Assembly: GCF_006459125.1 (NCBI RefSeq)
Contig: NZ_CP041070.1
Coordinates: 806,001 to 870,000 of the forward strand
DNA length: 64,000 nt
Direction of reading: 5' to 3'
From: Halarcobacter anaerophilus
Lineage (GTDB): Bacteria > Campylobacterota > Campylobacteria > Campylobacterales > Arcobacteraceae
Positions 1 to 64,000 of this stretch are shown in pieces. Each line of letters begins with the position of its first letter. Positions within the stretch are counted from its first letter, which is position 1. The translations under genes were made by a program, and so were the position numbers. The notes under the pieces were generated by a model. The model did no database searches, was not told the DNA's origin, and saw only the letters and a program-made list of their open reading frames with translations.

Positions 1-107
1 TTTTTTTTAAAAAAAATTAATATAAGTAAAAGTTATCTATCTTTTGTCTTTTTAATAATAATTTTCCCAATTTAATTAAATAATACCCTTCTAATACTTT
101 TTTTCTG

Positions 108-113
108 TATAAT
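108..113 (+). promoter_or_regulatory. -10 promoter element of the first histidine kinase gene
   Basis: A perfect TATAAT lies 29 bases before the ATG at 142. It is preceded by a T-rich stretch, as is usual for vegetative promoters in Campylobacterota, which often lack a -35 box. A Shine-Dalgarno AAAGG follows at 132-135. Confidence 0.55.
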
Positions 114-141
114 TGAATAAGTTATTATAAAAAGGAAAAAA

Positions 142-2265
142 ATGCCTAAAAAAGCTCTTAAGAATGTAATATCATCACACTTTATAAAGTTTTCTCTAAT
201 TCCGATTTTTGTTGTTGAAGTTGCATTGTTGATTCTATATTTTTCTATTAATGAATATATATCTTCCAAGAGTACGAATCTGTTATTAAAAGAGGCACAA
301 GCTCATACCTATGAAGTTTTGCAGGATGAATCAAAATTTATAAGCGATAAATTAAATGATGTCTCGACCCTTGCAAAATTTTTGCAAAATGAGCATCAGA
401 CACTTTTTAAAAATCCATCTAATTTTGCACTTCCAAACGGGAAACCCTCTTTTAGTGTTGCTAAAAACGGAGTTTTTTATAAAACAAATCATGCAGGAGC
501 AAGTCTTTATTACTCTTCTCATACAAAAATAGATAAAAAAGCCAGAGAAAAAGCAATTTTCACAGAAGCCATGGATACTTCTTTAAAAAATATTGTTGAT
601 ATAAATTCAAACATAGTAGCTGCATATTTTAACAGTTGGGACAATATGAATAGACTATATCCTTTTATAGACTATGTTTATGATCAGTACGGTTCACATA
701 TTCAAATGAAAGATTATAATTTTTACTATTTGGCGGATTTAAAACATAATCCAAAAAAAGAGCCAGTGTGGACAAGTACCTATTTAGATCCCGCAGGAAA
801 CGGCTGGATGCTCTCTTGTATTGTTCCTATTTACAAAGGAGATTTTCTTGAAGGAGTAACGGGATTGGATATTACGATTGACAGTATCGTAAATAATCTT
901 TTAAGCAGAAAACTTCCATATAATGCAAACCTTTTTATGGTTGATGATAAAGGCATGATTCTTGCTATGCCTGAAAAAATTGAGAACCTTCTTGGACTAA
1001 AAGAGTTGAAAGAGCATCTTTATACAAATGCAATATTAAAAACTATAGAAAAACCCGAAGAGTTTAATATCTTAAAAAACAACAGTCCTTTTGCTTCACA
1101 TTTTAAGAAACTTTTTGAAAAAGATATCTCTGACAGTATATTAAAAATAGGAGAAAATGAGTATCTGACTTTTCAACAAACTATAAATGAAACAAATTGG
1201 AAGTTGATGATTTTGATTGATAAAAAGGAGATTTTCGGTGCAATTTCATCTTTAAAAGATATGTCAAACAAAATAGGGTATTTGGCAATTGCATTTTTGC
1301 TACTTTTTTATATAATATTTTTCTATCTGTTAATAAAAAAGATATATCAATTTTCTCAAGGAATTACTGAACCTATAGAAAAACTCTCTACTCAAACTTC
1401 ACAGATAAAAAGTACGGATTCAAAAATAGATTTAATCAAAACCGATATTTCCGAAATTTCTTTACTGAATTCAAATTTTAGAACAATGATGAATGAGTTG
1501 AATGAAAAAACGCAAAAACTTTTTGAAGCAAAAAATGTTGCAGAGAGGTTATCTCAAGCAAAAGATGATTTTATGGCGAATATGAGCCATGAATTAAAGA
1601 CTCCTTTAAACTCGATAAATGTAATAAGCAGCATAATGAAAAGAAACAGTAGTGGAAATCTAAATGAAAAGCAGTTAAAAAGTTTGGAAATAATAAACAG
1701 ATGCGGCAATGATTTACTCTTTTTGATAAATGACGTATTAGATTTATCTAAACTTGAAGCAGGACAAATTATATTGGATAATAGAACTTTCAGCGTAAAA
1801 AATTTAATGGAAGGAATTCATGAAATTTTCCATTTTCAAGCAGAAGATAAAAATCTTGAGCTGGTATATGAAATAGATGAAAGTTTGGATTTAATATACA
1901 GTGATGAAGAACGTATAAAACAGATAATAAAAAATCTTTTGTCAAATGCTTTAAAATTTACCCATGAAGGGAAAATCTTCTTTAGAGTAAAAGATGAAAA
2001 AGAGAAAATAAGAGTAACAGTAGAAGATCAGGGAATAGGAATAGCCGAAGATAAGTTGGAATATATTTTCGATAGATTTAAGCAAGCTGATTCAAGCACA
2101 ACAAGAAGATACGGTGGTTCAGGGTTGGGCTTAGCGATATGTAAGGATTTATTAAGTCTTTTACATGGAGATATTTCCGTATCAAGTAAACTAGGAAAAG
2201 GAAGTAAATTTGAAGTAACATTTCCAAAAAATGAGAATAAAATAGAACTTTCAGAAGAATCATAA
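142..2265 (+). CDS. Cache-domain sensor histidine kinase
   Basis: This is a membrane histidine kinase of 707 residues. A first membrane helix lies near residues 17-39. It is followed by a long extracytoplasmic region that looks like a double Cache (PDC) sensor, and a second helix near 380-400. The H-box FMANMSHELKTPLNSIN puts the phosphorylated histidine at residue 483. The N-box has Asn602, followed by DQGIGIAED and GGSGLGLAICK, so the catalytic domain looks complete. There is no receiver domain and no response regulator gene beside it, so the partner is encoded elsewhere. The ligand is unknown. The ATG at 142 has a good AAAGG ribosome site. Confidence 0.9.
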   Translation: MPKKALKNVISSHFIKFSLIPIFVVEVALLILYFSINEYISSKSTNLLLKEAQAHTYEVLQDESKFISDKLNDVSTLAKFLQNEHQTLFKNPSNFALPNGKPSFSVAKNGVFYKTNHAGASLYYSSHTKIDKKAREKAIFTEAMDTSLKNIVDINSNIVAAYFNSWDNMNRLYPFIDYVYDQYGSHIQMKDYNFYYLADLKHNPKKEPVWTSTYLDPAGNGWMLSCIVPIYKGDFLEGVTGLDITIDSIVNNLLSRKLPYNANLFMVDDKGMILAMPEKIENLLGLKELKEHLYTNAILKTIEKPEEFNILKNNSPFASHFKKLFEKDISDSILKIGENEYLTFQQTINETNWKLMILIDKKEIFGAISSLKDMSNKIGYLAIAFLLLFYIIFFYLLIKKIYQFSQGITEPIEKLSTQTSQIKSTDSKIDLIKTDISEISLLNSNFRTMMNELNEKTQKLFEAKNVAERLSQAKDDFMANMSHELKTPLNSINVISSIMKRNSSGNLNEKQLKSLEIINRCGNDLLFLINDVLDLSKLEAGQIILDNRTFSVKNLMEGIHEIFHFQAEDKNLELVYEIDESLDLIYSDEERIKQIIKNLLSNALKFTHEGKIFFRVKDEKEKIRVTVEDQGIGIAEDKLEYIFDRFKQADSSTTRRYGGSGLGLAICKDLLSLLHGDISVSSKLGKGSKFEVTFPKNENKIELSEES

Positions 2266-2280
2266 AGCTTTTTTTACTTA

Positions 2281-2308
2281 AAAAGAGTCAAAAATCTTGA
2301 CTCTTTTT
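2281..2308 (+). terminator. Rho-independent terminator of the kinase gene
   Basis: AAAAGAGTCAA and TTGACTCTTTTT form an 11-bp perfect stem around a 5-base loop, ending in a T-run. It sits 15 bases after the kinase stop codon. Confidence 0.85.
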
Positions 2309-2470
2309 CTTACACTTTAATACAAATAATTTACCTTTTATATATATAAATAGATATTAATAAAATACCAAAACTTGCTTTTTAATAAATATTCTGATAT
2401 AAAATACATATAAGGTGTTTAAAAATTACATGAAATATGTAAAAAAATACATAGTTTATGTTTACTATTT

Positions 2471-2483
2471 TATAATATATAAT
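2471..2483 (+). promoter_or_regulatory. Candidate -10 elements of the BCCT transporter gene
   Basis: Two overlapping-spaced TATAAT hexamers (2471-2476 and 2478-2483) lie about 55 bases before the start codon. Just upstream (2427-2452) the pentamer TACAT alternates with its complement ATGTA three times, which could be an operator. The rest of the 2266-2534 spacer is AT-rich with no other recognisable element. Confidence 0.4.
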
Positions 2484-2534
2484 CAATATAAATTAACACT
2501 ATTATGAATATCTATATAAATAAAAAGGAGTATA

Positions 2535-4100
2535 ATGTCGACAAAAGTGTATGATACCGATTATGAAGTTGGTCAAGACAATGTAGAAATTTTTGGAATG
2601 GACTTACACAATCCTGTATTTTTTATAAGTGCAATTTCTATTTTACTTTTTGTAGTTTTGACTTTAGTTTTCCCCTCAGCAGCCAAAGAGACTTTGGATA
2701 CGGCTAAATGGTGGACAATAAATAATTTCGACTGGTTGTTTATGTTAGGAGGGAATATTTTTGTAATATTTTGTCTTAGCTTAATTTTTCTTCCGGTAGG
2801 AAAAATAAGACTTGGAGGAAAAGATGCCAAGCCTGAATTCTCAAGAATTTCATGGTTTGCCATGCTTTTTGCTGCAGGTATGGGAATAGGTTTAATGTTT
2901 TGGAGTGTTGCTGAACCTGTCGCTTATTATACCGCATGGTATAAAACTCCTCTTGGTGTTGAAGCAAATACCCCTGAAGCTGCGAGCTTAGCAATGGGAG
3001 CGACCATGTATCACTGGGGATTACACCCTTGGGCGATATATTGTGTAGTTGGATTGTCTTTATCTTTCTTTGCATACAATAAAAAACTACCTTTAACAGT
3101 AAGATCAGCATTTTATCCGATATTTGGAGATAAAATTTGGGGCTGGACAGGGCATCTAATTGATCTCTTGGCTGTCTTAGCAACTATTTTCGGACTTGCA
3201 ACCTCTTTAGGACTAGGTGCGCAACAAGCAAGCAGCGGTTTGAATTTTTTATTTGGAATTGATTCCGGAATTTCGACGCAAATTGCAATAATTATAGTTG
3301 TGACATCAATCGCAACTTTTTCTGTTATCAAAGGTGTTGACGGAGGAGTAAAAGTTTTAAGTAATATAAATATGCTTGTTGCAATACTTCTTCTTTTCTT
3401 TGTAATCTTAGCAGGTTCTGCATTTAACATCTTCTCAAACTTTTTTACTACAGCAGGAGATTATATTGCCAATATTATTCCTCTTAGTAATTGGGTTGAT
3501 AGGGAAGATAGTGCATGGCTTCACGGCTGGACTGTATTTTATTGGGCTTGGTGGATATCTTGGTCTCCGTTTGTAGGAATGTTTATAGCAAGAATTTCAA
3601 AAGGTAGAACAGTAAGAGAGTTTGTATCTGCAGTATTGTTGATTCCAACTATTATCACGATACTTTGGATGAGTGCTTTCGGTAGTTCGGCTATAGAGCA
3701 GGTAAAAGACGGAGTAGGGCAGTTGTCAAACGGAATCTCAGATGTATCTTTAGCTATGTTTCAAATGCTTGAAAATCTTCCTTTTGCAGAGATTACTTCA
3801 TTTTTTGCTATTTTCTTAGTATTGGTATTTTTTATTACATCTTCTGATTCAGGATCTTTAGTAATTGACAGTATTACAGCAGGAGGAAAAGTTGATGCTC
3901 CTGTACCTCAAAGAATCTTTTGGGCAATAGTAGAAGGGCTAATAGCAGGAGCCTTGCTTTTTGTCGGAGGAAAAGAGGCTTTACAAGCTTTACAAGCAGG
4001 AGCCGTAACTACAGGACTACCTTTTACCATAGTTCTTCTTATAATGTGTGTTTCACTTTACAAAGGTTTAAAAAGTGAAAAACAGGAGATTGGAGTTTAA
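2535..4100 (+). CDS. BCCT family betaine/choline/carnitine transporter
   Basis: This 521-residue inner-membrane carrier has about twelve hydrophobic segments. It shows the BCCT signatures GMGIGLMFWSVAEP near residue 115 and WTVFYWAWWISWSPF near residue 332, followed by a conserved FIARISKGRTVREF-type loop. The family imports quaternary ammonium osmolytes such as glycine betaine or choline with Na+ or H+. It has a short N-terminus and only a short charged C-terminal tail, shorter than the regulatory tail of BetP. The exact substrate cannot be read from the sequence. It is a single gene with a good AAGGAG ribosome site, consistent with a stand-alone osmoprotection function. Confidence 0.93.
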   Translation: MSTKVYDTDYEVGQDNVEIFGMDLHNPVFFISAISILLFVVLTLVFPSAAKETLDTAKWWTINNFDWLFMLGGNIFVIFCLSLIFLPVGKIRLGGKDAKPEFSRISWFAMLFAAGMGIGLMFWSVAEPVAYYTAWYKTPLGVEANTPEAASLAMGATMYHWGLHPWAIYCVVGLSLSFFAYNKKLPLTVRSAFYPIFGDKIWGWTGHLIDLLAVLATIFGLATSLGLGAQQASSGLNFLFGIDSGISTQIAIIIVVTSIATFSVIKGVDGGVKVLSNINMLVAILLLFFVILAGSAFNIFSNFFTTAGDYIANIIPLSNWVDREDSAWLHGWTVFYWAWWISWSPFVGMFIARISKGRTVREFVSAVLLIPTIITILWMSAFGSSAIEQVKDGVGQLSNGISDVSLAMFQMLENLPFAEITSFFAIFLVLVFFITSSDSGSLVIDSITAGGKVDAPVPQRIFWAIVEGLIAGALLFVGGKEALQALQAGAVTTGLPFTIVLLIMCVSLYKGLKSEKQEIGV

Positions 4101-4175
4101 TACTCTGATCTTTTATTTTTATAAGTTTTTTGAATTTACTCTTTATAATATACATATTTTTTAATTGTATATTAG

Positions 4176-4577
4176 TTAAGTTTGCTTTTTCCCTATAATT
4201 TTTACAAAATCTCCTACATTAACGAAATCAAATTTCTCTAAAGTTCTTTCTCCTGGTTCAATTATTTCTTCAGTAACACCACCTGAAAGTGCTGCTAAAC
4301 CATATCTTCCAGATTTTTTTATAATCTTCTTTTGCTCTAAGACTGAATACTTATTAGATTTTAATGTTGTCATTTTATTTTGTATATGTATTGGTGAAGC
4401 AGTACCTTTTACATTTTCAAGAAAACCTAAAGATTCATTTGTATCTGGATCAAAAAGCTCTTCTCCTTTTTCATAAATCAAGAATTCATAATTTTCCTGA
4501 ATGTCATCATTATAACCAGCATTTATAACTACTGTATAATCATTTATAACTTTTATAACTTTTATTTTTTTATCCAT
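4176..4577 (-). CDS. Hypothetical protein, soluble, 133 residues
   Basis: I do not recognise this family. The protein has no membrane segment and is rich in beta-forming residues: it begins with a VIKVINDYTVVINAGYNDDI stretch and ends with a VGDFVKIIG stretch. That pattern resembles a small beta-barrel such as an SH3- or OB-like fold, but this is inference. Its start overlaps the end of the upstream membrane-protein gene by 8 bases, so the two are translationally coupled and probably work together. Confidence 0.6.
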   Translation of the reverse strand: MDKKIKVIKVINDYTVVINAGYNDDIQENYEFLIYEKGEELFDPDTNESLGFLENVKGTASPIHIQNKMTTLKSNKYSVLEQKKIIKKSGRYGLAALSGGVTEEIIEPGERTLEKFDFVNVGDFVKIIGKKQT

Positions 4578-5064
4578 TATTAGCCTCTTCCAAAATGGTT
4601 TGTGGAATTGTAGTTTTTACAATTCCTTTTTCTATAATGTTTTCTGATATGTTATCTACAAAGTACGAAATTATTTTAATTGATATCAATTTATTTTCTT
4701 GCGGGTTTTCAACAACACAAAGACATTGTAATTCTTCTATTTCATCAATATTTACGTAAATGGTTAATAGTGAATTTATAGATATATTTTGATTAGTTTT
4801 TAAAACAATAAGTTCCTTCTCTTTATTGAATTTGACAATTTTAATTGTATCATATATCTGTTTTTCCCAAATAATTTTATTTAAAATACTAAAGAAGATG
4901 ATTAAAATTATGAAAAAAATTATGACAAGTAAAATCAACCATTTAATTGATATCATTTGTGATGTATCGATAAAAGCACTTGCAAGTCCTGTTATAAAAC
5001 CAGTAACTGCTAATACAATATATATTCCTTTTTCTGTTATAACACGTAGTAGAATATCTTTCAT
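4570..5064 (-). CDS. Hypothetical two-helix membrane protein
   Basis: This 164-residue protein has two hydrophobic helices near residues 13-33 and 40-62, then a soluble domain of about 100 residues. No family is recognisable. The gene is the first of a two-gene unit with the soluble protein that overlaps its 3' end. The pair may form a membrane-anchored complex. The overlapping plus-strand frame is a shadow. Confidence 0.6.
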   Translation of the reverse strand: MKDILLRVITEKGIYIVLAVTGFITGLASAFIDTSQMISIKWLILLVIIFFIILIIFFSILNKIIWEKQIYDTIKIVKFNKEKELIVLKTNQNISINSLLTIYVNIDEIEELQCLCVVENPQENKLISIKIISYFVDNISENIIEKGIVKTTIPQTILEEANNG

Positions 5065-5303
5065 TTATTAACCTTATTAATTAAATAAAAGATTATATTA
5101 TCATAAAAAAGTAATATTTAGAATTAGTAATATTTAGTCTTAAAGAATTTTTGAGAAGTCTATATAGACGATAAGATGGATTATAATTAAGTTTTATTCA
5201 ATATTCTATGTGAATTTTAGTTTAAATTGAAGAATAGAATAAAATAGTTAACAAAGAGGATACATTATTGAAACTAAGTTTAAAATAATTGCTTAAAAAT
5301 TAA

Positions 5304-5388
5304 TGGTGCGACCGACGAGATTTGAACTCGTACACCCTAAGGCACTACCCCCTCAAGATAGCGTGTCTACCAATTCCACCACGGTCGC
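5304..5388 (-). tRNA. tRNA-Leu (anticodon GAG)
   Basis: On the minus strand the acceptor arm GCGACCG pairs with CGGTCGC, followed by discriminator A and an encoded CCA. The anticodon stem CTATC/GGTAG encloses the loop TTGAGGG, giving anticodon GAG for CUU and CUC codons. A long variable arm (AGTGCCTTAGGGTG region) fits the class II leucine type, and the T-arm carries GTTCAAATC. Length is 85 bases. The flanks 5065-5303 and 5389-5497 hold no gene that I can see. Confidence 0.95.
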
Positions 5389-5406
5389 TTTTATTTTTGG
5401 ACTGAA

Positions 5407-5412
5407 ATTATA
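5407..5412 (-). promoter_or_regulatory. -10 element of the tRNA-Leu gene
   Basis: Read on the minus strand, TATAAT lies 19 bases before the tRNA 5' end, a normal distance for transcription starting just ahead of the mature tRNA. Confidence 0.5.
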
Positions 5413-5497
5413 GCAACAAAAACTTATAGTTTAAATTAAAATATTATAAAAATAGAGTATTTATATTGAGTTTGCTGTTTTACTTAAGCGAAGAGAG

Positions 5498-7633
5498 TTA
5501 TTCCTCTCTAAACTTTTTATTATTGACTTCATCTAAAATTGTTTTTGCTATAGCTGAAGTATTTTCTGCGACTTCATGAGTTTGCGTTGCAACAGAGGCA
5601 TTATTTTGAGACTGTCTGTCAAGTTCGGTAATCACATCATTTATTTGTTCAATACTTATTCTCTGTTCATTTGATGCTTCAGATATATCTTTAATAGCTT
5701 CGGTACTTTTTTGAATATTTAAATTAATTTTTTTATACCCTTCTATCATCTTATCTGCAATTTGTTTTCCTTTATCTGTTTTTAGTGTTGCACTTTCGAC
5801 TAACTCTTTTATCTCTTTTGCAGCTTCGGCACTCCTACTTGCTAGATTTCTGACTTCTTGTGCTACAACAGCAAAACCTTTTCCCGATTCTCCTGCTGTT
5901 GCGGCTTCAACTGCGGCATTAAGAGAAAGAATATTTGTTTGAAAAGCAATCTGATCAATAACGGTAATAGCTTCGGCTATTGACCGGGTTTGTTCATTTA
6001 TATTATCCATTGCCGTTACTGTCGAGGTTGCCAGATTTTGTCCTTCGTTAATAGAAGAAGAGAGTTCTTCTGAATGATTTGATATTTCTTGAATATTGTT
6101 AGTATTATTGGCTACTGTACTTGTAATTTCTTCTAGTGCCGCAGCAGTCTCTTCTAAAGATACTGCCGTTGCGTTTGATGATTTATTTAATATATCAACA
6201 TTTTTAAGCAACTGTTTTGAACTCTCTTCAAGAGTAAGACCGTTGTGTTTGTTTTCTTGTAACATTTGATTGATAATATTACAAAGATTGTTTAATCCTT
6301 TTGCTATATCACCATTTGCATTTGGGATATCTTCTTCAAAGTTTAAATTTGAATAATCTTCAAGTTTTGATAAAATAGGGTTGATATTACTATTTACATT
6401 TTTATTTATTGTTGTAATCATATCGTTTAAAATATCTTTTAAGTCATTTAAAGATTTATTTGTCGTAGATTTTTTTACCTCTAGATCTAATTTTCCCTCT
6501 TTTATTTTTGCAACAGTCTGTTTAACCTCTTCTATTAAGTATTTGTCTTCTTCAAATTGTTTTGAGATTTTTTCTACTTCTTTATCTATTGTATTTCCCA
6601 TATTCCCGAATTCATCACTTGTTTTTATATTAAGTTTTTCAGGATTACTTATTTCTGCTTTTAAATATTTGAAAAAAGATTCTAATCCTTCTTCAACTTT
6701 TTTTAAAGGATTTAATAATTTAATCATTGAAAAATAGAGTACAAGTAAAATAATTATCAATAAAATCAAGTAAAGAGATGCCTCTTTTATCATACTTTTT
6801 TTAATCTCTTCTACTATTTCACTTTTGTCAAGTTGAACAATAGTATGCCAATTTGTCAATTTGATTGGAGAAGTTGCAGCAAATAGTACTTTTCCGTTTT
6901 CTTCTACTTCTGCAAAATTCTTTTCATGTTTTTGTTCCATTTTCAAATATAAGCTGCTTTTTTTATGATCGCTTATTAGTTTTTTATTTTTATGAATAAG
7001 AATATTTCCATCCTCATCTACCAAATAAGCAAAACCGCTTTCTTTGAATTTTATATTCATAATAGTATTTACAATGGTATCTATAAAAATATCCGAACCT
7101 ACTACACCTACAATTTTACCGTTTCTTCTTAAAGGGTAATAAACACTTACTATTAATTTTTTGGTAGTATAATCTATATAAGGAACAGTAACTCCACCCG
7201 CATTTTTTCTTACGGCTTCTGTATACCAAATACGTTTTCTTGCATCATATCCTGTTGTTTCGGGAGTTCTTTTTTCTTTATCTGATTTTACATAAGTTCC
7301 GTCTTTTTCAAAACCGACAAATACTGCAAAAAATTTACCGGCTTTTGAACCTAATATAAGTTTTTCCAAAATCCTAGGATTGTCCATATATAATTGATCC
7401 ATATTTTGAGGCAACTCATCTGCCACAGCTTTTAATACATCAACTTTTGTCTGTAAATAAGCATAAATAAATTTTGAACTTTGCCTTGATAGTTCTATCT
7501 CTTTTTCTTTTAAGTTAGAAAAATGTACATCATATTTTGATTTTATACTATCTGTTCCTAGTATGAAAAAAGATATTATAATTGAAATGAAGAGTAAGAT
7601 TAAAATCTTCGTTTTTATACCGTATTTTCTCAT
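5498..7633 (-). CDS. Methyl-accepting chemotaxis protein with Cache sensor
   Basis: This 711-residue receptor has a transmembrane helix near residues 8-26, a periplasmic double-Cache-type ligand domain (about 35-270) and a second helix near 283-303. A HAMP-like linker region and a long helical signalling domain follow. The signalling tip reads [18 protein letters not shown] followed by [18 protein letters not shown], the class that docks CheA and CheW. Ligand residues cannot be assigned. The C-terminus ends in KKFREE with no CheR-binding pentapeptide, unlike the receptor at 19850-21793. It appears monocistronic. Confidence 0.95.
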
Positions 7634-7720
7634 AAATAATCCTTCTTTGGATAATTTTCCATTATTTTGGATTATTTTAATGCTTCAAAATGAAATAAAA
7701 GTGACTTTTTGGAATAAAAA

Positions 7721-7750
7721 AAAGGTCAGAAGCAAAAGCTCCTGACCTTT
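7721..7750 (-). terminator. Terminator of atpE
   Basis: On the minus strand AAAGGTCAGGAGC and GCTTCTGACCTTT form a 13-bp stem (one G-U) with a TTTT loop, followed by a T-run. It lies 34 bases beyond the atpE stop codon. Confidence 0.85.
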
Positions 7751-7783
7751 TTAAGTTTTTTATAAAATCTGTAGTTCTACAAA

Positions 7784-8098
7784 TTACCCTAAGAATGGGT
7801 TTGCATATAATGCAATCATAGCAATTACAAGTGCGTAAATAACTTGTGCTTCGATCATCGCTAATGCAATGAACATAGTAGTCATTAATTTACCACCAAG
7901 ACCTGGGTTTCTTGCAGTTCCGGCAATTGTTGCAGCAGCAGTATTACCCATACCGATAGCACCACCAAGTGCAGCAAGACCAAGACCGATACCTGCAGCA
8001 ACTACAGAGTAAGCTTTTAAAGTTTCGTTTGCAACTGATTCATCAGCAGCGAATGCAACACCAGCGATAGCTAGCATTAAAAGAACGATTTTTTTCAT
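7784..8098 (-). CDS. atpE: ATP synthase F0 subunit c
   Basis: This 104-residue proteolipid forms the rotor ring of F1F0 ATP synthase. After a signal-like N-terminus (about 17 residues ending AFA) come two helices joined by the polar loop ARNPG. The essential carboxylate is the Glu in ALAMIEAQVIYAL. The Na+-coordinating residues of Na+-type rings are absent: Leu replaces the usual Gln in the first helix (GIGLGLAALGGAIGMG), and Ala-Gln follows the Glu. This favours H+ coupling. As in other Campylobacterota the gene stands apart from the other atp genes. It has an AAGGA ribosome site. Confidence 0.97.
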   Translation of the reverse strand: MKKIVLLMLAIAGVAFAADESVANETLKAYSVVAAGIGLGLAALGGAIGMGNTAAATIAGTARNPGLGGKLMTTMFIALAMIEAQVIYALVIAMIALYANPFLG

Positions 8099-8275
8099 TC
8101 TATATTCCTTAATTTTATTTTTTACAAAGTCCGTTCGGCTTGCGTATCCCTACTTATCACTTTGTATTGGACAAAATTTTACAAAAAAAATATTTAAGGT
8201 TTTATTAGAAAACGGAAAAATTTCACTTTGTTTACTTAATGTAAGGAAATAATAAGTCCTTCAATTTCTTTTATG

Positions 8276-8281
8276 TATAAT
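8276..8281 (+). promoter_or_regulatory. -10 element of the AsmA-like gene
   Basis: TATAAT lies 34 bases before the ATG at 8316, downstream of a T-rich tract. The spacer 8099-8315 serves two divergent genes. Confidence 0.5.
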
Positions 8282-8315
8282 CAACAAACTAATACCAAAG
8301 TACTAAAGGTAAAAA

Positions 8316-10469
8316 ATGAAAAAACTATTTTTCGGATTAACTCTATTTATTATTATTGTTTTAGGAGCCGTTTACGGCTTGTTATTTACTTCTACGGGTA
8401 ATTCATTTGTTGCTTCAATTATTGAAAACAAGGTAAATGAAGGGCAAAAAGACGTAAATATGAAAGTTGATGATTTTAAACTTACTACAAGCGATATTTT
8501 ATTTAAAGCTACTCTTGATAAAAATTCAACAATCAATATCGAAGGTAAATTAAATTTATTTGCAAAAAGTGTTGATTTGACATATGATATAAATGTAAAA
8601 GATCTATCAAAACTTCAAAATATCACAAAACAAAAGCTTAACGGCTCTTTTTCTACAAAAGGTACTATAAAAGGAAATCAAGAATTAACAACAGTTGAAG
8701 GGAAAAGTTTCCTGGCTTCAAGTGATACTTCATACAATATAAAACTTGTTGATTTTAAACCTAATAATATTTTATTTAATATGAGCAATGCAAAAGTTCA
8801 AGAACTTTTATATATGGCAAATCAGCCTGCTTTTGCCAAAGGATTGTTAAATATTGATGCAAATATTAAAAATGCCGATATTCCTACTTTAGACGGTGTT
8901 ATTAAAACTTCCGTTACAAACGGTATTTTAAATGCAAAAGCTATTAACAAAGAGTTAAAAACAGATAAAACACCTATTACTTTTAATGTAAATACTCTTA
9001 CAAACCTTATTCCAAACAATGCAAATACCAAATTGGATTTAGATAGTAATATGGCAAAACTGAACGTAAAAGATGCAAACGTAAATCTAAACTCAATGAG
9101 TATAAACAGTGATTACACTCTTTTGGTAAAAGATTTATCAAAACTGGAATCACTAATAAATCAAAAATTAAACGGCTCTTTTTCTACAAAAGGAAATGTA
9201 GTAGTTGAAGATAAAAATATTTCAGTTAAAGGTGAGAGTGATATCTTTAAAAGTGAGACTTTATACGATATCAAAGTAGAAGATTCAAAACCGAAATATC
9301 TGAATATTTTAGTGGGAAATGCAAAAATAGCTTCGATTTTAAATCTTGTAAACCAACCCCAGTTTGCTACAGGTCTTGTAAATATTGTTGCAAAAGTAGA
9401 TAATGCCAATTTGGAAAATCTTGATGGAACAATTACTACAAAAATTACCGAAGGTTTGGTGAACAACAGTGTCGTAAATAAACAGTTTAATCAAAAACTC
9501 AAAGAAAAATTGGATTTCACAGGGAATATTACCACTAATCTTGAAGATACAAGAGCTTTATCGGTTGTGGATTTTAATACAAGCGTTGCTTTACTTGATA
9601 TGAAAAAAGCAATTTTCAATCTAAAAGATACAAGTTTTAATAGTGATTATATTTTAGATATTGAAGATTTGTCTAAATTAAAAGATATTACTCAACAAAA
9701 AATGAGAGGGAAAGTAAAAGTTACGGGAAATATAAAACAAGATAAAGAGGGTTTAAATGTTGACGGAAAAACTTCACTGTTTGGCGGTGATATAAACTTT
9801 AATCTTTTAAATGATGATTTCAAAGCAAAAATTGACGGCGTGGAAGTAAAAGATTTAACTCATATGTTATATTATCCTGAAATTTTTACCTCTAAATCTA
9901 ATATTGACGTAGATTATAATCTTGCTTCAAAAGAGGGGAAAATAAGCGGGAATTTATTAAACGGACAGTTTATTAAAAATGAATATTCAAATATCATAAA
10001 TACCCTTGCAAAATTTGATTTGACAAAAGAGATTTACGAAAAAGTTGAATTAAAAAGTGATATAAAAGATGAAATAATAAATGCAGTTGTTGATATGAAA
10101 AGTAAAAATACGACAATTAAAGTTCCAAGCAGTACGATTAATACAAAGAAAAACACTATAAATGCTCTTGTTCAAGCTGCAATAAAAAAATACAGTTTTG
10201 ATACTACAATAAAAGGAAGCCTTACAAATCCTAAAGTTTCAGTAGATACAAAAGCCTTTTTAAAAAGTGAAGCAGGTAAAAAACTTAAAAAGAAAGCAGA
10301 AAAGTTGGAGAAAAAAATTCAAGAAAAACTCGGTGATAAGTTTAAATTAGATCAACTTTTTAATAAAAACGATATGAAAACAGAACCTCAAAAAAGTTCT
10401 GAAGTCAAAAGAGTCCATACAAATCAAGAGATAGCAAAAGCTTTTAAAGAGATGTTCGGACAAAACTAA
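8316..10469 (+). CDS. Large AsmA-like envelope protein with internal repeats
   Basis: The protein has 717 residues, with one N-terminal membrane helix (about residues 5-24) followed by a long, beta-rich, Asn/Lys/Asp-rich domain. A DLSKL...QKLNGSFSTKG block recurs with its aspartate at residues 96, 273 and 451, so the body contains three tandem units of about 177 residues. This layout resembles AsmA/TamB-type bridge proteins anchored in the inner membrane that span the periplasm, and the C-terminal part (TIKGSLTNPKVSVDTK) is AsmA-like. The last ~70 residues are highly basic and helical. Family membership is inferred from overall architecture, so lipid transport is only a suggestion. Confidence 0.8.
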   Translation: MKKLFFGLTLFIIIVLGAVYGLLFTSTGNSFVASIIENKVNEGQKDVNMKVDDFKLTTSDILFKATLDKNSTINIEGKLNLFAKSVDLTYDINVKDLSKLQNITKQKLNGSFSTKGTIKGNQELTTVEGKSFLASSDTSYNIKLVDFKPNNILFNMSNAKVQELLYMANQPAFAKGLLNIDANIKNADIPTLDGVIKTSVTNGILNAKAINKELKTDKTPITFNVNTLTNLIPNNANTKLDLDSNMAKLNVKDANVNLNSMSINSDYTLLVKDLSKLESLINQKLNGSFSTKGNVVVEDKNISVKGESDIFKSETLYDIKVEDSKPKYLNILVGNAKIASILNLVNQPQFATGLVNIVAKVDNANLENLDGTITTKITEGLVNNSVVNKQFNQKLKEKLDFTGNITTNLEDTRALSVVDFNTSVALLDMKKAIFNLKDTSFNSDYILDIEDLSKLKDITQQKMRGKVKVTGNIKQDKEGLNVDGKTSLFGGDINFNLLNDDFKAKIDGVEVKDLTHMLYYPEIFTSKSNIDVDYNLASKEGKISGNLLNGQFIKNEYSNIINTLAKFDLTKEIYEKVELKSDIKDEIINAVVDMKSKNTTIKVPSSTINTKKNTINALVQAAIKKYSFDTTIKGSLTNPKVSVDTKAFLKSEAGKKLKKKAEKLEKKIQEKLGDKFKLDQLFNKNDMKTEPQKSSEVKRVHTNQEIAKAFKEMFGQN

Positions 10470-10497
10470 GAGGCTATTTTTTAGCCTCTGCTTTTTT
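10469..10497 (+). terminator. Terminator between convergent genes
   Basis: AGAGGCTA and TAGCCTCT form an 8-bp stem around a T5 loop, followed by GCTTTTTT. It ends the AsmA-like gene and overlaps the 3' end of the converging rhodanese gene. Confidence 0.75.
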
Positions 10498-11178
10498 CGT
10501 AAGAGTTAAAGATACTCCTGCCCAAGCAGCAATTCCTCCTCTATACCACAATATTTTATCTTTTGGATAACCTATATTTACAAGCTTTATAATAGCTCTT
10601 GGAGATTGGGCACACCATGAACCGTTACAAAAAAACAGGGCAGTTTTAGCATTTGAAAAATCAAATTTGTCTTTTCCTAAAACTTTTACGCCTAGAAGTT
10701 CATAAGCTCTTTCATACTCAAATTCAAAATCTTCATCATAACTTAGTTCATCATAAGGAATATTTACCGCACTTGGGATTGTGCCTGCATTAAACCAGTC
10801 ACTTCTTCTGCTGTCAACCAAAATATATTTATCGGGATTTTTAGAAGATTTATTTGCAATAAAATCCAAAACTTCCAACTCTGCGACACTCTTTACTCCT
10901 TTTACTAAACTTAGAGGTTGAATAGTCCCTTTTGTAACAATAAAACTTTTTTTACAGTTATCGTCGATATTTTTGGAAGCTAAATTCCCTGATTGGAAAT
11001 TTTCTACATTAATAGCCACATCCATACAGTTTGCGGCAACTTCTCTTTGTATTGTATACTCTTTTTTTACACCGTTGCTAAATTGATGTATAACTTTAAC
11101 TCCTTTTAGAGGCAGCATTATAGGATCAACGGCAAAAAGATAGATAAAAGAGAAAAACATTGTTAATAAAACTTTCAT
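10474..11178 (-). CDS. Periplasmic rhodanese-domain protein
   Basis: A signal peptide (MKVLLTMFFSFIYLFAVDP) is followed by about 100 residues of unassigned sequence, then a rhodanese domain near 100-225. The domain is shown by VDSRRSDWFNAGTIPSAVNIPY and the active-site loop CNGSWCAQS, where the first Cys is the sulfur carrier. GGIAAW near the end is also typical. The family moves sulfane sulfur or acts as a binding module. The second Cys of the loop could allow disulfide chemistry. The substrate is unknown. The 234-residue length is larger than a single rhodanese domain. Confidence 0.88.
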   Translation of the reverse strand: MKVLLTMFFSFIYLFAVDPIMLPLKGVKVIHQFSNGVKKEYTIQREVAANCMDVAINVENFQSGNLASKNIDDNCKKSFIVTKGTIQPLSLVKGVKSVAELEVLDFIANKSSKNPDKYILVDSRRSDWFNAGTIPSAVNIPYDELSYDEDFEFEYERAYELLGVKVLGKDKFDFSNAKTALFFCNGSWCAQSPRAIIKLVNIGYPKDKILWYRGGIAAWAGVSLTLTKKAEAKK

Positions 11179-11274
11179 AAAGGCTCCTTTTAAAATCAGT
11201 TTTATTATTTTATATATTCACAACTAAGATATATATTAGGTTATTTTTTTATAATAAATTAAAAAGGATATTCA

Positions 11275-11979
11275 ATGTTAAACAGAGTTTTAGTTACAGG
11301 CGGAAATAAAGGAATCGGTCTTGAAGTAGTTAAAAAATTTTTAGAAGTTGATTATGAGGTTATAGCTGTAGCAAGAGATTTTTCCAATTTTCCTATTAAG
11401 AATAATCCAAAAGTAAAAACAATAGAGTATGATTTGTCAAATATGAAAGATCTTAAAACTTTGGTAAAAGAGGTAGGAGAGATTGATATTTTGGTAAACA
11501 ATGCGGGGTATATGCAGCCAAAATATACTTATGATAACTACCCTTTAGAAGCAAAAGAGCATATTATGAATGTGGATTTGTATGCTCCTGTTGAACTTAT
11601 AACTCTTTTTAGCGAAGGTATGAAAAAAAGAGGTTACGGAAGAATAGTAAATACAGCTTCTATTGCGGGACAAATAGGGCATCCTGATATTTGGTACGGA
11701 ATAGCAAAAGCGGGACTTATAAATGCTACTAAAATATTTGCAAAACTTTTGGGAAGTCACGGTATTATAGTAAATTGTATTGCTCCAAGTCCTGTTGAAA
11801 CAGATATGCAAAAAGATAATTCCGAAGAGAGAAAACTTGAATTTAAAAAAGCAGTACCTTGCGGAAGATTTGCCCAACCTGATGAAGCAGCGGAAGTGAT
11901 TTTTTGGCTGGCAACAGATTGTCCTGAATATGTAAACGGAACAACAATCGATTTTAACAACGGCTCTTATGTAAGATAA
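11275..11979 (+). CDS. Short-chain dehydrogenase/reductase (FabG-like)
   Basis: This 234-residue Rossmann-fold oxidoreductase has the nucleotide motif TGGNKGIG near residue 8, the NNAG motif, a catalytic Ser in NTASIAG and the YxxxK pair in WYGIAKAG. That is a complete classical SDR active site. Family members reduce ketones or 3-oxoacyl chains with NAD(P)H. It is placed 110 bases upstream of a TetR-family regulator on the same strand, which could control it, but the two are not clearly one operon. The role could be a generic 3-oxoacyl-ACP-type reduction or detoxification. Confidence 0.9.
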   Translation: MLNRVLVTGGNKGIGLEVVKKFLEVDYEVIAVARDFSNFPIKNNPKVKTIEYDLSNMKDLKTLVKEVGEIDILVNNAGYMQPKYTYDNYPLEAKEHIMNVDLYAPVELITLFSEGMKKRGYGRIVNTASIAGQIGHPDIWYGIAKAGLINATKIFAKLLGSHGIIVNCIAPSPVETDMQKDNSEERKLEFKKAVPCGRFAQPDEAAEVIFWLATDCPEYVNGTTIDFNNGSYVR

Positions 11980-12059
11980 ATTCTTCTCCTCTTTCTAAGA
12001 GGGGGGAGGATATTATTGACAATTTTGTTATTTCCTTATATAATTTTTATAAAACTTTT

Positions 12060-12071
12060 AACCAAATGGTT
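12060..12071. promoter_or_regulatory. Candidate TetR-family operator
   Basis: AACCA-AA-TGGTT is an inverted repeat 18 bases before the tetR-family start codon, immediately followed by a further TGGTT. TetR-family regulators usually bind such short palindromes and repress their own gene. A GC-rich hairpin (CCTCTT/AAGAGG) at about 11989-12003 lies between this site and the SDR gene. Confidence 0.45.
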
Positions 12072-12089
12072 GGTTATAACAGGTAAAAA

Positions 12090-12689
12090 ATGACTACAAA
12101 AGAACAAATACTGCATACAGCAACCCAAGAGTTCTCAAAGCTTGGGTACAATGCTGTTAGCATGAATGATTTAGTTAAAAAACTAAAACTTAATAAAGCA
12201 ACAATCTATTACTACTTTAAAGATAAAAAAACTTTGTATGAAGAGGTTTTAAAAGATGCCTTAGGCAAAGTCAGTTTAGATTTTGATTTATCAAAAGATG
12301 AAGGAGACGGGAAAATACTTCTAAAATCTTATATAGATAATTTATGTTTTAATATTGAGAAAAATCCGTATTTAATAGCTTTGGGTCTTAGAGAACTTGC
12401 AAATTACGGAGCAAATATAAATGAAAATATACTTCCTTTAATCAGCAAACAGATAAATTATGTGGATATAATTTTTTCAAAACTAGATTTAAATTCTGAA
12501 TTTGAAAATATAAACACTTATGCTTTCTCTTCTTTGATTCACGGTACGATACATAATTTTTATGTTATACATATGAGTAAACTTGCTCTTGGTACTGAAG
12601 AATTAAAACAAAATGATAAAAAAACTTTGGATTATATCTCAAACTTTTTATTCCAAATAATTATAAATGCAGTATGTAAAGAAAAATAA
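12090..12689 (+). CDS. TetR/AcrR family transcriptional regulator
   Basis: This 199-residue protein has an N-terminal TetR helix-turn-helix: TKEQILHTATQEFSKLGYNAVS, then the recognition helix region LNKATIYYYFKDKKTLYEEV (residues about 29-49). The C-terminal ligand domain is unlike any I can name. Typical members repress nearby efflux or catabolic genes until a small molecule binds. A palindrome lies just upstream of the gene. Likely targets are its own gene and possibly the SDR gene upstream. Confidence 0.92.
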   Translation: MTTKEQILHTATQEFSKLGYNAVSMNDLVKKLKLNKATIYYYFKDKKTLYEEVLKDALGKVSLDFDLSKDEGDGKILLKSYIDNLCFNIEKNPYLIALGLRELANYGANINENILPLISKQINYVDIIFSKLDLNSEFENINTYAFSSLIHGTIHNFYVIHMSKLALGTEELKQNDKKTLDYISNFLFQIIINAVCKEK

Positions 12690-12708
12690 AAAATTTAGAA
12701 AATCTGAT

Positions 12709-12734
12709 TAAAGAAGTAAAATCTACTTCTTTAA
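12709..12734. terminator. Stem-loop between convergent tetR-family and APC genes
   Basis: TTAAAGAAGTA and TACTTCTTTAA form an 11-bp perfect stem with a 4-base loop, overlapping the last codons of the APC transporter gene. There is no strong T-run next to it, so termination is plausible but not certain. Confidence 0.45.
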
Positions 12735-13919
12735 ATATGTAAATAAAAAAAGTCCTAATATAAGAGCCAAAACGAAAATATTTGAAAAAAGAAGTATAAT
12801 AAAAAACAGAATAGTCAAAACAATAGCAAAAAATCTTAATATACCGTTTTCAAAAAGAACAACAGCCGTAATCAGTCCAATAATAGCATTTGCTATAAAA
12901 AAGCCGTCAGCAAAGGCTACAAGATTATCTAAAGTAAGATGATCAAAATAAACAAGAAGCAAAGTAATAATATAAAAAAGAGATAATAGGTTTAAAGCTC
13001 CTATAGGTACCCCGTTTTTAGTTGTTTTAGAGGTAAAAGTGCTTATTTCTAGAGATTTTATAAGTCTTGAAACTCCGCCTACAAAAAGAATCAAAGTTCC
13101 TATACAAAGTATTACGGATATAGAAGTTAAAATAATATTCGATACTTTTCCAAAAAGAGGTTCTATTAGCATAAGAAGTTTAAACTCTTGATTTTTTGGA
13201 AACTCTCCTAAACAAATAGCAAGAGTTAATAATATATATACCAAAGATACGACAATAGCGGAAAAAATTACCGCTTTAGTAAGCGTAGAGGTACTTTTTA
13301 CTTCATTTGAGTAGTTTCCTATAACTTCCCATCCTACAATTGCCCAAAATACCAAAATAAAAGAGTAACCTATCTCTTTTATTGAAATATATGGTAACGT
13401 AAGGTCAAAATGGTGAGTATTTAATATAATATGAATACTTGAAAGAAAAAATATTACAGTAATACTCGAAGTTACTATTAACATCAATTTCCCAAGAAAA
13501 CTGATTCTAATAAGAAGCAAAATATAAGTTATAATATATACATAAAAGCCTAAAAGTTCCAAAGAGGTGTTAGGAAAAAACTCTTGTAAAAATTTTCCTG
13601 CTATTAAAAGTACGGCGACAGGTCCGAAAAATACGGCACAAATTAGATAAAAAGAGGTAAGCAACTGATATTTTCTTCCTAAAACCTCTTTTGTTGCTAA
13701 ACTAACTCCTCCGTCTCCGGGAAATTTAATTGCAAGTTTGCCGAAAACAAGGGCAAAGGCAAAACCCAAAGTTAAAATAATCAACCAAATTACAAGAGAA
13801 AAATTCCCAATCATATTATATAACATAGCAGGAAGAAGTATAATTCCCGAACCCAATATAGGACCTATAATAAGTCCCGAAAGGGTTAATGCATTTATCT
13901 TTTTAATCTCTTTGCTCAA
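12723..13919 (-). CDS. APC superfamily amino-acid permease or exporter
   Basis: This 398-residue membrane protein has about ten to twelve hydrophobic helices. The first contains GLIIGPILGSGIILLPA, typical of the substrate and ion site of APC transporters, and a conserved GDGG follows near residue 68. It resembles the YjeH-like amino-acid exporter group more than uptake permeases, but direction is inferred. The start overlaps the 3' end of the DMT transporter gene by 17 bases. With the upstream AraC-type regulator they form one transcription unit, probably for amino-acid efflux or exchange. Confidence 0.85.
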   Translation of the reverse strand: MSKEIKKINALTLSGLIIGPILGSGIILLPAMLYNMIGNFSLVIWLIILTLGFAFALVFGKLAIKFPGDGGVSLATKEVLGRKYQLLTSFYLICAVFFGPVAVLLIAGKFLQEFFPNTSLELLGFYVYIITYILLLIRISFLGKLMLIVTSSITVIFFLSSIHIILNTHHFDLTLPYISIKEIGYSFILVFWAIVGWEVIGNYSNEVKSTSTLTKAVIFSAIVVSLVYILLTLAICLGEFPKNQEFKLLMLIEPLFGKVSNIILTSISVILCIGTLILFVGGVSRLIKSLEISTFTSKTTKNGVPIGALNLLSLFYIITLLLVYFDHLTLDNLVAFADGFFIANAIIGLITAVVLFENGILRFFAIVLTILFFIILLFSNIFVLALILGLFLFTYLKK

Positions 13920-14811
13920 TCTTTTTCTTTCTTCTTATTTTTATATTATTTAAAATCTGGACGGCAATTATAGTCAATATTGTCCCAATTATAATTGAAG
14001 GAGTGATTTTTTCTTTTAAAAAAAATGCACTTAAGATAATTGCGGCAAAAGGAACAAAGAAGATAAAACTGCTAACCTCTCTGGCTCCTAACTTCTCTAT
14101 GCCTAAAAAATATATTGTATTTGCAAAAGTTGAAGCTATAATCGTAAGAACAAAAAGGTTTATATAAAATATTTCATCAAAACTTTGATAATTGATTTTT
14201 GAAATATCAACAAAAAATATAATATTTAAAATTGAAGTTGCAATATATAAATAGAATGTAAAAACGATAGGTGATATTTTTGTCGATTTTGAACTTAATA
14301 TCGTGATAATCGGCCAGAAAATAGAGGCTAAAATAAAATACAAATTTTGTATTAAAAATATTTCATCTGTTTTAAAAGACCAAATATTAAGCATGGTTAA
14401 AACTCCTATTGCTCCTATAAACAGGGCAAAAGCATCTTTCTTAGTAATCTTTTTTTCTCCGAAAAGTGCTAAAATCAAAAATGTATTTATAGGAATCAGC
14501 GTCGTTACAAAAGCTCCGCCTAAACTAGCCGTTCCGTATTTTGTTCCCAAAAAGAAATATTTCATATAACAGATAAAAACAATAGAGGTAATAATAACAA
14601 GACCTAAACTTTTTAAATCAATTTTGAAAGATTTTTTTAAGACCAAAATTATAGGAATCATAGTAATTGCAGTTATAAAAAATCGTAAAAACATAGTTTC
14701 AAACTCATTTATATAAGAACTTAAAACTTTAACATTTACCCAAGAAGCACCCCAAGAAAGCATTGCCAAAAATAGCAGAAAATAGAATATATTTTTATTT
14801 GATTCAGTCAT
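13903..14811 (-). CDS. EamA/DMT family transporter
   Basis: This 302-residue protein has ten predicted helices in two EamA halves; SWGASWVNVKVL opens the first. DMT exporters of this group (RhaT/EamA-like) move amino acids or other metabolites out of the cell. It ends in a basic tail. It is followed without a gap by the APC transporter and preceded by an AraC-type regulator only 31 bases upstream. Confidence 0.9.
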   Translation of the reverse strand: MTESNKNIFYFLLFLAMLSWGASWVNVKVLSSYINEFETMFLRFFITAITMIPIILVLKKSFKIDLKSLGLVIITSIVFICYMKYFFLGTKYGTASLGGAFVTTLIPINTFLILALFGEKKITKKDAFALFIGAIGVLTMLNIWSFKTDEIFLIQNLYFILASIFWPIITILSSKSTKISPIVFTFYLYIATSILNIIFFVDISKINYQSFDEIFYINLFVLTIIASTFANTIYFLGIEKLGAREVSSFIFFVPFAAIILSAFFLKEKITPSIIIGTILTIIAVQILNNIKIRRKKKIEQRD

Positions 14812-14842
14812 GTAAACTCTTTTTATCGAAAGTTTACATCAT

Positions 14843-15649
14843 TTAATTTTTTTTGTATAGAACAAAATTGCTGTTTTCTTTTATCTGGCTAGGTACATAA
14901 CCGTAAATTTTTTTGAATGTTCTTATAAAATGGGATTGGTCGCTAAATCCTACACTTGAAGCTATTTCATTTAAGTTTACGTTTTTTAAGATAAGCTCTT
15001 TTGCTTTTTGTACTCTTTGCATCATAATATATTGATGTGGAGTTATTCCTGTACTGTTTTTAAAAGTTCTTATATAGTGGTATTTACTTAAGTTTGAATT
15101 TAAAGCAAGCTCTTCTAATGATAGGTTTGTTTCAATAGAGTCATTAATATATTCAATAGTATGTTTTATGATTTTTTTGTCATTAAAAAGAGGTTCAAAA
15201 GATTTTGTTTTATCTGCGTATTTTTTTATTAGATAAGACAAGGCTTCTATTAGATATGTCTCTATTTCTATAGAATCTTTGTTTTCATATGCACTTACAA
15301 AAAATTTAAATAAAAGTTTGTATAAAGTTAGATCTTCAATAATATGTTTTACGAATACTGGAGTTTTTCTCTCAAAAAATATTTGTTCATAAATATCCGT
15401 AATAAGTTTAACCGTAGGATAAAAGTTTGTATATTTCCATGAGTTAGAATTACCGCAGTGAACTTCTCCGGGGTTTATTACTCTTGTTGCGTTTTTATAT
15501 GTTAAAGTGGCTTTGTTTTGGTTTATTGATTTAAAAATACCGTCATGGGTTAGACCTATAGTATAGGTATTATGAAAATGTTTTGAAAATTGACCGTTAG
15601 AGTTTTGAATATTTTCAAAAAAAATTTGGTTTAAAGATTCTAGTTTCAT
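14843..15649 (-). CDS. AraC family transcriptional regulator
   Basis: This 268-residue regulator has an N-terminal cupin-like effector domain (HFHNTYTIGL near residue 24) and a C-terminal pair of helix-turn-helices. The latter are recognised by LSLEELALNSNLSKYHYIRTF, TGITPHQYI and VGFSDQSHFIRTFKKIYGYVPS. It should bind an amino acid or related effector and control the two transporter genes downstream. The same 16-base sequence lies upstream of both its own start and the eamA start, an attractive binding site. Confidence 0.92.
   Translation of the reverse strand: MKLESLNQIFFENIQNSNGQFSKHFHNTYTIGLTHDGIFKSINQNKATLTYKNATRVINPGEVHCGNSNSWKYTNFYPTVKLITDIYEQIFFERKTPVFVKHIIEDLTLYKLLFKFFVSAYENKDSIEIETYLIEALSYLIKKYADKTKSFEPLFNDKKIIKHTIEYINDSIETNLSLEELALNSNLSKYHYIRTFKNSTGITPHQYIMMQRVQKAKELILKNVNLNEIASSVGFSDQSHFIRTFKKIYGYVPSQIKENSNFVLYKKN
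14857..14872. promoter_or_regulatory. 16-base repeat, copy 1 (upstream of the DMT transporter)
   Basis: ATAGAACAAAATTGCT lies 46-61 bases before the DMT transporter start, inside the 3' end of the araC-type gene. An identical copy is at 15682-15697. It is a candidate site for the AraC-type regulator. Confidence 0.45.
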
Positions 15650-15675
15650 AAAAAGATTATACCTAAAGTATAAAA

Positions 15676-15707
15676 ATAGAAATAGAACAAAATTGCTCTA
15701 TTTCTAT
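15676..15707 (-). terminator. Terminator of nhaA
   Basis: ATAGAAATAGA and TCTATTTCTAT form an 11-bp perfect stem with a 10-base loop. On the minus strand it is followed by TTTTTATAC. It overlaps the last codon of nhaA and ends its transcript ahead of the araC-type gene. The loop and one arm contain the second copy of the 16-base repeat. Confidence 0.7.
15682..15697. promoter_or_regulatory. 16-base repeat, copy 2 (upstream of the AraC-type gene)
   Basis: This is an exact copy of 14857-14872, placed 33-48 bases before the araC-type start codon in the same orientation relative to the gene it precedes. Autoregulation would fit. Confidence 0.45.
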
Positions 15708-16984
15708 GATTTTTTGACTGTTAATAGAAGTATTACTCCAATTACTGCTGCTATAAAAGAAGCTGCAAATACTGCAAGTTTAACTGCCGCAATAATATTT
15801 TCATCCATAAATGCCAAATGGGTGATAAAAATTGACATAGTAAATCCGATACCGGCAATAAAACCTACGGCTAAAATTTCACTCCAAGAGATATCATCTG
15901 GTTTTTTTACAATTTTAAGTTTTTGGGCAAGATAAGTCAATCCTAAAATACCTATTGGTTTTCCTAATACAAGACCTAAAACTACACCTAAAACTATCAT
16001 AAAGTTTTGACTTACGCTTGAAAAGTCGATTAGAACTCCTGCATTTGAAAAAGCAAACAAAGGCATAATAAAAAAAGCGGAAAGTCCGTGAAGATTATGC
16101 TCTAATCTTACCAAAGGATTTTGAACTTTGTCATAACTATATGCAATATTTTCCAAAGAATCAATTTGGTGATGGTTCAAAATAGGAATCTCGTCTATAT
16201 TATTTTCAAAATCTTCTAAATTTCTCTTAGTTTCATTAATAAATTTTCTCTCTTCAAGTTTTGATTGAATGGGAATCGCAAAAGCCAATAAAACACCTGC
16301 AATAGTAGCATGAATACCTATTGCATGAATATATACCCAAAGAGCAACTCCTAAAATCAAATAAGGAGTTATTTTAGTAACACCTTTAAAATTTAAAGCC
16401 CAAATCAGAGCATAAATAATTCCTGCATGAAGAAAATATTCGGCATGTATCTCACTTGTATATACAGTTGCCACAACAACTACGGCACCTAAGTCATCAA
16501 CTACTGCAAGGGCTACTAAGAAGAGTTTTAATGACGGATTTACTCTTTTTCCTAAAAGCATTAAAATACCGAGAGCAAAAGCAATATCAGTTGCCATAGG
16601 AATACCGAATCCGTAAGGATTATCCGTATTAAAAGCTATATAAATAAGTGCAGGTACAAGCATACCTCCAATTGCAGCTACTATAGGAAATGAGGCTTTA
16701 GAAACAGAAGATAACTCTCCTATTAACATCTCCCTTTTTATCTCTAAACCGACCATTAAAAAAAATAGTGCCATTAGAGCATCATCTATCCAATAAGTCA
16801 GACTCATAGAGATTTTATGATCTGCTATATTTATTCCAAGAGGCATATGCCATAAATCATAATATGCCTGACCTAAGCTAGAGTTTGCAACAACTACTGC
16901 TGCAACGGTTGCTATAAAAAGTATAATACCACTTAAAGCCTCTTTGTTTATAAATTTTTCCAAGGTGATAAGCTTTTGTATCAT
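15704..16984 (-). CDS. nhaA: Na+/H+ antiporter NhaA
   Basis: This inner-membrane antiporter of about 426 residues exports Na+ in exchange for H+. It carries DDALMALFFLMVGLEIKREM near the N-terminal third and the paired ion-binding aspartates in VVDDLGAVVVVATVYTS. A cytoplasmic insertion rich in charge lies near residues 250-290. I chose the ATG at 16984 because an AGGAG site precedes it and it overlaps the Fur-family stop codon as TAATG. A longer frame to 17020 lacks a ribosome site. The coupling to a metal regulator gene is unusual and may be only positional. Confidence 0.94.
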   Translation of the reverse strand: MIQKLITLEKFINKEALSGIILFIATVAAVVVANSSLGQAYYDLWHMPLGINIADHKISMSLTYWIDDALMALFFLMVGLEIKREMLIGELSSVSKASFPIVAAIGGMLVPALIYIAFNTDNPYGFGIPMATDIAFALGILMLLGKRVNPSLKLFLVALAVVDDLGAVVVVATVYTSEIHAEYFLHAGIIYALIWALNFKGVTKITPYLILGVALWVYIHAIGIHATIAGVLLAFAIPIQSKLEERKFINETKRNLEDFENNIDEIPILNHHQIDSLENIAYSYDKVQNPLVRLEHNLHGLSAFFIMPLFAFSNAGVLIDFSSVSQNFMIVLGVVLGLVLGKPIGILGLTYLAQKLKIVKKPDDISWSEILAVGFIAGIGFTMSIFITHLAFMDENIIAAVKLAVFAASFIAAVIGVILLLTVKKS

Positions 16985-17358
16985 TAATTTTTCTCCTGTT
17001 TTATTAAGCATTGAGGGCAAATCCCTTTTATGATTATATTATCTATCTTATGTCCTTTTAAATTAACATCCACTTTTTCATGAATACACTCTATTTTTGA
17101 GCATATAGAACATATAAAATGGGGATGTTTTGTTTTTAGAATTTCAAAATATCTTTTTTTGTCATTTGATTCAAAAGAGGTGATAATACCTTCTTCTTCA
17201 AATTTTGTGATATTTCTATAAAAAGTTGCTTTATCCATACTGAGTTTGTCTTTTATATCTTCGTAACAAATAGGCTTTTTAGACTCTATTAATTGTTCCA
17301 ATATGGCTTTTCTTGCAGTTGTCAATTTTATATTTTTTGATATGTTTTCTAAGTTCAT
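16984..17358 (-). CDS. Fur family metalloregulator, probably Zur
   Basis: This 124-residue regulator has a winged-helix N-terminus (LTTARKAILEQLIESKKPICYEDIK, with the recognition region MDKATFYRNI) and two Cys pairs, CSIC near residue 82 and CPQC near the C-terminus. These form the structural zinc site of Fur proteins. HPHF before the first pair and IECIHE after it offer sensory ligands. The gene is divergent from znuA, and candidate operators lie in between, so zinc-responsive repression is the most likely role. PerR or Fur cannot be excluded from sequence alone. Confidence 0.85.
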   Translation of the reverse strand: MNLENISKNIKLTTARKAILEQLIESKKPICYEDIKDKLSMDKATFYRNITKFEEEGIITSFESNDKKRYFEILKTKHPHFICSICSKIECIHEKVDVNLKGHKIDNIIIKGICPQCLIKQEKN

Positions 17359-17413
17359 AAAACATTATATTCTATCTATTTTTAAAATTAGATTTGATTT
17401 TTATAATAGACTT

Positions 17414-17430
17414 TTGCAATTCAGTTGCAT
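17414..17430. promoter_or_regulatory. Candidate Zur operator, upstream copy
   Basis: TTGCAATTCAGTTGCAT lies between the divergent Fur-family gene and znuA. Its reverse complement matches the 17 bases at 17460-17476 except at two central positions. Confidence 0.5.
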
Positions 17431-17459
17431 CAAAGTATTTATTTATTAGAATTCAAAAA

Positions 17460-17476
17460 ATGCAACTAGATTGCAA
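17460..17476. promoter_or_regulatory. Candidate Zur operator, downstream copy
   Basis: ATGCAACTAGATTGCAA lies 17 bases before the znuA start codon and is the inverted copy of 17414-17430, 29 bases away. A protein bound here would block transcription or ribosome access. Confidence 0.5.
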
Positions 17477-17492
17477 AAAATAAGGATATAAT

Positions 17493-18437
17493 ATGAGATT
17501 AATTTTATTAACTTTTTTCGTTTTAAGTAGTTTTATATTTGCAAAGGAAGAGGTTACGGTATCAATTCTTCCTCAAAAATATTTTGTAGAAAAAATTGCA
17601 GCAGATAAAGTAAAAGTAAACGTAATGGTTCAGCCTGGAGCCTCTCCTGCAACTTATGAGCCTAAAACTTCACAAATGAAACTTTTATCAAAATCGGTAG
17701 CATATTTTTCAATAGGAGTTCCTTTTGAAAAAGTTTGGTTAGAAAAATTTGAAAATGCAAATAAAGATATGCTTATAGCAGATACTTCTAAAGGTATCAA
17801 AAAAGCAGAAATTGCAGCACACCATCATCACAAAGAAGAAGCAGATGAGCATGAAAATGAACATCATGAAGAGCATGCCGATCATGATGAAGAAGAACAT
17901 GAACACCATGAACATCACGAAGAGGAAGAACATGCAGGACATGAACATCACGGTTTAGATCCGCATATCTGGCTTGAACCTACTTTAGTTAAAATTCAAG
18001 CAAAAAATATTTATGAGGCTTTGGTAAAAGTTGATAAAACAAATGCAAGTTTTTATAAAACAAATTTAGATAAATTTTTAAAAGAGTTAGATAGTTTGGA
18101 TAAAGAACTTCATAATATATTAAAAAATTACGAAGACAAAGCTTTTATGGTATTTCATCCATCTTGGGGATATTTTTCAAGAAGATATCATTTAGAGCAA
18201 ATCTCTATTGAAATAGAAGGAAAAGAGCCAAAACCTGCACAACTTGTAAAACTTGTGGATGAAGCTAAAAAACACAATATAAAAATTGTTTTTGTTGCCC
18301 CTCAATTTTCTCAAAAAGGAGCTAAAACTATATCTAAGAGTATAAATGGTAATGTTGCGGTTATAGATCCTTTAGCAGAAAACTGGGATGAAAATTTAAT
18401 TAAGGTGGCAAAAGAGATTGCAAAATCTTATAAGTAG
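17493..18437 (+). CDS. znuA: Zinc ABC transporter periplasmic binding protein
   Basis: The protein has 314 residues and a signal peptide (residues 1-17, ending FIFA). Residues 110-153 form a loop of alternating His and acidic residues that buffers or senses zinc in ZnuA proteins. His158 in GLDPHIWLEP, the His in FHPSWGYF and the Asp in VIDPLAENW are the expected zinc ligands. ZnuA normally delivers zinc to a ZnuBC permease, but no znuB or znuC is in this window. Instead a DUF1007-NiCoT fusion follows with a 20-base overlap. Confidence 0.94.
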   Translation: MRLILLTFFVLSSFIFAKEEVTVSILPQKYFVEKIAADKVKVNVMVQPGASPATYEPKTSQMKLLSKSVAYFSIGVPFEKVWLEKFENANKDMLIADTSKGIKKAEIAAHHHHKEEADEHENEHHEEHADHDEEEHEHHEHHEEEEHAGHEHHGLDPHIWLEPTLVKIQAKNIYEALVKVDKTNASFYKTNLDKFLKELDSLDKELHNILKNYEDKAFMVFHPSWGYFSRRYHLEQISIEIEGKEPKPAQLVKLVDEAKKHNIKIVFVAPQFSQKGAKTISKSINGNVAVIDPLAENWDENLIKVAKEIAKSYK

Positions 18438-19836
18438 ATATTTTCTTCTTTTATTACTATTTTCGCATACCCTTTTTGGGTGTGCGCTTTGTACTTTGTA
18501 CTCTCCTGAAACAAAAGTCTCTCTTGAAATAAATGCAGACGATTTATATATTAAAAATGCAAAAGTTACCTGGGTTTTAACAAAAGAGTTTACTCAGCAG
18601 TTAAAAGATGTTTATGATTTAAACCAAAACTCTCAAATCGATAAAAGTGAAATACCTCCTATTGAACAAGCTTTAATTGATTATATAAAACCTAAAAATT
18701 TTCTTACTCATATCTCTTACGATAAAGTTATAGATGAAGAGAACTCAAAGAAAATAGATGTAAGAAGTTATAAAACTTATATAAAAAACTCACTTTTGCA
18801 TTTTGAATATCTTTTAAATTTAAACTATAAAGTCGTAAAAGATAATATTCTTTATGTAAATATAAATGATGACCAAAACTATTTTATTTTAATAATGGTA
18901 AAAAGAGCAGTTAACTTTAATGCTCCTTTTAAATTTGATGAGGTTTTCAACAGACAAAGCGTTGCTTTTTATATAAATCCCTCTTCTGTAATTCAATCAA
19001 ATATTGAACAAACAAAAAAGGAAAAAGAGGAGAATCAAGAGCTTGAAAAAAATGAAGAAACTCCTAACGAAACACTTCTTTCTAAATATACAAAAAAACT
19101 AAAAAGTTATCTTGTAAAGATAGAAAAAGGTGATAACTGGGCTTTAGTTATGCTTTTATTTGTCTCTTTTCTTTATGGAATAGTTCATGCTTTAGGACCG
19201 GGGCATGGAAAATCTTTGGCATTTTCATATTTTGCTTCAAATAAAAGTTCTTTTACAAAAGCTTTTTTTATCTCTCAAGCCAGCGCTTTTATTCATATAA
19301 TAGGAGCTTTGATTTTAGTTCTTGTTTCGGTATTTATTTTAGAATCTGTGTTAAATAATTTTGTAAAAGATTCTGTAGAGATATTAACAAAAGTCTCGGC
19401 AGTATTGATTATGATTTTAGCTATGTATATTTTATATAATAAATTAAATAACAAAGGGTGTTCATGCTCTTCTTGCAGTGTTGAGCAAAAACCTGTTTGG
19501 AGTGCGACGGCACCTAATAAAGCTGTAAAATTAAAACCTAATTTTATGAAAAAAGATTTATATTTTGTTTTAACAGCAGGGCTTATTCCTTGTCCCGGAA
19601 CGGTAATTTTATTTATTTATGCTTTTATTTTAAAAACATATTTTGCAGTATTATTAGCTTCTATTTTTATAAGTTTAGGAATGGGAATAGTAATTTTTGC
19701 TTCATCTTTTTTAGGTGTTAGTTTAAATAAAATTTCATCAAAATCTCATAATATAACAAACTTTTTGGAAATTGCTGCACCTGTTATAATGTTTGTATTA
19801 GGAATGTTGCTATTTTTAAATGCAGCTATAGTATAG
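18418..19836 (+). CDS. DUF1007 domain fused to a NiCoT/RcnA-like metal permease
   Basis: The start is TTG, with AAGGTGG nine bases upstream inside znuA; no nearby ATG is available. An N-terminal signal or anchor helix (5-19) precedes a DUF1007-like extracytoplasmic domain. The loop at residues 67-78, DLNQNSQIDKSE, fits an EF-hand with acidic or amide ligands at positions 1, 3, 5, 9 and 12. The C-terminal half is a multi-helix permease with HALGPGHGKSLAFSYF, the metal motif of RcnA/NiCoT proteins, and a CSCSSC loop near residue 343. The overlap with znuA points to joint metal uptake, probably zinc, though nickel or cobalt is possible. Confidence 0.82.
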   Translation: MQNLISRYFLLLLLFSHTLFGCALCTLYSPETKVSLEINADDLYIKNAKVTWVLTKEFTQQLKDVYDLNQNSQIDKSEIPPIEQALIDYIKPKNFLTHISYDKVIDEENSKKIDVRSYKTYIKNSLLHFEYLLNLNYKVVKDNILYVNINDDQNYFILIMVKRAVNFNAPFKFDEVFNRQSVAFYINPSSVIQSNIEQTKKEKEENQELEKNEETPNETLLSKYTKKLKSYLVKIEKGDNWALVMLLFVSFLYGIVHALGPGHGKSLAFSYFASNKSSFTKAFFISQASAFIHIIGALILVLVSVFILESVLNNFVKDSVEILTKVSAVLIMILAMYILYNKLNNKGCSCSSCSVEQKPVWSATAPNKAVKLKPNFMKKDLYFVLTAGLIPCPGTVILFIYAFILKTYFAVLLASIFISLGMGIVIFASSFLGVSLNKISSKSHNITNFLEIAAPVIMFVLGMLLFLNAAIV

Positions 19837-19842
19837 AGTTTA

Positions 19843-19862
19843 GGAGAGTTTAAAAACTCTCC
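19843..19862. terminator. Hairpin between convergent permease and MCP genes
   Basis: GGAGAGTTT and AAACTCTCC form a nearly perfect palindrome over the MCP stop codon. It lacks a long T-run, so it is a likely but unproven bidirectional terminator. Confidence 0.5.
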
Positions 19863-21793
19863 CATTCATCGTCATCTTCTGCTTGGACTATTTTTTCTTG
19901 TTCTGTTTTTTTAGAATTTTTATTCTCTTTTGATTTTGGAAGTTCTTTGTTTTTTTCTTCTTTTCTCTCAATTTTTATTTCATTTTTACCTAAAAATTCT
20001 TTGCTGTTTGTATCATCAAGTATCTCTTTTGCCAAGTGTTGAGTAGAAGTTGCTATCTCTTTTGTTTTTGAAGCTGTTGTGGCATTTAATTGAGATTGTT
20101 GATCAAGAGCATTAATCGCATCGTTTATTTGCACAATACCGCTTTGTTGTTCTTTACTTGCTACGGAAATATCTGAAATAAGTTCAATAGTTCTGTTTAT
20201 ATTTTCACTTAAACCATTATAACCTTGAATCATATTATCAGAGATTGTTTTACCTTCATTTGCTTTTAATGTTGCTTTTTCAACTAAGTCTTTAATCTCT
20301 TTTGCCGCGTCCGCACTTCTATTCGCCAAGTTTCTAACTTCTTGTGCAACTACTGCAAAACCTTTTCCTGCTTCACCTGCCGTTGCTGCTTCAACAGCTG
20401 CATTTAGTGAAAGAATATTCGTTTGAAATGCAATTTGGTCAATTACTGTAATAGCTTCATTTATTTCGGCAACTTCGTTATTTATCTCATCCATTGAAGA
20501 TGCTGTTTTTGAAGCTAGACTTTCACCTTTTTGTGCATTTTCTGTTACTTCATTTGCCAATTGAGACATTTGTTCGACTTTAATTGTACTGCTTTTTACG
20601 TTTGCCGTAATCTCTTCTAAAGCAGCGGCTGTCTGTTCCAGATTTGCGGCAGCTTCCGTTGAACTCGTATTTAAAGAGTCAATAGTATCTGATAAATCTT
20701 TTGAACTCTCATTTAACTGCAATCCACGTCTTTTACTTTTTCCAAGCATATTAGAAATAGTTTCGCCAAGGGTATTAATCCCTTCTAAAAGCTTATCTAT
20801 TTCACCTTCGCACTCAATTGAAGTTTTTGATCTAAAATCTTCATTTTTATATTTATCCAATGTTTCAAGTGCATGGTCTATAATTTCATGAAGAGTGTGA
20901 AGCATACTGTTAAGTGTATTAACAAGCTCCATAATAGCTCTGTTTGAGGTTGTTGTTTTAACTCTACTGTTTAGTTTACCTTTTTTAATATCCTCAACAA
21001 CTTCTTTTACATCATGAATAACCAAAGAGTCTTCTTCTCTTCCTTTTTCTATTTTATCAAGATATTTATTGAAGTTTTTTGCAATCATTGCTGTTTCGTC
21101 TTTGCTTTTTATATCAATTTTTGCGTGACCTTCCGAAGAAGTAGAGAGTTTTTCCATAGCCTCTTCTAAAATCTCTAAAGGCTGAACAATACTTCTTGAT
21201 AATAAAATATTAAAGATAAGAATCAAAACTAAGATAACAAGGAAAATCAAAATTATACTAATAATTGATTCTTCTATAAAAGTATGATAACTCTCTTGCG
21301 ATTTTACAGCATCTTTTTTTATACTTTTTAAAATATCTGTAACACTGAATTTTAAGTCTCTCCACGCTTGTAAAGAGGCAGCCATATCTTCTTTTTCTAA
21401 AGAATTCCCTTTTTGAACTTTTTCATACAGAGGTTTAACCGTAGTTAAAAAGTTTAAAATCTTATCTTCAAACTTTAAATATAAATCACTATTTAGTTTT
21501 TTGAACTCAATGGCAGATTTCATGACCTTTGTTATAGCTTTATTCATAGTCTCTTTTGCTTTTTGTGAGTCAGGGTTTTGAAATACGACACCTGATGATG
21601 AGTTATACAAAAGACCATTAATAAAAATAGAGTTTAAAGTATCATTTTGTTTAGCTAAAGCTGCAGAGTTTTTATACTGATTTGATAGTGAATTTAAGCT
21701 GTTATAGACAACCAAACCTGCAATTAACAATCCTAAAACAATAAGAGCACTGTTTATCTTAAGTTTTAAAGATATCGAAAAATTATTTAACAT
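19850..21793 (-). CDS. Methyl-accepting chemotaxis protein with C-terminal tether
   Basis: This 647-residue receptor has a membrane helix near 12-30, a helical periplasmic domain of about 140 residues (four-helix-bundle-like), a second helix near 175-197, HAMP-like and linker segments, and a signalling domain with [18 protein letters not shown]. The C-terminal ~45 residues are a charged flexible linker ending in EWESF. That matches the xWxxF pentapeptide that docks the adaptation enzymes CheR and CheB in enterobacterial receptors. The ligand is unknown. The receptor is monocistronic and converges with the permease gene. Confidence 0.95.
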
Positions 21794-21949
21794 TATTTTT
21801 CCCCTATTTACGGTATTTCAAACAGATGATATTAAAAAATGTCTTAAAATGTACTTTTAATATTATTTTCTAAAAAAAATAATTTTATAAATATAGAAAT
21901 AGTAGACTGAAAGTCCAAATATTATTTTAGACTTTCAATTTAAGCAGAT

Positions 21950-22546
21950 CTATTTTTTAGATGCAAAATCATGTACGACTGCAACTTTTCCCGACCATTG
22001 TTTAAAAATATCGCAAGCAACTTTTGCTCCGTCTCCGCTTGCTACGCTGAGCATTGTGGGAACTTTACTCGCAAGTCCTGCAACATAGAGGTTTTCTTTT
22101 ATAAGATTGTTTTTATTTTCAATATAGATTAGATTTGGTTTTGGTGCATTATCATTTGCTTTTACTTCAACACCTTCACATTTTATTTCAAATTTATGGA
22201 AACCTGTTGCAAGAACTACGATTTTTGCTTCTACGGTTTCATTTTGTGCAGTAACTTTGAAAATATTATCAGATTTTTCTATTTTTGTTACCGTATCGTT
22301 TTTTAATTGGCAAGCTTTAAAATTAGATAATTGTTTTTTCATCTTTTCCAAAAGCTCAACTCCGTTTATACCAAAATCAACTCCCGCAACATTGCAATAT
22401 TTAGCTGCATTTAAGTCACTTTTGTTGTTGTCAAACATTAAATAGGTTTTATCTTTTGCCCACTCAAATTTATCATTTGCACTTGCTAACGTCAAAGCAC
22501 AACCAAAACCGGCAGCTCCAGCTCCTACGATAACTACATCATACAT
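21950..22546 (-). CDS. Small FAD-dependent oxidoreductase (thioredoxin-reductase-like)
   Basis: At 198 residues this is a minimal flavoprotein. It has the FAD motif GAGAAGFGCALTL at the N-terminus, ATGFHKF in the middle, and a C-terminal YVAGLASKVPTMLSVASGDGAKVA segment like the end of thioredoxin reductases. The NAD(P)H-binding domain that normally sits in the middle (about 120 residues) is missing, and so is the redox CxxC. It may use a separate electron donor or bind flavin for another purpose. The frame is intact with a clear start, so this is not an obvious pseudogene. Confidence 0.78.
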   Translation of the reverse strand: MYDVVIVGAGAAGFGCALTLASANDKFEWAKDKTYLMFDNNKSDLNAAKYCNVAGVDFGINGVELLEKMKKQLSNFKACQLKNDTVTKIEKSDNIFKVTAQNETVEAKIVVLATGFHKFEIKCEGVEVKANDNAPKPNLIYIENKNNLIKENLYVAGLASKVPTMLSVASGDGAKVACDIFKQWSGKVAVVHDFASKK

Positions 22547-22632
22547 TTAAAATCCTTTTTGTAAATTATTGCTAAGTATAAACCTCAAAAAGTAATAAGC
22601 AACTTAAATATTTTGAGAGTGAAACTCCTAAA

Positions 22633-24126
22633 CTAGGAGATTTTTTCAAACTCTTTTATAATCTCTTCTATTGGTTCAACTCCGACAGAGATTCTAAGTA
22701 AATCAATAGGTAAATCTATTTGTTTTAAAAACTCTTTGCCTTTTTTTGTTTTCGTTAAATCATAATGAGCTAAATAAGTGTAAGGCATCAAAAGGGTGAA
22801 TTCTGTTCCAAGACTAGGTCCTTTTGCAAAATTTAATTTATCGTAAACTTCTTTAAAAGGCTTTTTAAAAGTTACCGAGATTATTCCTACAAAGCTATTT
22901 TCATCAATCATTGTCTGGGAATAGTTTTCTTTATTTTGTTTATCTAAACAATAATAAATTTTATCGATATAAGAGCAGGTTTTAAAATATTCAACCAAAG
23001 CTTTTGTATTTTTACTTATTTTTTTAACTCTTTTTTCATAATTTTTTATTTCAAAAGCCAATCTTTGTATATCTTTTATAAAAACAGGTTCGCAGTGTCT
23101 AAAAAACTCTTCTGTCATATGTGAAAGTCTGTGTTTTTTATTTAAAATAACTGCACCCATTAAAACATCTGCATTTCCGCAGGCAAATTTGGTCAAAGAT
23201 TCTACAAAAATATCCGCATAAGAGGTTAGATCAAGATTATAAGGTGTGGCAAAAGTTGAATCAATTACAAGAGGAATATTGTATTTGTCGCAAAGTTTTC
23301 TCAAAGCTTTTATATTTGCACATTTTAGCAAAGGGTTTGTTGGTATTTCCGTGATTATTGCCGTAACCTTAAAGCCGTTTATTTTTAAATACTCTTCTAA
23401 TAAATCAAGGTTTTTTATATCGGGAAATATTTTTTGTCTTTGAAAATGGTGATTAACTATATTCATAGTATCTAAATAAAGCCAGCCAAATTGGATTAGA
23501 ATATCTCTTCCGTTATGACTTTGAATAGAATTTAAACCTCTAACTACCGAATAGACTGCATTCATCCCTGAAGGTGTTAAGCAGATGTTTTTTTTAGGTT
23601 GTTTGTAAGCTTTTGCCAAAGTTTCTATTACTGTGTTTTTGGCTGTTTTTTTATTTTCTACTTTTTCTTTAAATAAGTTCTTTATTAAACCTGCTTTATA
23701 TAAATAATCTTCGGCAAATCTTGAAGAGAGATTGCATCCTGAGTGTTGAATATAAGTTAATACTTTTTGAAGTTGTGAGGTCTCTTTTTGAACTAAAATA
23801 ACTCCAAAAGGTTCATCTATCTCTATTTTATTATTGATATAGTATTTGTCGCTTAAAAGTTTTACCGCTTTTGGTGAACTTAAAACGACAATTTCATAGT
23901 TATCACATACATGATATTTTTCTTTTATATAATTTGCCAAAATTTTTAAATAGGGATGAAGAACAAATCTGGGATATGCACTTTTTATCTTTTCTAAAGT
24001 TTTTGGATTTTGTTCTTCATAACCGATTACATCTTCAAGTTTTGGCATAGAAACAGAGACTGCATGGATATTATTGGGTGGTAAAGTCTCTCCTGTAGGA
24101 ATCTCTTTGAAAAAACTGCCGTTCAT
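22633..24126 (-). CDS. PLP-dependent Cys/Met metabolism enzyme, two-domain type
   Basis: This 497-residue protein has a C-terminal cystathionine gamma-synthase-type fold. The PLP lysine is in ESLTKFACGNADVL. About 170 N-terminal residues precede the fold. That extra domain, with HSGCNLSSRFAEDYL, recalls the fungal cystathionine gamma-synthase (STR2-like) layout. The gene follows a canonical single-domain homologue by one base on the same strand, so the two are co-transcribed and may form a heteromer or act in sequence in methionine or cysteine synthesis. The substrate is not certain. Confidence 0.82.
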   Translation of the reverse strand: MNGSFFKEIPTGETLPPNNIHAVSVSMPKLEDVIGYEEQNPKTLEKIKSAYPRFVLHPYLKILANYIKEKYHVCDNYEIVVLSSPKAVKLLSDKYYINNKIEIDEPFGVILVQKETSQLQKVLTYIQHSGCNLSSRFAEDYLYKAGLIKNLFKEKVENKKTAKNTVIETLAKAYKQPKKNICLTPSGMNAVYSVVRGLNSIQSHNGRDILIQFGWLYLDTMNIVNHHFQRQKIFPDIKNLDLLEEYLKINGFKVTAIITEIPTNPLLKCANIKALRKLCDKYNIPLVIDSTFATPYNLDLTSYADIFVESLTKFACGNADVLMGAVILNKKHRLSHMTEEFFRHCEPVFIKDIQRLAFEIKNYEKRVKKISKNTKALVEYFKTCSYIDKIYYCLDKQNKENYSQTMIDENSFVGIISVTFKKPFKEVYDKLNFAKGPSLGTEFTLLMPYTYLAHYDLTKTKKGKEFLKQIDLPIDLLRISVGVEPIEEIIKEFEKIS

Positions 24127-24127
24127 T

Positions 24128-25282
24128 TTATTTTATTGCCTGTTTTATATCAGCTATTAAATCTTTTACATTTTCCAAACCGATTGAAAATCTAACTGTT
24201 CCTTCCTCTATTCCAATAGCTTCAAGTTCCTCTTTTGAAAAAGAGGCATGGGAAATTTTTGCAGGAATTTCTACTCTTGAATCGGCACTTCCAAAAGAGC
24301 ATTTTTCACCGAATATTTTTGTATTTTCTATAAATTTTTCGGCAAGTTCCAAAGAGCTGAAATTGGCACAAAAAACTCCGGGAATATATCTCATTTGTTC
24401 TTTTGCCAATTTATGCTGAGGATGAGATTTTAGTGCAGGGTGGGTTACTTTTGTAATATATTCTTGTTTTTTTAAAAACTTTGCAATTTTTATTGAGTTT
24501 TTTTGATGCTCTTTCATTCTTATTTTAAGTGTTGGAATACCAAGAGTTATTAGATAAACATCCATCGGATTTTGGCTTCTTCCATGTGCATTTGCGTAGT
24601 AGTGAATTTTTTCTGCAAGCTCTTTTGTTTTTGCAACTATTGCACCTGCAACGACTGCTCCGTGACCTGAAATATATTTTGTTGTTGAAAACAAAGAAAA
24701 ATCGGCTCCAAGTTCAAGAGGTTTTTGACTAATAAAAGTTGCAAGAGAATTATCAACTGCAAACAAAGAGTTGTATTTATGTGTTAAAGTTGCAACTTCT
24801 TTTAAATCTATTATTTTAAGACCTGGATTAGTAGGACTTTCACAAAGAACCAAATCTATTGGATTGTTTTTTAATATCTCTTCAAGTTGTTCAAAGTCTA
24901 AAAAATCTGCAAAATGGACTGTAATATTATATTTTTCTTTGAAAACTTTTAAGAGTCTAAAAGTTCCTCCGTAACAATCGGCTTCAACCAAAATATGGGA
25001 ATTGGCTTTTAAAACTGTTTCAAAAAGCAAGGCTACACAGGCAATTCCCGTGTGGGTACAAACACATCCTGAACCGTTTTCAACTTTTGTAAAGAGGTTT
25101 TCCAAAGTCTCTCTTGTAGGATTATCGCTTCTTGTATAATCGTATATTTTATTTCCCTTTTGTTTTTTTAAATCAAATGTTGCCGTATTGTAAATTGGAA
25201 AATGGGAAGCTCCTGCAATATCTTCAAAAGGAGCATATTTTGTTATATGACTAAGTGCTGTTTCTACTTTAAAATTATTCAT
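24128..25282 (-). CDS. Cystathionine gamma-synthase family enzyme
   Basis: This 384-residue PLP enzyme has the canonical trans-sulfuration layout: THTGIACVALLFE near residue 76, the ESPTNPGLKI loop, DNSLATF, and the PLP lysine in STTKYISGHG. These are features of MetB/MetC-type enzymes that join or split cysteine and homoserine esters. MetB (cystathionine gamma-synthase) is the most likely role, but O-acetylhomoserine sulfhydrylase or a lyase cannot be separated by eye. It is the first gene of a two-gene operon with the longer homologue. Confidence 0.88.
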   Translation of the reverse strand: MNNFKVETALSHITKYAPFEDIAGASHFPIYNTATFDLKKQKGNKIYDYTRSDNPTRETLENLFTKVENGSGCVCTHTGIACVALLFETVLKANSHILVEADCYGGTFRLLKVFKEKYNITVHFADFLDFEQLEEILKNNPIDLVLCESPTNPGLKIIDLKEVATLTHKYNSLFAVDNSLATFISQKPLELGADFSLFSTTKYISGHGAVVAGAIVAKTKELAEKIHYYANAHGRSQNPMDVYLITLGIPTLKIRMKEHQKNSIKIAKFLKKQEYITKVTHPALKSHPQHKLAKEQMRYIPGVFCANFSSLELAEKFIENTKIFGEKCSFGSADSRVEIPAKISHASFSKEELEAIGIEEGTVRFSIGLENVKDLIADIKQAIK

Positions 25283-25425
25283 GCATATCCTAATTTTTTG
25301 GGCAATTATAGCTTATTTTATATAAGAGTTAAAATATCTTAAATTCAATTATTAGTTTTTCTAATATAAGAGTGTTTTTATCTTATTTTGATAATCTATT
25401 TTGAAATAATATATAGAAGAGAAAA

Positions 25426-26883
25426 ATGAAATTAGATGAGTTAGAGTTAAACATTGATTATTTTGAATTTGATAAAAAATTTTATCAAACTTTGGATGCA
25501 ACACCTTTAAACAGTTCTTATCTTATAAGTTACAGTAAAAGTGCCTGTGATTTGATAAATCTGGATTATAGGGAGTGTGAAAGTGAAGCTTTCGTAAAGT
25601 TTGTAAACGGAGAAAAAGTTTTAAAAGGTTCAATTCCTTATTCAATGGCATATGCAGGACACCAATTTGGATATTTTGTTCCCCAACTAGGTGACGGAAG
25701 AGCAATAAATTTAGGAAGCGTAAACAATTGGCACCTTCAAACAAAAGGTTCTGGACTTACAAGATATTCAAGACAAGGTGACGGTAGGGCGGTTTTACGT
25801 TCTTCAATTAGAGAATTTATTATAAGTGAACATATGTATGCTTTGGGAATTCCTACAACAAGAGCTTTGGCTTTACTTGGTTCAGAACATAAAGTTTATA
25901 GAGATTATTTTAAAGCTGAAAAAGGAGCTATTGTTTTAAGACTCTCCCCTTCATGGGTTAGAATAGGAACTTTTGAATTTTTCTCAAGAGGAAAAGAGGT
26001 CCAAAAAAATCTAATGCAACTAACAGATTATGTTATAAAACAGAGTTTCCCTCATTTGATAAACGAGAATGAAAGGTATGAAAAATTTTTCTTTGAATTG
26101 GTTGATAAAACCGCAAAACTAATGGCACAATGGATGGCTTACGGTTTTATGCACGGAGTTATGAATACTGATAATATGAGTGTTGCCGGACTTACTATTG
26201 ATTACGGTCCTTTTGCTTTTATGGATTTTTTTGAGAAACATTGCATCTGCAATCATACCGACAGTGAAGGGCGATACTCTTTTAACAACCAACCACATAT
26301 TGCAAAATGGAATTTGGAAATTTTAGCTTACAGTTTGGGTAAAATTTGTAATTTTTCCAAATTAATGGCTTATCTAAAAAACTTTATTTCAATACATCAA
26401 AATGAGTATTTGAAAATTATGAATAAAAGAGTAGGTCTTGATAGCTCTTTAAGCGGTGATTCAAATTTGGATTTAATAGTCGAACTTTTAGATGCTCTTG
26501 AAATGTCAAGATCTGATTACAATTTTTTCTTTTGGCAGCTTACAAATTTGAAATCACATGAAGATTTTTCTTCAATTCTAGATTATTGTGTTTATAAAGA
26601 ACCTATGGCAAAATGGCTTGAAAAGTATAAAAAGATTTGTGAAAAACAAAATCTTGATATTGTAAAAATGCAAATAACAATGAAAGAAGTAAATCCTAAA
26701 TATATTATAAAAAACTATATGCTTCAAGAAGCGATACAAAAAGCTGAGGATGGAGATTTTACTTTAGTAAATGATTTGCTTGATATTGCCCAAAATCCTT
26801 TTGGTGAACATAAAAAGTTTGAAAGATATTCAAAACCTACACCTAATAAGTTTGTAAATTTACAGCTTAGCTGCTCTTCATAA
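25426..26883 (+). CDS. selO: SelO/YdiU family protein AMPylase
   Basis: This 485-residue protein is a pseudokinase that transfers AMP from ATP to Ser, Thr or Tyr of other proteins; in bacteria it is linked to redox homeostasis. It shows YAGHQFGYFVPQLGDGRA, the QTKGSGLTRYSRQGDGRAV block, HGVMNTDNMSVAG and DYGPFAFMD, all core SelO motifs. The C-terminus is LQLSCSS, where bacterial SelO has a conserved Cys in place of the selenocysteine of animal proteins. It is divergent from the PLP operon and monocistronic. Confidence 0.95.
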   Translation: MKLDELELNIDYFEFDKKFYQTLDATPLNSSYLISYSKSACDLINLDYRECESEAFVKFVNGEKVLKGSIPYSMAYAGHQFGYFVPQLGDGRAINLGSVNNWHLQTKGSGLTRYSRQGDGRAVLRSSIREFIISEHMYALGIPTTRALALLGSEHKVYRDYFKAEKGAIVLRLSPSWVRIGTFEFFSRGKEVQKNLMQLTDYVIKQSFPHLINENERYEKFFFELVDKTAKLMAQWMAYGFMHGVMNTDNMSVAGLTIDYGPFAFMDFFEKHCICNHTDSEGRYSFNNQPHIAKWNLEILAYSLGKICNFSKLMAYLKNFISIHQNEYLKIMNKRVGLDSSLSGDSNLDLIVELLDALEMSRSDYNFFFWQLTNLKSHEDFSSILDYCVYKEPMAKWLEKYKKICEKQNLDIVKMQITMKEVNPKYIIKNYMLQEAIQKAEDGDFTLVNDLLDIAQNPFGEHKKFERYSKPTPNKFVNLQLSCSS

Positions 26884-26898
26884 AGGCTTTGTAGTTAA

Positions 26899-26918
26899 AA
26901 GTGTCAAGAAAGTGTCAA
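26899..26918. promoter_or_regulatory. Direct repeat upstream of the peroxidase gene
   Basis: AAGTGTCAA occurs twice with an 11-base period, about 75 bases before the peroxidase start. The spacing is typical of OmpR-family response regulator sites. The regulator is unknown. Confidence 0.35.
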
Positions 26919-26992
26919 AAAAAGTAGATTCTAACTTTACATATTGCAGATATAATTTTTATCCAAATTATTAGAAAAAAAAGGATAAAAAT

Positions 26993-28018
26993 ATGAAAGT
27001 AGCGATTTCGTTAGTAGCATGTTTATTAAGTGTTAGTTCTGTTTTAGCTAATGAAGCTTTAATTCAAAAAGCAAAAAACAGCGGACTTGTGGCAATCCCG
27101 GCTGAAAAAACGGCATTGATGGAGATGATAGACGATAAAAACGACCCTATTACCAAACAAAAAGTAGAACTTGGTAAAAAATTATACTTTGATCCTAGAA
27201 TCTCAAAAAGCGGAATTATCTCATGTAATACCTGTCATAACTTAGCTTTGGGCGGAGCAGACGGAATACCTGCTGCAATAGGTCATATGTGGACAAAAAA
27301 TCCTCATAATCTAAACTCTCCTACTGTTTACAATTCGGTATTTTTCAAAGCTCAATTTTGGGACGGTAGAAGTCCTCATTTAGCAGATCAAGCACAAGGT
27401 CCGGTACAAGCGGGTCCAGAAATGGCAGCGGCTCCTGAATTGGTTGAAAAAAGAATTACTTCAATTCCAGAATATGTTGATGAGTTTAAAGGTGCATATG
27501 GAACAGATGTGAAAATTAATTTTGAAAAAATCACGGCAACAATAGCAACTTTTGAAAAAACTTTGGTTACTCCATCAAGATTTGACGACTTTTTAAACGG
27601 AAATAAAAATGCTTTGACTAAAGATGAAAAAGAGGGATTGTCTACTTTTATTGACAAAGGTTGTGTCTCTTGTCATACGGGAATTGCTCTTGGGGGAACA
27701 ATGCAGCCTTTTGAAATAGCATCAAAATATAAATTTACAAATGTCGGAGATTTTAAAGGGGATAAAAACGGGATGGTAAAAACTCCGACTCTAAGAAATA
27801 TTACAGAAACTGCTCCGTATTTTCATAACGGTCAAATTTGGTCTTTATCCGATGCGGTTAAAGAGATGGGATCGGTTCAACTTGGTATTGATATAAACGA
27901 CAAAGATGCGGCTAAAATTGTTACTTTCTTAAAATCCTTAAAAGGAGAAAAACCTCAAATTATTTATCCTCAATTACCTGAATCAACACTAAAAACACCA
28001 AAACCTGAATTTAATTAA
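26993..28018 (+). CDS. Di-haem cytochrome c peroxidase
   Basis: The protein has 341 residues with a signal peptide (residues 1-19, ending VLA). Two CxxCH haem-attachment motifs, CNTCH at 78-82 and CVSCH at 224-228, match the MauG/CcpA family. It reduces hydrogen peroxide in the periplasm using electrons from cytochrome c. FKAQFWDGR and KTPTLRNIT with YFHNGQ are conserved family segments. It is monocistronic, with a strong terminator after it. Confidence 0.96.
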   Translation: MKVAISLVACLLSVSSVLANEALIQKAKNSGLVAIPAEKTALMEMIDDKNDPITKQKVELGKKLYFDPRISKSGIISCNTCHNLALGGADGIPAAIGHMWTKNPHNLNSPTVYNSVFFKAQFWDGRSPHLADQAQGPVQAGPEMAAAPELVEKRITSIPEYVDEFKGAYGTDVKINFEKITATIATFEKTLVTPSRFDDFLNGNKNALTKDEKEGLSTFIDKGCVSCHTGIALGGTMQPFEIASKYKFTNVGDFKGDKNGMVKTPTLRNITETAPYFHNGQIWSLSDAVKEMGSVQLGIDINDKDAAKIVTFLKSLKGEKPQIIYPQLPESTLKTPKPEFN

Positions 28019-28022
28019 AAAA

Positions 28023-28067
28023 ATATCTTTAGAAGAAGTCCTTCTAAAGATATCTGCTGTTTTTTTA
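28023..28067 (+). terminator. Terminator of the peroxidase gene
   Basis: ATATCTTTAGAAG and CTTCTAAAGATAT form a 13-bp perfect stem around a 5-base loop, followed by CTGCTG and a run of seven Ts. Confidence 0.9.
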
Positions 28068-28090
28068 TTATTTTTTCCAACTTTAAATAA

Positions 28091-28096
28091 TATAAT
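28091..28096 (+). promoter_or_regulatory. -10 element of the patatin-like gene
   Basis: TATAAT lies 30 bases before the ATG at 28127, shortly after the peroxidase terminator. Confidence 0.45.
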
Positions 28097-28126
28097 GATA
28101 ATTCAAATTAATTACAAAGTATATTT

Positions 28127-28987
28127 ATGAATAAAAAAAGAGTATCCTTGGTTTTAGGAAGCGGCGGTGCAAGAGGTTATGCCCATATCGGAGTTATAGA
28201 AGAGTTGGAAAAAAACGGATATGAAATAGTATCTGTTTCAGGCTCTTCCATGGGAGCATTAATAGGCGGTTTGTATGCCTGCGGAAGACTTCAAGATTAT
28301 AAGAAGTGGGTTTTGGAGTTTGATATTTTTGATATTTTGAAACTTGTTGATTTCAGTTTCGGTGAAGGCGGAATGATAAAAGCAGATAGAGTATTTAAAA
28401 AAATAGATGCTTTTATAAAAGATACCAAAATCGAAGAGTTGCCTATTAGTTTTGCGGCAGTTGCAAGTGATATTTCTAAAAAAGAGGAAGTTCATTTAAA
28501 TAAAGGCAGTTTAAAAGATGCAATAAGAGCTTCAATTGCCATTCCTACAATATTTACGCCTCAAGAAATAGAAGGAAGAACCCTTTTTGACGGAGGTTTA
28601 TGCAACCCTTTGCCCCTTTCAATAGTTGATAGAAAAAAGGCTGATTTGATTATAGCGGTAAATTTAAATAAAAGCGAAGAGGTAAAAAAAGAACATACGG
28701 ATATCTTAGAGAAAAAAGACAATAGTCTAAATTTGAAAATTTTAGACTTTATTAACAACAAATCAAAAAAAGAGAAAATTAGCTATTTTGAGATAGTTAC
28801 CAACTCTATAGAAACAATGCAGGAGATAATTACTAAGCAACAGATAAAAGAGTGCAATCCCGATATAATCTTAAATATTTCCAATAAGATTTGCCAATTT
28901 TATGAATTTCACAAAGCAAAAGAGACAATTGAATACGGTGCAGCAGTTACAAGAGAGTTTTTAGAAAATAAAAATAAGGAAAATTAG
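28127..28987 (+). CDS. Patatin-like phospholipase
   Basis: This 286-residue serine esterase is of the patatin/RssA type. LGSGGARGYAHIGVI near residue 10 is the oxyanion loop. The nucleophile is Ser41 in SGSSMGAL, and DGGLCNPLP carries the catalytic aspartate of the Ser-Asp dyad. There is no signal peptide, so it is a cytoplasmic or membrane-peripheral lipid hydrolase. Its C-terminus after residue 190 is Lys/Glu-rich and variable. The substrate is not known. It converges with the small membrane-protein gene at 28991. Confidence 0.92.
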   Translation: MNKKRVSLVLGSGGARGYAHIGVIEELEKNGYEIVSVSGSSMGALIGGLYACGRLQDYKKWVLEFDIFDILKLVDFSFGEGGMIKADRVFKKIDAFIKDTKIEELPISFAAVASDISKKEEVHLNKGSLKDAIRASIAIPTIFTPQEIEGRTLFDGGLCNPLPLSIVDRKKADLIIAVNLNKSEEVKKEHTDILEKKDNSLNLKILDFINNKSKKEKISYFEIVTNSIETMQEIITKQQIKECNPDIILNISNKICQFYEFHKAKETIEYGAAVTREFLENKNKEN

Positions 28988-28990
28988 AGT

Positions 28991-29305
28991 CTATTTTTTA
29001 TTTTTTTGACTTTCATATTGTAAAAAGTTTTGCGGTTCCCCTGAATTTGTTTTTCCTTTTGCATTTTTATCGGGAACATTTTCAATTCCTTTAAAATCAT
29101 CAAACCATTTTAGTTCTGAAGGCATTCTTGTATCTTTTTTGTTTTTAGAAGCCGAGCTAAAGTCAAAACCGCTTGAAATGCTGATTTTATGGTATGCAAG
29201 AAATCCGAATATTATTACAACAATAACTGTTAGGATTTTGATAAGAGTCTCTAGGACGAAATGTATAGTTGTTTTTTTCTTTTGTACAGGTACTTTTTTT
29301 TCCAT
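28991..29305 (-). CDS. Hypothetical single-pass membrane protein
   Basis: This 104-residue protein has a short basic N-terminus, one hydrophobic helix near residues 18-41 and a polar C-terminal region of about 60 residues with many Lys, Asn and Gly. I see no known domain. It is divergent from the YjbQ gene (47 bases apart) and convergent with the patatin-like gene. Confidence 0.55.
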   Translation of the reverse strand: MEKKVPVQKKKTTIHFVLETLIKILTVIVVIIFGFLAYHKISISSGFDFSSASKNKKDTRMPSELKWFDDFKGIENVPDKNAKGKTNSGEPQNFLQYESQKNKK

Positions 29306-29352
29306 AAAACATTATACACAAAAATTATTAATTTTTAGATATCATTATTTTT

Positions 29353-29784
29353 ATGGAAATATTACAAAAAGAGTTTGAACTAAAATCATATAAAAGAGGC
29401 TTTCATCTAATAACCGATGAGGTGATACAAAATTTAGATGAAATAAGTAAATTTGAAGTAGGAGTTTTAAACCTTTTTATAAAACATACAAGTGCAAGTT
29501 TGACTATAAATGAAAACTGCGACAGCAGTGTACGAAGCGATATGGAAAATTTTGTAAATGATATAGTTTCAAATAAAAACTACTTTGTTCACACTTATGA
29601 AGGTGAAGATGATATGCCTTCACATATAAAATCTTCTATTTTCGGAAGTAGTATAACAATTCCGATAACAAAAGGGCAACTTAACCTTGGAACCTGGCAG
29701 AGTATCTATCTAGGAGAGCATAGAGATTTTGGCGGAAATAGAAAATTGCTTGCAACCATTACAGGAAAAAAATATAATTTATAA
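29353..29784 (+). CDS. yjbQ: YjbQ family protein (UPF0047, secondary thiamine-phosphate synthase)
   Basis: This 143-residue protein belongs to the conserved YjbQ family. KHTSASLTINENCD near residue 48, the DDMPSHIKSS block and LGTWQSIYLGEHR are the family's conserved metal-site segments. Some members have weak thiamine-phosphate synthase activity, but the true cellular role is unsettled. The ATG has no clear Shine-Dalgarno sequence; a TATCAT box seven bases ahead of the ATG could give a nearly leaderless message. Confidence 0.93.
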   Translation: MEILQKEFELKSYKRGFHLITDEVIQNLDEISKFEVGVLNLFIKHTSASLTINENCDSSVRSDMENFVNDIVSNKNYFVHTYEGEDDMPSHIKSSIFGSSITIPITKGQLNLGTWQSIYLGEHRDFGGNRKLLATITGKKYNL

Positions 29785-29907
29785 TCTCTCTACTTTTTAA
29801 ATTAAATAAATCTTTTTTTCTTTTTTGTTCTAAAAAATATAAACTAGCAAGATTCAGATTGTTTTAATCTCATCACTAAATATATAATAAAATCAAAAAG
29901 GAAATTT

Positions 29908-30759
29908 ATGAGTTTGCAAAATTGGATACTCTTATTTACTTTATCTGTTGTATGGGGCGGATCTTTTTATTTTGTAGAAAAAGCTTTAATATATTTTTCT
30001 TTTGAACAAATTGTATTTTTTAGAGTTTTTTTTGCAGCATTTTTTATTTTATTAGTATTATTTATCAAAAAAATAAAAATTATTTTTGATTTAAAACTTT
30101 GGGCTATGTTTTTTGTAATGGGAAGTTTAAATAATGTTATACCGTTTTTAAGTTTTACTTTTGCCCAAGAGAGTATTAGTGCTTCTTTAGCTTCTTTATT
30201 TAATGCAACAACACCGATATTTACTGCACTTCTTGCCCATCTGTTAACAAAAGATGAAAAAATATCATTCTTTAAACTAATGGGGATTTTAATTGGCTTT
30301 ACAGGAATGGTAATTCTACTTCTTCCAAAAGGTTTCGGTAATTTTGAAGCAGCAGGTCTTCTTGCTGTTATGGCAGCTGTTTCTTACTCTTTTGCAGGAA
30401 TATTTGGAAAAAAATTAAAAGATTATAATCCTATTTTTAATGTATTCGGGATGCTTACGGCAAGCTCTATAATAATGTATTGTGTATTTTTCTCTTCGAT
30501 AAACAATGTGGAATTTAATTCTTTATATGAATTCAAAGATTTGATTTTGCTTGCACTGCTATCGACTTCAATAGCTTATATTATCTATTTTAGATTACTT
30601 TTTAGTGTGGGTGCTGTAAAATTGTTGCTAGTAACATATTTGATTCCTATAAGTGCATCAATATTAGGGATTTTTCTTTTAGGCGAAAATTTTACTTTTA
30701 ATATGGTTTTGGGTGCTGTGATTATTTTTATTTCATTATGGTTAATTAATAAAAAATAG
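29908..30759 (+). CDS. EamA/DMT family transporter
   Basis: This 283-residue protein has ten predicted helices in two EamA repeats. SVVWGGSFYFVEKAL opens the first, and a second hydrophobic block begins near residue 150. It probably exports or exchanges metabolites; the substrate is unknown. It precedes the Ada-like gene by 38 bases on the same strand, a possible loose operon. It is the second DMT protein in the window, only distantly similar to the one at 13903-14811. Confidence 0.9.
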   Translation: MSLQNWILLFTLSVVWGGSFYFVEKALIYFSFEQIVFFRVFFAAFFILLVLFIKKIKIIFDLKLWAMFFVMGSLNNVIPFLSFTFAQESISASLASLFNATTPIFTALLAHLLTKDEKISFFKLMGILIGFTGMVILLLPKGFGNFEAAGLLAVMAAVSYSFAGIFGKKLKDYNPIFNVFGMLTASSIIMYCVFFSSINNVEFNSLYEFKDLILLALLSTSIAYIIYFRLLFSVGAVKLLLVTYLIPISASILGIFLLGENFTFNMVLGAVIIFISLWLINKK

Positions 30760-30797
30760 AAGATATTAAATTTTTTTAAATTTAAAAGGATTTATAT

Positions 30798-31643
30798 ATG
30801 AATAAGTTAGAAAATAAAAGCAGATATTACAATGATATAAAAAAAGCTATTGAATATTTTGATGAAAACTACTCTTACCAGCCAAAACTTGATGATGTAG
30901 CTTTGTATGTAGGGATGAGTAAACATCATTTTTCAAGAATATTTAAAGAGTATGTAGGTGTAACTCCAATGCAATTTTTACAGGCAACCACCTTAGCTCA
31001 TGCAAAAAAGAAACTAAGCTCTTCAAAGTCAATACTGGATACTTCTCTTGATTTGGGATTATCAAGTTCAAGCAGACTGCATGAGTTGTTTGTAAACTTT
31101 GCAGGTGTTACTCCCAACGAATATAAAAAAATGGGAGAAAAACTTGATATAACCTATGGATTTGGATTTTCTCCTTTTGGAAAAACAATGATTGCAAGTA
31201 CAAAAAAGGGTATTTGTTCTTTGGAGTTTTATGAGAATTCTTATGATGAAATATTTAAAAGAGTTAAAAAGACTTGGAATAAAGCAGAATTTATTCATAA
31301 CGATAAAAAAGCACAAGAGTTGTTAGATAGAATTTTTATTAATAAAGAGAAAATGAATCTCTTTGTAAAAGGGACAAATTTTCAGATAAATGTATGGAGA
31401 GCAATTTTAAATCTAAAAAGCGCAGAAATTTCAACTTACTCCGATGTAGCCCAATTTATAGGAAAACCAAAAGCAGTGCGTGCTGTTGCAACTGCTATAG
31501 GTTCAAATCAGATAGGGTTTTTAATACCTTGCCATAGAGTAATTTCAAAAAGTGCGGCAATGGGCGGATATAGATGGGGAATTGATAGAAAAAGAGTCTT
31601 ACTCTCATATGAAGAAAATGAAAAATCTAAAGATTCTAACTGA
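30798..31643 (+). CDS. Ada-like protein: AraC-type DNA-binding domain fused to O6-alkylguanine methyltransferase
   Basis: This 281-residue protein has an AraC-type double helix-turn-helix at about residues 18-110 (LDDVALYVGMSKHHFSRIF, VTPMQFL). An O6-methylguanine-DNA methyltransferase domain follows, with the alkyl-acceptor Cys245 in IPCHRVIS and RAVATAIGSNQIGF before it. It lacks the N-terminal zinc-cysteine domain that senses methylphosphotriesters in E. coli Ada, so its activation mechanism must differ. It repairs alkylated guanine in DNA and may regulate genes. Confidence 0.92.
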   Translation: MNKLENKSRYYNDIKKAIEYFDENYSYQPKLDDVALYVGMSKHHFSRIFKEYVGVTPMQFLQATTLAHAKKKLSSSKSILDTSLDLGLSSSSRLHELFVNFAGVTPNEYKKMGEKLDITYGFGFSPFGKTMIASTKKGICSLEFYENSYDEIFKRVKKTWNKAEFIHNDKKAQELLDRIFINKEKMNLFVKGTNFQINVWRAILNLKSAEISTYSDVAQFIGKPKAVRAVATAIGSNQIGFLIPCHRVISKSAAMGGYRWGIDRKRVLLSYEENEKSKDSN

Positions 31644-31658
31644 AAAACAAAGCTTTGC

Positions 31659-31675
31659 TGCCGCTAGATGCGGCA
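31659..31675. terminator. Possible hairpin between convergent ada-like and MFS genes
   Basis: TGCCGC and GCGGCA form a 6-bp GC-rich stem with a 5-base loop. No clear T-run follows, so terminator function is uncertain. Confidence 0.35.
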
Positions 31676-31680
31676 ACTGC

Positions 31681-32829
31681 TTAATCATAGGCTTTGAAAA
31701 GTTTCCTGCTTAAAAGTATAAAAGCGAAGATAAATACCAATAAAGTTGCAAACATAAATACCGTCATGTCCCAACCGAATTTATCATAAATAATTGCAGG
31801 GAAAATAGAACCTACCGCCCCGCCAATATAATAAAAACTAAGATACATACCTGAGGTTAATCCTCTTTGTGAAGCTCTCATTGAGTTTGCAAGTCTTGTT
31901 GATACCGTATGAACGGTGAACATACCGACACAAAAAAGAAATACAGTCCAAAAAAGGATTATTGCATCTGAGTTTAGAAAAAGAAGAGTCGATATTAAAA
32001 ATACTGTAAGTCCTGCCATTATCACTCTTAACTCTTTTTTGAAAAATTTGATAATTTTATGGATTGTAAGAGAGATTAGAATTCCCATTCCATACCCAAG
32101 ATATAGAAGCCCTATTTTAGTCTCACTTGTTTGGGGAAGCAACTCTTTGATTCTAAAAGGTAAAATATTTAAAAGTCCCGCAAAAACAAAAAAGACTATA
32201 AACATAAGAGTATAAATAACGATATAACGTCTGTCTTTTAATATATGCACAATATCAAAAAGTTTCGGTTTTACTAAATTTGCATCACCTTTAAACTCAA
32301 TTTTATTGATAAAAAAATAGGCTGCCAAAAGAGCCAAGGAGAGTGAAGCAAAAACAACTCTCCAACCGAACTCTTCAGCTATAAATCCTGAAAAAACCCG
32401 TCCTACCATACCTCCAAATACAGTTGCAGCCACGTAAATCGACATATTAAGTTTTGTATTCTCTTTGTCTTTTGCCAAAACTGTCATAGCTCCCGTTAAT
32501 ATTGCAGGTATTACGATTGCTTCAATAGTTCTTATTGTTAAAAACATCTCATAGCTGTTTGCAAGAGAAAGACTGAAATTGGTAATTAAAAGTATGATTA
32601 ATGCTATTTTTAATACTGTTCTTGTTCTAACGGATTCTAAAATATATCCGTAAATAATCGGCGAGATTGCCAAAAACAACATAATAACTGCGGTAAAAGA
32701 GGATGCTTTTGTCATAGAGACGTTAAACTCTTTTGCCAAAAGCGGTTGTAGAGGTTGAGTTGCATACATTACCGATAACAAAATTGTTATGGTGTATACA
32801 ATTATTATAATTCTATTTCGTCTTGTCAA
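31681..32829 (-). CDS. Major facilitator superfamily transporter
   Basis: This 382-residue membrane protein has twelve predicted helices and the MFS pattern of two six-helix halves. It resembles drug- and metabolite-exporter types such as YnfM, but the substrate is unknown. The start is TTG directly after the TAA of the SufT-like gene, with AGGAG about eleven bases upstream, so it is translated from the end of the suf operon. The product may be co-expressed with Fe-S assembly genes, although function need not be shared. Confidence 0.88.
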   Translation of the reverse strand: MTRRNRIIIIVYTITILLSVMYATQPLQPLLAKEFNVSMTKASSFTAVIMLFLAISPIIYGYILESVRTRTVLKIALIILLITNFSLSLANSYEMFLTIRTIEAIVIPAILTGAMTVLAKDKENTKLNMSIYVAATVFGGMVGRVFSGFIAEEFGWRVVFASLSLALLAAYFFINKIEFKGDANLVKPKLFDIVHILKDRRYIVIYTLMFIVFFVFAGLLNILPFRIKELLPQTSETKIGLLYLGYGMGILISLTIHKIIKFFKKELRVIMAGLTVFLISTLLFLNSDAIILFWTVFLFCVGMFTVHTVSTRLANSMRASQRGLTSGMYLSFYYIGGAVGSIFPAIIYDKFGWDMTVFMFATLLVFIFAFILLSRKLFKAYD

Positions 32830-33171
32830 TTATATTGCCGCTCCTGATACTGACATTATCTCTTTAGCCTCTTCACTCATCATTGACGGATTCCAAATAG
32901 GATCAAAAACCAGATGAACATAAGCTTCATCTATTTCATCAACATTTTGCGTATAATATCTTACTTGATCGACTAAGCTATCGCTTACGGGACAAGAAGG
33001 TGAGGTAAGAGTCATTTCAATTGTGCAATAAGTATAGTTATTTTTTACTTCAAATTCAATAGAATAGACTAATCCCAAATCCCAGATATTCACGGGAATT
33101 TCCGGGTCATATACGTTTTTTAAACTTTCAATAACTTTTTGTTTTAAACTCTCTTTATCAATTTCTGCCAT
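32830..33171 (-). CDS. MIP18/SufT-like Fe-S assembly factor
   Basis: This 113-residue protein belongs to the DUF59 family. DPEIPVNIWDLGLVY near residue 21 and MTLTSPSCPV near residue 73, with its conserved Cys, are the family signature. Relatives (SufT, PaaD, CIA2) help maturation of Fe-S proteins, apparently in cluster transfer. It is the last suf gene, three bases after sufE, and the MFS gene begins right after it. The context strongly supports a SUF accessory role. Confidence 0.9.
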   Translation of the reverse strand: MAEIDKESLKQKVIESLKNVYDPEIPVNIWDLGLVYSIEFEVKNNYTYCTIEMTLTSPSCPVSDSLVDQVRYYTQNVDEIDEAYVHLVFDPIWNPSMMSEEAKEIMSVSGAAI

Positions 33172-33174
33172 GAT

Positions 33175-33582
33175 TTACGCCTTTTGTGCTAACTCTTTTA
33201 TTTTTTTTATCATTCCTATAACACCGCTTTGTCTGTTTGGTGTTATAACCTCTGAAAGTCCTAATTCATAGACTACATCCATATCTACACTTTTTAAAGT
33301 CTCTATTTTTTCACCAGAAAAGATTTCTAAAATTATATAAATCAAACCTTTTACGATAATTGCATCTGAGGTTCCTTTAAAATAGAGTCTGTCCTCTTTT
33401 TGTTCACATATAAGCCAAACTTGAGAAGTACAGCCGTGAACAATATTTTCAGGAGTTTTATATTTATCATCCAAAGCATCTAGTTTTTTCCCTAAATCTA
33501 TAATATATTCATATTTTTGTAGTTCATCTTCAAAAAAATCTAGATCCTCTTTTATTTTTTCAACTTTCTGCTTTATTGTCAC
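33175..33582 (-). CDS. sufE: Sulfur acceptor protein SufE
   Basis: This 135-residue protein takes sulfur from the cysteine desulfurase SufS and passes it to the SufBCD scaffold. The acceptor Cys lies in NIVHGCTSQVWL near residue 51, the usual place in SufE. It follows sufS by eleven bases. Length and motif fit the family well. Confidence 0.93.
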   Translation of the reverse strand: MTIKQKVEKIKEDLDFFEDELQKYEYIIDLGKKLDALDDKYKTPENIVHGCTSQVWLICEQKEDRLYFKGTSDAIIVKGLIYIILEIFSGEKIETLKSVDMDVVYELGLSEVITPNRQSGVIGMIKKIKELAQKA

Positions 33583-33593
33583 CTTATAATCCT

Positions 33594-34775
33594 TTAATTT
33601 AATATATCCAAAGCTTTTTTAAGTGCTTTTATTAATTTATTTATATCTTCATAATCATTATAAAAAGCAGTAGATACTCTAATTGTCCCTCTTATTCCCA
33701 ATTTTTTCATAATGGGTTGGGCACAATGGTGTCCTACTCTTATGGCAACTTTCATTTTATCTAATAAAATTCCAATATCGTCATGGGAAATATTTTTAAA
33801 ATTAAAACTTCTGCTTCCTATACAATTCTCTATATCGTTGTAAAATACGATATTGGGCAATTTGCTAAGTTCTTCATTTAAGTAGTTATAAACATCTTTT
33901 TCAATAGTTTCGATATTTTTATAACCTATACGAGTAATATATTTTAAAGCTTCGCCAAAACCTATTACTCCCGCGATATTTTGCGTTCCTGCTTCAAATT
34001 TATAGGGGGAATCCAAAAGTGTAGAGCTGTTAAAATCTACTTCATGTATTGTTGCTCCGCCTGTTTGATAAGGTTTCATATTTTTTAAATGCTGTTGTTT
34101 TACGTATAAAGCACCGACTCCTGTCGGTCCAAAAGTTTTATGTCCTGATATTGCCAAAAAATCTACGTCAAGTTCTTGTACGTCGATTTTTGTATGGGCT
34201 AAACTTTGTGCGGCATCAACCATAACCACGCTTTCATATTTGTGAGCTAACTCAATAATTTTTTTTATATCGTGAATTTTTCCGAAAGCATTTGAAATAT
34301 GAGTTACGCTTACAAAAGAGTTTGGATTTTCTTTTAAAATATTTTCATACTCTTCAAAGTCGAAGTTTAGGTTGCTGTCGCAATTTACTACTTTTAAACC
34401 TTGAGACAAATTTCTTCCTTGCATATGCCACGGAACGATATTTGAATGGTGTTCTAACGAAGAGATAATAACAGTTTTATAATCCCTTGTAAACGAACTG
34501 GCGACGAAGTTAATTGATTCACTCACTCCCTTAGTAAAAATTATCTCTTCGTTTAATGAGGCATTTATAAACTCTTTTAAAATTTTTCTGCTGTCTTCAT
34601 ATTTTTGGGTTGCTTTATTTGCATCGCTAAAGCTGCTTCTATGTGTATTTGCACAATATTTTTCATAATATTCAACTTGCGAATCAATAACGACTTGGGG
34701 CTTTTGTGTGGTTGCCGCGTTATCTAAGTAGACAATATCCGAGTTTTTGAAGTATGGAAAATCTTTTTTAAACAT
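33594..34775 (-). CDS. sufS: Cysteine desulfurase SufS
   Basis: This 393-residue PLP enzyme makes a persulfide from cysteine. The PLP lysine is in AISGHKTFGPTGVGALY, and the active Cys is in RVGHHCAQPIM, the group II (SufS/CsdA) loop. YLDNAATTQKP opens the domain. It overlaps sufD by eight bases and works with the adjacent SufE. Unlike the NifS at 39866 it has the short group II active-site loop. Confidence 0.95.
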   Translation of the reverse strand: MFKKDFPYFKNSDIVYLDNAATTQKPQVVIDSQVEYYEKYCANTHRSSFSDANKATQKYEDSRKILKEFINASLNEEIIFTKGVSESINFVASSFTRDYKTVIISSLEHHSNIVPWHMQGRNLSQGLKVVNCDSNLNFDFEEYENILKENPNSFVSVTHISNAFGKIHDIKKIIELAHKYESVVMVDAAQSLAHTKIDVQELDVDFLAISGHKTFGPTGVGALYVKQQHLKNMKPYQTGGATIHEVDFNSSTLLDSPYKFEAGTQNIAGVIGFGEALKYITRIGYKNIETIEKDVYNYLNEELSKLPNIVFYNDIENCIGSRSFNFKNISHDDIGILLDKMKVAIRVGHHCAQPIMKKLGIRGTIRVSTAFYNDYEDINKLIKALKKALDILN

Positions 34776-35604
34776 TATTGTCCCCTTCTAAATTTTTAAG
34801 AAATTCTGCAATTTTCGAGTCTTCGATTTTAGCGTAGATTTCGTTTTCAAAAGCTTTTAAAAGCATTTGTTTGGCTTTTTTCTCTTCTATTCCTCTTGCT
34901 TGAAGATATAAAAGCTGTTCTTTATTCAAACTTCCGGTTGTTGCTCCATGGCTTGCTTCTAACTCATCAATACATATTTCCAAATGCGGTCTTGCAAAAA
35001 TTACCGCATCATCACTTAACAATACTGTATTTGAATTTTGTAAAACTTTTGAGAAGAGGGCACTTTCGTTTACTTTGCTTAAAGCATCAAAAGTAGCTTT
35101 TGAACTATCATCCAAAATATGTTTATATTTAATATTACTAAAACATTTTTGCCCGTTATGAGTAGTTCTAAAGATAGATTCTGATTTACTGTTTTTATAT
35201 AGTTTAACCAAACCGTAGATATTTAATTTTGACTCTTTTTCATCTAAATTTGTAAAAAAGTTGTTTTTATTTGAACCTTCTCCTAGTTCAAGATTTATCA
35301 TATTTAAAACTGCACTGTTTTTAAGATCTAAAGTATAGTTAATGTTTATATTAGAGTTTTCTCCTATATTTTGATATTTCAAATATTCAAGTTTTGCATT
35401 ATCTTCGATAATAAACTCTCTATTAAACTCCTCATTTAAATCATTTCCTGCAAAAACCTCTATTATAGAAGCTTTTACCCCTTCTTTAATTTTTATTTTT
35501 AAAGAGCTTTTATTCTCTTCTTTTGGGTAATAAATCAGTTTTAAAGGCTCTTTGGTGTTTTCGTCAATTAAGAGTTCATCATTTTTTAAGTTCATTAGTC
35601 TCAT
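34768..35604 (-). CDS. sufD: SufBCD complex subunit SufD
   Basis: At 278 residues this is a short SufD. It has the right-handed beta-helix character of SufB/SufD proteins and the C-terminal SHGATTGSLNKEQLLYLQARGI block. E. coli SufD has about 420 residues, so the N-terminal part is much reduced, which is common in small SUF systems. It forms the scaffold with SufB and the ATPase SufC. It overlaps sufC by 26 bases. Confidence 0.9.
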   Translation of the reverse strand: MRLMNLKNDELLIDENTKEPLKLIYYPKEENKSSLKIKIKEGVKASIIEVFAGNDLNEEFNREFIIEDNAKLEYLKYQNIGENSNININYTLDLKNSAVLNMINLELGEGSNKNNFFTNLDEKESKLNIYGLVKLYKNSKSESIFRTTHNGQKCFSNIKYKHILDDSSKATFDALSKVNESALFSKVLQNSNTVLLSDDAVIFARPHLEICIDELEASHGATTGSLNKEQLLYLQARGIEEKKAKQMLLKAFENEIYAKIEDSKIAEFLKNLEGDNNV

Positions 35605-36346
35605 CTTCTTTTCCTATTATTTCATACCCTTTGCTGTCTATTTCTAAAGCTAAACTGTAATCTCCTGTTTTTACTATTTTTCCGTTTTTCATAACATGTA
35701 CAAAATCGGGTTTTATTTGTGAAAGCAGTTTATCATAGTGGGTAATCATTAAAATTGAACGATTTCCGTCTAATAAAGCATTTATAACTTTTGCAACCGT
35801 TTTAATAGCATCTACATCCAATCCTGAATCTATTTCATCAAGCATAATCAAATCAGGTTTTAGTAAAAGCAGTTGGATAAGTTCATTTCTTTTTTTCTCC
35901 CCGCCGCTGAAACCGTCGTTTAAATCTCTTTGTAGAAGTTTTTTATCTATATCAAATTTCCCTAGTTCCTCTTTAGTAAGTTTTAAAAAGTCCATAGCAT
36001 CAAGCTCTTTTTCACCGAGATATTTTCTTTTTTCGTTTAAAGCTGTTTTTAGAAAATAGCTGTTATTTACTCCGGGAACTTCAACAGGATTCTGAAAACT
36101 CATAAAAATACCTTCATTTGCCCTGTCGCTTACACTTAAATCTAAAAGATTTTTATCTTTATAAGTTATCTCTCCTTCTGTAACTTCACAATCATAGTGA
36201 TCACTTATGGTTTTTACCAAAGTTGATTTCCCTGCACCGTTTTGTCCCATTAGCACATGAACTTCACCCTTTTTTATATTTAAATTCAAACCTTTTAAAA
36301 TCTCTTTATTATCAATATTTACTTTTAAATCTTTTATCTCTAACAT
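35579..36346 (-). CDS. sufC: Fe-S assembly ATPase SufC
   Basis: This 255-residue ABC ATPase has the Walker A motif GQNGAGKSTL near residue 36, the signature FSGGEKKRNE, Walker B LIMLDEIDSGLD and the downstream His switch in LMITHY. It supplies ATP-driven conformational change to the SufBCD scaffold. It is 123 bases downstream of sufB, and two possible hairpins lie in that gap, so expression may be tuned relative to sufB. Confidence 0.96.
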   Translation of the reverse strand: MLEIKDLKVNIDNKEILKGLNLNIKKGEVHVLMGQNGAGKSTLVKTISDHYDCEVTEGEITYKDKNLLDLSVSDRANEGIFMSFQNPVEVPGVNNSYFLKTALNEKRKYLGEKELDAMDFLKLTKEELGKFDIDKKLLQRDLNDGFSGGEKKRNELIQLLLLKPDLIMLDEIDSGLDVDAIKTVAKVINALLDGNRSILMITHYDKLLSQIKPDFVHVMKNGKIVKTGDYSLALEIDSKGYEIIGKEDETNELKK

Positions 36347-36410
36347 TATTTATTCCTTAAACCAGATCCTACTTTTAAAGGGATCTTTTCTTATATTATT
36401 ACTTTTTTGT

Positions 36411-36427
36411 GCAGTTTTTAAAACTGC
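36411..36427 (-). other. Second hairpin in the sufB-sufC spacer
   Basis: GCAGTTTT and AAAACTGC flank a single base, giving a stem of six or more base pairs. It lies between the sufB-proximal hairpin and sufC. Confidence 0.35.
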
Positions 36428-36450
36428 TAAATTAAACAAAAATTCTAAAG

Positions 36451-36468
36451 GAGATAACAAATTATCTC
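36451..36468 (-). terminator. Hairpin after sufB inside the suf operon
   Basis: GAGATAA and TTATCTC form a 7-bp stem just after the sufB stop codon. On the minus strand it is followed by CTTTAG and later TTTTTG. This could cause partial termination or RNA processing inside the operon. Confidence 0.45.
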
Positions 36469-36469
36469 T

Positions 36470-37906
36470 TTATCCGACACTTCCCTCAAGTGAAATATTA
36501 AGCAACTCTTTTGCTTCTGCCGCAAATTCCATCGGAAGTTCTTTTAGCACCTCTTTACAAAAACCGTTTACTATCATTGCAATTGCATCCTCTTCTGAGA
36601 TCCCTCTTTGATTTAAATAAAATAGTTGTTCATCGGAAATCTTTGAAGTTGTTGCTTCATGCTCTATTTGTGCCGAGCTGTTTTTTATTTCATGATAAGG
36701 GAAAGTGTGGGCTTTACATCTGTTTCCTATTAAAAGGGAATCACACTCTGAAACATTTCTTGCATTTTTCGCTTTTTTACCTACTCTTACCAAACCTCTG
36801 TAGGCATTTACCCCTTTCATAGCAGAAATACCTTTTGAGATAATAGTCGATTTTGTATTCTCTCCTAGATGTATCATTTTTGTTCCCGTATCTGCTTGTT
36901 GGGCATGACTTGAAATAGCAACAGAATAAAACTCTCCAACAGAGTTTTTACCTTTTAAAATACATGATGGATATTTCCAAGTAATTGAAGAACCCGTTTC
37001 AACTTGTGTCCAAGAGATTTTTGAATTATCTCCTTTGCATATTCCTCTTTTCGTTACGAAATTTAGGATTCCGCCTTTTCCATCTTCATCTCCTGGATAC
37101 CAGTTTTGAATAGTAGAGTATTTAATTTGTGAATTCTCTAATGCAATTAACTCAACAACTGCCGCATGAAGTTGTCTTTCATCTCTGCTTGGTGCAGAAC
37201 AACCTTCATTATACGAAACATAACTATTATCATCGCAGATAATAAGTGTTCTTTCAAATTGACCCGTATTTAAGGCATTTATTCTAAAATATGTTGAAAG
37301 TTCCATCGGACATCTTGTATTAGGCGGAATATAAACAAAACTTCCGTCCGTAAAAACAGCTGCATTTAAAGCTGCAAAATAGTTATCGGCAGGTCCTACT
37401 ACAGAAGCTAAATATTTTTTTAAAAGTTCAGGATGTTTGTGTGCAGCTTCTGATATGGAACAAAAAATTATTCCTAATTTTTCAAGCTCTTCTTGAAAAG
37501 TAGTTTTAACGGAAACCGAATCAAAAACAGCATCAACGGCAACTCCTGCCAAAACTTTTTGCTCTTCAAGCGGAATTCCTAATTTTTCATAGGTTTTTAA
37601 TATCTCAGGATCAACTTCATCCAAAGAATCAACACCTTTTTTAGGAGCAGAAAAATATGAAATATCTTGATAATCTATTTTAGGATATTTTAAATTTGCC
37701 CATGTAGGTTCTTCCATTTTCAGCCATCTTCTATAAGCTTTAAGTCTAAATTCCAAAAGCCATTGGGGTTCATCTTTCTTTTTTGATATTGCTTTTATAA
37801 CATCTTCATTTAACCCCTTTGGAAAAGTATCACTCTCTACAAGAGTTTCAAATCCAAGCTTGTAATCTCTACTTAAAATCTCTTTTATCTGTTTGTTATC
37901 ACTCAT
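36470..37906 (-). CDS. sufB: Fe-S scaffold protein SufB
   Basis: This 478-residue protein is the main scaffold of the SUF system. It carries [12 protein letters not shown] and the C-terminal region [21 protein letters not shown], which hold conserved cluster-site residues. I place the start at 37906, the ATG of MSDNKQIKE, because TCAAAGGGGT lies seven bases upstream. A longer frame to 37969 adds 21 residues with no ribosome site. It is the first gene of sufB-C-D-S-E-sufT-like. A perfect inverted repeat lies just ahead of it. Confidence 0.95.
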
Positions 37907-37923
37907 AATAACCCCTTTGAAAT

Positions 37924-37950
37924 AAAATAGGAGTATTTTAGTCCTATTTT
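37924..37950. promoter_or_regulatory. Candidate operator of the suf operon
   Basis: AAAATAGGA and TCCTATTTT form a 9-bp perfect inverted repeat with a 9-base spacer, 18-44 bases before the sufB start. The TCCTATTTT half also occurs in the nifS promoter at 39768-39776. Confidence 0.55.
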
Positions 37951-38040
37951 TATAAACGAAATATATCACTTGTTCATTAATAAATTATTTACCGATTTTA
38001 CTAATGAAGAAGTTTAAATTTTATTTAAAATTCTATTACT

Positions 38041-38838
38041 CTATTTCTTTATATTCGCTTCTAGTTTTTTTGTATAATATGAGATAGGGTAAGTTAAAAG
38101 TAAATACCCAAGTGCAAGAGGAATATAACTTTCCAAAGTAGAGTAGGTATAAGCATTTACCTCTTGGGCATTCATTGTAAATTCACTAATTGAAATTATT
38201 GAAAGAAGTGAAGAATCTTTTATAATACTTGCAAACTGTCCTGTTAATGCAGGTAACATTCTTCTAAAAGCTTGAGGAAAAATTACGTATCTATACATTT
38301 GATAATTTGTCATTCCAAGACTTAAAGCTGTTTCATATTGTTCAAGATCAACCGATTCTACAGCTCCTCTAATAATTTCACAAACATAAGCTCCCGAAAA
38401 CAAAGCTAAAATAAAAACTCCTACAACATATCTATTGTCAAGTCCCAAATTATTTGCAAAAACATAAAAGAAAATCAAAATTTGAACTAGAAGTGGGGTT
38501 CCTCTTATTATTTCTATATAAAACCTTGCAATAAACCTAAGAATTAAAAGTTTTGAGTTTTGGGCATAAGCAAAAAACAGACCTATTATAAAACTTAGAA
38601 TAAGGGCGAAAAATGAGACAATAATAGTCATTAAAAAACCGTCAATGAACTTTTGTCTGTATTCGTAAACACTTTGCCAGTTAAAAGTGTACGAGATATT
38701 TTTAAACATCAAATAAAAAGTTGTGATAACCAGTAAAATAAGTAAAGTAGAATTAAAAATATAGACAAACCTGTTTAGAGGTTTGTCTTTTTTTAAACCT
38801 TTTTCTTGAATAAATAGATCTTTAAATTTAATAATCAA
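38041..38838 (-). CDS. Polar amino-acid ABC transporter permease
   Basis: This 265-residue membrane protein is a HisM/GlnP-type permease. It has five or more helices and the cytoplasmic EAA loop region ESVDLEQYETALSLGMTNYQ, where the ATPase would bind. It follows the binding-protein gene by three bases. No ATP-binding subunit gene is beside it, so a partner must be encoded elsewhere. The substrate may be cystine or another amino acid. Confidence 0.9.
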   Translation of the reverse strand: MIIKFKDLFIQEKGLKKDKPLNRFVYIFNSTLLILLVITTFYLMFKNISYTFNWQSVYEYRQKFIDGFLMTIIVSFFALILSFIIGLFFAYAQNSKLLILRFIARFYIEIIRGTPLLVQILIFFYVFANNLGLDNRYVVGVFILALFSGAYVCEIIRGAVESVDLEQYETALSLGMTNYQMYRYVIFPQAFRRMLPALTGQFASIIKDSSLLSIISISEFTMNAQEVNAYTYSTLESYIPLALGYLLLTYPISYYTKKLEANIKK

Positions 38839-38841
38839 ATC

Positions 38842-39660
38842 CTAAAAGAAAAAAGGAATTCCAAGCTCATCAAAGGTTTTTTTTGCATCTGTAAGATATT
38901 TTTTTGCAAAACCGTCAAATGTTCCGTCTTCTTTAGCTTTTTTTATAAATTCATCAACTTTTTGTTTTAAAGGGTCATTTTGTCTTAAAGCAACTCCCCA
39001 ATATTCAAAATCTTTTTGAAAAGGTTTAAGAAGCGCGATTGTCGTATCTTTGTTTTTTGCATAATTTTTATAAATGGTAAGTTGGTCATATAAAAATCCG
39101 TCAGCTTTTCCTTGAACTACCTCTAAAACACAAGCAGCTTCTTTATCAAAAACTAAAATTTCGGCATTTGGAAGATTGTCTTTTGCATATATATGTCCTG
39201 TTGAACCTTTTTTTACGGCTACTTTTTTACCCTCTACATTCAAATCTTCAATAGAACTTACTTGCGAATTTTTATTTGTTAAAATTGCAAGAGAAGTTTG
39301 AGCATAAGGGATTGAAAAATCTATTGATTTTTTTCTTTCATCGGTGATAGTCATAGAAGAGATAATTAAATCGATTTTTCCTGTTTTAAGAGAAGGAATC
39401 AATCCGTCCCAGGCAATATTCTCTATAACAACATCTTTTCCTAGATATTTCCCTAAAGCTTTTGCAAAATCTACCGAAACTCCTGAAGGTGTTCCATCTT
39501 TTTCACTCATTTCAAAAGGGGGATAAGCTAATTCCATTCCCACTTTTAAAACCTCTTTTTTAGGTTCAACTTTTGTTTTTTCTTCCTTCTTCTCTCCTGA
39601 ACATCCCATTAAAATAAGAGAGAATAGCAAGGTAAAAACCAATAAAAATAATTTTTTCAT
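38842..39660 (-). CDS. Polar amino-acid ABC transporter binding lipoprotein
   Basis: This 272-residue protein has a lipoprotein signal (lipobox LMGC, Cys20) and a family 3 solute-binding fold: VGMELAYPPFEMSEKDGTPSGVSVDFAKA and ISSMTITDERKKSIDFS are typical. It captures a polar amino acid in the periplasm. The gene is divergent from nifS and lies beside the suf operon, so cysteine or cystine is an attractive substrate, but this is inference. Confidence 0.9.
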   Translation of the reverse strand: MKKLFLLVFTLLFSLILMGCSGEKKEEKTKVEPKKEVLKVGMELAYPPFEMSEKDGTPSGVSVDFAKALGKYLGKDVVIENIAWDGLIPSLKTGKIDLIISSMTITDERKKSIDFSIPYAQTSLAILTNKNSQVSSIEDLNVEGKKVAVKKGSTGHIYAKDNLPNAEILVFDKEAACVLEVVQGKADGFLYDQLTIYKNYAKNKDTTIALLKPFQKDFEYWGVALRQNDPLKQKVDEFIKKAKEDGTFDGFAKKYLTDAKKTFDELGIPFFF

Positions 39661-39732
39661 ATATACAACCTTTTTTATATTTGATGTATTATCTCAGAAG
39701 TTAACTTATGTTAAAATTAGTAAATTGGATGG

Positions 39733-39749
39733 AATAATTTTAAATTATT
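39733..39749. promoter_or_regulatory. AT-rich 17-base palindrome in the nifS / ABC intergenic region
   Basis: AATAATTTTAAATTATT is a perfect inverted repeat centred on one base. It is loosely like the TAATAAT-type Fur boxes of Campylobacterota. In DNA this AT-rich, chance palindromes are common. Confidence 0.3.
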
Positions 39750-39758
39750 TAATTAAGA

Positions 39759-39785
39759 CTATTTTTATCCTATTTTAAATATAAT
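39759..39785 (+). promoter_or_regulatory. nifS promoter region with CTATTTT repeats and -10 box
   Basis: CTATTTT occurs at 39759-39765 and 39770-39776, 11 bases apart. The second copy is part of TCCTATTTT, as found upstream of sufB. TATAAT follows at 39780-39785. Confidence 0.45.
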
Positions 39786-39802
39786 TTTGAAATTTTAATT
39801 AA

Positions 39803-41062
<1,260 letters not shown>

Positions 41063-41083
41063 AAATAAAAGAAGGGAATTGAT

Positions 41084-42064
41084 ATGGCAAAAAATGATTT
41101 AATCACTGGTTCAATTTGGGATGAATATTCAAATCAAGTAATCAGAAGAATGGATAATCCTACCTATCAAGGGGAGATTACGGAAGAAAAAGCAAAAGAG
41201 TTAGGCGGAAAACTGATTGTTGCCGATTTTGGAGCAGAATCATGTGGTGATGCTGTAAGACTTTATTGGTGTGTTGATGAAAATACCGATAAAATTTTAG
41301 ATTCAAGATTTAAATCTTTCGGATGCGGTACTGCTATTGCTTCGTCAGATGCAATGGCTGAACTTTGTATAGGAAAAACTGTTGATGAAGCGGTAAGAAT
41401 TACAAATATCGATGTTGAAAAAGCTTTAAGAGACACTCCTGATGTTCCGGCTGTTCCTCCTCAAAAAATGCACTGTTCGGTAATGGCTTATGATGTTATT
41501 AAAAAAGCTGCAAGTACTTACAAAGGTGTAGATATGGAGTCTTTTGAAGAAGAGTTCATTGTTTGTGAGTGTGCAAGGGTATCATTGGCTACGCTTCAAG
41601 AAGTTATAAAAATAAATGATCTTAAAACTGTAGAAGAAGTAACAGATTATACAAAAGCAGGGGCTTTTTGTAAATCATGTATTAAACCAGGCGGTCATGA
41701 AGAAAAAGAGATGTATCTTGTAGATATTTTAGAAAATACAAGAAAAGAGATGGATCACGATAAAATGAAAGTAGCGGCAGATGCAAGTGCTGCAGGTGAA
41801 TCTTCATTTGATAAAATGACAATTGTTCAAAGAATTAAACTAATTGATGAAATCTTAGATACTGATATTAGACCGATGTTAATGATGGACGGCGGTAATA
41901 TGGAAATTATAGATATTAAAGAGAATATGCCCCATTATGATATTTATATCAGATACTTAGGAGCTTGCTCAGGATGTGCTTCAGGTGATACTGGAACTCT
42001 TTATGCTATAGAGTCTGTTCTTAAACAAAAACTTGATGAAAATATCAGAGTATTGCCAATTTAA
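41084..42064 (+). CDS. nifU: Fe-S scaffold protein NifU
   Basis: This 326-residue protein has three domains. An IscU-like N-terminus has cluster Cys in AESCGDAVRLYWC, FGCGTA and MHCSVM. A central [2Fe-2S] domain shows CECARVS and CKSCIKP. A C-terminal NifU domain carries the CxxC site in ACSGCASGD. It builds clusters with sulfur from NifS. The three-domain type is the one used as the general scaffold in Helicobacter, Campylobacter and Arcobacter. A terminator follows. Confidence 0.96.
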   Translation: MAKNDLITGSIWDEYSNQVIRRMDNPTYQGEITEEKAKELGGKLIVADFGAESCGDAVRLYWCVDENTDKILDSRFKSFGCGTAIASSDAMAELCIGKTVDEAVRITNIDVEKALRDTPDVPAVPPQKMHCSVMAYDVIKKAASTYKGVDMESFEEEFIVCECARVSLATLQEVIKINDLKTVEEVTDYTKAGAFCKSCIKPGGHEEKEMYLVDILENTRKEMDHDKMKVAADASAAGESSFDKMTIVQRIKLIDEILDTDIRPMLMMDGGNMEIIDIKENMPHYDIYIRYLGACSGCASGDTGTLYAIESVLKQKLDENIRVLPI

Positions 42065-42086
42065 TATTATTAAACAGTTTGGTTTT

Positions 42087-42120
42087 AAAAGGTCAGAGCT
42101 TTTAGCTTTGGCCTTTTTTT
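42087..42120 (+). terminator. Terminator of nifSU
   Basis: AAAAGGTCAGAGC and GCTTTGGCCTTTT form a 13-bp stem with two G-U pairs and a 5-base loop, then T7. Confidence 0.85.
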
Positions 42121-42162
42121 ATTTATGATATAATAATATTATACTTTACAAAAGGATAGATA

Positions 42163-42345
42163 ATGAATGCACAAGATAAAGAGTTGGCTCAGTTACATGA
42201 TACTATTGTTGATGATGTAAAAGATTTAGTTGATAAATATATGTCAATAGTAGGTTGGGATGTTCCTGAAAATAATGAAGATGAAGCAAGAAAAAAGATT
42301 TTAAAAATTATTAAAGAAACTATTATTAAACTTGAAAAAAAGTAG
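42163..42345 (+). CDS. Small hypothetical protein, 60 residues
   Basis: This is a short, strongly charged protein with no membrane segment and many Asp, Glu and Lys. AAAGGA precedes the ATG at a good distance. The product is probably helical. There is no recognisable family. Confidence 0.5.
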   Translation: MNAQDKELAQLHDTIVDDVKDLVDKYMSIVGWDVPENNEDEARKKILKIIKETIIKLEKK

Positions 42346-42392
42346 TACCTAAAAGGTGCTGCTTGCCTACTTTAAACTAAATACACTTATGT

Positions 42393-42398
42393 TATAAT
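42393..42398 (+). promoter_or_regulatory. -10 element of argH
   Basis: TATAAT lies 30 bases before the argH ATG, and TTAGGA provides the ribosome site. Confidence 0.5.
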
Positions 42399-42427
42399 TT
42401 CGAAACTATCAAAATTAGGAATAATTT

Positions 42428-43822
42428 ATGTCAAATAAAAGTAATCAAATACTTAAAAATACAAATGCGCAGATTTTAGATGAATTTAATGCTTCAATTA
42501 TGTTTGATAAAGAACTTTATGCGCAAGATATTAAAGGTTCAATTGCACATTCACAAATGCTTTGTGAGCAGGGAATCCTTACAAAAGAGGAGCAAGAAGC
42601 GATTGAAAAAGGTCTTTTACAAGTAAAAGATGAAATAGAAAGCGGAGAATTTAAATTCTCGTTGGCTTTTGAAGATATTCATATGGCAGTTGAAAGCAGA
42701 TTAACCGAAATTGTCGGAGAACCTGGGAAAAAACTCCATACTGCAAGAAGCAGAAATGATCAGGTTGCCACTGATTTTAGACTCTATGTTCAAGAAAAAA
42801 CTTTAAGTATAAAAAAGCAGTTAAAAGAGTTGATTTCTACTTTTATTACCGTAGCAAATAAACATACTACGACTTTAATTCCCGGAATGACTCACTTGCA
42901 ACATGCACAACCTCTTAATTTCGGTTTTCATATGTTGGCATATGCAAATATGTTTAAAAGAGATTTTGAAAGATTTGAAAGTTCATATAAAAGAAACAAT
43001 TTTTCTCCCCTAGGAAGTGCCGCACTTGCAGGAACTCCACATAATATCAACAGATTCTCAAGCAGTGAGAAATTGGGTTTTGAAGCTCCTAGTTCTAATA
43101 CTATGGATAGTGTCAGCGATAGAGACTTTGCTTTAGAGATTTTATTTAATATTTCAACTTGTATGATGCATGTAAGTAGAATTTCAGAAGAGTTGGTAAC
43201 TTGGTCATCTTATGAATTTCAATTTGTAAAAATGAGTGATGAATATGCAACAACTTCTTCAATAATGCCTCAAAAGAAAAATCCGGACGTACCTGAGCTT
43301 TTAAGAGGTAAAACAGGAAGAGTTTACGGAAATTTAATTTCACTTTTAACTGTTATGAAAGGTCTGCCTTTAGCATATAATAAAGATACTCAAGAGGATA
43401 AAGAGGGAGTTTTTGATTCAGTTAAAACAGTTGAAATTTCACTTAAAATTTTAAATGAAGTTATTAAAACAATGATTGTAAATGTTGATAAAATGGAATC
43501 AGCTTGCAAAATAGGGCATTTAACGGCAACAGATTTAGCAGATTTCTTAGTTCAAAAACAGAATATGCCTTTTAGAACGGCTTATTATATTACAAAAGAT
43601 GTTGTAGCTTGTGCAAACTCTTTAAATAAAGATATCAGTGAATTGACTCTTGATGAAATAAGAGGTGCAAACAGTGAATTAAAAGATATTAGTGAAGAGA
43701 TTACGATGTATTTGGATTTAAGAAACTCTATGAATTCAAGAAATTCATTCGGAGGAACTTCTACAATTCAAACAGTTGAACAGATAAAAGCTTTTGAAAA
43801 TTGGTTAGAGAAGATAAATTAG
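42428..43822 (+). CDS. argH: Argininosuccinate lyase
   Basis: This 464-residue enzyme splits argininosuccinate into arginine and fumarate in the last step of arginine synthesis. The signature [11 protein letters not shown] near residue 278, the active-site loop [15 protein letters not shown] and THLQHAQP are all present. Length fits the family. It is monocistronic. Confidence 0.98.
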
Positions 43823-43848
43823 AGGAGCAAAAGCTCATCTAATTTTTT
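43816..43848. terminator. Bidirectional terminator between argH and cheV
   Basis: AAATTAGA and TCTAATTT form the outer stem and GAGC/GCTC the inner stem around an AAAA loop, followed by a T-run. It closes argH and the converging cheV gene. Confidence 0.8.
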
Positions 43849-44752
43849 AGTGTAGAAGATGTTGGTTAACTGCTTGATAAAGTGCTTGAATATCAGTTTT
43901 CCCTATAAACTCTTCAACACCTATTTGAATCATTTTATTTTTAACGGCATCAGTTGTCATAGATGAGTTTACTACAATCGGAATATGACTGTATTCATCA
44001 TGACCTTTTATAAATGATGCAACCTGGAATCCGTCAGCTTCAGGCATCTCAATATCAGTAACAACTAATCCTATATCTTGAGGATCCAATTCTTCAAGTC
44101 TATTTAAAAGTTGAGCCCCGTTTGTATATACTTCATAATGAGCTTTTGCTTTTTTAAAGAATTTAGTTAAAACTTCTCTTGCAACTCCTGAATCTTCTGC
44201 CGCTAAGATTACTTTTGAGCTGTTAAATGTAGATTCGACATATTTATTTAATACATCGTCTCCGTCTTCAACCCAACCTAAATCTTTTAAGAGTTGTTCT
44301 GCATTGAAAACAGTACAAAGTTCATCTTTTTTGTGTACTTTTACATAAGTTGTATAAGTAATTTTTGAGTTTGTTTCCTCAGAATGTCTTAACTCATCTG
44401 TAGTTTTTTCTACAATGTCAAGCATATCTTTAATTAGAAAACCAACTTTTTTATGATTAAACTCACAATAGATTATTAGTTTATAATCTTTGATGTCGAG
44501 TTTTTTATGCCCCAGCCAGGCATCTAAATTTACAAGTGTAACAGGTTCACCTCTGATTGTTGCAATTCCGGCAATCACATCAGTATCTGTAGGCGTATCA
44601 TTAATTGTTACTTCTTCGGTAATAATAAATGCTTTAACTTTTGCAATGTTAATTGCATAAATATTATTGTGACCAGTGTAAAACACAGCTAATTGCTGAA
44701 CGTTTCTTAAATGACCTTGCGTCATTTGTTCAACACTATTAATACCACTCAT
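43847..44752 (-). CDS. cheV: Chemotaxis coupling protein CheV
   Basis: This 301-residue protein has an N-terminal CheW-like domain (about 20-165) that links receptors to CheA, and a C-terminal receiver domain whose phosphoacceptor Asp233 is in VVTDIEMPEADG. Phosphorylation of CheV is thought to adjust kinase coupling and adaptation. It fits with the three MCP genes in the window. It is monocistronic. Confidence 0.95.
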   Translation of the reverse strand: MSGINSVEQMTQGHLRNVQQLAVFYTGHNNIYAINIAKVKAFIITEEVTINDTPTDTDVIAGIATIRGEPVTLVNLDAWLGHKKLDIKDYKLIIYCEFNHKKVGFLIKDMLDIVEKTTDELRHSEETNSKITYTTYVKVHKKDELCTVFNAEQLLKDLGWVEDGDDVLNKYVESTFNSSKVILAAEDSGVAREVLTKFFKKAKAHYEVYTNGAQLLNRLEELDPQDIGLVVTDIEMPEADGFQVASFIKGHDEYSHIPIVVNSSMTTDAVKNKMIQIGVEEFIGKTDIQALYQAVNQHLLH

Positions 44753-44823
44753 GAAGACCCTTTATATGCTTTATTGCTAAATTATATTGCTTTTTTTCTT
44801 ATACTTAACTTTAAAAAATTATT

Positions 44824-45474
44824 TTATTTTTTTCTCTTAATAATTTTATTAATCGTAACAGATGCCATCATAAAACCAAAAGAACCCGTAACTGCTTCAA
44901 AACTTCCTTTTTCCAAGCATTTTGGCTCTTCACTTGAAAAAATGACTTTAAATTTCTTTTTAAATCCGATTTTTTTCAGTTCATATCTTATTTTTCTAAT
45001 AAATGGATCATTATAAGTATCCCAAATAGATTTGTACTCAATTTTACTTGGATCGACTCTTTTTGCACTTCCGCTTGTTGTTATAACTTTTGTATAGTAT
45101 CTGTTTATTAGATGAACTTTCGGTTTGATATCATCAATCGCATCTAAAATATAATCATATGAGGAAAAATCAAAATCATCAATCCATTGGTTTGTTATTT
45201 TCTCATGAAGAGGAGTTATTTTGGGATACTTTTTTTTCAAAGTTTCAACTTTTGACTCTCCTATATTGCCGTGGCTTCCTAATTGTCTGTTCATATTTGA
45301 CTCTTCATAGGTATCAAAATCAACAATTGTAATATCGGTAATTCCTGTATTATATAAAGCGTCCAAAGCAAAACTTCCGACTCCTCCAACACCTAATAAT
45401 ATAAGTTTTGTATTTTGAAATTTTTTGAAGTTCTCTTCACCAAATAGTTTTAAGGTTCTATCATATCTTTGCAT
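44824..45474 (-). CDS. tcdA: tRNA threonylcarbamoyladenosine dehydratase (TcdA-type)
   Basis: This 216-residue E1-like (ThiF family) enzyme has an ATP motif GVGGVGSFALDAL near residue 28 and the NRQLGSHGNIG segment typical of TcdA/CsdL. TcdA cyclises t6A in tRNA to ct6A using ATP. Length is slightly shorter than the E. coli protein. It is divergent from greA. Confidence 0.88.
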   Translation of the reverse strand: MQRYDRTLKLFGEENFKKFQNTKLILLGVGGVGSFALDALYNTGITDITIVDFDTYEESNMNRQLGSHGNIGESKVETLKKKYPKITPLHEKITNQWIDDFDFSSYDYILDAIDDIKPKVHLINRYYTKVITTSGSAKRVDPSKIEYKSIWDTYNDPFIRKIRYELKKIGFKKKFKVIFSSEEPKCLEKGSFEAVTGSFGFMMASVTINKIIKRKK

Positions 45475-45548
45475 ATCTACTCTTTTATAAAAATTTCGCT
45501 ATTATAGCAAACAAAATCAAAACAAAAATTAATAATAGGAGGCTTTAT

Positions 45549-46034
45549 ATGGATAAAGAGCCAATGACACGTGTAGGGTATGAAAAGATTACGGAAGAAT
45601 TGAATTTTCTGAAAAGTAAAGAGAGACCTGACACCGTAATTGCACTTGATGAAGCTAGACAGCTTGGAGATTTAAAAGAGAATGCAGAGTATCATGCGGC
45701 AAAAGATAAATTAGCACTAATTGATGCCCAAATTGCGGAACTAGGATCTATTATCTCTAAAGCTATCATCATCGATCCAGAAAGTTTGCCTCATGATAAA
45801 GTAAGCTTTGGTTCAACTGTTGAATTACTCGACGTTGATACGGAAGAGGAGTTTACTTATGCTATTGTAGGCGGTGTTGAATCAAATGCTGATAAAGGAT
45901 TAATCTCTTTTAATTCTCCTTTGGCTAAACAGCTTTTAGGAAAAGAAGAGGGTGATGAAGTTACGACAACACTTCCGGGCGGACAAAAAACCTTTGAGCT
46001 TTTAAGTGTTTCTTATAAGGAGCTTGAATTATAA
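45549..46034 (+). CDS. greA: Transcription elongation factor GreA
   Basis: This 161-residue protein rescues stalled RNA polymerase by stimulating RNA cleavage. The N-terminal coiled coil contains ARQLGDLKENAEYHAAK, with the acidic tip residues, and the C-terminal FKBP-like domain follows. Its stop codon overlaps the argC start as TAATG, a tight translational link. Confidence 0.96.
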   Translation: MDKEPMTRVGYEKITEELNFLKSKERPDTVIALDEARQLGDLKENAEYHAAKDKLALIDAQIAELGSIISKAIIIDPESLPHDKVSFGSTVELLDVDTEEEFTYAIVGGVESNADKGLISFNSPLAKQLLGKEEGDEVTTTLPGGQKTFELLSVSYKELEL

Positions 46035-47038
46035 TGAATGTTGCAATAATAGGCGCAAGCGGTTATACGGGCTTAGAATTAATAAAAATATTGATAAACC
46101 ACCCGAAATTTGATATAACATATATTGCCAATTCAACAGGGAATGAAAATGTCCAAGACTTACATCCTTGTTTGAAAAATGTTTTAAATGTAGATGTTCA
46201 AAAAGCTGATGCAAAAGAGGTTAGTAAAGTTGCAGATTTAGCTTTTTTGGCTTTGCCTCATAAAACTTCAATGTTTTTTGCAAAAGAGCTTTTGGATTTG
46301 AACGTAAAAGTAGTAGATTTAAGTGCAGATTATAGACTTGAACTTGAAGCTTATGAAAAACATTATTGCCCCCATGAAGATAAAGAACATATAAACGGTG
46401 CTGTTTACGGTTTGCCTGAATATTATAAAGAGAGTATAAAAAATACAAATCTTGTGGCAAATCCGGGATGTTATCCTACTGCTTCACTTTTGGCATTGTT
46501 ACCTTTTATTGATTATATTGAGAGTGGAAGCCAAATTTTTATAGATGCAAAATCGGGAGTTAGCGGAGCAGGTAAAAAACTTAGTGAAGCCTCACATTTT
46601 GCCAATCTAAATGAAAATATCCATGCTTACAACCCTTTTAAACACAGACATATGCCTGAAATTGAAGAGAAAGTAAAACTTTTAAAAGAAAAAGAGTTTC
46701 AAATCAATTTTGTACCTCATTTAATTCCCGTAACAAGAGGTATGTTAGTATCGGTGTTTGCTACGTTAAAAGAAGATATCGATGTTCAAAAAGTTTTGGA
46801 AGAGTCTTACAAGAACAGTAAGTTTATAAGAATCAGAGAAAATGTAGTTGATATAAAAAGTACGGCCGGAACAAACTTTTGTGATATTTTTGTTGCAAAA
46901 AACGGTAAAGCACTTTTTGTAAACTCATCGATTGATAATCTGTTAAGAGGTGCTTCTTCTCAAGCCGTCGTAAATGCAAATTTAATGTGCGGTTTTGAAG
47001 AAGATGAAGGGATTCCTAAAATTGCCTATGTACCTTAA
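46034..47038 (+). CDS. argC: N-acetyl-gamma-glutamyl-phosphate reductase
   Basis: This 334-residue enzyme makes N-acetylglutamate semialdehyde in arginine synthesis. Its Rossmann motif GASGYTGLELIKIL lies at the N-terminus, and the active-site Cys is in NPGCYPTASLLALLP near residue 145. It overlaps greA by one base and is followed by an overlapping phosphoesterase gene. Confidence 0.97.
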   Translation: MNVAIIGASGYTGLELIKILINHPKFDITYIANSTGNENVQDLHPCLKNVLNVDVQKADAKEVSKVADLAFLALPHKTSMFFAKELLDLNVKVVDLSADYRLELEAYEKHYCPHEDKEHINGAVYGLPEYYKESIKNTNLVANPGCYPTASLLALLPFIDYIESGSQIFIDAKSGVSGAGKKLSEASHFANLNENIHAYNPFKHRHMPEIEEKVKLLKEKEFQINFVPHLIPVTRGMLVSVFATLKEDIDVQKVLEESYKNSKFIRIRENVVDIKSTAGTNFCDIFVAKNGKALFVNSSIDNLLRGASSQAVVNANLMCGFEEDEGIPKIAYVP

Positions 47039-47723
47039 TATAAAAAGTGATTCTGTTTTTGTTGCAGATTCACATTATAATGAGAGAAAAGGGCAGTTTT
47101 TAATTTTTTTAAAAAAGTTAAAGAGTGAAGAGATTAAAACTTCACAGCTTTTTTTAATGGGAGATATGTTTGATTTTATTTCAGGTGAGAGCAGATATTT
47201 TATAAAAAGAAATCAAGAATTGATTGATATTATAAATGAGCTTTCAAAAAGAGTTGAAATCATATATTTAGAGGGAAACCACGATTATAATATGAAAGTG
47301 CTGTTTCCCGATGTTTTAGTTGTAAAAAGAGAAAATCAGCCTTTATGTGCAAAATATAAAGATAAAAGCGTTCAAATATCCCACGGAGATATTTTTACTC
47401 CTTGGCATTATGATTTATATTGCAAAATAATAAGAAATCATCCTTTATTGGTCTTTTTAAATATGATTGATTTTGGATATTTTATTTCAAAAAAAATATA
47501 TTATACGCTTATAGAAAAAGATATTTGTTACAAAATGAAAAATTTTGAAGAGTTTGCACAAAGAAGATTGAAAAAATATAGTTCCGATATTGTAATTGAG
47601 GGGCATTTTCATCAAGGAAAAATTTTTCAAAAAAAAGAACGATTATATGTAAATATTCCATCTTTATGTTGTGAAAATAGATATTTTAGATTAAATGATA
47701 AATTTATTGGAGAGGATTTATGA
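47028..47723 (+). CDS. Metallophosphoesterase, LpxH-like
   Basis: This 231-residue cytoplasmic phosphoesterase has the metal motifs VFVADSHYNE near residue 12, MGDMFDF, EGNHDY, SHGDIFTP and EGHFHQG, the metallophosphoesterase set. It looks related to UDP-2,3-diacylglucosamine hydrolases (LpxH/LpxI role in lipid A synthesis), which is probable but not certain. I chose the ATG at 47028 because it precedes the conserved fold; TTG 46995 and ATG 47004 are alternatives inside argC. Confidence 0.85.
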   Translation: MYLNIKSDSVFVADSHYNERKGQFLIFLKKLKSEEIKTSQLFLMGDMFDFISGESRYFIKRNQELIDIINELSKRVEIIYLEGNHDYNMKVLFPDVLVVKRENQPLCAKYKDKSVQISHGDIFTPWHYDLYCKIIRNHPLLVFLNMIDFGYFISKKIYYTLIEKDICYKMKNFEEFAQRRLKKYSSDIVIEGHFHQGKIFQKKERLYVNIPSLCCENRYFRLNDKFIGEDL

Positions 47724-48280
47724 ATACAGCTTATATAGGTTATGCTTTAATAGTTATTGCAATTGTTTTCGCAATTATATCTTTAATACCAAAAAGTGAA
47801 AGAAAAAAAAGCAACAGCAGTAAAAAAAGCAAAGTTGAAGGAGACGATAGTTATGTTTCTATGCCTAATACCTATAATTTGCAATTGCCAAAACCAATAG
47901 AAAAGATGTCGACTTCGCAGATAAAAGAGATAGCCAGAAAGATATTTACTTCATATAAAGCTTTTGATTATAAAGATGCAAGTATGAAAAAACTTGAAGA
48001 GAAAGAGTGGCACACTTGGCAAGTCTCTATTTTATTGATGATTTTTAAAAAATCCGATGATTTTATAATTTATGATCAAGAAGATGTTTTTCATAAATTT
48101 TTTTTAAATGCTTCTGAAAATGATATAAAAAGTTTAATGAGAGATATAATTAGAAAATATGAAAAATATGTAGATACCTTCCAACTAAAAGACTCTTTAT
48201 GCAAAGAGTATATATGGTCAAATAAAGAGATTTCCGTAATCTTTTATTTTCTGGCAAATTACAAAAAATATATTAACTAA
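47720..48280 (+). CDS. Hypothetical membrane-anchored protein
   Basis: This 186-residue protein has one N-terminal membrane helix (about residues 5-24), a short Lys/Ser-rich linker and a helical cytoplasmic domain without a recognisable family. Its ATG overlaps the stop of the phosphoesterase as ATGA, so the two are co-translated and may work together, perhaps in envelope biogenesis. Confidence 0.65.
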   Translation: MNTAYIGYALIVIAIVFAIISLIPKSERKKSNSSKKSKVEGDDSYVSMPNTYNLQLPKPIEKMSTSQIKEIARKIFTSYKAFDYKDASMKKLEEKEWHTWQVSILLMIFKKSDDFIIYDQEDVFHKFFLNASENDIKSLMRDIIRKYEKYVDTFQLKDSLCKEYIWSNKEISVIFYFLANYKKYIN

Positions 48281-48365
48281 AGTACCTTTTAAATTGTTAG
48301 ATTTTAGTTTTATAACTAAAATGTAACATAAATATGGTATATTCCCACTTTTAGGAGATAAAATA

Positions 48366-49262
48366 ATGAAAATAGATAAATTATATGACAGAGATATTGA
48401 AGATATTTTAGAATATGAAGATTTTGTAGAAGCATTAAAACAAAGTCCGTCTGAAGAATTTTTAAGAGAATTACATAGAAAATATCAATATAGATCTCAA
48501 GAAGAGGCTTTAAGAGTTCTACAAGTAGAGCTTATTAAATTGCAAGACCATTTAGAAAAACAGAATGAAAAAATGATAATTTTGGTTGAAGGAAGAGATG
48601 CTTCAGGGAAAGGCGGAGCAATTAGAAGAATTACAAGATATATGAATGAAAAACATTATAGAGTCGTTGCTCTTGGAAAACCTTCAGATGCTCAAATGGG
48701 TCAATGGTATTTCCAAAGATATGTAGAACAATTTCCAAAAGCAGGGGAGATAGTTATCTTTGACAGAAGCTGGTATAACAGATCAATGGTAGAACCCGTA
48801 TTCGGTTTTTGTACAAATGAACAGTATGAAACTTTTATGAATACGGTTCAAGCTTTTGAAGAGGGTTTAATAGCTCACGGAATACATTTTTTGAAAATCT
48901 ACTTTTCTGTTTCAAAAGAGGAGCAGGCAAGAAGATTTGAAGAGAGGGAAGAAAATCCTTTAAAACAGTGGAAATTAAGTGAAATAGATCTTCAAATGCA
49001 AGAGAGATGGGAAGAGTTTACGAAAAAGAAATATAGAATGATAAAAGAGACGAATACCGAAAAATCTCCTTGGACTGTAATCAAAAGCGATAATAAATTT
49101 GTAGCAAGATATAACGCTATAAAAACTATTTTAAATAAAGTTGATTATGAAAACAGAGATGAAAGAATAGATTTCTCATTAGATCCCAATATTGTAATCT
49201 CTGCTGAAACAGAGTTGAAAAATATGTATAACAGAGCCAAATTAAGAGAACTAAAGAGATAA
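48366..49262 (+). CDS. ppk2: Polyphosphate kinase 2
   Basis: This 298-residue enzyme belongs to the PPK2 family, which transfers phosphate between polyphosphate and nucleoside diphosphates. The Walker A motif GRDASGKGGAIRRIT lies near residue 79, the Walker B/catalytic segment is in FDRSWYNRSMVEPVFGFC, and a lid-like EEQARRFEERE follows. It is a single-domain PPK2, most likely class I. It is monocistronic. Confidence 0.95.
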   Translation: MKIDKLYDRDIEDILEYEDFVEALKQSPSEEFLRELHRKYQYRSQEEALRVLQVELIKLQDHLEKQNEKMIILVEGRDASGKGGAIRRITRYMNEKHYRVVALGKPSDAQMGQWYFQRYVEQFPKAGEIVIFDRSWYNRSMVEPVFGFCTNEQYETFMNTVQAFEEGLIAHGIHFLKIYFSVSKEEQARRFEEREENPLKQWKLSEIDLQMQERWEEFTKKKYRMIKETNTEKSPWTVIKSDNKFVARYNAIKTILNKVDYENRDERIDFSLDPNIVISAETELKNMYNRAKLRELKR

Positions 49263-49282
49263 TTATTTATAACTCTCTTTAG
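49251..49282 (+). terminator. Terminator of ppk2
   Basis: CTAAAGAGA and TCTCTTTAG form a 9-bp perfect stem with a 14-base loop overlapping the stop codon, followed by TTTTATAA. Confidence 0.5.
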
Positions 49283-49329
49283 TTTTATAATTAAGATATT
49301 ATAAAAACATCAAGAAAGTTACAATTAGA

Positions 49330-49335
49330 TATAAT
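49330..49335 (+). promoter_or_regulatory. -10 element of uvrB with very short leader
   Basis: TATAAT ends seven bases before the uvrB ATG, so the transcript may start at or next to the A of the start codon. No Shine-Dalgarno sequence lies between. Confidence 0.45.
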
Positions 49336-49342
49336 CTTAAAC

Positions 49343-51316
49343 ATGACAAAATTCAAAGTAAACAGCGAATACAAACCCGCAGGTGACCAACCAACTGCTA
49401 TAAAAGCAATTAGCGACTCTATTCTAAAGGGAAATAAATATACCACTTTAGAAGGGGTTACAGGTTCGGGTAAAACTTATACTATGGCAAAAGTGATTGA
49501 AAAAACACAAATGCCTACACTTATTATGACTCACAATAAAACACTGGCAGCACAATTATACAGTGAGTTTAAACAGTTTTTCCCAAACAATCATGTTGAA
49601 TATTTTATTTCGTATTATGATTATTATCAACCTGAAGCATATATCCCTAGAACTGACCTTTTTATTGAAAAAGATTCTTCTATAAACAGTGAACTTGAAA
49701 GACTAAGATTAAGTGCAACGGCATCTTTGCTTAGTTTTGAAGACGTAATTGTAATCGCCTCTGTTTCTGCAAACTACGGTTTAGGAAACCCAGAAGAGTA
49801 TAAAGCTATGGTTCAAAGAATCGAAGTGGGGTTTGAATACTCTCAAAAGCAGTTTTTGCTTAAACTTGTGGAGATGGGATATAAAAGAAACGATGCTTTT
49901 TTCGACAGGGCGGATTTTAGAGTAAACGGCGACGTAATTGATATCTTCCCCGCATATTTTGAAGATGAGTATATAAGAGTTGAATTCTTCGGCGATGAGG
50001 TAGAATCTATTACTAAACATGAATATCTTACAAATGAAAAAATAAAAGAGTTAGACGAAGCTATTATCTATTCGGTGAATCCTTTTGTTGTTACAAGTGA
50101 AAACTTAGGACGTGCAGTAAAAGAGATTGAAGAGGAGTTAGATGAAAGACTTGAATTCTTTCAAAAAGAGGATAAACTTGTCGAATATCAAAGACTTAAA
50201 CAAAGAGTAGAGTTTGACTTAGAGATGATTGAAGGTACAGGTATGTGTAAAGGGATTGAAAATTATGCAAGACATCTAACGGGACTTAAACCTGGAGAGA
50301 CTCCGTACTCTTTAATGAACTATTTTCAACAAATGGGGAAAGATTTTCTTCTTATTGTTGATGAATCCCATGTCTCTTTGCCGCAGTTTAGAGGAATGTA
50401 TGCAGCAGATAGAAGCAGAAAAGAGGTTTTAGTTGAGTATGGATTCAGACTTCCTAGTGCTCTTGATAACAGACCTTTAAAATTTGATGAATTTATAAAA
50501 AAAGCTCCCAATTATCTTTTTGTAAGTGCAACTCCCGCTGATTATGAACTTGAACACAGTTCAGTCGTGGCAAAACAGATTATCAGACCTACAGGATTAC
50601 TTGATCCTAATATTGAAATTATGGATAGTGAATTTCAAGTTGAGAAACTGCATGATGAGATAAAAAAAGTTACAAAAAGAGGTGAAAGAGTTTTAGTTAC
50701 CGTATTAACTAAAAAAATGGCAGAAGAGTTAACTGCTTATTATGCTGATTTGGGAATAAAAGTAAAATATATGCACTCTGATATTGATGCAATAGAGAGA
50801 AACCAAATAATAAGAGAGTTAAGACTAGGCGAGTTTGACGTGCTAGTTGGAATTAACCTTTTAAGAGAAGGTTTGGATATTCCTGAGACTTCGCTTGTCG
50901 CAATTTTGGATGCAGATAAAGAAGGTTTTTTAAGAAGCAGAACCTCTCTTGTTCAAACAATGGGAAGAGCAGCAAGAAACCAAAACGGTAAGGTAATACT
51001 TTTTGCAAAAAGAGTAACCGATTCTATGCAGTATGCAATTGATTTAACTAAAAAAAGAAGGGAAATTCAAGAAGCCTTTAACAAAGAGCATGGAATAACT
51101 CCTAAAACAACCAAAAGAGCCCTTGATGAGAATCTTAAACTTGAAGAGTATGATGATACTGCTTGGAAAAGAGAAAAGATGAATAAAATGCCTGCGGCTG
51201 AAAGAAAGAAAATCTTAATAGAGCTGAATAAAGCTATGACAAAAGCGGCAAAAGAGTTAAATTTTGAAGAAGCTATCAGACTAAGAGATAAAATAGAAAA
51301 GATAAAAAAAGCATAA
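49343..51316 (+). CDS. uvrB: Excinuclease ABC subunit B
   Basis: This 657-residue DNA-repair protein has a helicase-like fold, with Walker [11 protein letters not shown] near residue 40, the beta-hairpin region [20 protein letters not shown] (Walker B) and the C-terminal UVR domain with [13 protein letters not shown], which binds UvrC. It verifies damage found by UvrA. The ATG at 49343 has no ribosome site, and a -10 box sits directly before it. Confidence 0.98.
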
Positions 51317-51441
51317 TTTTTAAAATCTGATTTTTGATAATAAAAATAAAAAATTTAAATTAAAAATGGTACAATAGTGGTATATTAATAGCATAAAAAT
51401 AATGTTTTATATTAAATATTATTTTTGTCTAAGGCGGTAAA

Positions 51442-52992
51442 ATGGCACTATTTTCATTCTCTAAAACAGAAGAGGAGAAGGCTCAATTAAGTTCTATAGA
51501 TGAACACTTTGCAGTAATCTCTTTTACTCCCCATGGAACAATAATCAAAGCAAATAAAAACTTTCTTGATCTTTTAGGATACTCTTTAGAAGAGGTTGTC
51601 GGAAAACATCATCGAATATTTTGTGATAAGGAGTATGTAAATACTCAAAGGTATAAAGATTTTTGGGATAAACTAGCAAAAGGCGAAGCCCAAATTTCAG
51701 AATTTAAAAGAATAAAAAAAGACGGTACTCCTATTTTTATTCAGGCTTCTTATACTCCTGTTAAACATAGTAACGGAAAAGTTTTCAAAGTTATTAAATT
51801 TGCACAAGATATAACTAAGAAAAAGTTGGAAAACTTATATTATAAAGGACAACTTGAAGCAATAAGCAAATCTCAGGCAGTAATTGAGTTTGATATGAGC
51901 GGCAAAGTTATTACTGCAAATAAAAATTTTTTAGATGCTTTTGAATACAATTTAGATGAAATTGTAGGCAAAAATCATAGTATGTTTTGTGAAGAGTCAT
52001 ATAAAAACTCAGATAAATATAAAGAGTTTTGGGAAAAATTAAATAGAACAGAGTATGATGCAGGAGAGTACTTACGAATCGGCAAAAACGGTAAAAAAGT
52101 TTGGATACAAGCAACATATAATCCTATAATCGGTATTGAAAACAAACCTACTAGAGTCGTAAAATACGCAACTGATATAAGCGATAAAAAGAATAAAATG
52201 TTTGAAATTGAAAAAAATATTCAACAATTATCAGACTCTTTAAAACATTTGTCAAATGCTTCTGAATCAATGTCCAATGATGCAAAAAAGACAATGAACG
52301 GTTCAAAAGAGGTATCAGAGTCAATAGGGCAAATAAATCTTGCAGTCTCTAATGTATCTGAAAAGATTGAATCAATGCTCTCTTCAATCACAAGTATAGC
52401 AGCAGCTTCGGCTCAAGGTGAAAAAGTTGCAAAAGAGGCAAGAGAACAATCTCAAACAACTACTTCTGCTATGCTGAAACTTGATGAAGAGTCCGAAAAA
52501 ATAGGTGAAACAATTAATATAATTACTCAGATTGCTTTTCAGACAAATATACTTTCACTAAATGCAGCTGTTGAAGCAGCAACGGCAGGAGAGGCAGGTA
52601 AAGGTTTTGCAGTAGTTGCCCAAGAAGTTAGAAATCTTGCAGCAAGATCGGATGAAGCAGCAAAAGAGATTACAAAGGCTGTAGAACTTATCCAGTCTTT
52701 GATAAAAAACTCTTTGACCTCTATTCACAGTATTGACAGTACAATTAAAGAGATTACGGATATGTCTACAGATATATCAACTTCAATTATGCAGCAGCAG
52801 ACAATATCAAATGAGTTGTCAAGTACGGCTCTTGAAGCAAGTCAAGGAGTAAATGAAGTAACAAATACAATGATAAATGTATCTAAAAGTGCCCAAAATA
52901 CAAAGGCTGAATCAGAAGAAACGCAAAATGCTTCGGAAGAGTTGATAAGAGTTTCATCTAAATTAATCTCCATATTAAAGAGACTTAATTAG
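51442..52992 (+). CDS. Cytoplasmic PAS-PAS methyl-accepting chemotaxis protein
   Basis: This 516-residue receptor lacks membrane helices. Two PAS domains (about 20-130 and 140-250) resemble the redox- or ligand-sensing Aer type: both have NKNFLD and a VGK(N)H motif. The signalling region has [18 protein letters not shown]. It probably senses internal energy or redox state and signals to CheA. It is monocistronic. Confidence 0.94.
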
Positions 52993-53045
52993 AACTCTTT
53001 GCTACAATACGTTCTTATTTGAGTTTGAGATAAAGGAATATTATA

Positions 53046-53699
53046 TTGCCAAGAGTAAAAAAAGCTACTAAAGAGGATATTCAAGTAATAAAAGAGGCAT
53101 TTTTAGAAAATTTCAATGATGCTGTTACGGAGTTAAATTATAGAAATGATTATGAGTTGTTAATTGCAATTATTTTATCTGCTCAATGTACGGATAAAAG
53201 AGTAAATATTATAACACCTGCACTGTTTGAAAAATATCCTTCTGCTTTTGACTTAGCCGATGCTTCTTTGGAAGATGTAAAGCAGTTACTTAAAAGCTGC
53301 TCATTTTTCAATAATAAATCAAAAAATATTATAAAAATGGCACAAAGCGTAGTTTCGGAATATGAAGGAAAAATTCCTCACAGCCACAAAGAGCTTATTA
53401 AACTTGCAGGAGTAGGTAATAAAACGGCAAATGTTTTTATGATAGAAAGCGAAGGTGCAAATGTAATGGCTGTGGATACTCACGTTTTTAGAGTCTCACA
53501 CAGACTTGGACTTAGTGATAAAAAAACAGTAGAGCAGACAGAAGCTGAATTGGTAAAAAAATTAAAAGATGATTTACATATTTTTCATCAGGCAATGGTT
53601 CTTTTTGGAAGATATACCTGTAAAGCTTTAAATCCCGAATGTGATAAATGTTTGTTCCCCCATGTATGTAAAACAAAAAAATCTTTTAAACCTCAGTAG
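53046..53699 (+). CDS. nth: Endonuclease III
   Basis: This 217-residue base-excision-repair enzyme has a helix-hairpin-helix motif LAGVGNKTANV with the catalytic Lys, the catalytic Asp in VDTHVFRVS, and the four-Cys [4Fe-4S] loop CKALNPECDKCLFPHVC near the C-terminus. The start is TTG with AAAGGA eight bases upstream. Its end overlaps the converging kinase gene by 14 bases. Confidence 0.96.
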   Translation: MPRVKKATKEDIQVIKEAFLENFNDAVTELNYRNDYELLIAIILSAQCTDKRVNIITPALFEKYPSAFDLADASLEDVKQLLKSCSFFNNKSKNIIKMAQSVVSEYEGKIPHSHKELIKLAGVGNKTANVFMIESEGANVMAVDTHVFRVSHRLGLSDKKTVEQTEAELVKKLKDDLHIFHQAMVLFGRYTCKALNPECDKCLFPHVCKTKKSFKPQ

Positions 53700-56094
53700 A
53701 ATCAAAATTGATTGTTATTGAGGTAAGTAGTCCCTCTTTTGTATTTTCTAATTTGATTGTTCCTTTTATATAATCTTCAATAATCACTTTTGTCATATAT
53801 AATCCTAAGCCTGTTCCGTTTTTATTAAGTTTTGTAGAAAAGTAGGGATCAAATACTTTGTCAAATATCTCTTTTTTTATTCCTCCTGCATTATCTTCAA
53901 TATTAAGAAAAAATTGATTTTTTGTTTTTTGGGTAGTTATTTTTATCCATTTGTCTTTTTTTGAACATTGTTCAAAGGCATCTTTTGAATTATTCAAAAT
54001 ATTCAAAACTGCCTGACCTAGTTCATTTTTATAACCGTAAACATAAGTCGTGTTTTTACAATCAATTTCCAAATTAACATTAATATTTTTTATGGGTTTT
54101 ATTAAAGAGACGCTTTTTTTTATAATATCGCATAATTCAAACTCCTCTTTTTTTCTTCTTGGCTGGAAAAAATCTTTAAAATCGTCAATAGTCTGAGACA
54201 TATATTTTATCTGTTTTAGTACATCTGTATTAAATTTTTCCATTACTTCATTATTTAGTTTATCTTTTTTGTATTTCAATACGACAGTTTGAATCATAGT
54301 AGAAACATTATTCAAAGGCTGTCTCCATTGATGTGCAATCATTGAAATCATTTCACCCATTTGGGCAAGTCTTGATTGATGAAACATTATTGCCTGTTGA
54401 GCTTTGTTTTTATAAACTTGGTTTTCTACTTTTTGTTCAAGAGTTTTATTTAACTCTTCCAACTCTTTTTCTATTTTTTTTCTTCTTATTATCTCTTTTT
54501 TTAGTTTTTGATTCCAATAAAGCACAATAAGAAGTATTAAAACAGAGATAAAAATACTTTTCCAAAACAGACTGTAATCTATAATCGTTTCCTGTTTTAT
54601 ACTTATCCATTTTTTATATATTTTATTCTCTTCTTCTTGGGTAATTGAATCAAGAGCTTTTTGCAGTATTGGTATAAACTCTTTTAAATCCTTATTTACT
54701 CCAAAAGCTAAATTTAAACGAAAAGGTGTTTCCCCTGAAATCTTCAGATTTGTTATTCCGTTTTTTTGGCTTAAATAATCAACCCGTGCAATATTTCCTA
54801 TATATGCGTCAACTTTTTCCATTGATACGGCTTTTAATGCCAAAAGTGAATTATCATAAACTTTTAAATTAAGATAAGGGAATCTTGCTTTGATAAGTTC
54901 ATAAGAAAAATAGTTTTTTTCAATAGCAATTGTTTTATTTTTTAAACCTTTCATTCCGTCTATAAAAGCAGTTTTATTTGAAGTTATTATCATCATAGGA
55001 TGAGAAATATAAGGTTTAGTAAAATAGAAACTTTCTTTTGTTTTTTTTGTGGGAACAACTGCTGTTAACAAATCCAGCTTTTTATCTTCTGCCATTTTAA
55101 GTATTTTATTCCAAGGTTTATTTGGTGATTGAATAAAAGTTATACCCAGGCGTTTTTCAATCAGCTTTATATAATCAGCAGAAATACCTTCATAAATATT
55201 TTTATCGTTAATATCTTCAAAAGGGAAAAAAGCTCTGCTTGAAGCTAATTTTATTGTTTTATGATTTTTAAGCCATTTTTTTTCATCTTTATTAAGTACA
55301 AGTTGATTTTTCTCTTTTACATTAGGCAGAATATTCCATTTAGAGGCAATAAGATTTATTTTTTCTTCGGTTAAGTTATTAATTGCTTTATCAAGAATTG
55401 ATTTTAAAGGTTTATCTTGGGGATTAATTCCCATATAAATTTTATAATCCATTTTAGAGATAAAAGCTATAGTTAAATCTGCAATTAAATATTTATTTAT
55501 CAAATATTGGTAAGTGATATATCCGACCATTGCATCGGCTTCATTTGAGATAACTTTTTCCATCTGTTTTAAAGGTGAGTTTACTACGATTATTTGCGTA
55601 TTTTCTATTTTTTCTAAATACTCTTTAATTGCCCTTTGTTCTTTTAAAATTACGATTTTTTTATTTTTAAGGTCTTGGACATCTTTTATCTGCGCTTTTT
55701 TTTCTCTTTTTGTATATATTACAAAAGGAGTGGACATATAAGGTTTAGTGTAGAGATACTCTTTTTGATTTTGTTTTATATTAAAAATTGCACAGTGTCC
55801 GTAAAAACCTTTGCTTTTCGCTTTTTTATGATAATCCGTAATTTTTACGGGACTTAACTCTATTTTTTGACCGATCTCTTGGCTTAAATAGCTAAAAATA
55901 TCGGGAAAAATTCCAATTAACTTGCCGTTTTTATCAAGCATACTTAAAGGAGGTTGATTTTTAGGCACGGGAAATTTTATATGGGGATTATCTTTTAACC
56001 ACTGTTTCTCTTCTTTTGTTAAATCTATTGTTTGACAAAAGAGGTTTAAATTTAAAACTATTACTAAAAAAAAAGATTTAAACCAAAAGCTCAA
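53686..56094 (-). CDS. Sensor histidine kinase with two solute-binding domains
   Basis: This 802-residue kinase has a signal peptide (residues 1-20), then two tandem family 3 solute-binding domains (about 25-255 and 270-500), which are expected in the periplasm, a membrane helix near 513-530, and a cytoplasmic coiled coil. The H-box is HQWRQPLN with His588, and the ATPase domain carries NILNNSKDA and GTGLGLYMTK. Double binding-domain sensors probably detect amino acids or similar ligands. It is the last gene of a four-gene signalling operon. Confidence 0.92.
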   Translation of the reverse strand: MSFWFKSFFLVIVLNLNLFCQTIDLTKEEKQWLKDNPHIKFPVPKNQPPLSMLDKNGKLIGIFPDIFSYLSQEIGQKIELSPVKITDYHKKAKSKGFYGHCAIFNIKQNQKEYLYTKPYMSTPFVIYTKREKKAQIKDVQDLKNKKIVILKEQRAIKEYLEKIENTQIIVVNSPLKQMEKVISNEADAMVGYITYQYLINKYLIADLTIAFISKMDYKIYMGINPQDKPLKSILDKAINNLTEEKINLIASKWNILPNVKEKNQLVLNKDEKKWLKNHKTIKLASSRAFFPFEDINDKNIYEGISADYIKLIEKRLGITFIQSPNKPWNKILKMAEDKKLDLLTAVVPTKKTKESFYFTKPYISHPMMIITSNKTAFIDGMKGLKNKTIAIEKNYFSYELIKARFPYLNLKVYDNSLLALKAVSMEKVDAYIGNIARVDYLSQKNGITNLKISGETPFRLNLAFGVNKDLKEFIPILQKALDSITQEEENKIYKKWISIKQETIIDYSLFWKSIFISVLILLIVLYWNQKLKKEIIRRKKIEKELEELNKTLEQKVENQVYKNKAQQAIMFHQSRLAQMGEMISMIAHQWRQPLNNVSTMIQTVVLKYKKDKLNNEVMEKFNTDVLKQIKYMSQTIDDFKDFFQPRRKKEEFELCDIIKKSVSLIKPIKNINVNLEIDCKNTTYVYGYKNELGQAVLNILNNSKDAFEQCSKKDKWIKITTQKTKNQFFLNIEDNAGGIKKEIFDKVFDPYFSTKLNKNGTGLGLYMTKVIIEDYIKGTIKLENTKEGLLTSITINFDSTEV

Positions 56095-56112
56095 AATCTC
56101 TCCTTGCTTTTT

Positions 56113-58089
56113 TTATAACTCTTTTGGTTTCCCAAAATAGTAACCTTGTGAATAATCAACACCTATTTCATTTAAAATATTGAAAATTGCTTCATTTTCA
56201 ACATACTCTGCAACAGTTTTTATTTTTTGTCGTTTTGCAAACAGAACAACTGTCTCTACAATATTTTTGCTATATAAATCATTTTCTATATTTTTGATTA
56301 ATGAACCGTCGATTTTTAAAATATCAGGTTCAAACTTTAAAAGTCTTTCAAAGTTTGAATAGCCTGAACCGAAATCATCGATTGCTATTTTTACCCCTTT
56401 TGATTTTACCTCTTTTATAAAATCTTCAATCAGACTAAAATCTTTGATATTTTCATCTTCAAGAAGTTCAAATACAATTCTGGCTGCATCTTTGATATTT
56501 TCATCAAGCAGATTAAATATTTTTTCTCTAATCTGCTCTTTTTCAATATCTATTGCAGAGATATTTATTGAGAGTTCGGTTTTGATTTTTTGAAGAATTT
56601 TAAAAGAGTTTTCTAAAACTCTTTCCGTAATTTTATTGTAATAATTAGCCTTCTTTGAGATATCTATAAATGAAAAAGGTGAAATTATATCTCCTCTTTC
56701 ATCAATTAATCTAACAAGAGATTCATACTTCTCAACCTCTTTTGTTTTATTATTGATTATAGGTTGGAAGTATGAGACGATATTGTAGTTTTCAAGTGCT
56801 ATTTTTACTGTTCTTATCATCTCTAAATTGTGTTTGTTTTCTTCATTTAATGCTATTGAAAAGTCATTTGAGAAATTTAATTTTGTTTTTTTCTTCACTG
56901 CTTTATCTAATCCTGCTTTTGCATCTTCATAAAGCATAAATTTCCCTATAGTATAACTTACGGTGATATTTAAATCAAACTCCATTTCATCTAGTTTCAG
57001 TGTAGAGTTTTTTACTCTTTGAACAAACTCATTTAAATACTCTTGTATATTTAAGTTAGTTTTATCAAAACTCTTATAATTGGTTAAAAGTCCGAATCTT
57101 CCGTCACCCAAAGAGTAAATATTTTCAAACCTGTAACTTTTTGGAAGGTAATATGCAAGATTAAAAGAGAAATCTTTTTCTATTTGATCAATAGTAATAG
57201 AGTTATAAAACTTATCAAGCATTTCAAACTCGTCAATTTGTACTAAAACCAATATTGAGAGGTCATTTTGTTTTATTTTATCTAGTATATATTTTTTGTC
57301 GTCTAAAATAGCATTTAAACTATCTCTTACTGCAATATACTCGACTATCTCTCCTTCAAAGTTTTTAATAGGAGTTATCATTGTTTTTACATAATAGGAT
57401 TTCCCGTCTTTTGCTCTGTTTTTTATCACTCCTTCCCAAGTCTGTTTTTTATCTTTTATTTTGTGCCACATCTCTTCATAAAGCTCTTTTGGATTCTCCG
57501 GATGCCTCATTATATTGTGTTTTTTACCTATAATCTCATCTTCTTTAAAACCGCAGATTTTGCAGAAACTGTCATTTACGTAAGTGATAATTCCTTCTGC
57601 ATCCGTTTTTGAAATAATATTACTCTTTTCTACTAAATTAAGATATTGTTTAAGATAGTATTGGTAACTTTTGGAATCATATTCGAGTTTAAACTTTTCC
57701 GTAACTTTTTCAACTTCATTTAACAGCTGATTGTATTCAATGGGTTTTAAAACATAACCGTCGATATTTAATTTAATAGCTTCAAGAAGCATTTTATTTT
57801 CATTATTTTGAGAAAGTATAATAATATAAGTGTCTTTATTTAAATTTTTTATCTCTTCTATTAATTCCAAACCGTTTAATTTTGGCATTAAAATATCTGT
57901 AATAACTAAGTTTATTTCATTTTCTTTAAACTTTTTTAATGCCTCTTTACCGTCTTTTGCCGTAATTATTGAGCTAAATATCTCTTTTAAGAATTCAAGA
58001 GTATTTTCTCTTGATACTTCATCATCTTCTACATATAATACGTTTATTTTTTTTGAGTATTCTACGATTTTTTTTATTCTATCTATCAC
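56113..58089 (-). CDS. REC-PAS-GGDEF-EAL signalling protein
   Basis: The 658-residue protein begins with a receiver domain (phosphoacceptor Asp65 in VITDILMPKLNG), followed by PAS (about 150-260), a degenerate GGDEF domain in which GGDEF is replaced by LGDGRF, and an EAL domain from about 435 (Glu456 in YESLVRL, DDFGSGYS, AEYVEN, QGYYFGKP). The EAL motif is ESL but key metal residues remain, so c-di-GMP hydrolysis is plausible. The GGDEF domain is probably regulatory. Its start overlaps the upstream kinase gene by 11 bases. Confidence 0.92.
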   Translation of the reverse strand: MIDRIKKIVEYSKKINVLYVEDDEVSRENTLEFLKEIFSSIITAKDGKEALKKFKENEINLVITDILMPKLNGLELIEEIKNLNKDTYIIILSQNNENKMLLEAIKLNIDGYVLKPIEYNQLLNEVEKVTEKFKLEYDSKSYQYYLKQYLNLVEKSNIISKTDAEGIITYVNDSFCKICGFKEDEIIGKKHNIMRHPENPKELYEEMWHKIKDKKQTWEGVIKNRAKDGKSYYVKTMITPIKNFEGEIVEYIAVRDSLNAILDDKKYILDKIKQNDLSILVLVQIDEFEMLDKFYNSITIDQIEKDFSFNLAYYLPKSYRFENIYSLGDGRFGLLTNYKSFDKTNLNIQEYLNEFVQRVKNSTLKLDEMEFDLNITVSYTIGKFMLYEDAKAGLDKAVKKKTKLNFSNDFSIALNEENKHNLEMIRTVKIALENYNIVSYFQPIINNKTKEVEKYESLVRLIDERGDIISPFSFIDISKKANYYNKITERVLENSFKILQKIKTELSINISAIDIEKEQIREKIFNLLDENIKDAARIVFELLEDENIKDFSLIEDFIKEVKSKGVKIAIDDFGSGYSNFERLLKFEPDILKIDGSLIKNIENDLYSKNIVETVVLFAKRQKIKTVAEYVENEAIFNILNEIGVDYSQGYYFGKPKEL

Positions 58090-59683
58090 TAAAAAGCCTT
58101 ATTTCAAATTTTGCACCGACTTTTGTATTTGAAGGAACAATTACTCCGTTTAGGTGTTTTTCTATAATTGTTTTTGCCATAAAAAGTCCTATTCCTGTAC
58201 CTGATTTAATATCTTTTGTAGAAAAATACGGAGTAAAGATTTTATCAATGATATCTTCTTGGATACCGCCGCCGTTATCTTCAAATATTATTATACATTT
58301 ATTATTATCTATTTTCATAGTGATTTTTATGTACGCATTGTCAATCTTTTTTTCAGACAAAACATCTTTTGAATTTTGAAAAAGTATAAGAAAAGATTGT
58401 AAAAGTTCATTTGGATAACCTTTAATTATAAAGTCTTGAAAATTTGATTTTTCTATTCTTATATGTTTTTTTATATATGAAAATTCTATAAGTTCGATTG
58501 TCTTTTCTAATTCATCTTTTATATTAAAATCTATTTTTTCTTTTTTTATATTATAAAAGTTTCTAAAATCATCAATTGTGTGGGACATATATCTTATTTG
58601 TTTCATTGTATCGTCTTTGAATTTTTCCATTAAACCATCATTTAGTTTTTCATTTAGATATTTTATATTTACTGTTTGTACCATTGCAGCTATACTATTT
58701 AAAGGTTGTCTCCATTGATGGGCAATCACGCTTATCATTTCACCCATTACAGATTGACGTGATTGCAGAAAAATTGTCTCTTCCATCTTTTTTATTTTAT
58801 CATTTCTGATTTTAAGTATAAAAAACAGAAGTAGAAGTAAAAGTAAAAGTATAATTAGACAAACCGTAAAAAAACTCTCTTTGGGATAACTCTCCCAAAT
58901 TGGAACAGCTCTATTTATATAAATTGTATCTTCGGGGTTTAAATTCTCTTCTATTTTATACTTCTTTAGCATTTCATAATCGATAAAAGGATTATAAATA
59001 GGTTTGATTTTTTTAAAATATCCGTTTTTTATATAAAACAATAAATTTTGCAAACTATTTTGAGCGATTACACTTCCGTCTCTCATATATCCTCCTATAG
59101 TTCCGCTTCCTAAATAAGAACTCCAGAAACTATATATAGGAACAGGTGAATCTTTTGCAATATCTTCTAAAAAATCTTTTGGTATAAAGTTTTTGCCTGT
59201 TTTATCTTTTAAATTTACAGTATAAAAAACGGCGCTGTTTTTAGGCAGTTTTGATATTTTTTGTTTTAATTTATTTAAAGTAAAATCTTGAAGAATCGTT
59301 GTATTTAAGTTTGAATTTTCTAATTGTTTTAATAAGCTTTTTTCTATATTTAAAGCTATCATATTTTGAGTTTTTATCAAATAGATATTTTTTAATTTAG
59401 GATTATGTTTTTTTGCCAATTCTATGGATTTTTTTGCCAAATCATTATCAAAACCGTTATAAACAATAATATTCTTTTTTCTTTTTATATATGTATTTGA
59501 TATATAAATTTTGGGAATATTGGAATAAAGAGTCTCTGAAAAGTTTTCAAAGATAACTGAAGCAAAAGAGGATTCAATTATTATTCCGTCAAATTCTAGA
59601 TTTTTATATTTGTTTTTTAGATACTCTTCCCAAATTTTAGAATTCATTTGATCTTTTAAACGCAGATAATCAATACTTTCCAA
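58079..59683 (-). CDS. Sensor histidine kinase with ABC-substrate-like sensor, N-terminus split off
   Basis: This 534-residue open frame begins at TTG. It contains an extracytoplasmic ABC_sub_bind-like sensor region (YNGFDNDLAKKSIELAK; about residues 1-250), a membrane helix near 274-294, an HQWRQPLN H-box with His322, and an ATPase domain (EDNGGGIQE, GTGIGLFMAK). The true start is almost certainly ATG 59863, in frame and overlapping the upstream stop as ATGA. From there a signal peptide is followed by TAA at codon 21. Without a signal peptide the sensor could not reach the periplasm, so this may be a broken gene or a sequence error. Confidence 0.85.
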   Translation of the reverse strand: MESIDYLRLKDQMNSKIWEEYLKNKYKNLEFDGIIIESSFASVIFENFSETLYSNIPKIYISNTYIKRKKNIIVYNGFDNDLAKKSIELAKKHNPKLKNIYLIKTQNMIALNIEKSLLKQLENSNLNTTILQDFTLNKLKQKISKLPKNSAVFYTVNLKDKTGKNFIPKDFLEDIAKDSPVPIYSFWSSYLGSGTIGGYMRDGSVIAQNSLQNLLFYIKNGYFKKIKPIYNPFIDYEMLKKYKIEENLNPEDTIYINRAVPIWESYPKESFFTVCLIILLLLLLLLFFILKIRNDKIKKMEETIFLQSRQSVMGEMISVIAHQWRQPLNSIAAMVQTVNIKYLNEKLNDGLMEKFKDDTMKQIRYMSHTIDDFRNFYNIKKEKIDFNIKDELEKTIELIEFSYIKKHIRIEKSNFQDFIIKGYPNELLQSFLILFQNSKDVLSEKKIDNAYIKITMKIDNNKCIIIFEDNGGGIQEDIIDKIFTPYFSTKDIKSGTGIGLFMAKTIIEKHLNGVIVPSNTKVGAKFEIRLFSDR

Positions 59684-59800
59684 AAAAAGTTCTACACTCT
59701 GTTTTGTACTGTTTTTGAAGTTGTTTATTCCTTTTAAAAACTGATTTGTCCAAGGTAATGTTTCATGAAAACTTTGAAAAACAAGTATTTTATAAACTTT

Positions 59801-59863
59801 TTAATCTGCTTTAAGAAGAAGAGAGAAAAGAATAAGAGTTATAAATAAAGCTTTTATTTTCAT
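59801..59863 (-). pseudogene. Signal-peptide fragment of the split kinase gene, ending in an in-frame TAA
   Basis: From ATG 59863 the frame encodes MKIKALFITLILFSLLLKAD, an ideal signal peptide, and then TAA at 59803-59801. Continuing in the same frame, 39 more sense codons with a binding-protein-like sequence (KVYKILVFQSFHETLPW) lead into the open frame at 59683. So one base change would restore a 594-residue kinase. Confidence 0.75.
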
Positions 59864-60561
59864 CTGATATTTTTCTCTTCTTCTAAAGGATTACTTATTT
59901 TTATAAGCTTTTCTACCTCAGGAAGTTTTACGTTTTTTAAATCTAAATCATTAAGTTCTTTTAATACTTTTGCAAGTTTTTTCACCTCTTGGGATATTTT
60001 ATCTATATCCTTTATCTCATCCTCTTTTGCTTTGAAGAGATTCATCTCCTTTTTTATTATAAAACTTGAAGAGAGAAAGAGAATATGAGCCAAAGATTGT
60101 CTCCAGTGATGGCTTATTTCATGTATTAATTTAAGAACAAGAGATACTTTTTCTCTCTCTTGCAAGTTTAAATTGATCTTTTTTAATTCAAGTTTTTGAA
60201 GGTTTTTATCTAATATAGCTATTAATTCATCTTTTGTTGCAGGTTTTGATAAAAAAGAGTTGATGCCTATATTTATCGCTTTTTTATAATCATCAATATT
60301 TTTAGAACCGCTAAATAAAATTATAAGTTGATTTTTATCTAGCTCTTTTATTTTTTCGCTTATTTCAAGAATGTTTTTATCGGATAATTTTGTTTCGGAA
60401 ATAACTATATCTTGATGAAATTTTGTAAAACTTTCTATAGCTTCATCTTTAGTTTTTGCAAAATATAAACTTTTTACTCTCTTTTTAAGAGCATCAATTA
60501 AAAATTCTTTACTTTGGTTATCTTCTTCAATACACAAAACGGTAGAGTCATTCAGCAACAT
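59860..60561 (-). CDS. Receiver-like protein with Glu phosphoacceptor site and orphan HxWRQ domain
   Basis: This 233-residue protein has a receiver fold in which the phosphoacceptor Asp is replaced by Glu56 (VISETKL). The acidic pair (IEED) and the Lys of FLSKP remain. The second half has SHHWRQSLAHIL near residue 151, like the HQWRQPLN H-box of the neighbouring kinases, but no ATPase domain follows. The frame could extend to ATG 60612 but only ATG 60561 has a weak GGA site. It is the first gene of the operon. Its Glu may mimic phosphorylation; a scaffold or partner role for the kinases is possible. Confidence 0.78.
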   Translation of the reverse strand: MLLNDSTVLCIEEDNQSKEFLIDALKKRVKSLYFAKTKDEAIESFTKFHQDIVISETKLSDKNILEISEKIKELDKNQLIILFSGSKNIDDYKKAINIGINSFLSKPATKDELIAILDKNLQKLELKKINLNLQEREKVSLVLKLIHEISHHWRQSLAHILFLSSSFIIKKEMNLFKAKEDEIKDIDKISQEVKKLAKVLKELNDLDLKNVKLPEVEKLIKISNPLEEEKNIR

Positions 60562-60634
60562 ATTTATTTTCCGATTTAAATAATTAAATAAATTTTTAGA
60601 ATTGTATAACATAAATCTAAGTGATATTTATATA

Positions 60635-60656
60635 AAATCTTAGGAATCTTTGTAAA
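60635..60656. promoter_or_regulatory. 22-base motif, copy 1 (between divergent signalling genes)
   Basis: A 22-base sequence starting AAATCTTAGGAATC and ending TTTGTAAA lies ten bases before the response regulator start. It includes two AATCTT copies nine bases apart. A copy with one mismatch is at 61563-61584 in the same orientation. Confidence 0.5.
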
Positions 60657-60665
60657 GGCAGTTTT

Positions 60666-61319
60666 ATGATTAAAAACAGAGTACTTTTAATAGAAGATGA
60701 TGAAGATGTAATTGTATGGATAAAAGAGTATTTGGAGGAGTTTGGTTTTGAAGTTTCTGCTCTAACGACAGTAACCGATGCCATATCAAATATTAGCGTA
60801 AATTCTTACAATATTATTTTACTTGATATAAATCTTCCCGATTTCTACGGATATGAAGTATTAAAACATATCCAATCCAATAAAAACGATATTCCCGTAA
60901 TTGTTATAAGTGCCTATTCAGATAGAAAAACAAAACTTCATGCTTTTAAATTAGGTGCAAGTGATTATATGACAAAACCTATAGATTTGGAAGAGTTAGA
61001 AGCCAGAATTAGAGTTCATACAAAAAGTAACTCTCCTGATTTTCAAAATAAACTGTTTTTTGTAAGAGATAACACAATATTTTTTCAAGATAAAGCCTTG
61101 AGTTTGACGAAAACGGAATTTGAACTTTTAAGTAAATTAATAGAAAATAAAAATATTTTATTGGAAAGAGAGTTTTTGTGTGAAGCTTTGTCTTCTATTA
61201 GTTCAAACAGGTCTTTGGATTATCATATTAGAAATATTAGAAAAAAGATAGGAGATGAGGGCTCTAATCCGAAATATCTTTTAACAGAGTACGGTTTGGG
61301 ATATAAGTTAATTTATTAG
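60666..61319 (+). CDS. OmpR/PhoB family response regulator
   Basis: This 217-residue transcription factor has a receiver domain (acidic IEDDED, phosphoacceptor Asp54 in LLDINLPDFYG, Lys in MTKPID) and a C-terminal winged-helix DNA-binding domain (LTKTEFELLSKLI, RSLDYHIRNIRKKIGD, TEYGLGYKLIY). It is divergent from the kinase operon and is the natural output regulator for it. The repeated 22-base motif directly upstream is a candidate binding site. Confidence 0.94.
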   Translation: MIKNRVLLIEDDEDVIVWIKEYLEEFGFEVSALTTVTDAISNISVNSYNIILLDINLPDFYGYEVLKHIQSNKNDIPVIVISAYSDRKTKLHAFKLGASDYMTKPIDLEELEARIRVHTKSNSPDFQNKLFFVRDNTIFFQDKALSLTKTEFELLSKLIENKNILLEREFLCEALSSISSNRSLDYHIRNIRKKIGDEGSNPKYLLTEYGLGYKLIY

Positions 61320-61322
61320 AGT

Positions 61323-61496
61323 CTAAAAAAAGATATCTTCACTTCCGAAATACTCTTTTAATTTTCCGTCTATTTCGATTTTATCTTCTAATTGTTTTTC
61401 TCTATTTTTTTCATTTTTTTTAGATTTATTCTCTTTTGAGCAAAGAACTTTTTCTCTTAAAGTATTGTTTTGTTTTTTTGTATTATTCCTTTCCAT
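61323..61496 (-). CDS. Small lysine-rich hypothetical protein, 57 residues
   Basis: From ATG 61496 an uninterrupted frame encodes a very charged protein (MERNNTKKQNN at the start, GKLKEYFGSEDIFF at the end), with AAGGA five bases upstream of the start. There is one Cys and no membrane helix. The gene converges with the response regulator gene. It could be a small regulatory partner, but there is no recognisable family and coding status is not proven. Confidence 0.5.
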   Translation of the reverse strand: MERNNTKKQNNTLREKVLCSKENKSKKNEKNREKQLEDKIEIDGKLKEYFGSEDIFF

Positions 61497-61530
61497 AACC
61501 TTCCTTGTCTATTATGTTTTGGTTATGGAA
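61491..61530. repeat. 10-bp inverted repeat with 20-base loop
   Basis: TTCCATAACC and GGTTATGGAA are exact complements. The left arm covers the start codon of the small gene on the minus strand, so an RNA hairpin would hide its ATG. It could also be a protein-binding site. Confidence 0.5.
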
Positions 61531-61562
61531 TATTATTGTTAAAATCTATGTAAATTAAGAAT

Positions 61563-61584
61563 AAATCTTAGGAGTCTTTGTAAA
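61563..61584. promoter_or_regulatory. 22-base motif, copy 2
   Basis: AAATCTTAGGAGTC plus TTTGTAAA differs from copy 1 at one position. It is 67-88 bases ahead of the small minus-strand gene. Confidence 0.45.
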
Positions 61585-61594
61585 AGAAGATTAT

Positions 61595-62572
61595 TTATTT
61601 AAAATAATCTTCCAAAAATAGATTTTTAAGTTTATCGTTTAAACCGTTTGCATTAAACATAATAAGCTCTCTGTAGTATCTTTGAAGGGTTTTGCTTTTT
61701 AATATGGATTTTCCTCCGTCTACAATCATAGACAAAGTTATTATTTTTTGCAGTAAATTAAAGAGTCTTACTCTTATTTTATCCAATTCATCAGGATCAG
61801 TTGAATTTAAAAACTCTTTTTTTATCATTTTTAATTTTTTCTTGGAATCATTTTTAAGAGTTTCATTGTTAATATGTTCCAAAGCTCCTAAACCAAGACC
61901 GTAAAAAGCATAATGTACGGTTTTAGATAAAGATTTGTTTTTAGAATAATTTCCTATAGGATTAGAGGAAACCACATCTTCTTCTTTTACAAAATAATCT
62001 TTAAGTTCTATATTTACCGTATTTAAAGATTGTCCTACAAAAGTTCTAGGTGTTTCTCCTATATAAAAACCTTTTGTTTGTTCAAACTTTGTTAAAACTT
62101 CCATCTCATTTCCCGCAAAATGAAAACCCACAAGAAGATGATCAAAAATCTTATAACCGCTTGCCCAGGTTAAAATACCGTTTAATTTATATCCGTCTTT
62201 GCATTTTTTTGCATTTACATAGGTTTGTGTTGATCTTAAATGGTTTATTGCAATACCGCATTTTTTATCAAAATAGAACTCTTTTCTTTTAAAGTTGTTT
62301 TTACTCATTATCGTATTTGCGGCTAATATTTGAATTCCCAAAAAGGTTAATGAAGCCGAATATTTTGTAAATTTTGAGAAGAGTTTCAGTTTTAATTTAT
62401 CTTGAATCTCTTTATCATAATCATAAAGTCTAAAGCAATCTTTTTTATAGGCTATATCAAAAGATTTTTTTAATAACTCTACATCTTCATCTACTTGGTT
62501 CAAAGGAAGTTTTTCCAGTTTTTCCGAAACTTTTTTTAAATTTTTTATATATTTTTTGTATCTGTTTTCCAT
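61595..62572 (-). CDS. Acyl-CoA dehydrogenase-like protein
   Basis: This 325-residue protein resembles the acyl-CoA dehydrogenase/flavin monooxygenase fold. It has a middle beta domain (LNGILTWASGYKIFDHLLVGFHF, QSLNTVNIELKDYFV) and a helical C-terminus. The N-terminal helical domain is short; usual members have 370-400 residues. The catalytic base cannot be assigned, so activity is uncertain. It is the last gene of a three-gene unit with one-base gaps and no related genes nearby. Confidence 0.72.
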   Translation of the reverse strand: MENRYKKYIKNLKKVSEKLEKLPLNQVDEDVELLKKSFDIAYKKDCFRLYDYDKEIQDKLKLKLFSKFTKYSASLTFLGIQILAANTIMSKNNFKRKEFYFDKKCGIAINHLRSTQTYVNAKKCKDGYKLNGILTWASGYKIFDHLLVGFHFAGNEMEVLTKFEQTKGFYIGETPRTFVGQSLNTVNIELKDYFVKEEDVVSSNPIGNYSKNKSLSKTVHYAFYGLGLGALEHINNETLKNDSKKKLKMIKKEFLNSTDPDELDKIRVRLFNLLQKIITLSMIVDGGKSILKSKTLQRYYRELIMFNANGLNDKLKNLFLEDYFK

Positions 62573-62573
62573 C

Positions 62574-62984
62574 TTATTTCTCTATACAGTTCTCTTTTAG
62601 ATTATGAAAGTTTTCAAAAACATATTCATCTTCGATTTTTTTTATTTTTATGTTTTTTGCTTTACAAAGAAACTCTTTGCCGTCTTTTTTGATTATATAA
62701 TCAAAGTTATATATAAAATTTGTTTTTGATGAAACATTTCTATTATTTAACCTCTCAAAAGAGAGTTTTTCTATAACTACATTTCTTTCTTGTTCATATT
62801 TTTGTTTAAAAAGAAGAGGCACCTTTTCTTCTTGATTTCTCATCATACTAACAACAACTAAGATAGTTACTATAATTACTGCTATTAAAGTTATAAGCTC
62901 TTTTGTTGCAAATCTATTATTGATTTTGTATATTACAAAAGCTAAAAAGGCTATTATAATAACAGCCACAAACATTATCTGCAT
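62574..62984 (-). CDS. Hypothetical two-helix membrane protein
   Basis: This 136-residue protein has hydrophobic helices near residues 3-20 and 30-48, followed by a soluble domain of about 85 residues that contains a YNFDYIIKKDGKEFLCKAK beta-type stretch. No family is recognisable. It is the middle gene of the three-gene operon. Confidence 0.6.
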   Translation of the reverse strand: MQIMFVAVIIIAFLAFVIYKINNRFATKELITLIAVIIVTILVVVSMMRNQEEKVPLLFKQKYEQERNVVIEKLSFERLNNRNVSSKTNFIYNFDYIIKKDGKEFLCKAKNIKIKKIEDEYVFENFHNLKENCIEK

Positions 62985-62985
62985 T

Positions 62986-63273
62986 TTACATTCCTCTTAA
63001 TTTTTTTTTGAATTCATCTTTTGACAGATATCTGCCTTTTGATGTAGTTTTAGGTAAGAACTCATCGTTTAGTGCATTTTGTTGTATTTTTTGTTTATAC
63101 TGCTCTTTTGATAGATATTTCTTGTTTGAACTGCTTAAAGAAGAGGATATAGGTTTTATCTTCTCTTTTTTTTCAACTTCTATATTTTTTATAAGACCTG
63201 TTTTTAAATTTTCTAAAATATTTAATATTACAGGTAAATTCTTCTCATCTAAATCAATTTTAATTTTTGCCAT
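62986..63273 (-). CDS. Hypothetical Lys-rich protein with a duplicated motif
   Basis: This 95-residue protein has a short N-terminal beta-helix region (KIDLDEKNLPVILNILENLK), a Ser-rich linker, and two copies of a KYLSKEQYKQKI / RYLSKDEFKKKL motif about 30 residues apart in the C-terminal half. The motif could bind a partner or membrane. It is the first gene of the operon and is divergent from the TonB receptor gene. Confidence 0.55.
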   Translation of the reverse strand: MAKIKIDLDEKNLPVILNILENLKTGLIKNIEVEKKEKIKPISSSLSSSNKKYLSKEQYKQKIQQNALNDEFLPKTTSKGRYLSKDEFKKKLRGM

Positions 63274-63407
63274 AAAACACCTTTTTGTAAGTATATCATA
63301 AAAAAAGAAAACTATTTTTAAGAGAGTTTTCTTAAAAAAAACTAAAAATTAACACTTAATTAACTGCTGCTTATTAAAATAACAAAAATTAATCACAAAG
63401 GAAATAA

Positions 63408-64000
63408 ATGAGAAAGATAGCAACTATCTCCATAGCTTGCGCGGCGATAATGTTTGCAAATGATTCTGTAGATATAGGAACTGTATCAATAACAGAAAAA
63501 GTAAATAGCAAAGTTGTTGAAAATGTTAGTCACGAAGAGATTAAATCGGCAGATCTAGCAGAAGCTTTGATGAAAAATATACCTTCAATTTCTATTGTAA
63601 GAAGAAGTGGAATCGCAAATGATATTATCTTAAGAGGACAAAAAAAAGATAATATCAATATCTTAATTGATAATGCAAAAATCTACGGTGCTTGTCCAAA
63701 TAGAATGGATCCTCCGACTTCACATATTCTTACAAATAATATTGAAAGTGTTGAGATAGTTGAAGGTCCTTATGATGTAGAAAACTTTGGAACACTAAGC
63801 GGTAAAGTTAGCGTAAAAACAAAAGATCCTAAAAAAGGTGTTCACGGAGAAGTTAACGTCTCAAAAGGAAGTTACGGTTATGAGAAAGTTAGTGCTACAT
63901 TAAACGGAGGAACAGACAAATTTAAATTTTTGATTTCTGCTTCAAGAGAAGAGAGCGATCAATATGAAGACGGTGACGGTGATGATTTTTATGACCAACA
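63408..64000 (+). CDS. TonB-dependent receptor, 5' part (window edge)
   Basis: The gene starts at ATG 63408 with AAAGGA upstream, and 593 bases are present before the window ends. A signal peptide (ending MFA) is followed by a plug domain: VSITEKV, ADLAEALMKNIPSISIVRRSG, ILRGQKKDNINILIDNAKIYG, then EIVEGPYDVENFGTLSG, and the start of the barrel. The segment CPNRMDPPTSHI resembles the OprC/NosA-type copper receptors, so copper is a candidate substrate, but another metal or chelate is possible. The rest of the gene is not in the window. Confidence 0.88.
   Translation, partial: MRKIATISIACAAIMFANDSVDIGTVSITEKVNSKVVENVSHEEIKSADLAEALMKNIPSISIVRRSGIANDIILRGQKKDNINILIDNAKIYGACPNRMDPPTSHILTNNIESVEIVEGPYDVENFGTLSGKVSVKTKDPKKGVHGEVNVSKGSYGYEKVSATLNGGTDKFKFLISASREESDQYEDGDGDDFYDQ

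Follow-up and report, generated by a model that had tools for sequence, protein, structure and literature searches.

An in-frame stop codon beside the signal peptide of a sensor kinase gene in Halarcobacter anaerophilus, and its probable reading as an early-stage pseudogene

How should a histidine kinase gene be read when one stop codon separates its signal peptide from an otherwise complete sensor and kinase? The question arises from a locus in the window that we analyzed, a 64,000-nucleotide stretch of Halarcobacter anaerophilus DNA (contig NZ_CP041070.1, 806,001 to 870,000), within which positions are counted from its first letter. A literature search found no report of this kinase gene.

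A kinase frame interrupted at codon 21

Translating the minus strand from 59863 to 58079 gave MKIKALFITLILFSLLLKAD*KVYKILVFQSFHETLPW..., with one internal stop only, which confirmed what had been claimed from the letters alone (hereafter the sequence-only reading): a signal peptide starting at ATG 59863 and then TAA at codon 21, so that no continuous frame joins the signal peptide to the kinase. The start codon and the TGA of the upstream gene (59860-60612) do overlap as ATGA, as had also been noted. Past the TAA, 573 open codons follow in the kinase frame and end at TAG 58081-58079. The 39 sensible codons said to follow the stop correspond exactly to codons 22–60, which contain no usual start codon; the first one downstream of the TAA is TTG 59683 (codon 61), which is also the choice of a mechanical ORF caller. 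Codon-usage scores favored the kinase frame on both sides of the stop (0.27 versus −0.51 and −0.06 in the other two frames for codons 1–20; 0.09 versus −0.16 and −0.17 for codons 22–60), and in searches with the sensor as query the alignments to relatives began at residue 4 past the stop. Together, codon usage and homology across the stop argue that the open frame around the TAA is more than a product of chance.

The remaining frame has the features of a histidine kinase whose sensor needs export, as the sequence-only reading had proposed. HATPase_c (PF02518) matched above its cut-off (E 9.5e-13), with the N, G1 and G2 boxes present, and HisKA (PF00512) scored 25.7 bits, just below its cut-off of 26.9, at an H box that retains its histidine. 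For the sensor, the Pfam family ABC_sub_bind (PF04392) gave 17.8 bits (E 0.0021), under the cut-off of 25.9, and the same family matched a related kinase of another genome (L026 in G089) with 48.5 bits (E 9.6e-13). A sequence search of solved structures found no relative of the sensor. An AlphaFold2 model built from 22 sequences reached a mean pLDDT of 87.4 and a pTM of 0.84, and the best solved structures matched by Foldseek were all of the substrate-binding type: 3lkv, 3lft (with L-Trp) and 6hnj (CD0873). On this modeled fold the sensor is predicted to be a periplasmic type I binding domain, which would therefore require export.

Table 1. Features of the interrupted kinase gene and its surroundings (window positions).
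Feature	Position	Strand	Evidence or remark
Second HWRQ-type histidine kinase, intact, with two SBP_bac_3 sensor domains	53686..56094	-	same gene run
Partner receiver-PAS-EAL response regulator, intact	56113..58089	-	11-base overlap with the kinase end
Kinase core	58082..58800	-	H box IAHQWRQPLN, N box FQNSKD, G1 FEDNGGGI, G2 GTGIGL all present
Predicted sensor domain, ABC_sub_bind / type I periplasmic binding fold, beyond ordinary translation	58861..59800	-	Pfam, AlphaFold model, Foldseek
Codons 22–60, open, missing if translation restarts at TTG 59683	59683..59800	-	homologous to relatives
In-frame TAA, codon 21, at or just past the likely signal-peptidase site	59801..59803	-	sense codon in the closest orthologue
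Signal peptide, ATG and codons 1–20 (MKIKALFITLILFSLLLKAD)	59804..59863	-	relatives have a hydrophobic signal peptide at the equivalent place
Upstream gene, receiver domain (Glu where phospho-Asp is expected) and H-box helical tail, no ATPase domain	59860..60612	-	
Divergent OmpR-type response regulator	60666..61319	+	61% homologue belongs to the G075 module

The stop codon among relatives

The comparison with close relatives that the sequence-only reading had proposed as a check was run on 43 relatives and then on ~103 distinct ones. In ~97 of the ~103 the frame is open through the signal peptide, and in these a hydrophobic signal peptide joins the sensor, except for three long proteins that have a longer N-terminal part instead. 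The visible exceptions are the closest orthologue described below, a kinase of genome G047 and three more decayed copies (L160, L161 and L169); L168 is truncated by the end of a contig. A family-wide programmed stop was rejected because so many relatives are open. The closest orthologue (L073:6540-8219 plus an upstream part) comes from another genus of the same family (genome G075); its sequence here is MKLFISIFIFYSALFAQEKALNILIFHSFNESYPW, in which a sense codon takes the place of the stop. Given that codon and the open frames elsewhere, the stop at codon 21 is, as far as these alignments indicate, a private derived change among the genomes searched.

The G075 orthologue is 46% identical to the window gene and is accompanied by a receiver-PAS-EAL regulator and an OmpR-type regulator, each 61% identical to its counterpart. 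Unlike the window gene, it is frameshifted close to codon 48, where an A7 run lies, and its G1 box has degenerated to IENNGEFI (FEDNGGGI in the window). Identity is 43% over codons 22–49 and 46% over the rest of the protein. Because the stretch past the stop is about as conserved as the remainder, it was coding until recently, and the codons between the stop and TTG 59683 must have encoded protein almost throughout the period since the two lineages separated. A search of the other 15 species of the genus yielded no homologue of the sensor with more than 31% identity, and a scan of a collection of genome contigs brought up only a distant, deltaproteobacterial kinase.

More distant proteins share parts of this design. 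Kinases with an ABC_sub_bind (PF04392) sensor are common in the family, and one of them (L026 in G089, 730 amino acids) has the same build of signal peptide, ABC_sub_bind-like sensor, transmembrane helix and kinase core; its type of sensor shares W17, D44, P221 and G236-G237 with that of the window. In L026, however, a PAS domain separates the sensor from the kinase core, whereas the window gene has no PAS and has the stop. The G047 kinase (L019:1495-3360) is interrupted in a similar way, by a TAA that stands at codon 37 just past its signal peptide, with the kinase frame open thereafter, and it adjoins an intact response-regulator gene whose product ends in a GGDEF-like part. It is, however, only ~34% identical to the window kinase, is broken at another site and belongs to another family within the order; genome G161 has a related kinase of this type that is intact (L158). 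ABC substrate-binding proteins of the TrpX and CD0873 type (3lft and 6hnj) share the fold of the sensor model, with Foldseek E values of 1.9e-9 and 9.3e-9, but are free transporter proteins with 12–14% identity to the sensor.

Loss, record error or residual expression

Our preferred reading, to which we give a probability of about 0.68, is that the gene has become a pseudogene, still at an early stage, and that the kinase it encoded was accessory and dispensable. The sequence-only reading had listed a recently lost sensor among several options, and with the stop private among the genomes searched this option accounts best for the data. Translation would start at 59863, coupled to that of the upstream gene, and a single nonsense substitution at codon 21 would end it right past the signal peptide, leaving a 20-residue leader peptide as the only product and presumably neither an exported sensor nor a useful kinase. 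The independent break in the G075 orthologue, next to an intact partner, fits a dispensable kinase. Relative to G075, dN was 0.46 for the kinase, 0.27 for the receiver-PAS-EAL regulator and 0.29 for the OmpR-type regulator, making the kinase the fastest to change; within it, identity falls from 47% in the sensor to 40% in the ATPase part. Kinase pN was lower than pS, which we counted against a pseudogene and which suggests purifying selection on the kinase for most of the divergence.

The state of the frame bears on the age of the lesion. Across codons 22–594, 5.6% of single changes would create stops, such that 0.03 neutral substitutions per site would be expected to leave 2.9 further stops; none was seen (P ~0.056, counting stops only), which would bound neutral change since the lesion at about 0.03 per site. 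With 573 remaining codons free of a further lesion, a lesion that is real should be young; more generally, such a count suggests that the lesion is recent, the record wrong at this base or the frame still under selection. The kinase motifs are all intact and nothing else is broken, as would equally be expected of a functional gene or of a one-base error in the record.

That error, in sequencing or assembly, is the main rival of the pseudogene; on this view codon 21 of the actual chromosome is a sense codon and the kinase is normal. The TAA is the sole lesion in an otherwise intact gene and the relatives are open at its position; moreover, our own rough estimate, which depends on our assumptions, puts one nonsense-creating error per 64 kb at Q50 at ~0.03, not much rarer than one nonsense pseudogene per 64 kb as judged from the five pseudogenes in the 2.3 Mb of A. 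butzleri RM4018, a genome that also has 37 sensor kinases (PMC2147049). We nonetheless consider an error unlikely, as the assembly is a single contig and 99.99% complete, the lesion is of the substitution type, unlike the indels that homopolymer errors usually leave, inspection of the window's ORF list by eye showed no second gene that was obviously split, and the orthologue of another genome has a break of its own, as expected of a dispensable gene.

Sensor kinases are needed in only few copies, so that low-level read-through of the TAA, or a restart downstream of it, might still yield enough kinase from a core and a post-stop frame that are entirely intact. Against such residual expression, which we regard as improbable, TAA is the usual stop in the window (11 of the 14 genes counted), and the TTG at codon 61 has no Shine-Dalgarno sequence evident by eye. 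In the sensor model, counted from the stop, strand 1 spans residues 3–9, helix 1 residues 16–32 and strand 2 residues 36–42; a product begun at TTG 59683 would enter this fold within strand 2, with no signal peptide, strand 1 or helix 1 and with most of strand 2 missing, so that the resulting half-sensor could probably neither fold normally nor carry a signal peptide. The rescue of sensing by a restart, which the sequence-only reading had allowed for, is unlikely for this reason. Read-through by a suppressor tRNA, or reassignment of the stop, was rejected: an Rfam search placed 47 tRNAs in the genome, anticodons were read for 41 (the other six were copies of the Ala/Ile pair with equal scores), and no ochre suppressor with a UUA anticodon was found among the 47. 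Phase variation, the other suggestion made from the letters, would have a reversible change at the site switch the gene on and off, and nothing speaks for it except the otherwise unbroken frame. We give it hardly any credence: the longest run near the stop is A5, with no simple repeat beyond it, a one-base slip ahead of the stop would leave the kinase frame, the nearby inverted repeats are weak and AT-rich with no strong pair flanking the stop, and no poly-G/C tracts were reported in A. butzleri RM4018 (PMC2147049). A slippage or inversion switch was thus rejected from the local repeats.

Three short PAS-less kinases, taken to be of the ABC_sub_bind type, carry early lesions (codon 21 in the window, near codon 48 in G075 and codon 37 in G047), each with intact regulators. 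Repeated silencing of such kinases of the order within the first 50 codons might reflect selection for loss of the input, or frames still read at a low level; we consider this very unlikely. A higher frequency of breakage among short PAS-less kinases was considered and set aside, since the numbers are small and the association is confounded by the fact that a broken frame also looks short. Most likely, then, a dispensable sensor has recently been lost in an ordinary way, or possibly a single base is in error, and no new kind of switch is involved.

Neighboring genes and the regulatory setting

The minus-strand gene run reads, in order, the receiver-like protein, the interrupted kinase, the receiver-PAS-EAL regulator and the second HWRQ kinase (Table 1). 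In G075 the module comprises the kinase (L073:6540-8320), the receiver-PAS-EAL regulator and the OmpR-type regulator, with both regulators intact, and a second, short receiver copy (138 amino acids) follows it. The receiver-PAS-EAL gene of the window has its own AAGG ahead of a GTG start, and its closest homologues in the genus (66%, 56% and 53%) stand without this kinase. The early stop in the kinase gene may lower expression of this downstream gene through polarity. If the kinase gene is a pseudogene as we favor, its loss would be tolerated because the kinase gave the regulator, which is of the c-di-GMP phosphodiesterase type, no more than an accessory input, and because in sister species the regulator presumably functions in the absence of this kinase. 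The EAL regulator may take its input from other kinases or act unphosphorylated, and the second kinase of the run could plausibly feed it.

The upstream gene has features of its own. In the receiver domain of its product, Glu (ISETKLSDKN) occupies the position of the phospho-accepting Asp, and the helical tail behind it carries an H box, ISHHWRQSL; relatives in other genera (L076 and L078, 31–37% identity) keep the tail but have Asp. The product is possibly a pseudo-receiver combined with a phosphotransfer-type protein. Around the kinase start, an 18-nucleotide inverted repeat (59811-59828 and 59870-59887, 89% complementary) pairs a purine-rich stretch ahead of ATG 59863 with signal-peptide codons; the hairpin predicted for the RNA has −20.3 kcal/mol and a z of −2.05, with 6 of 200 shuffles equally good. 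Such a hairpin could mask the start codon as long as no translation of the upstream gene takes place.

For annotation, the locus matters because pipelines may place the start at TTG 59683, and the truncated kinase so obtained would be the wrong gene model. Were the sequence confirmed and a product found, the gene would serve well as a natural example of a sensor kinase made by reading through a stop. As a probable pseudogene, it would offer a small, clear example of the loss of an accessory two-component input while the c-di-GMP output protein is kept.
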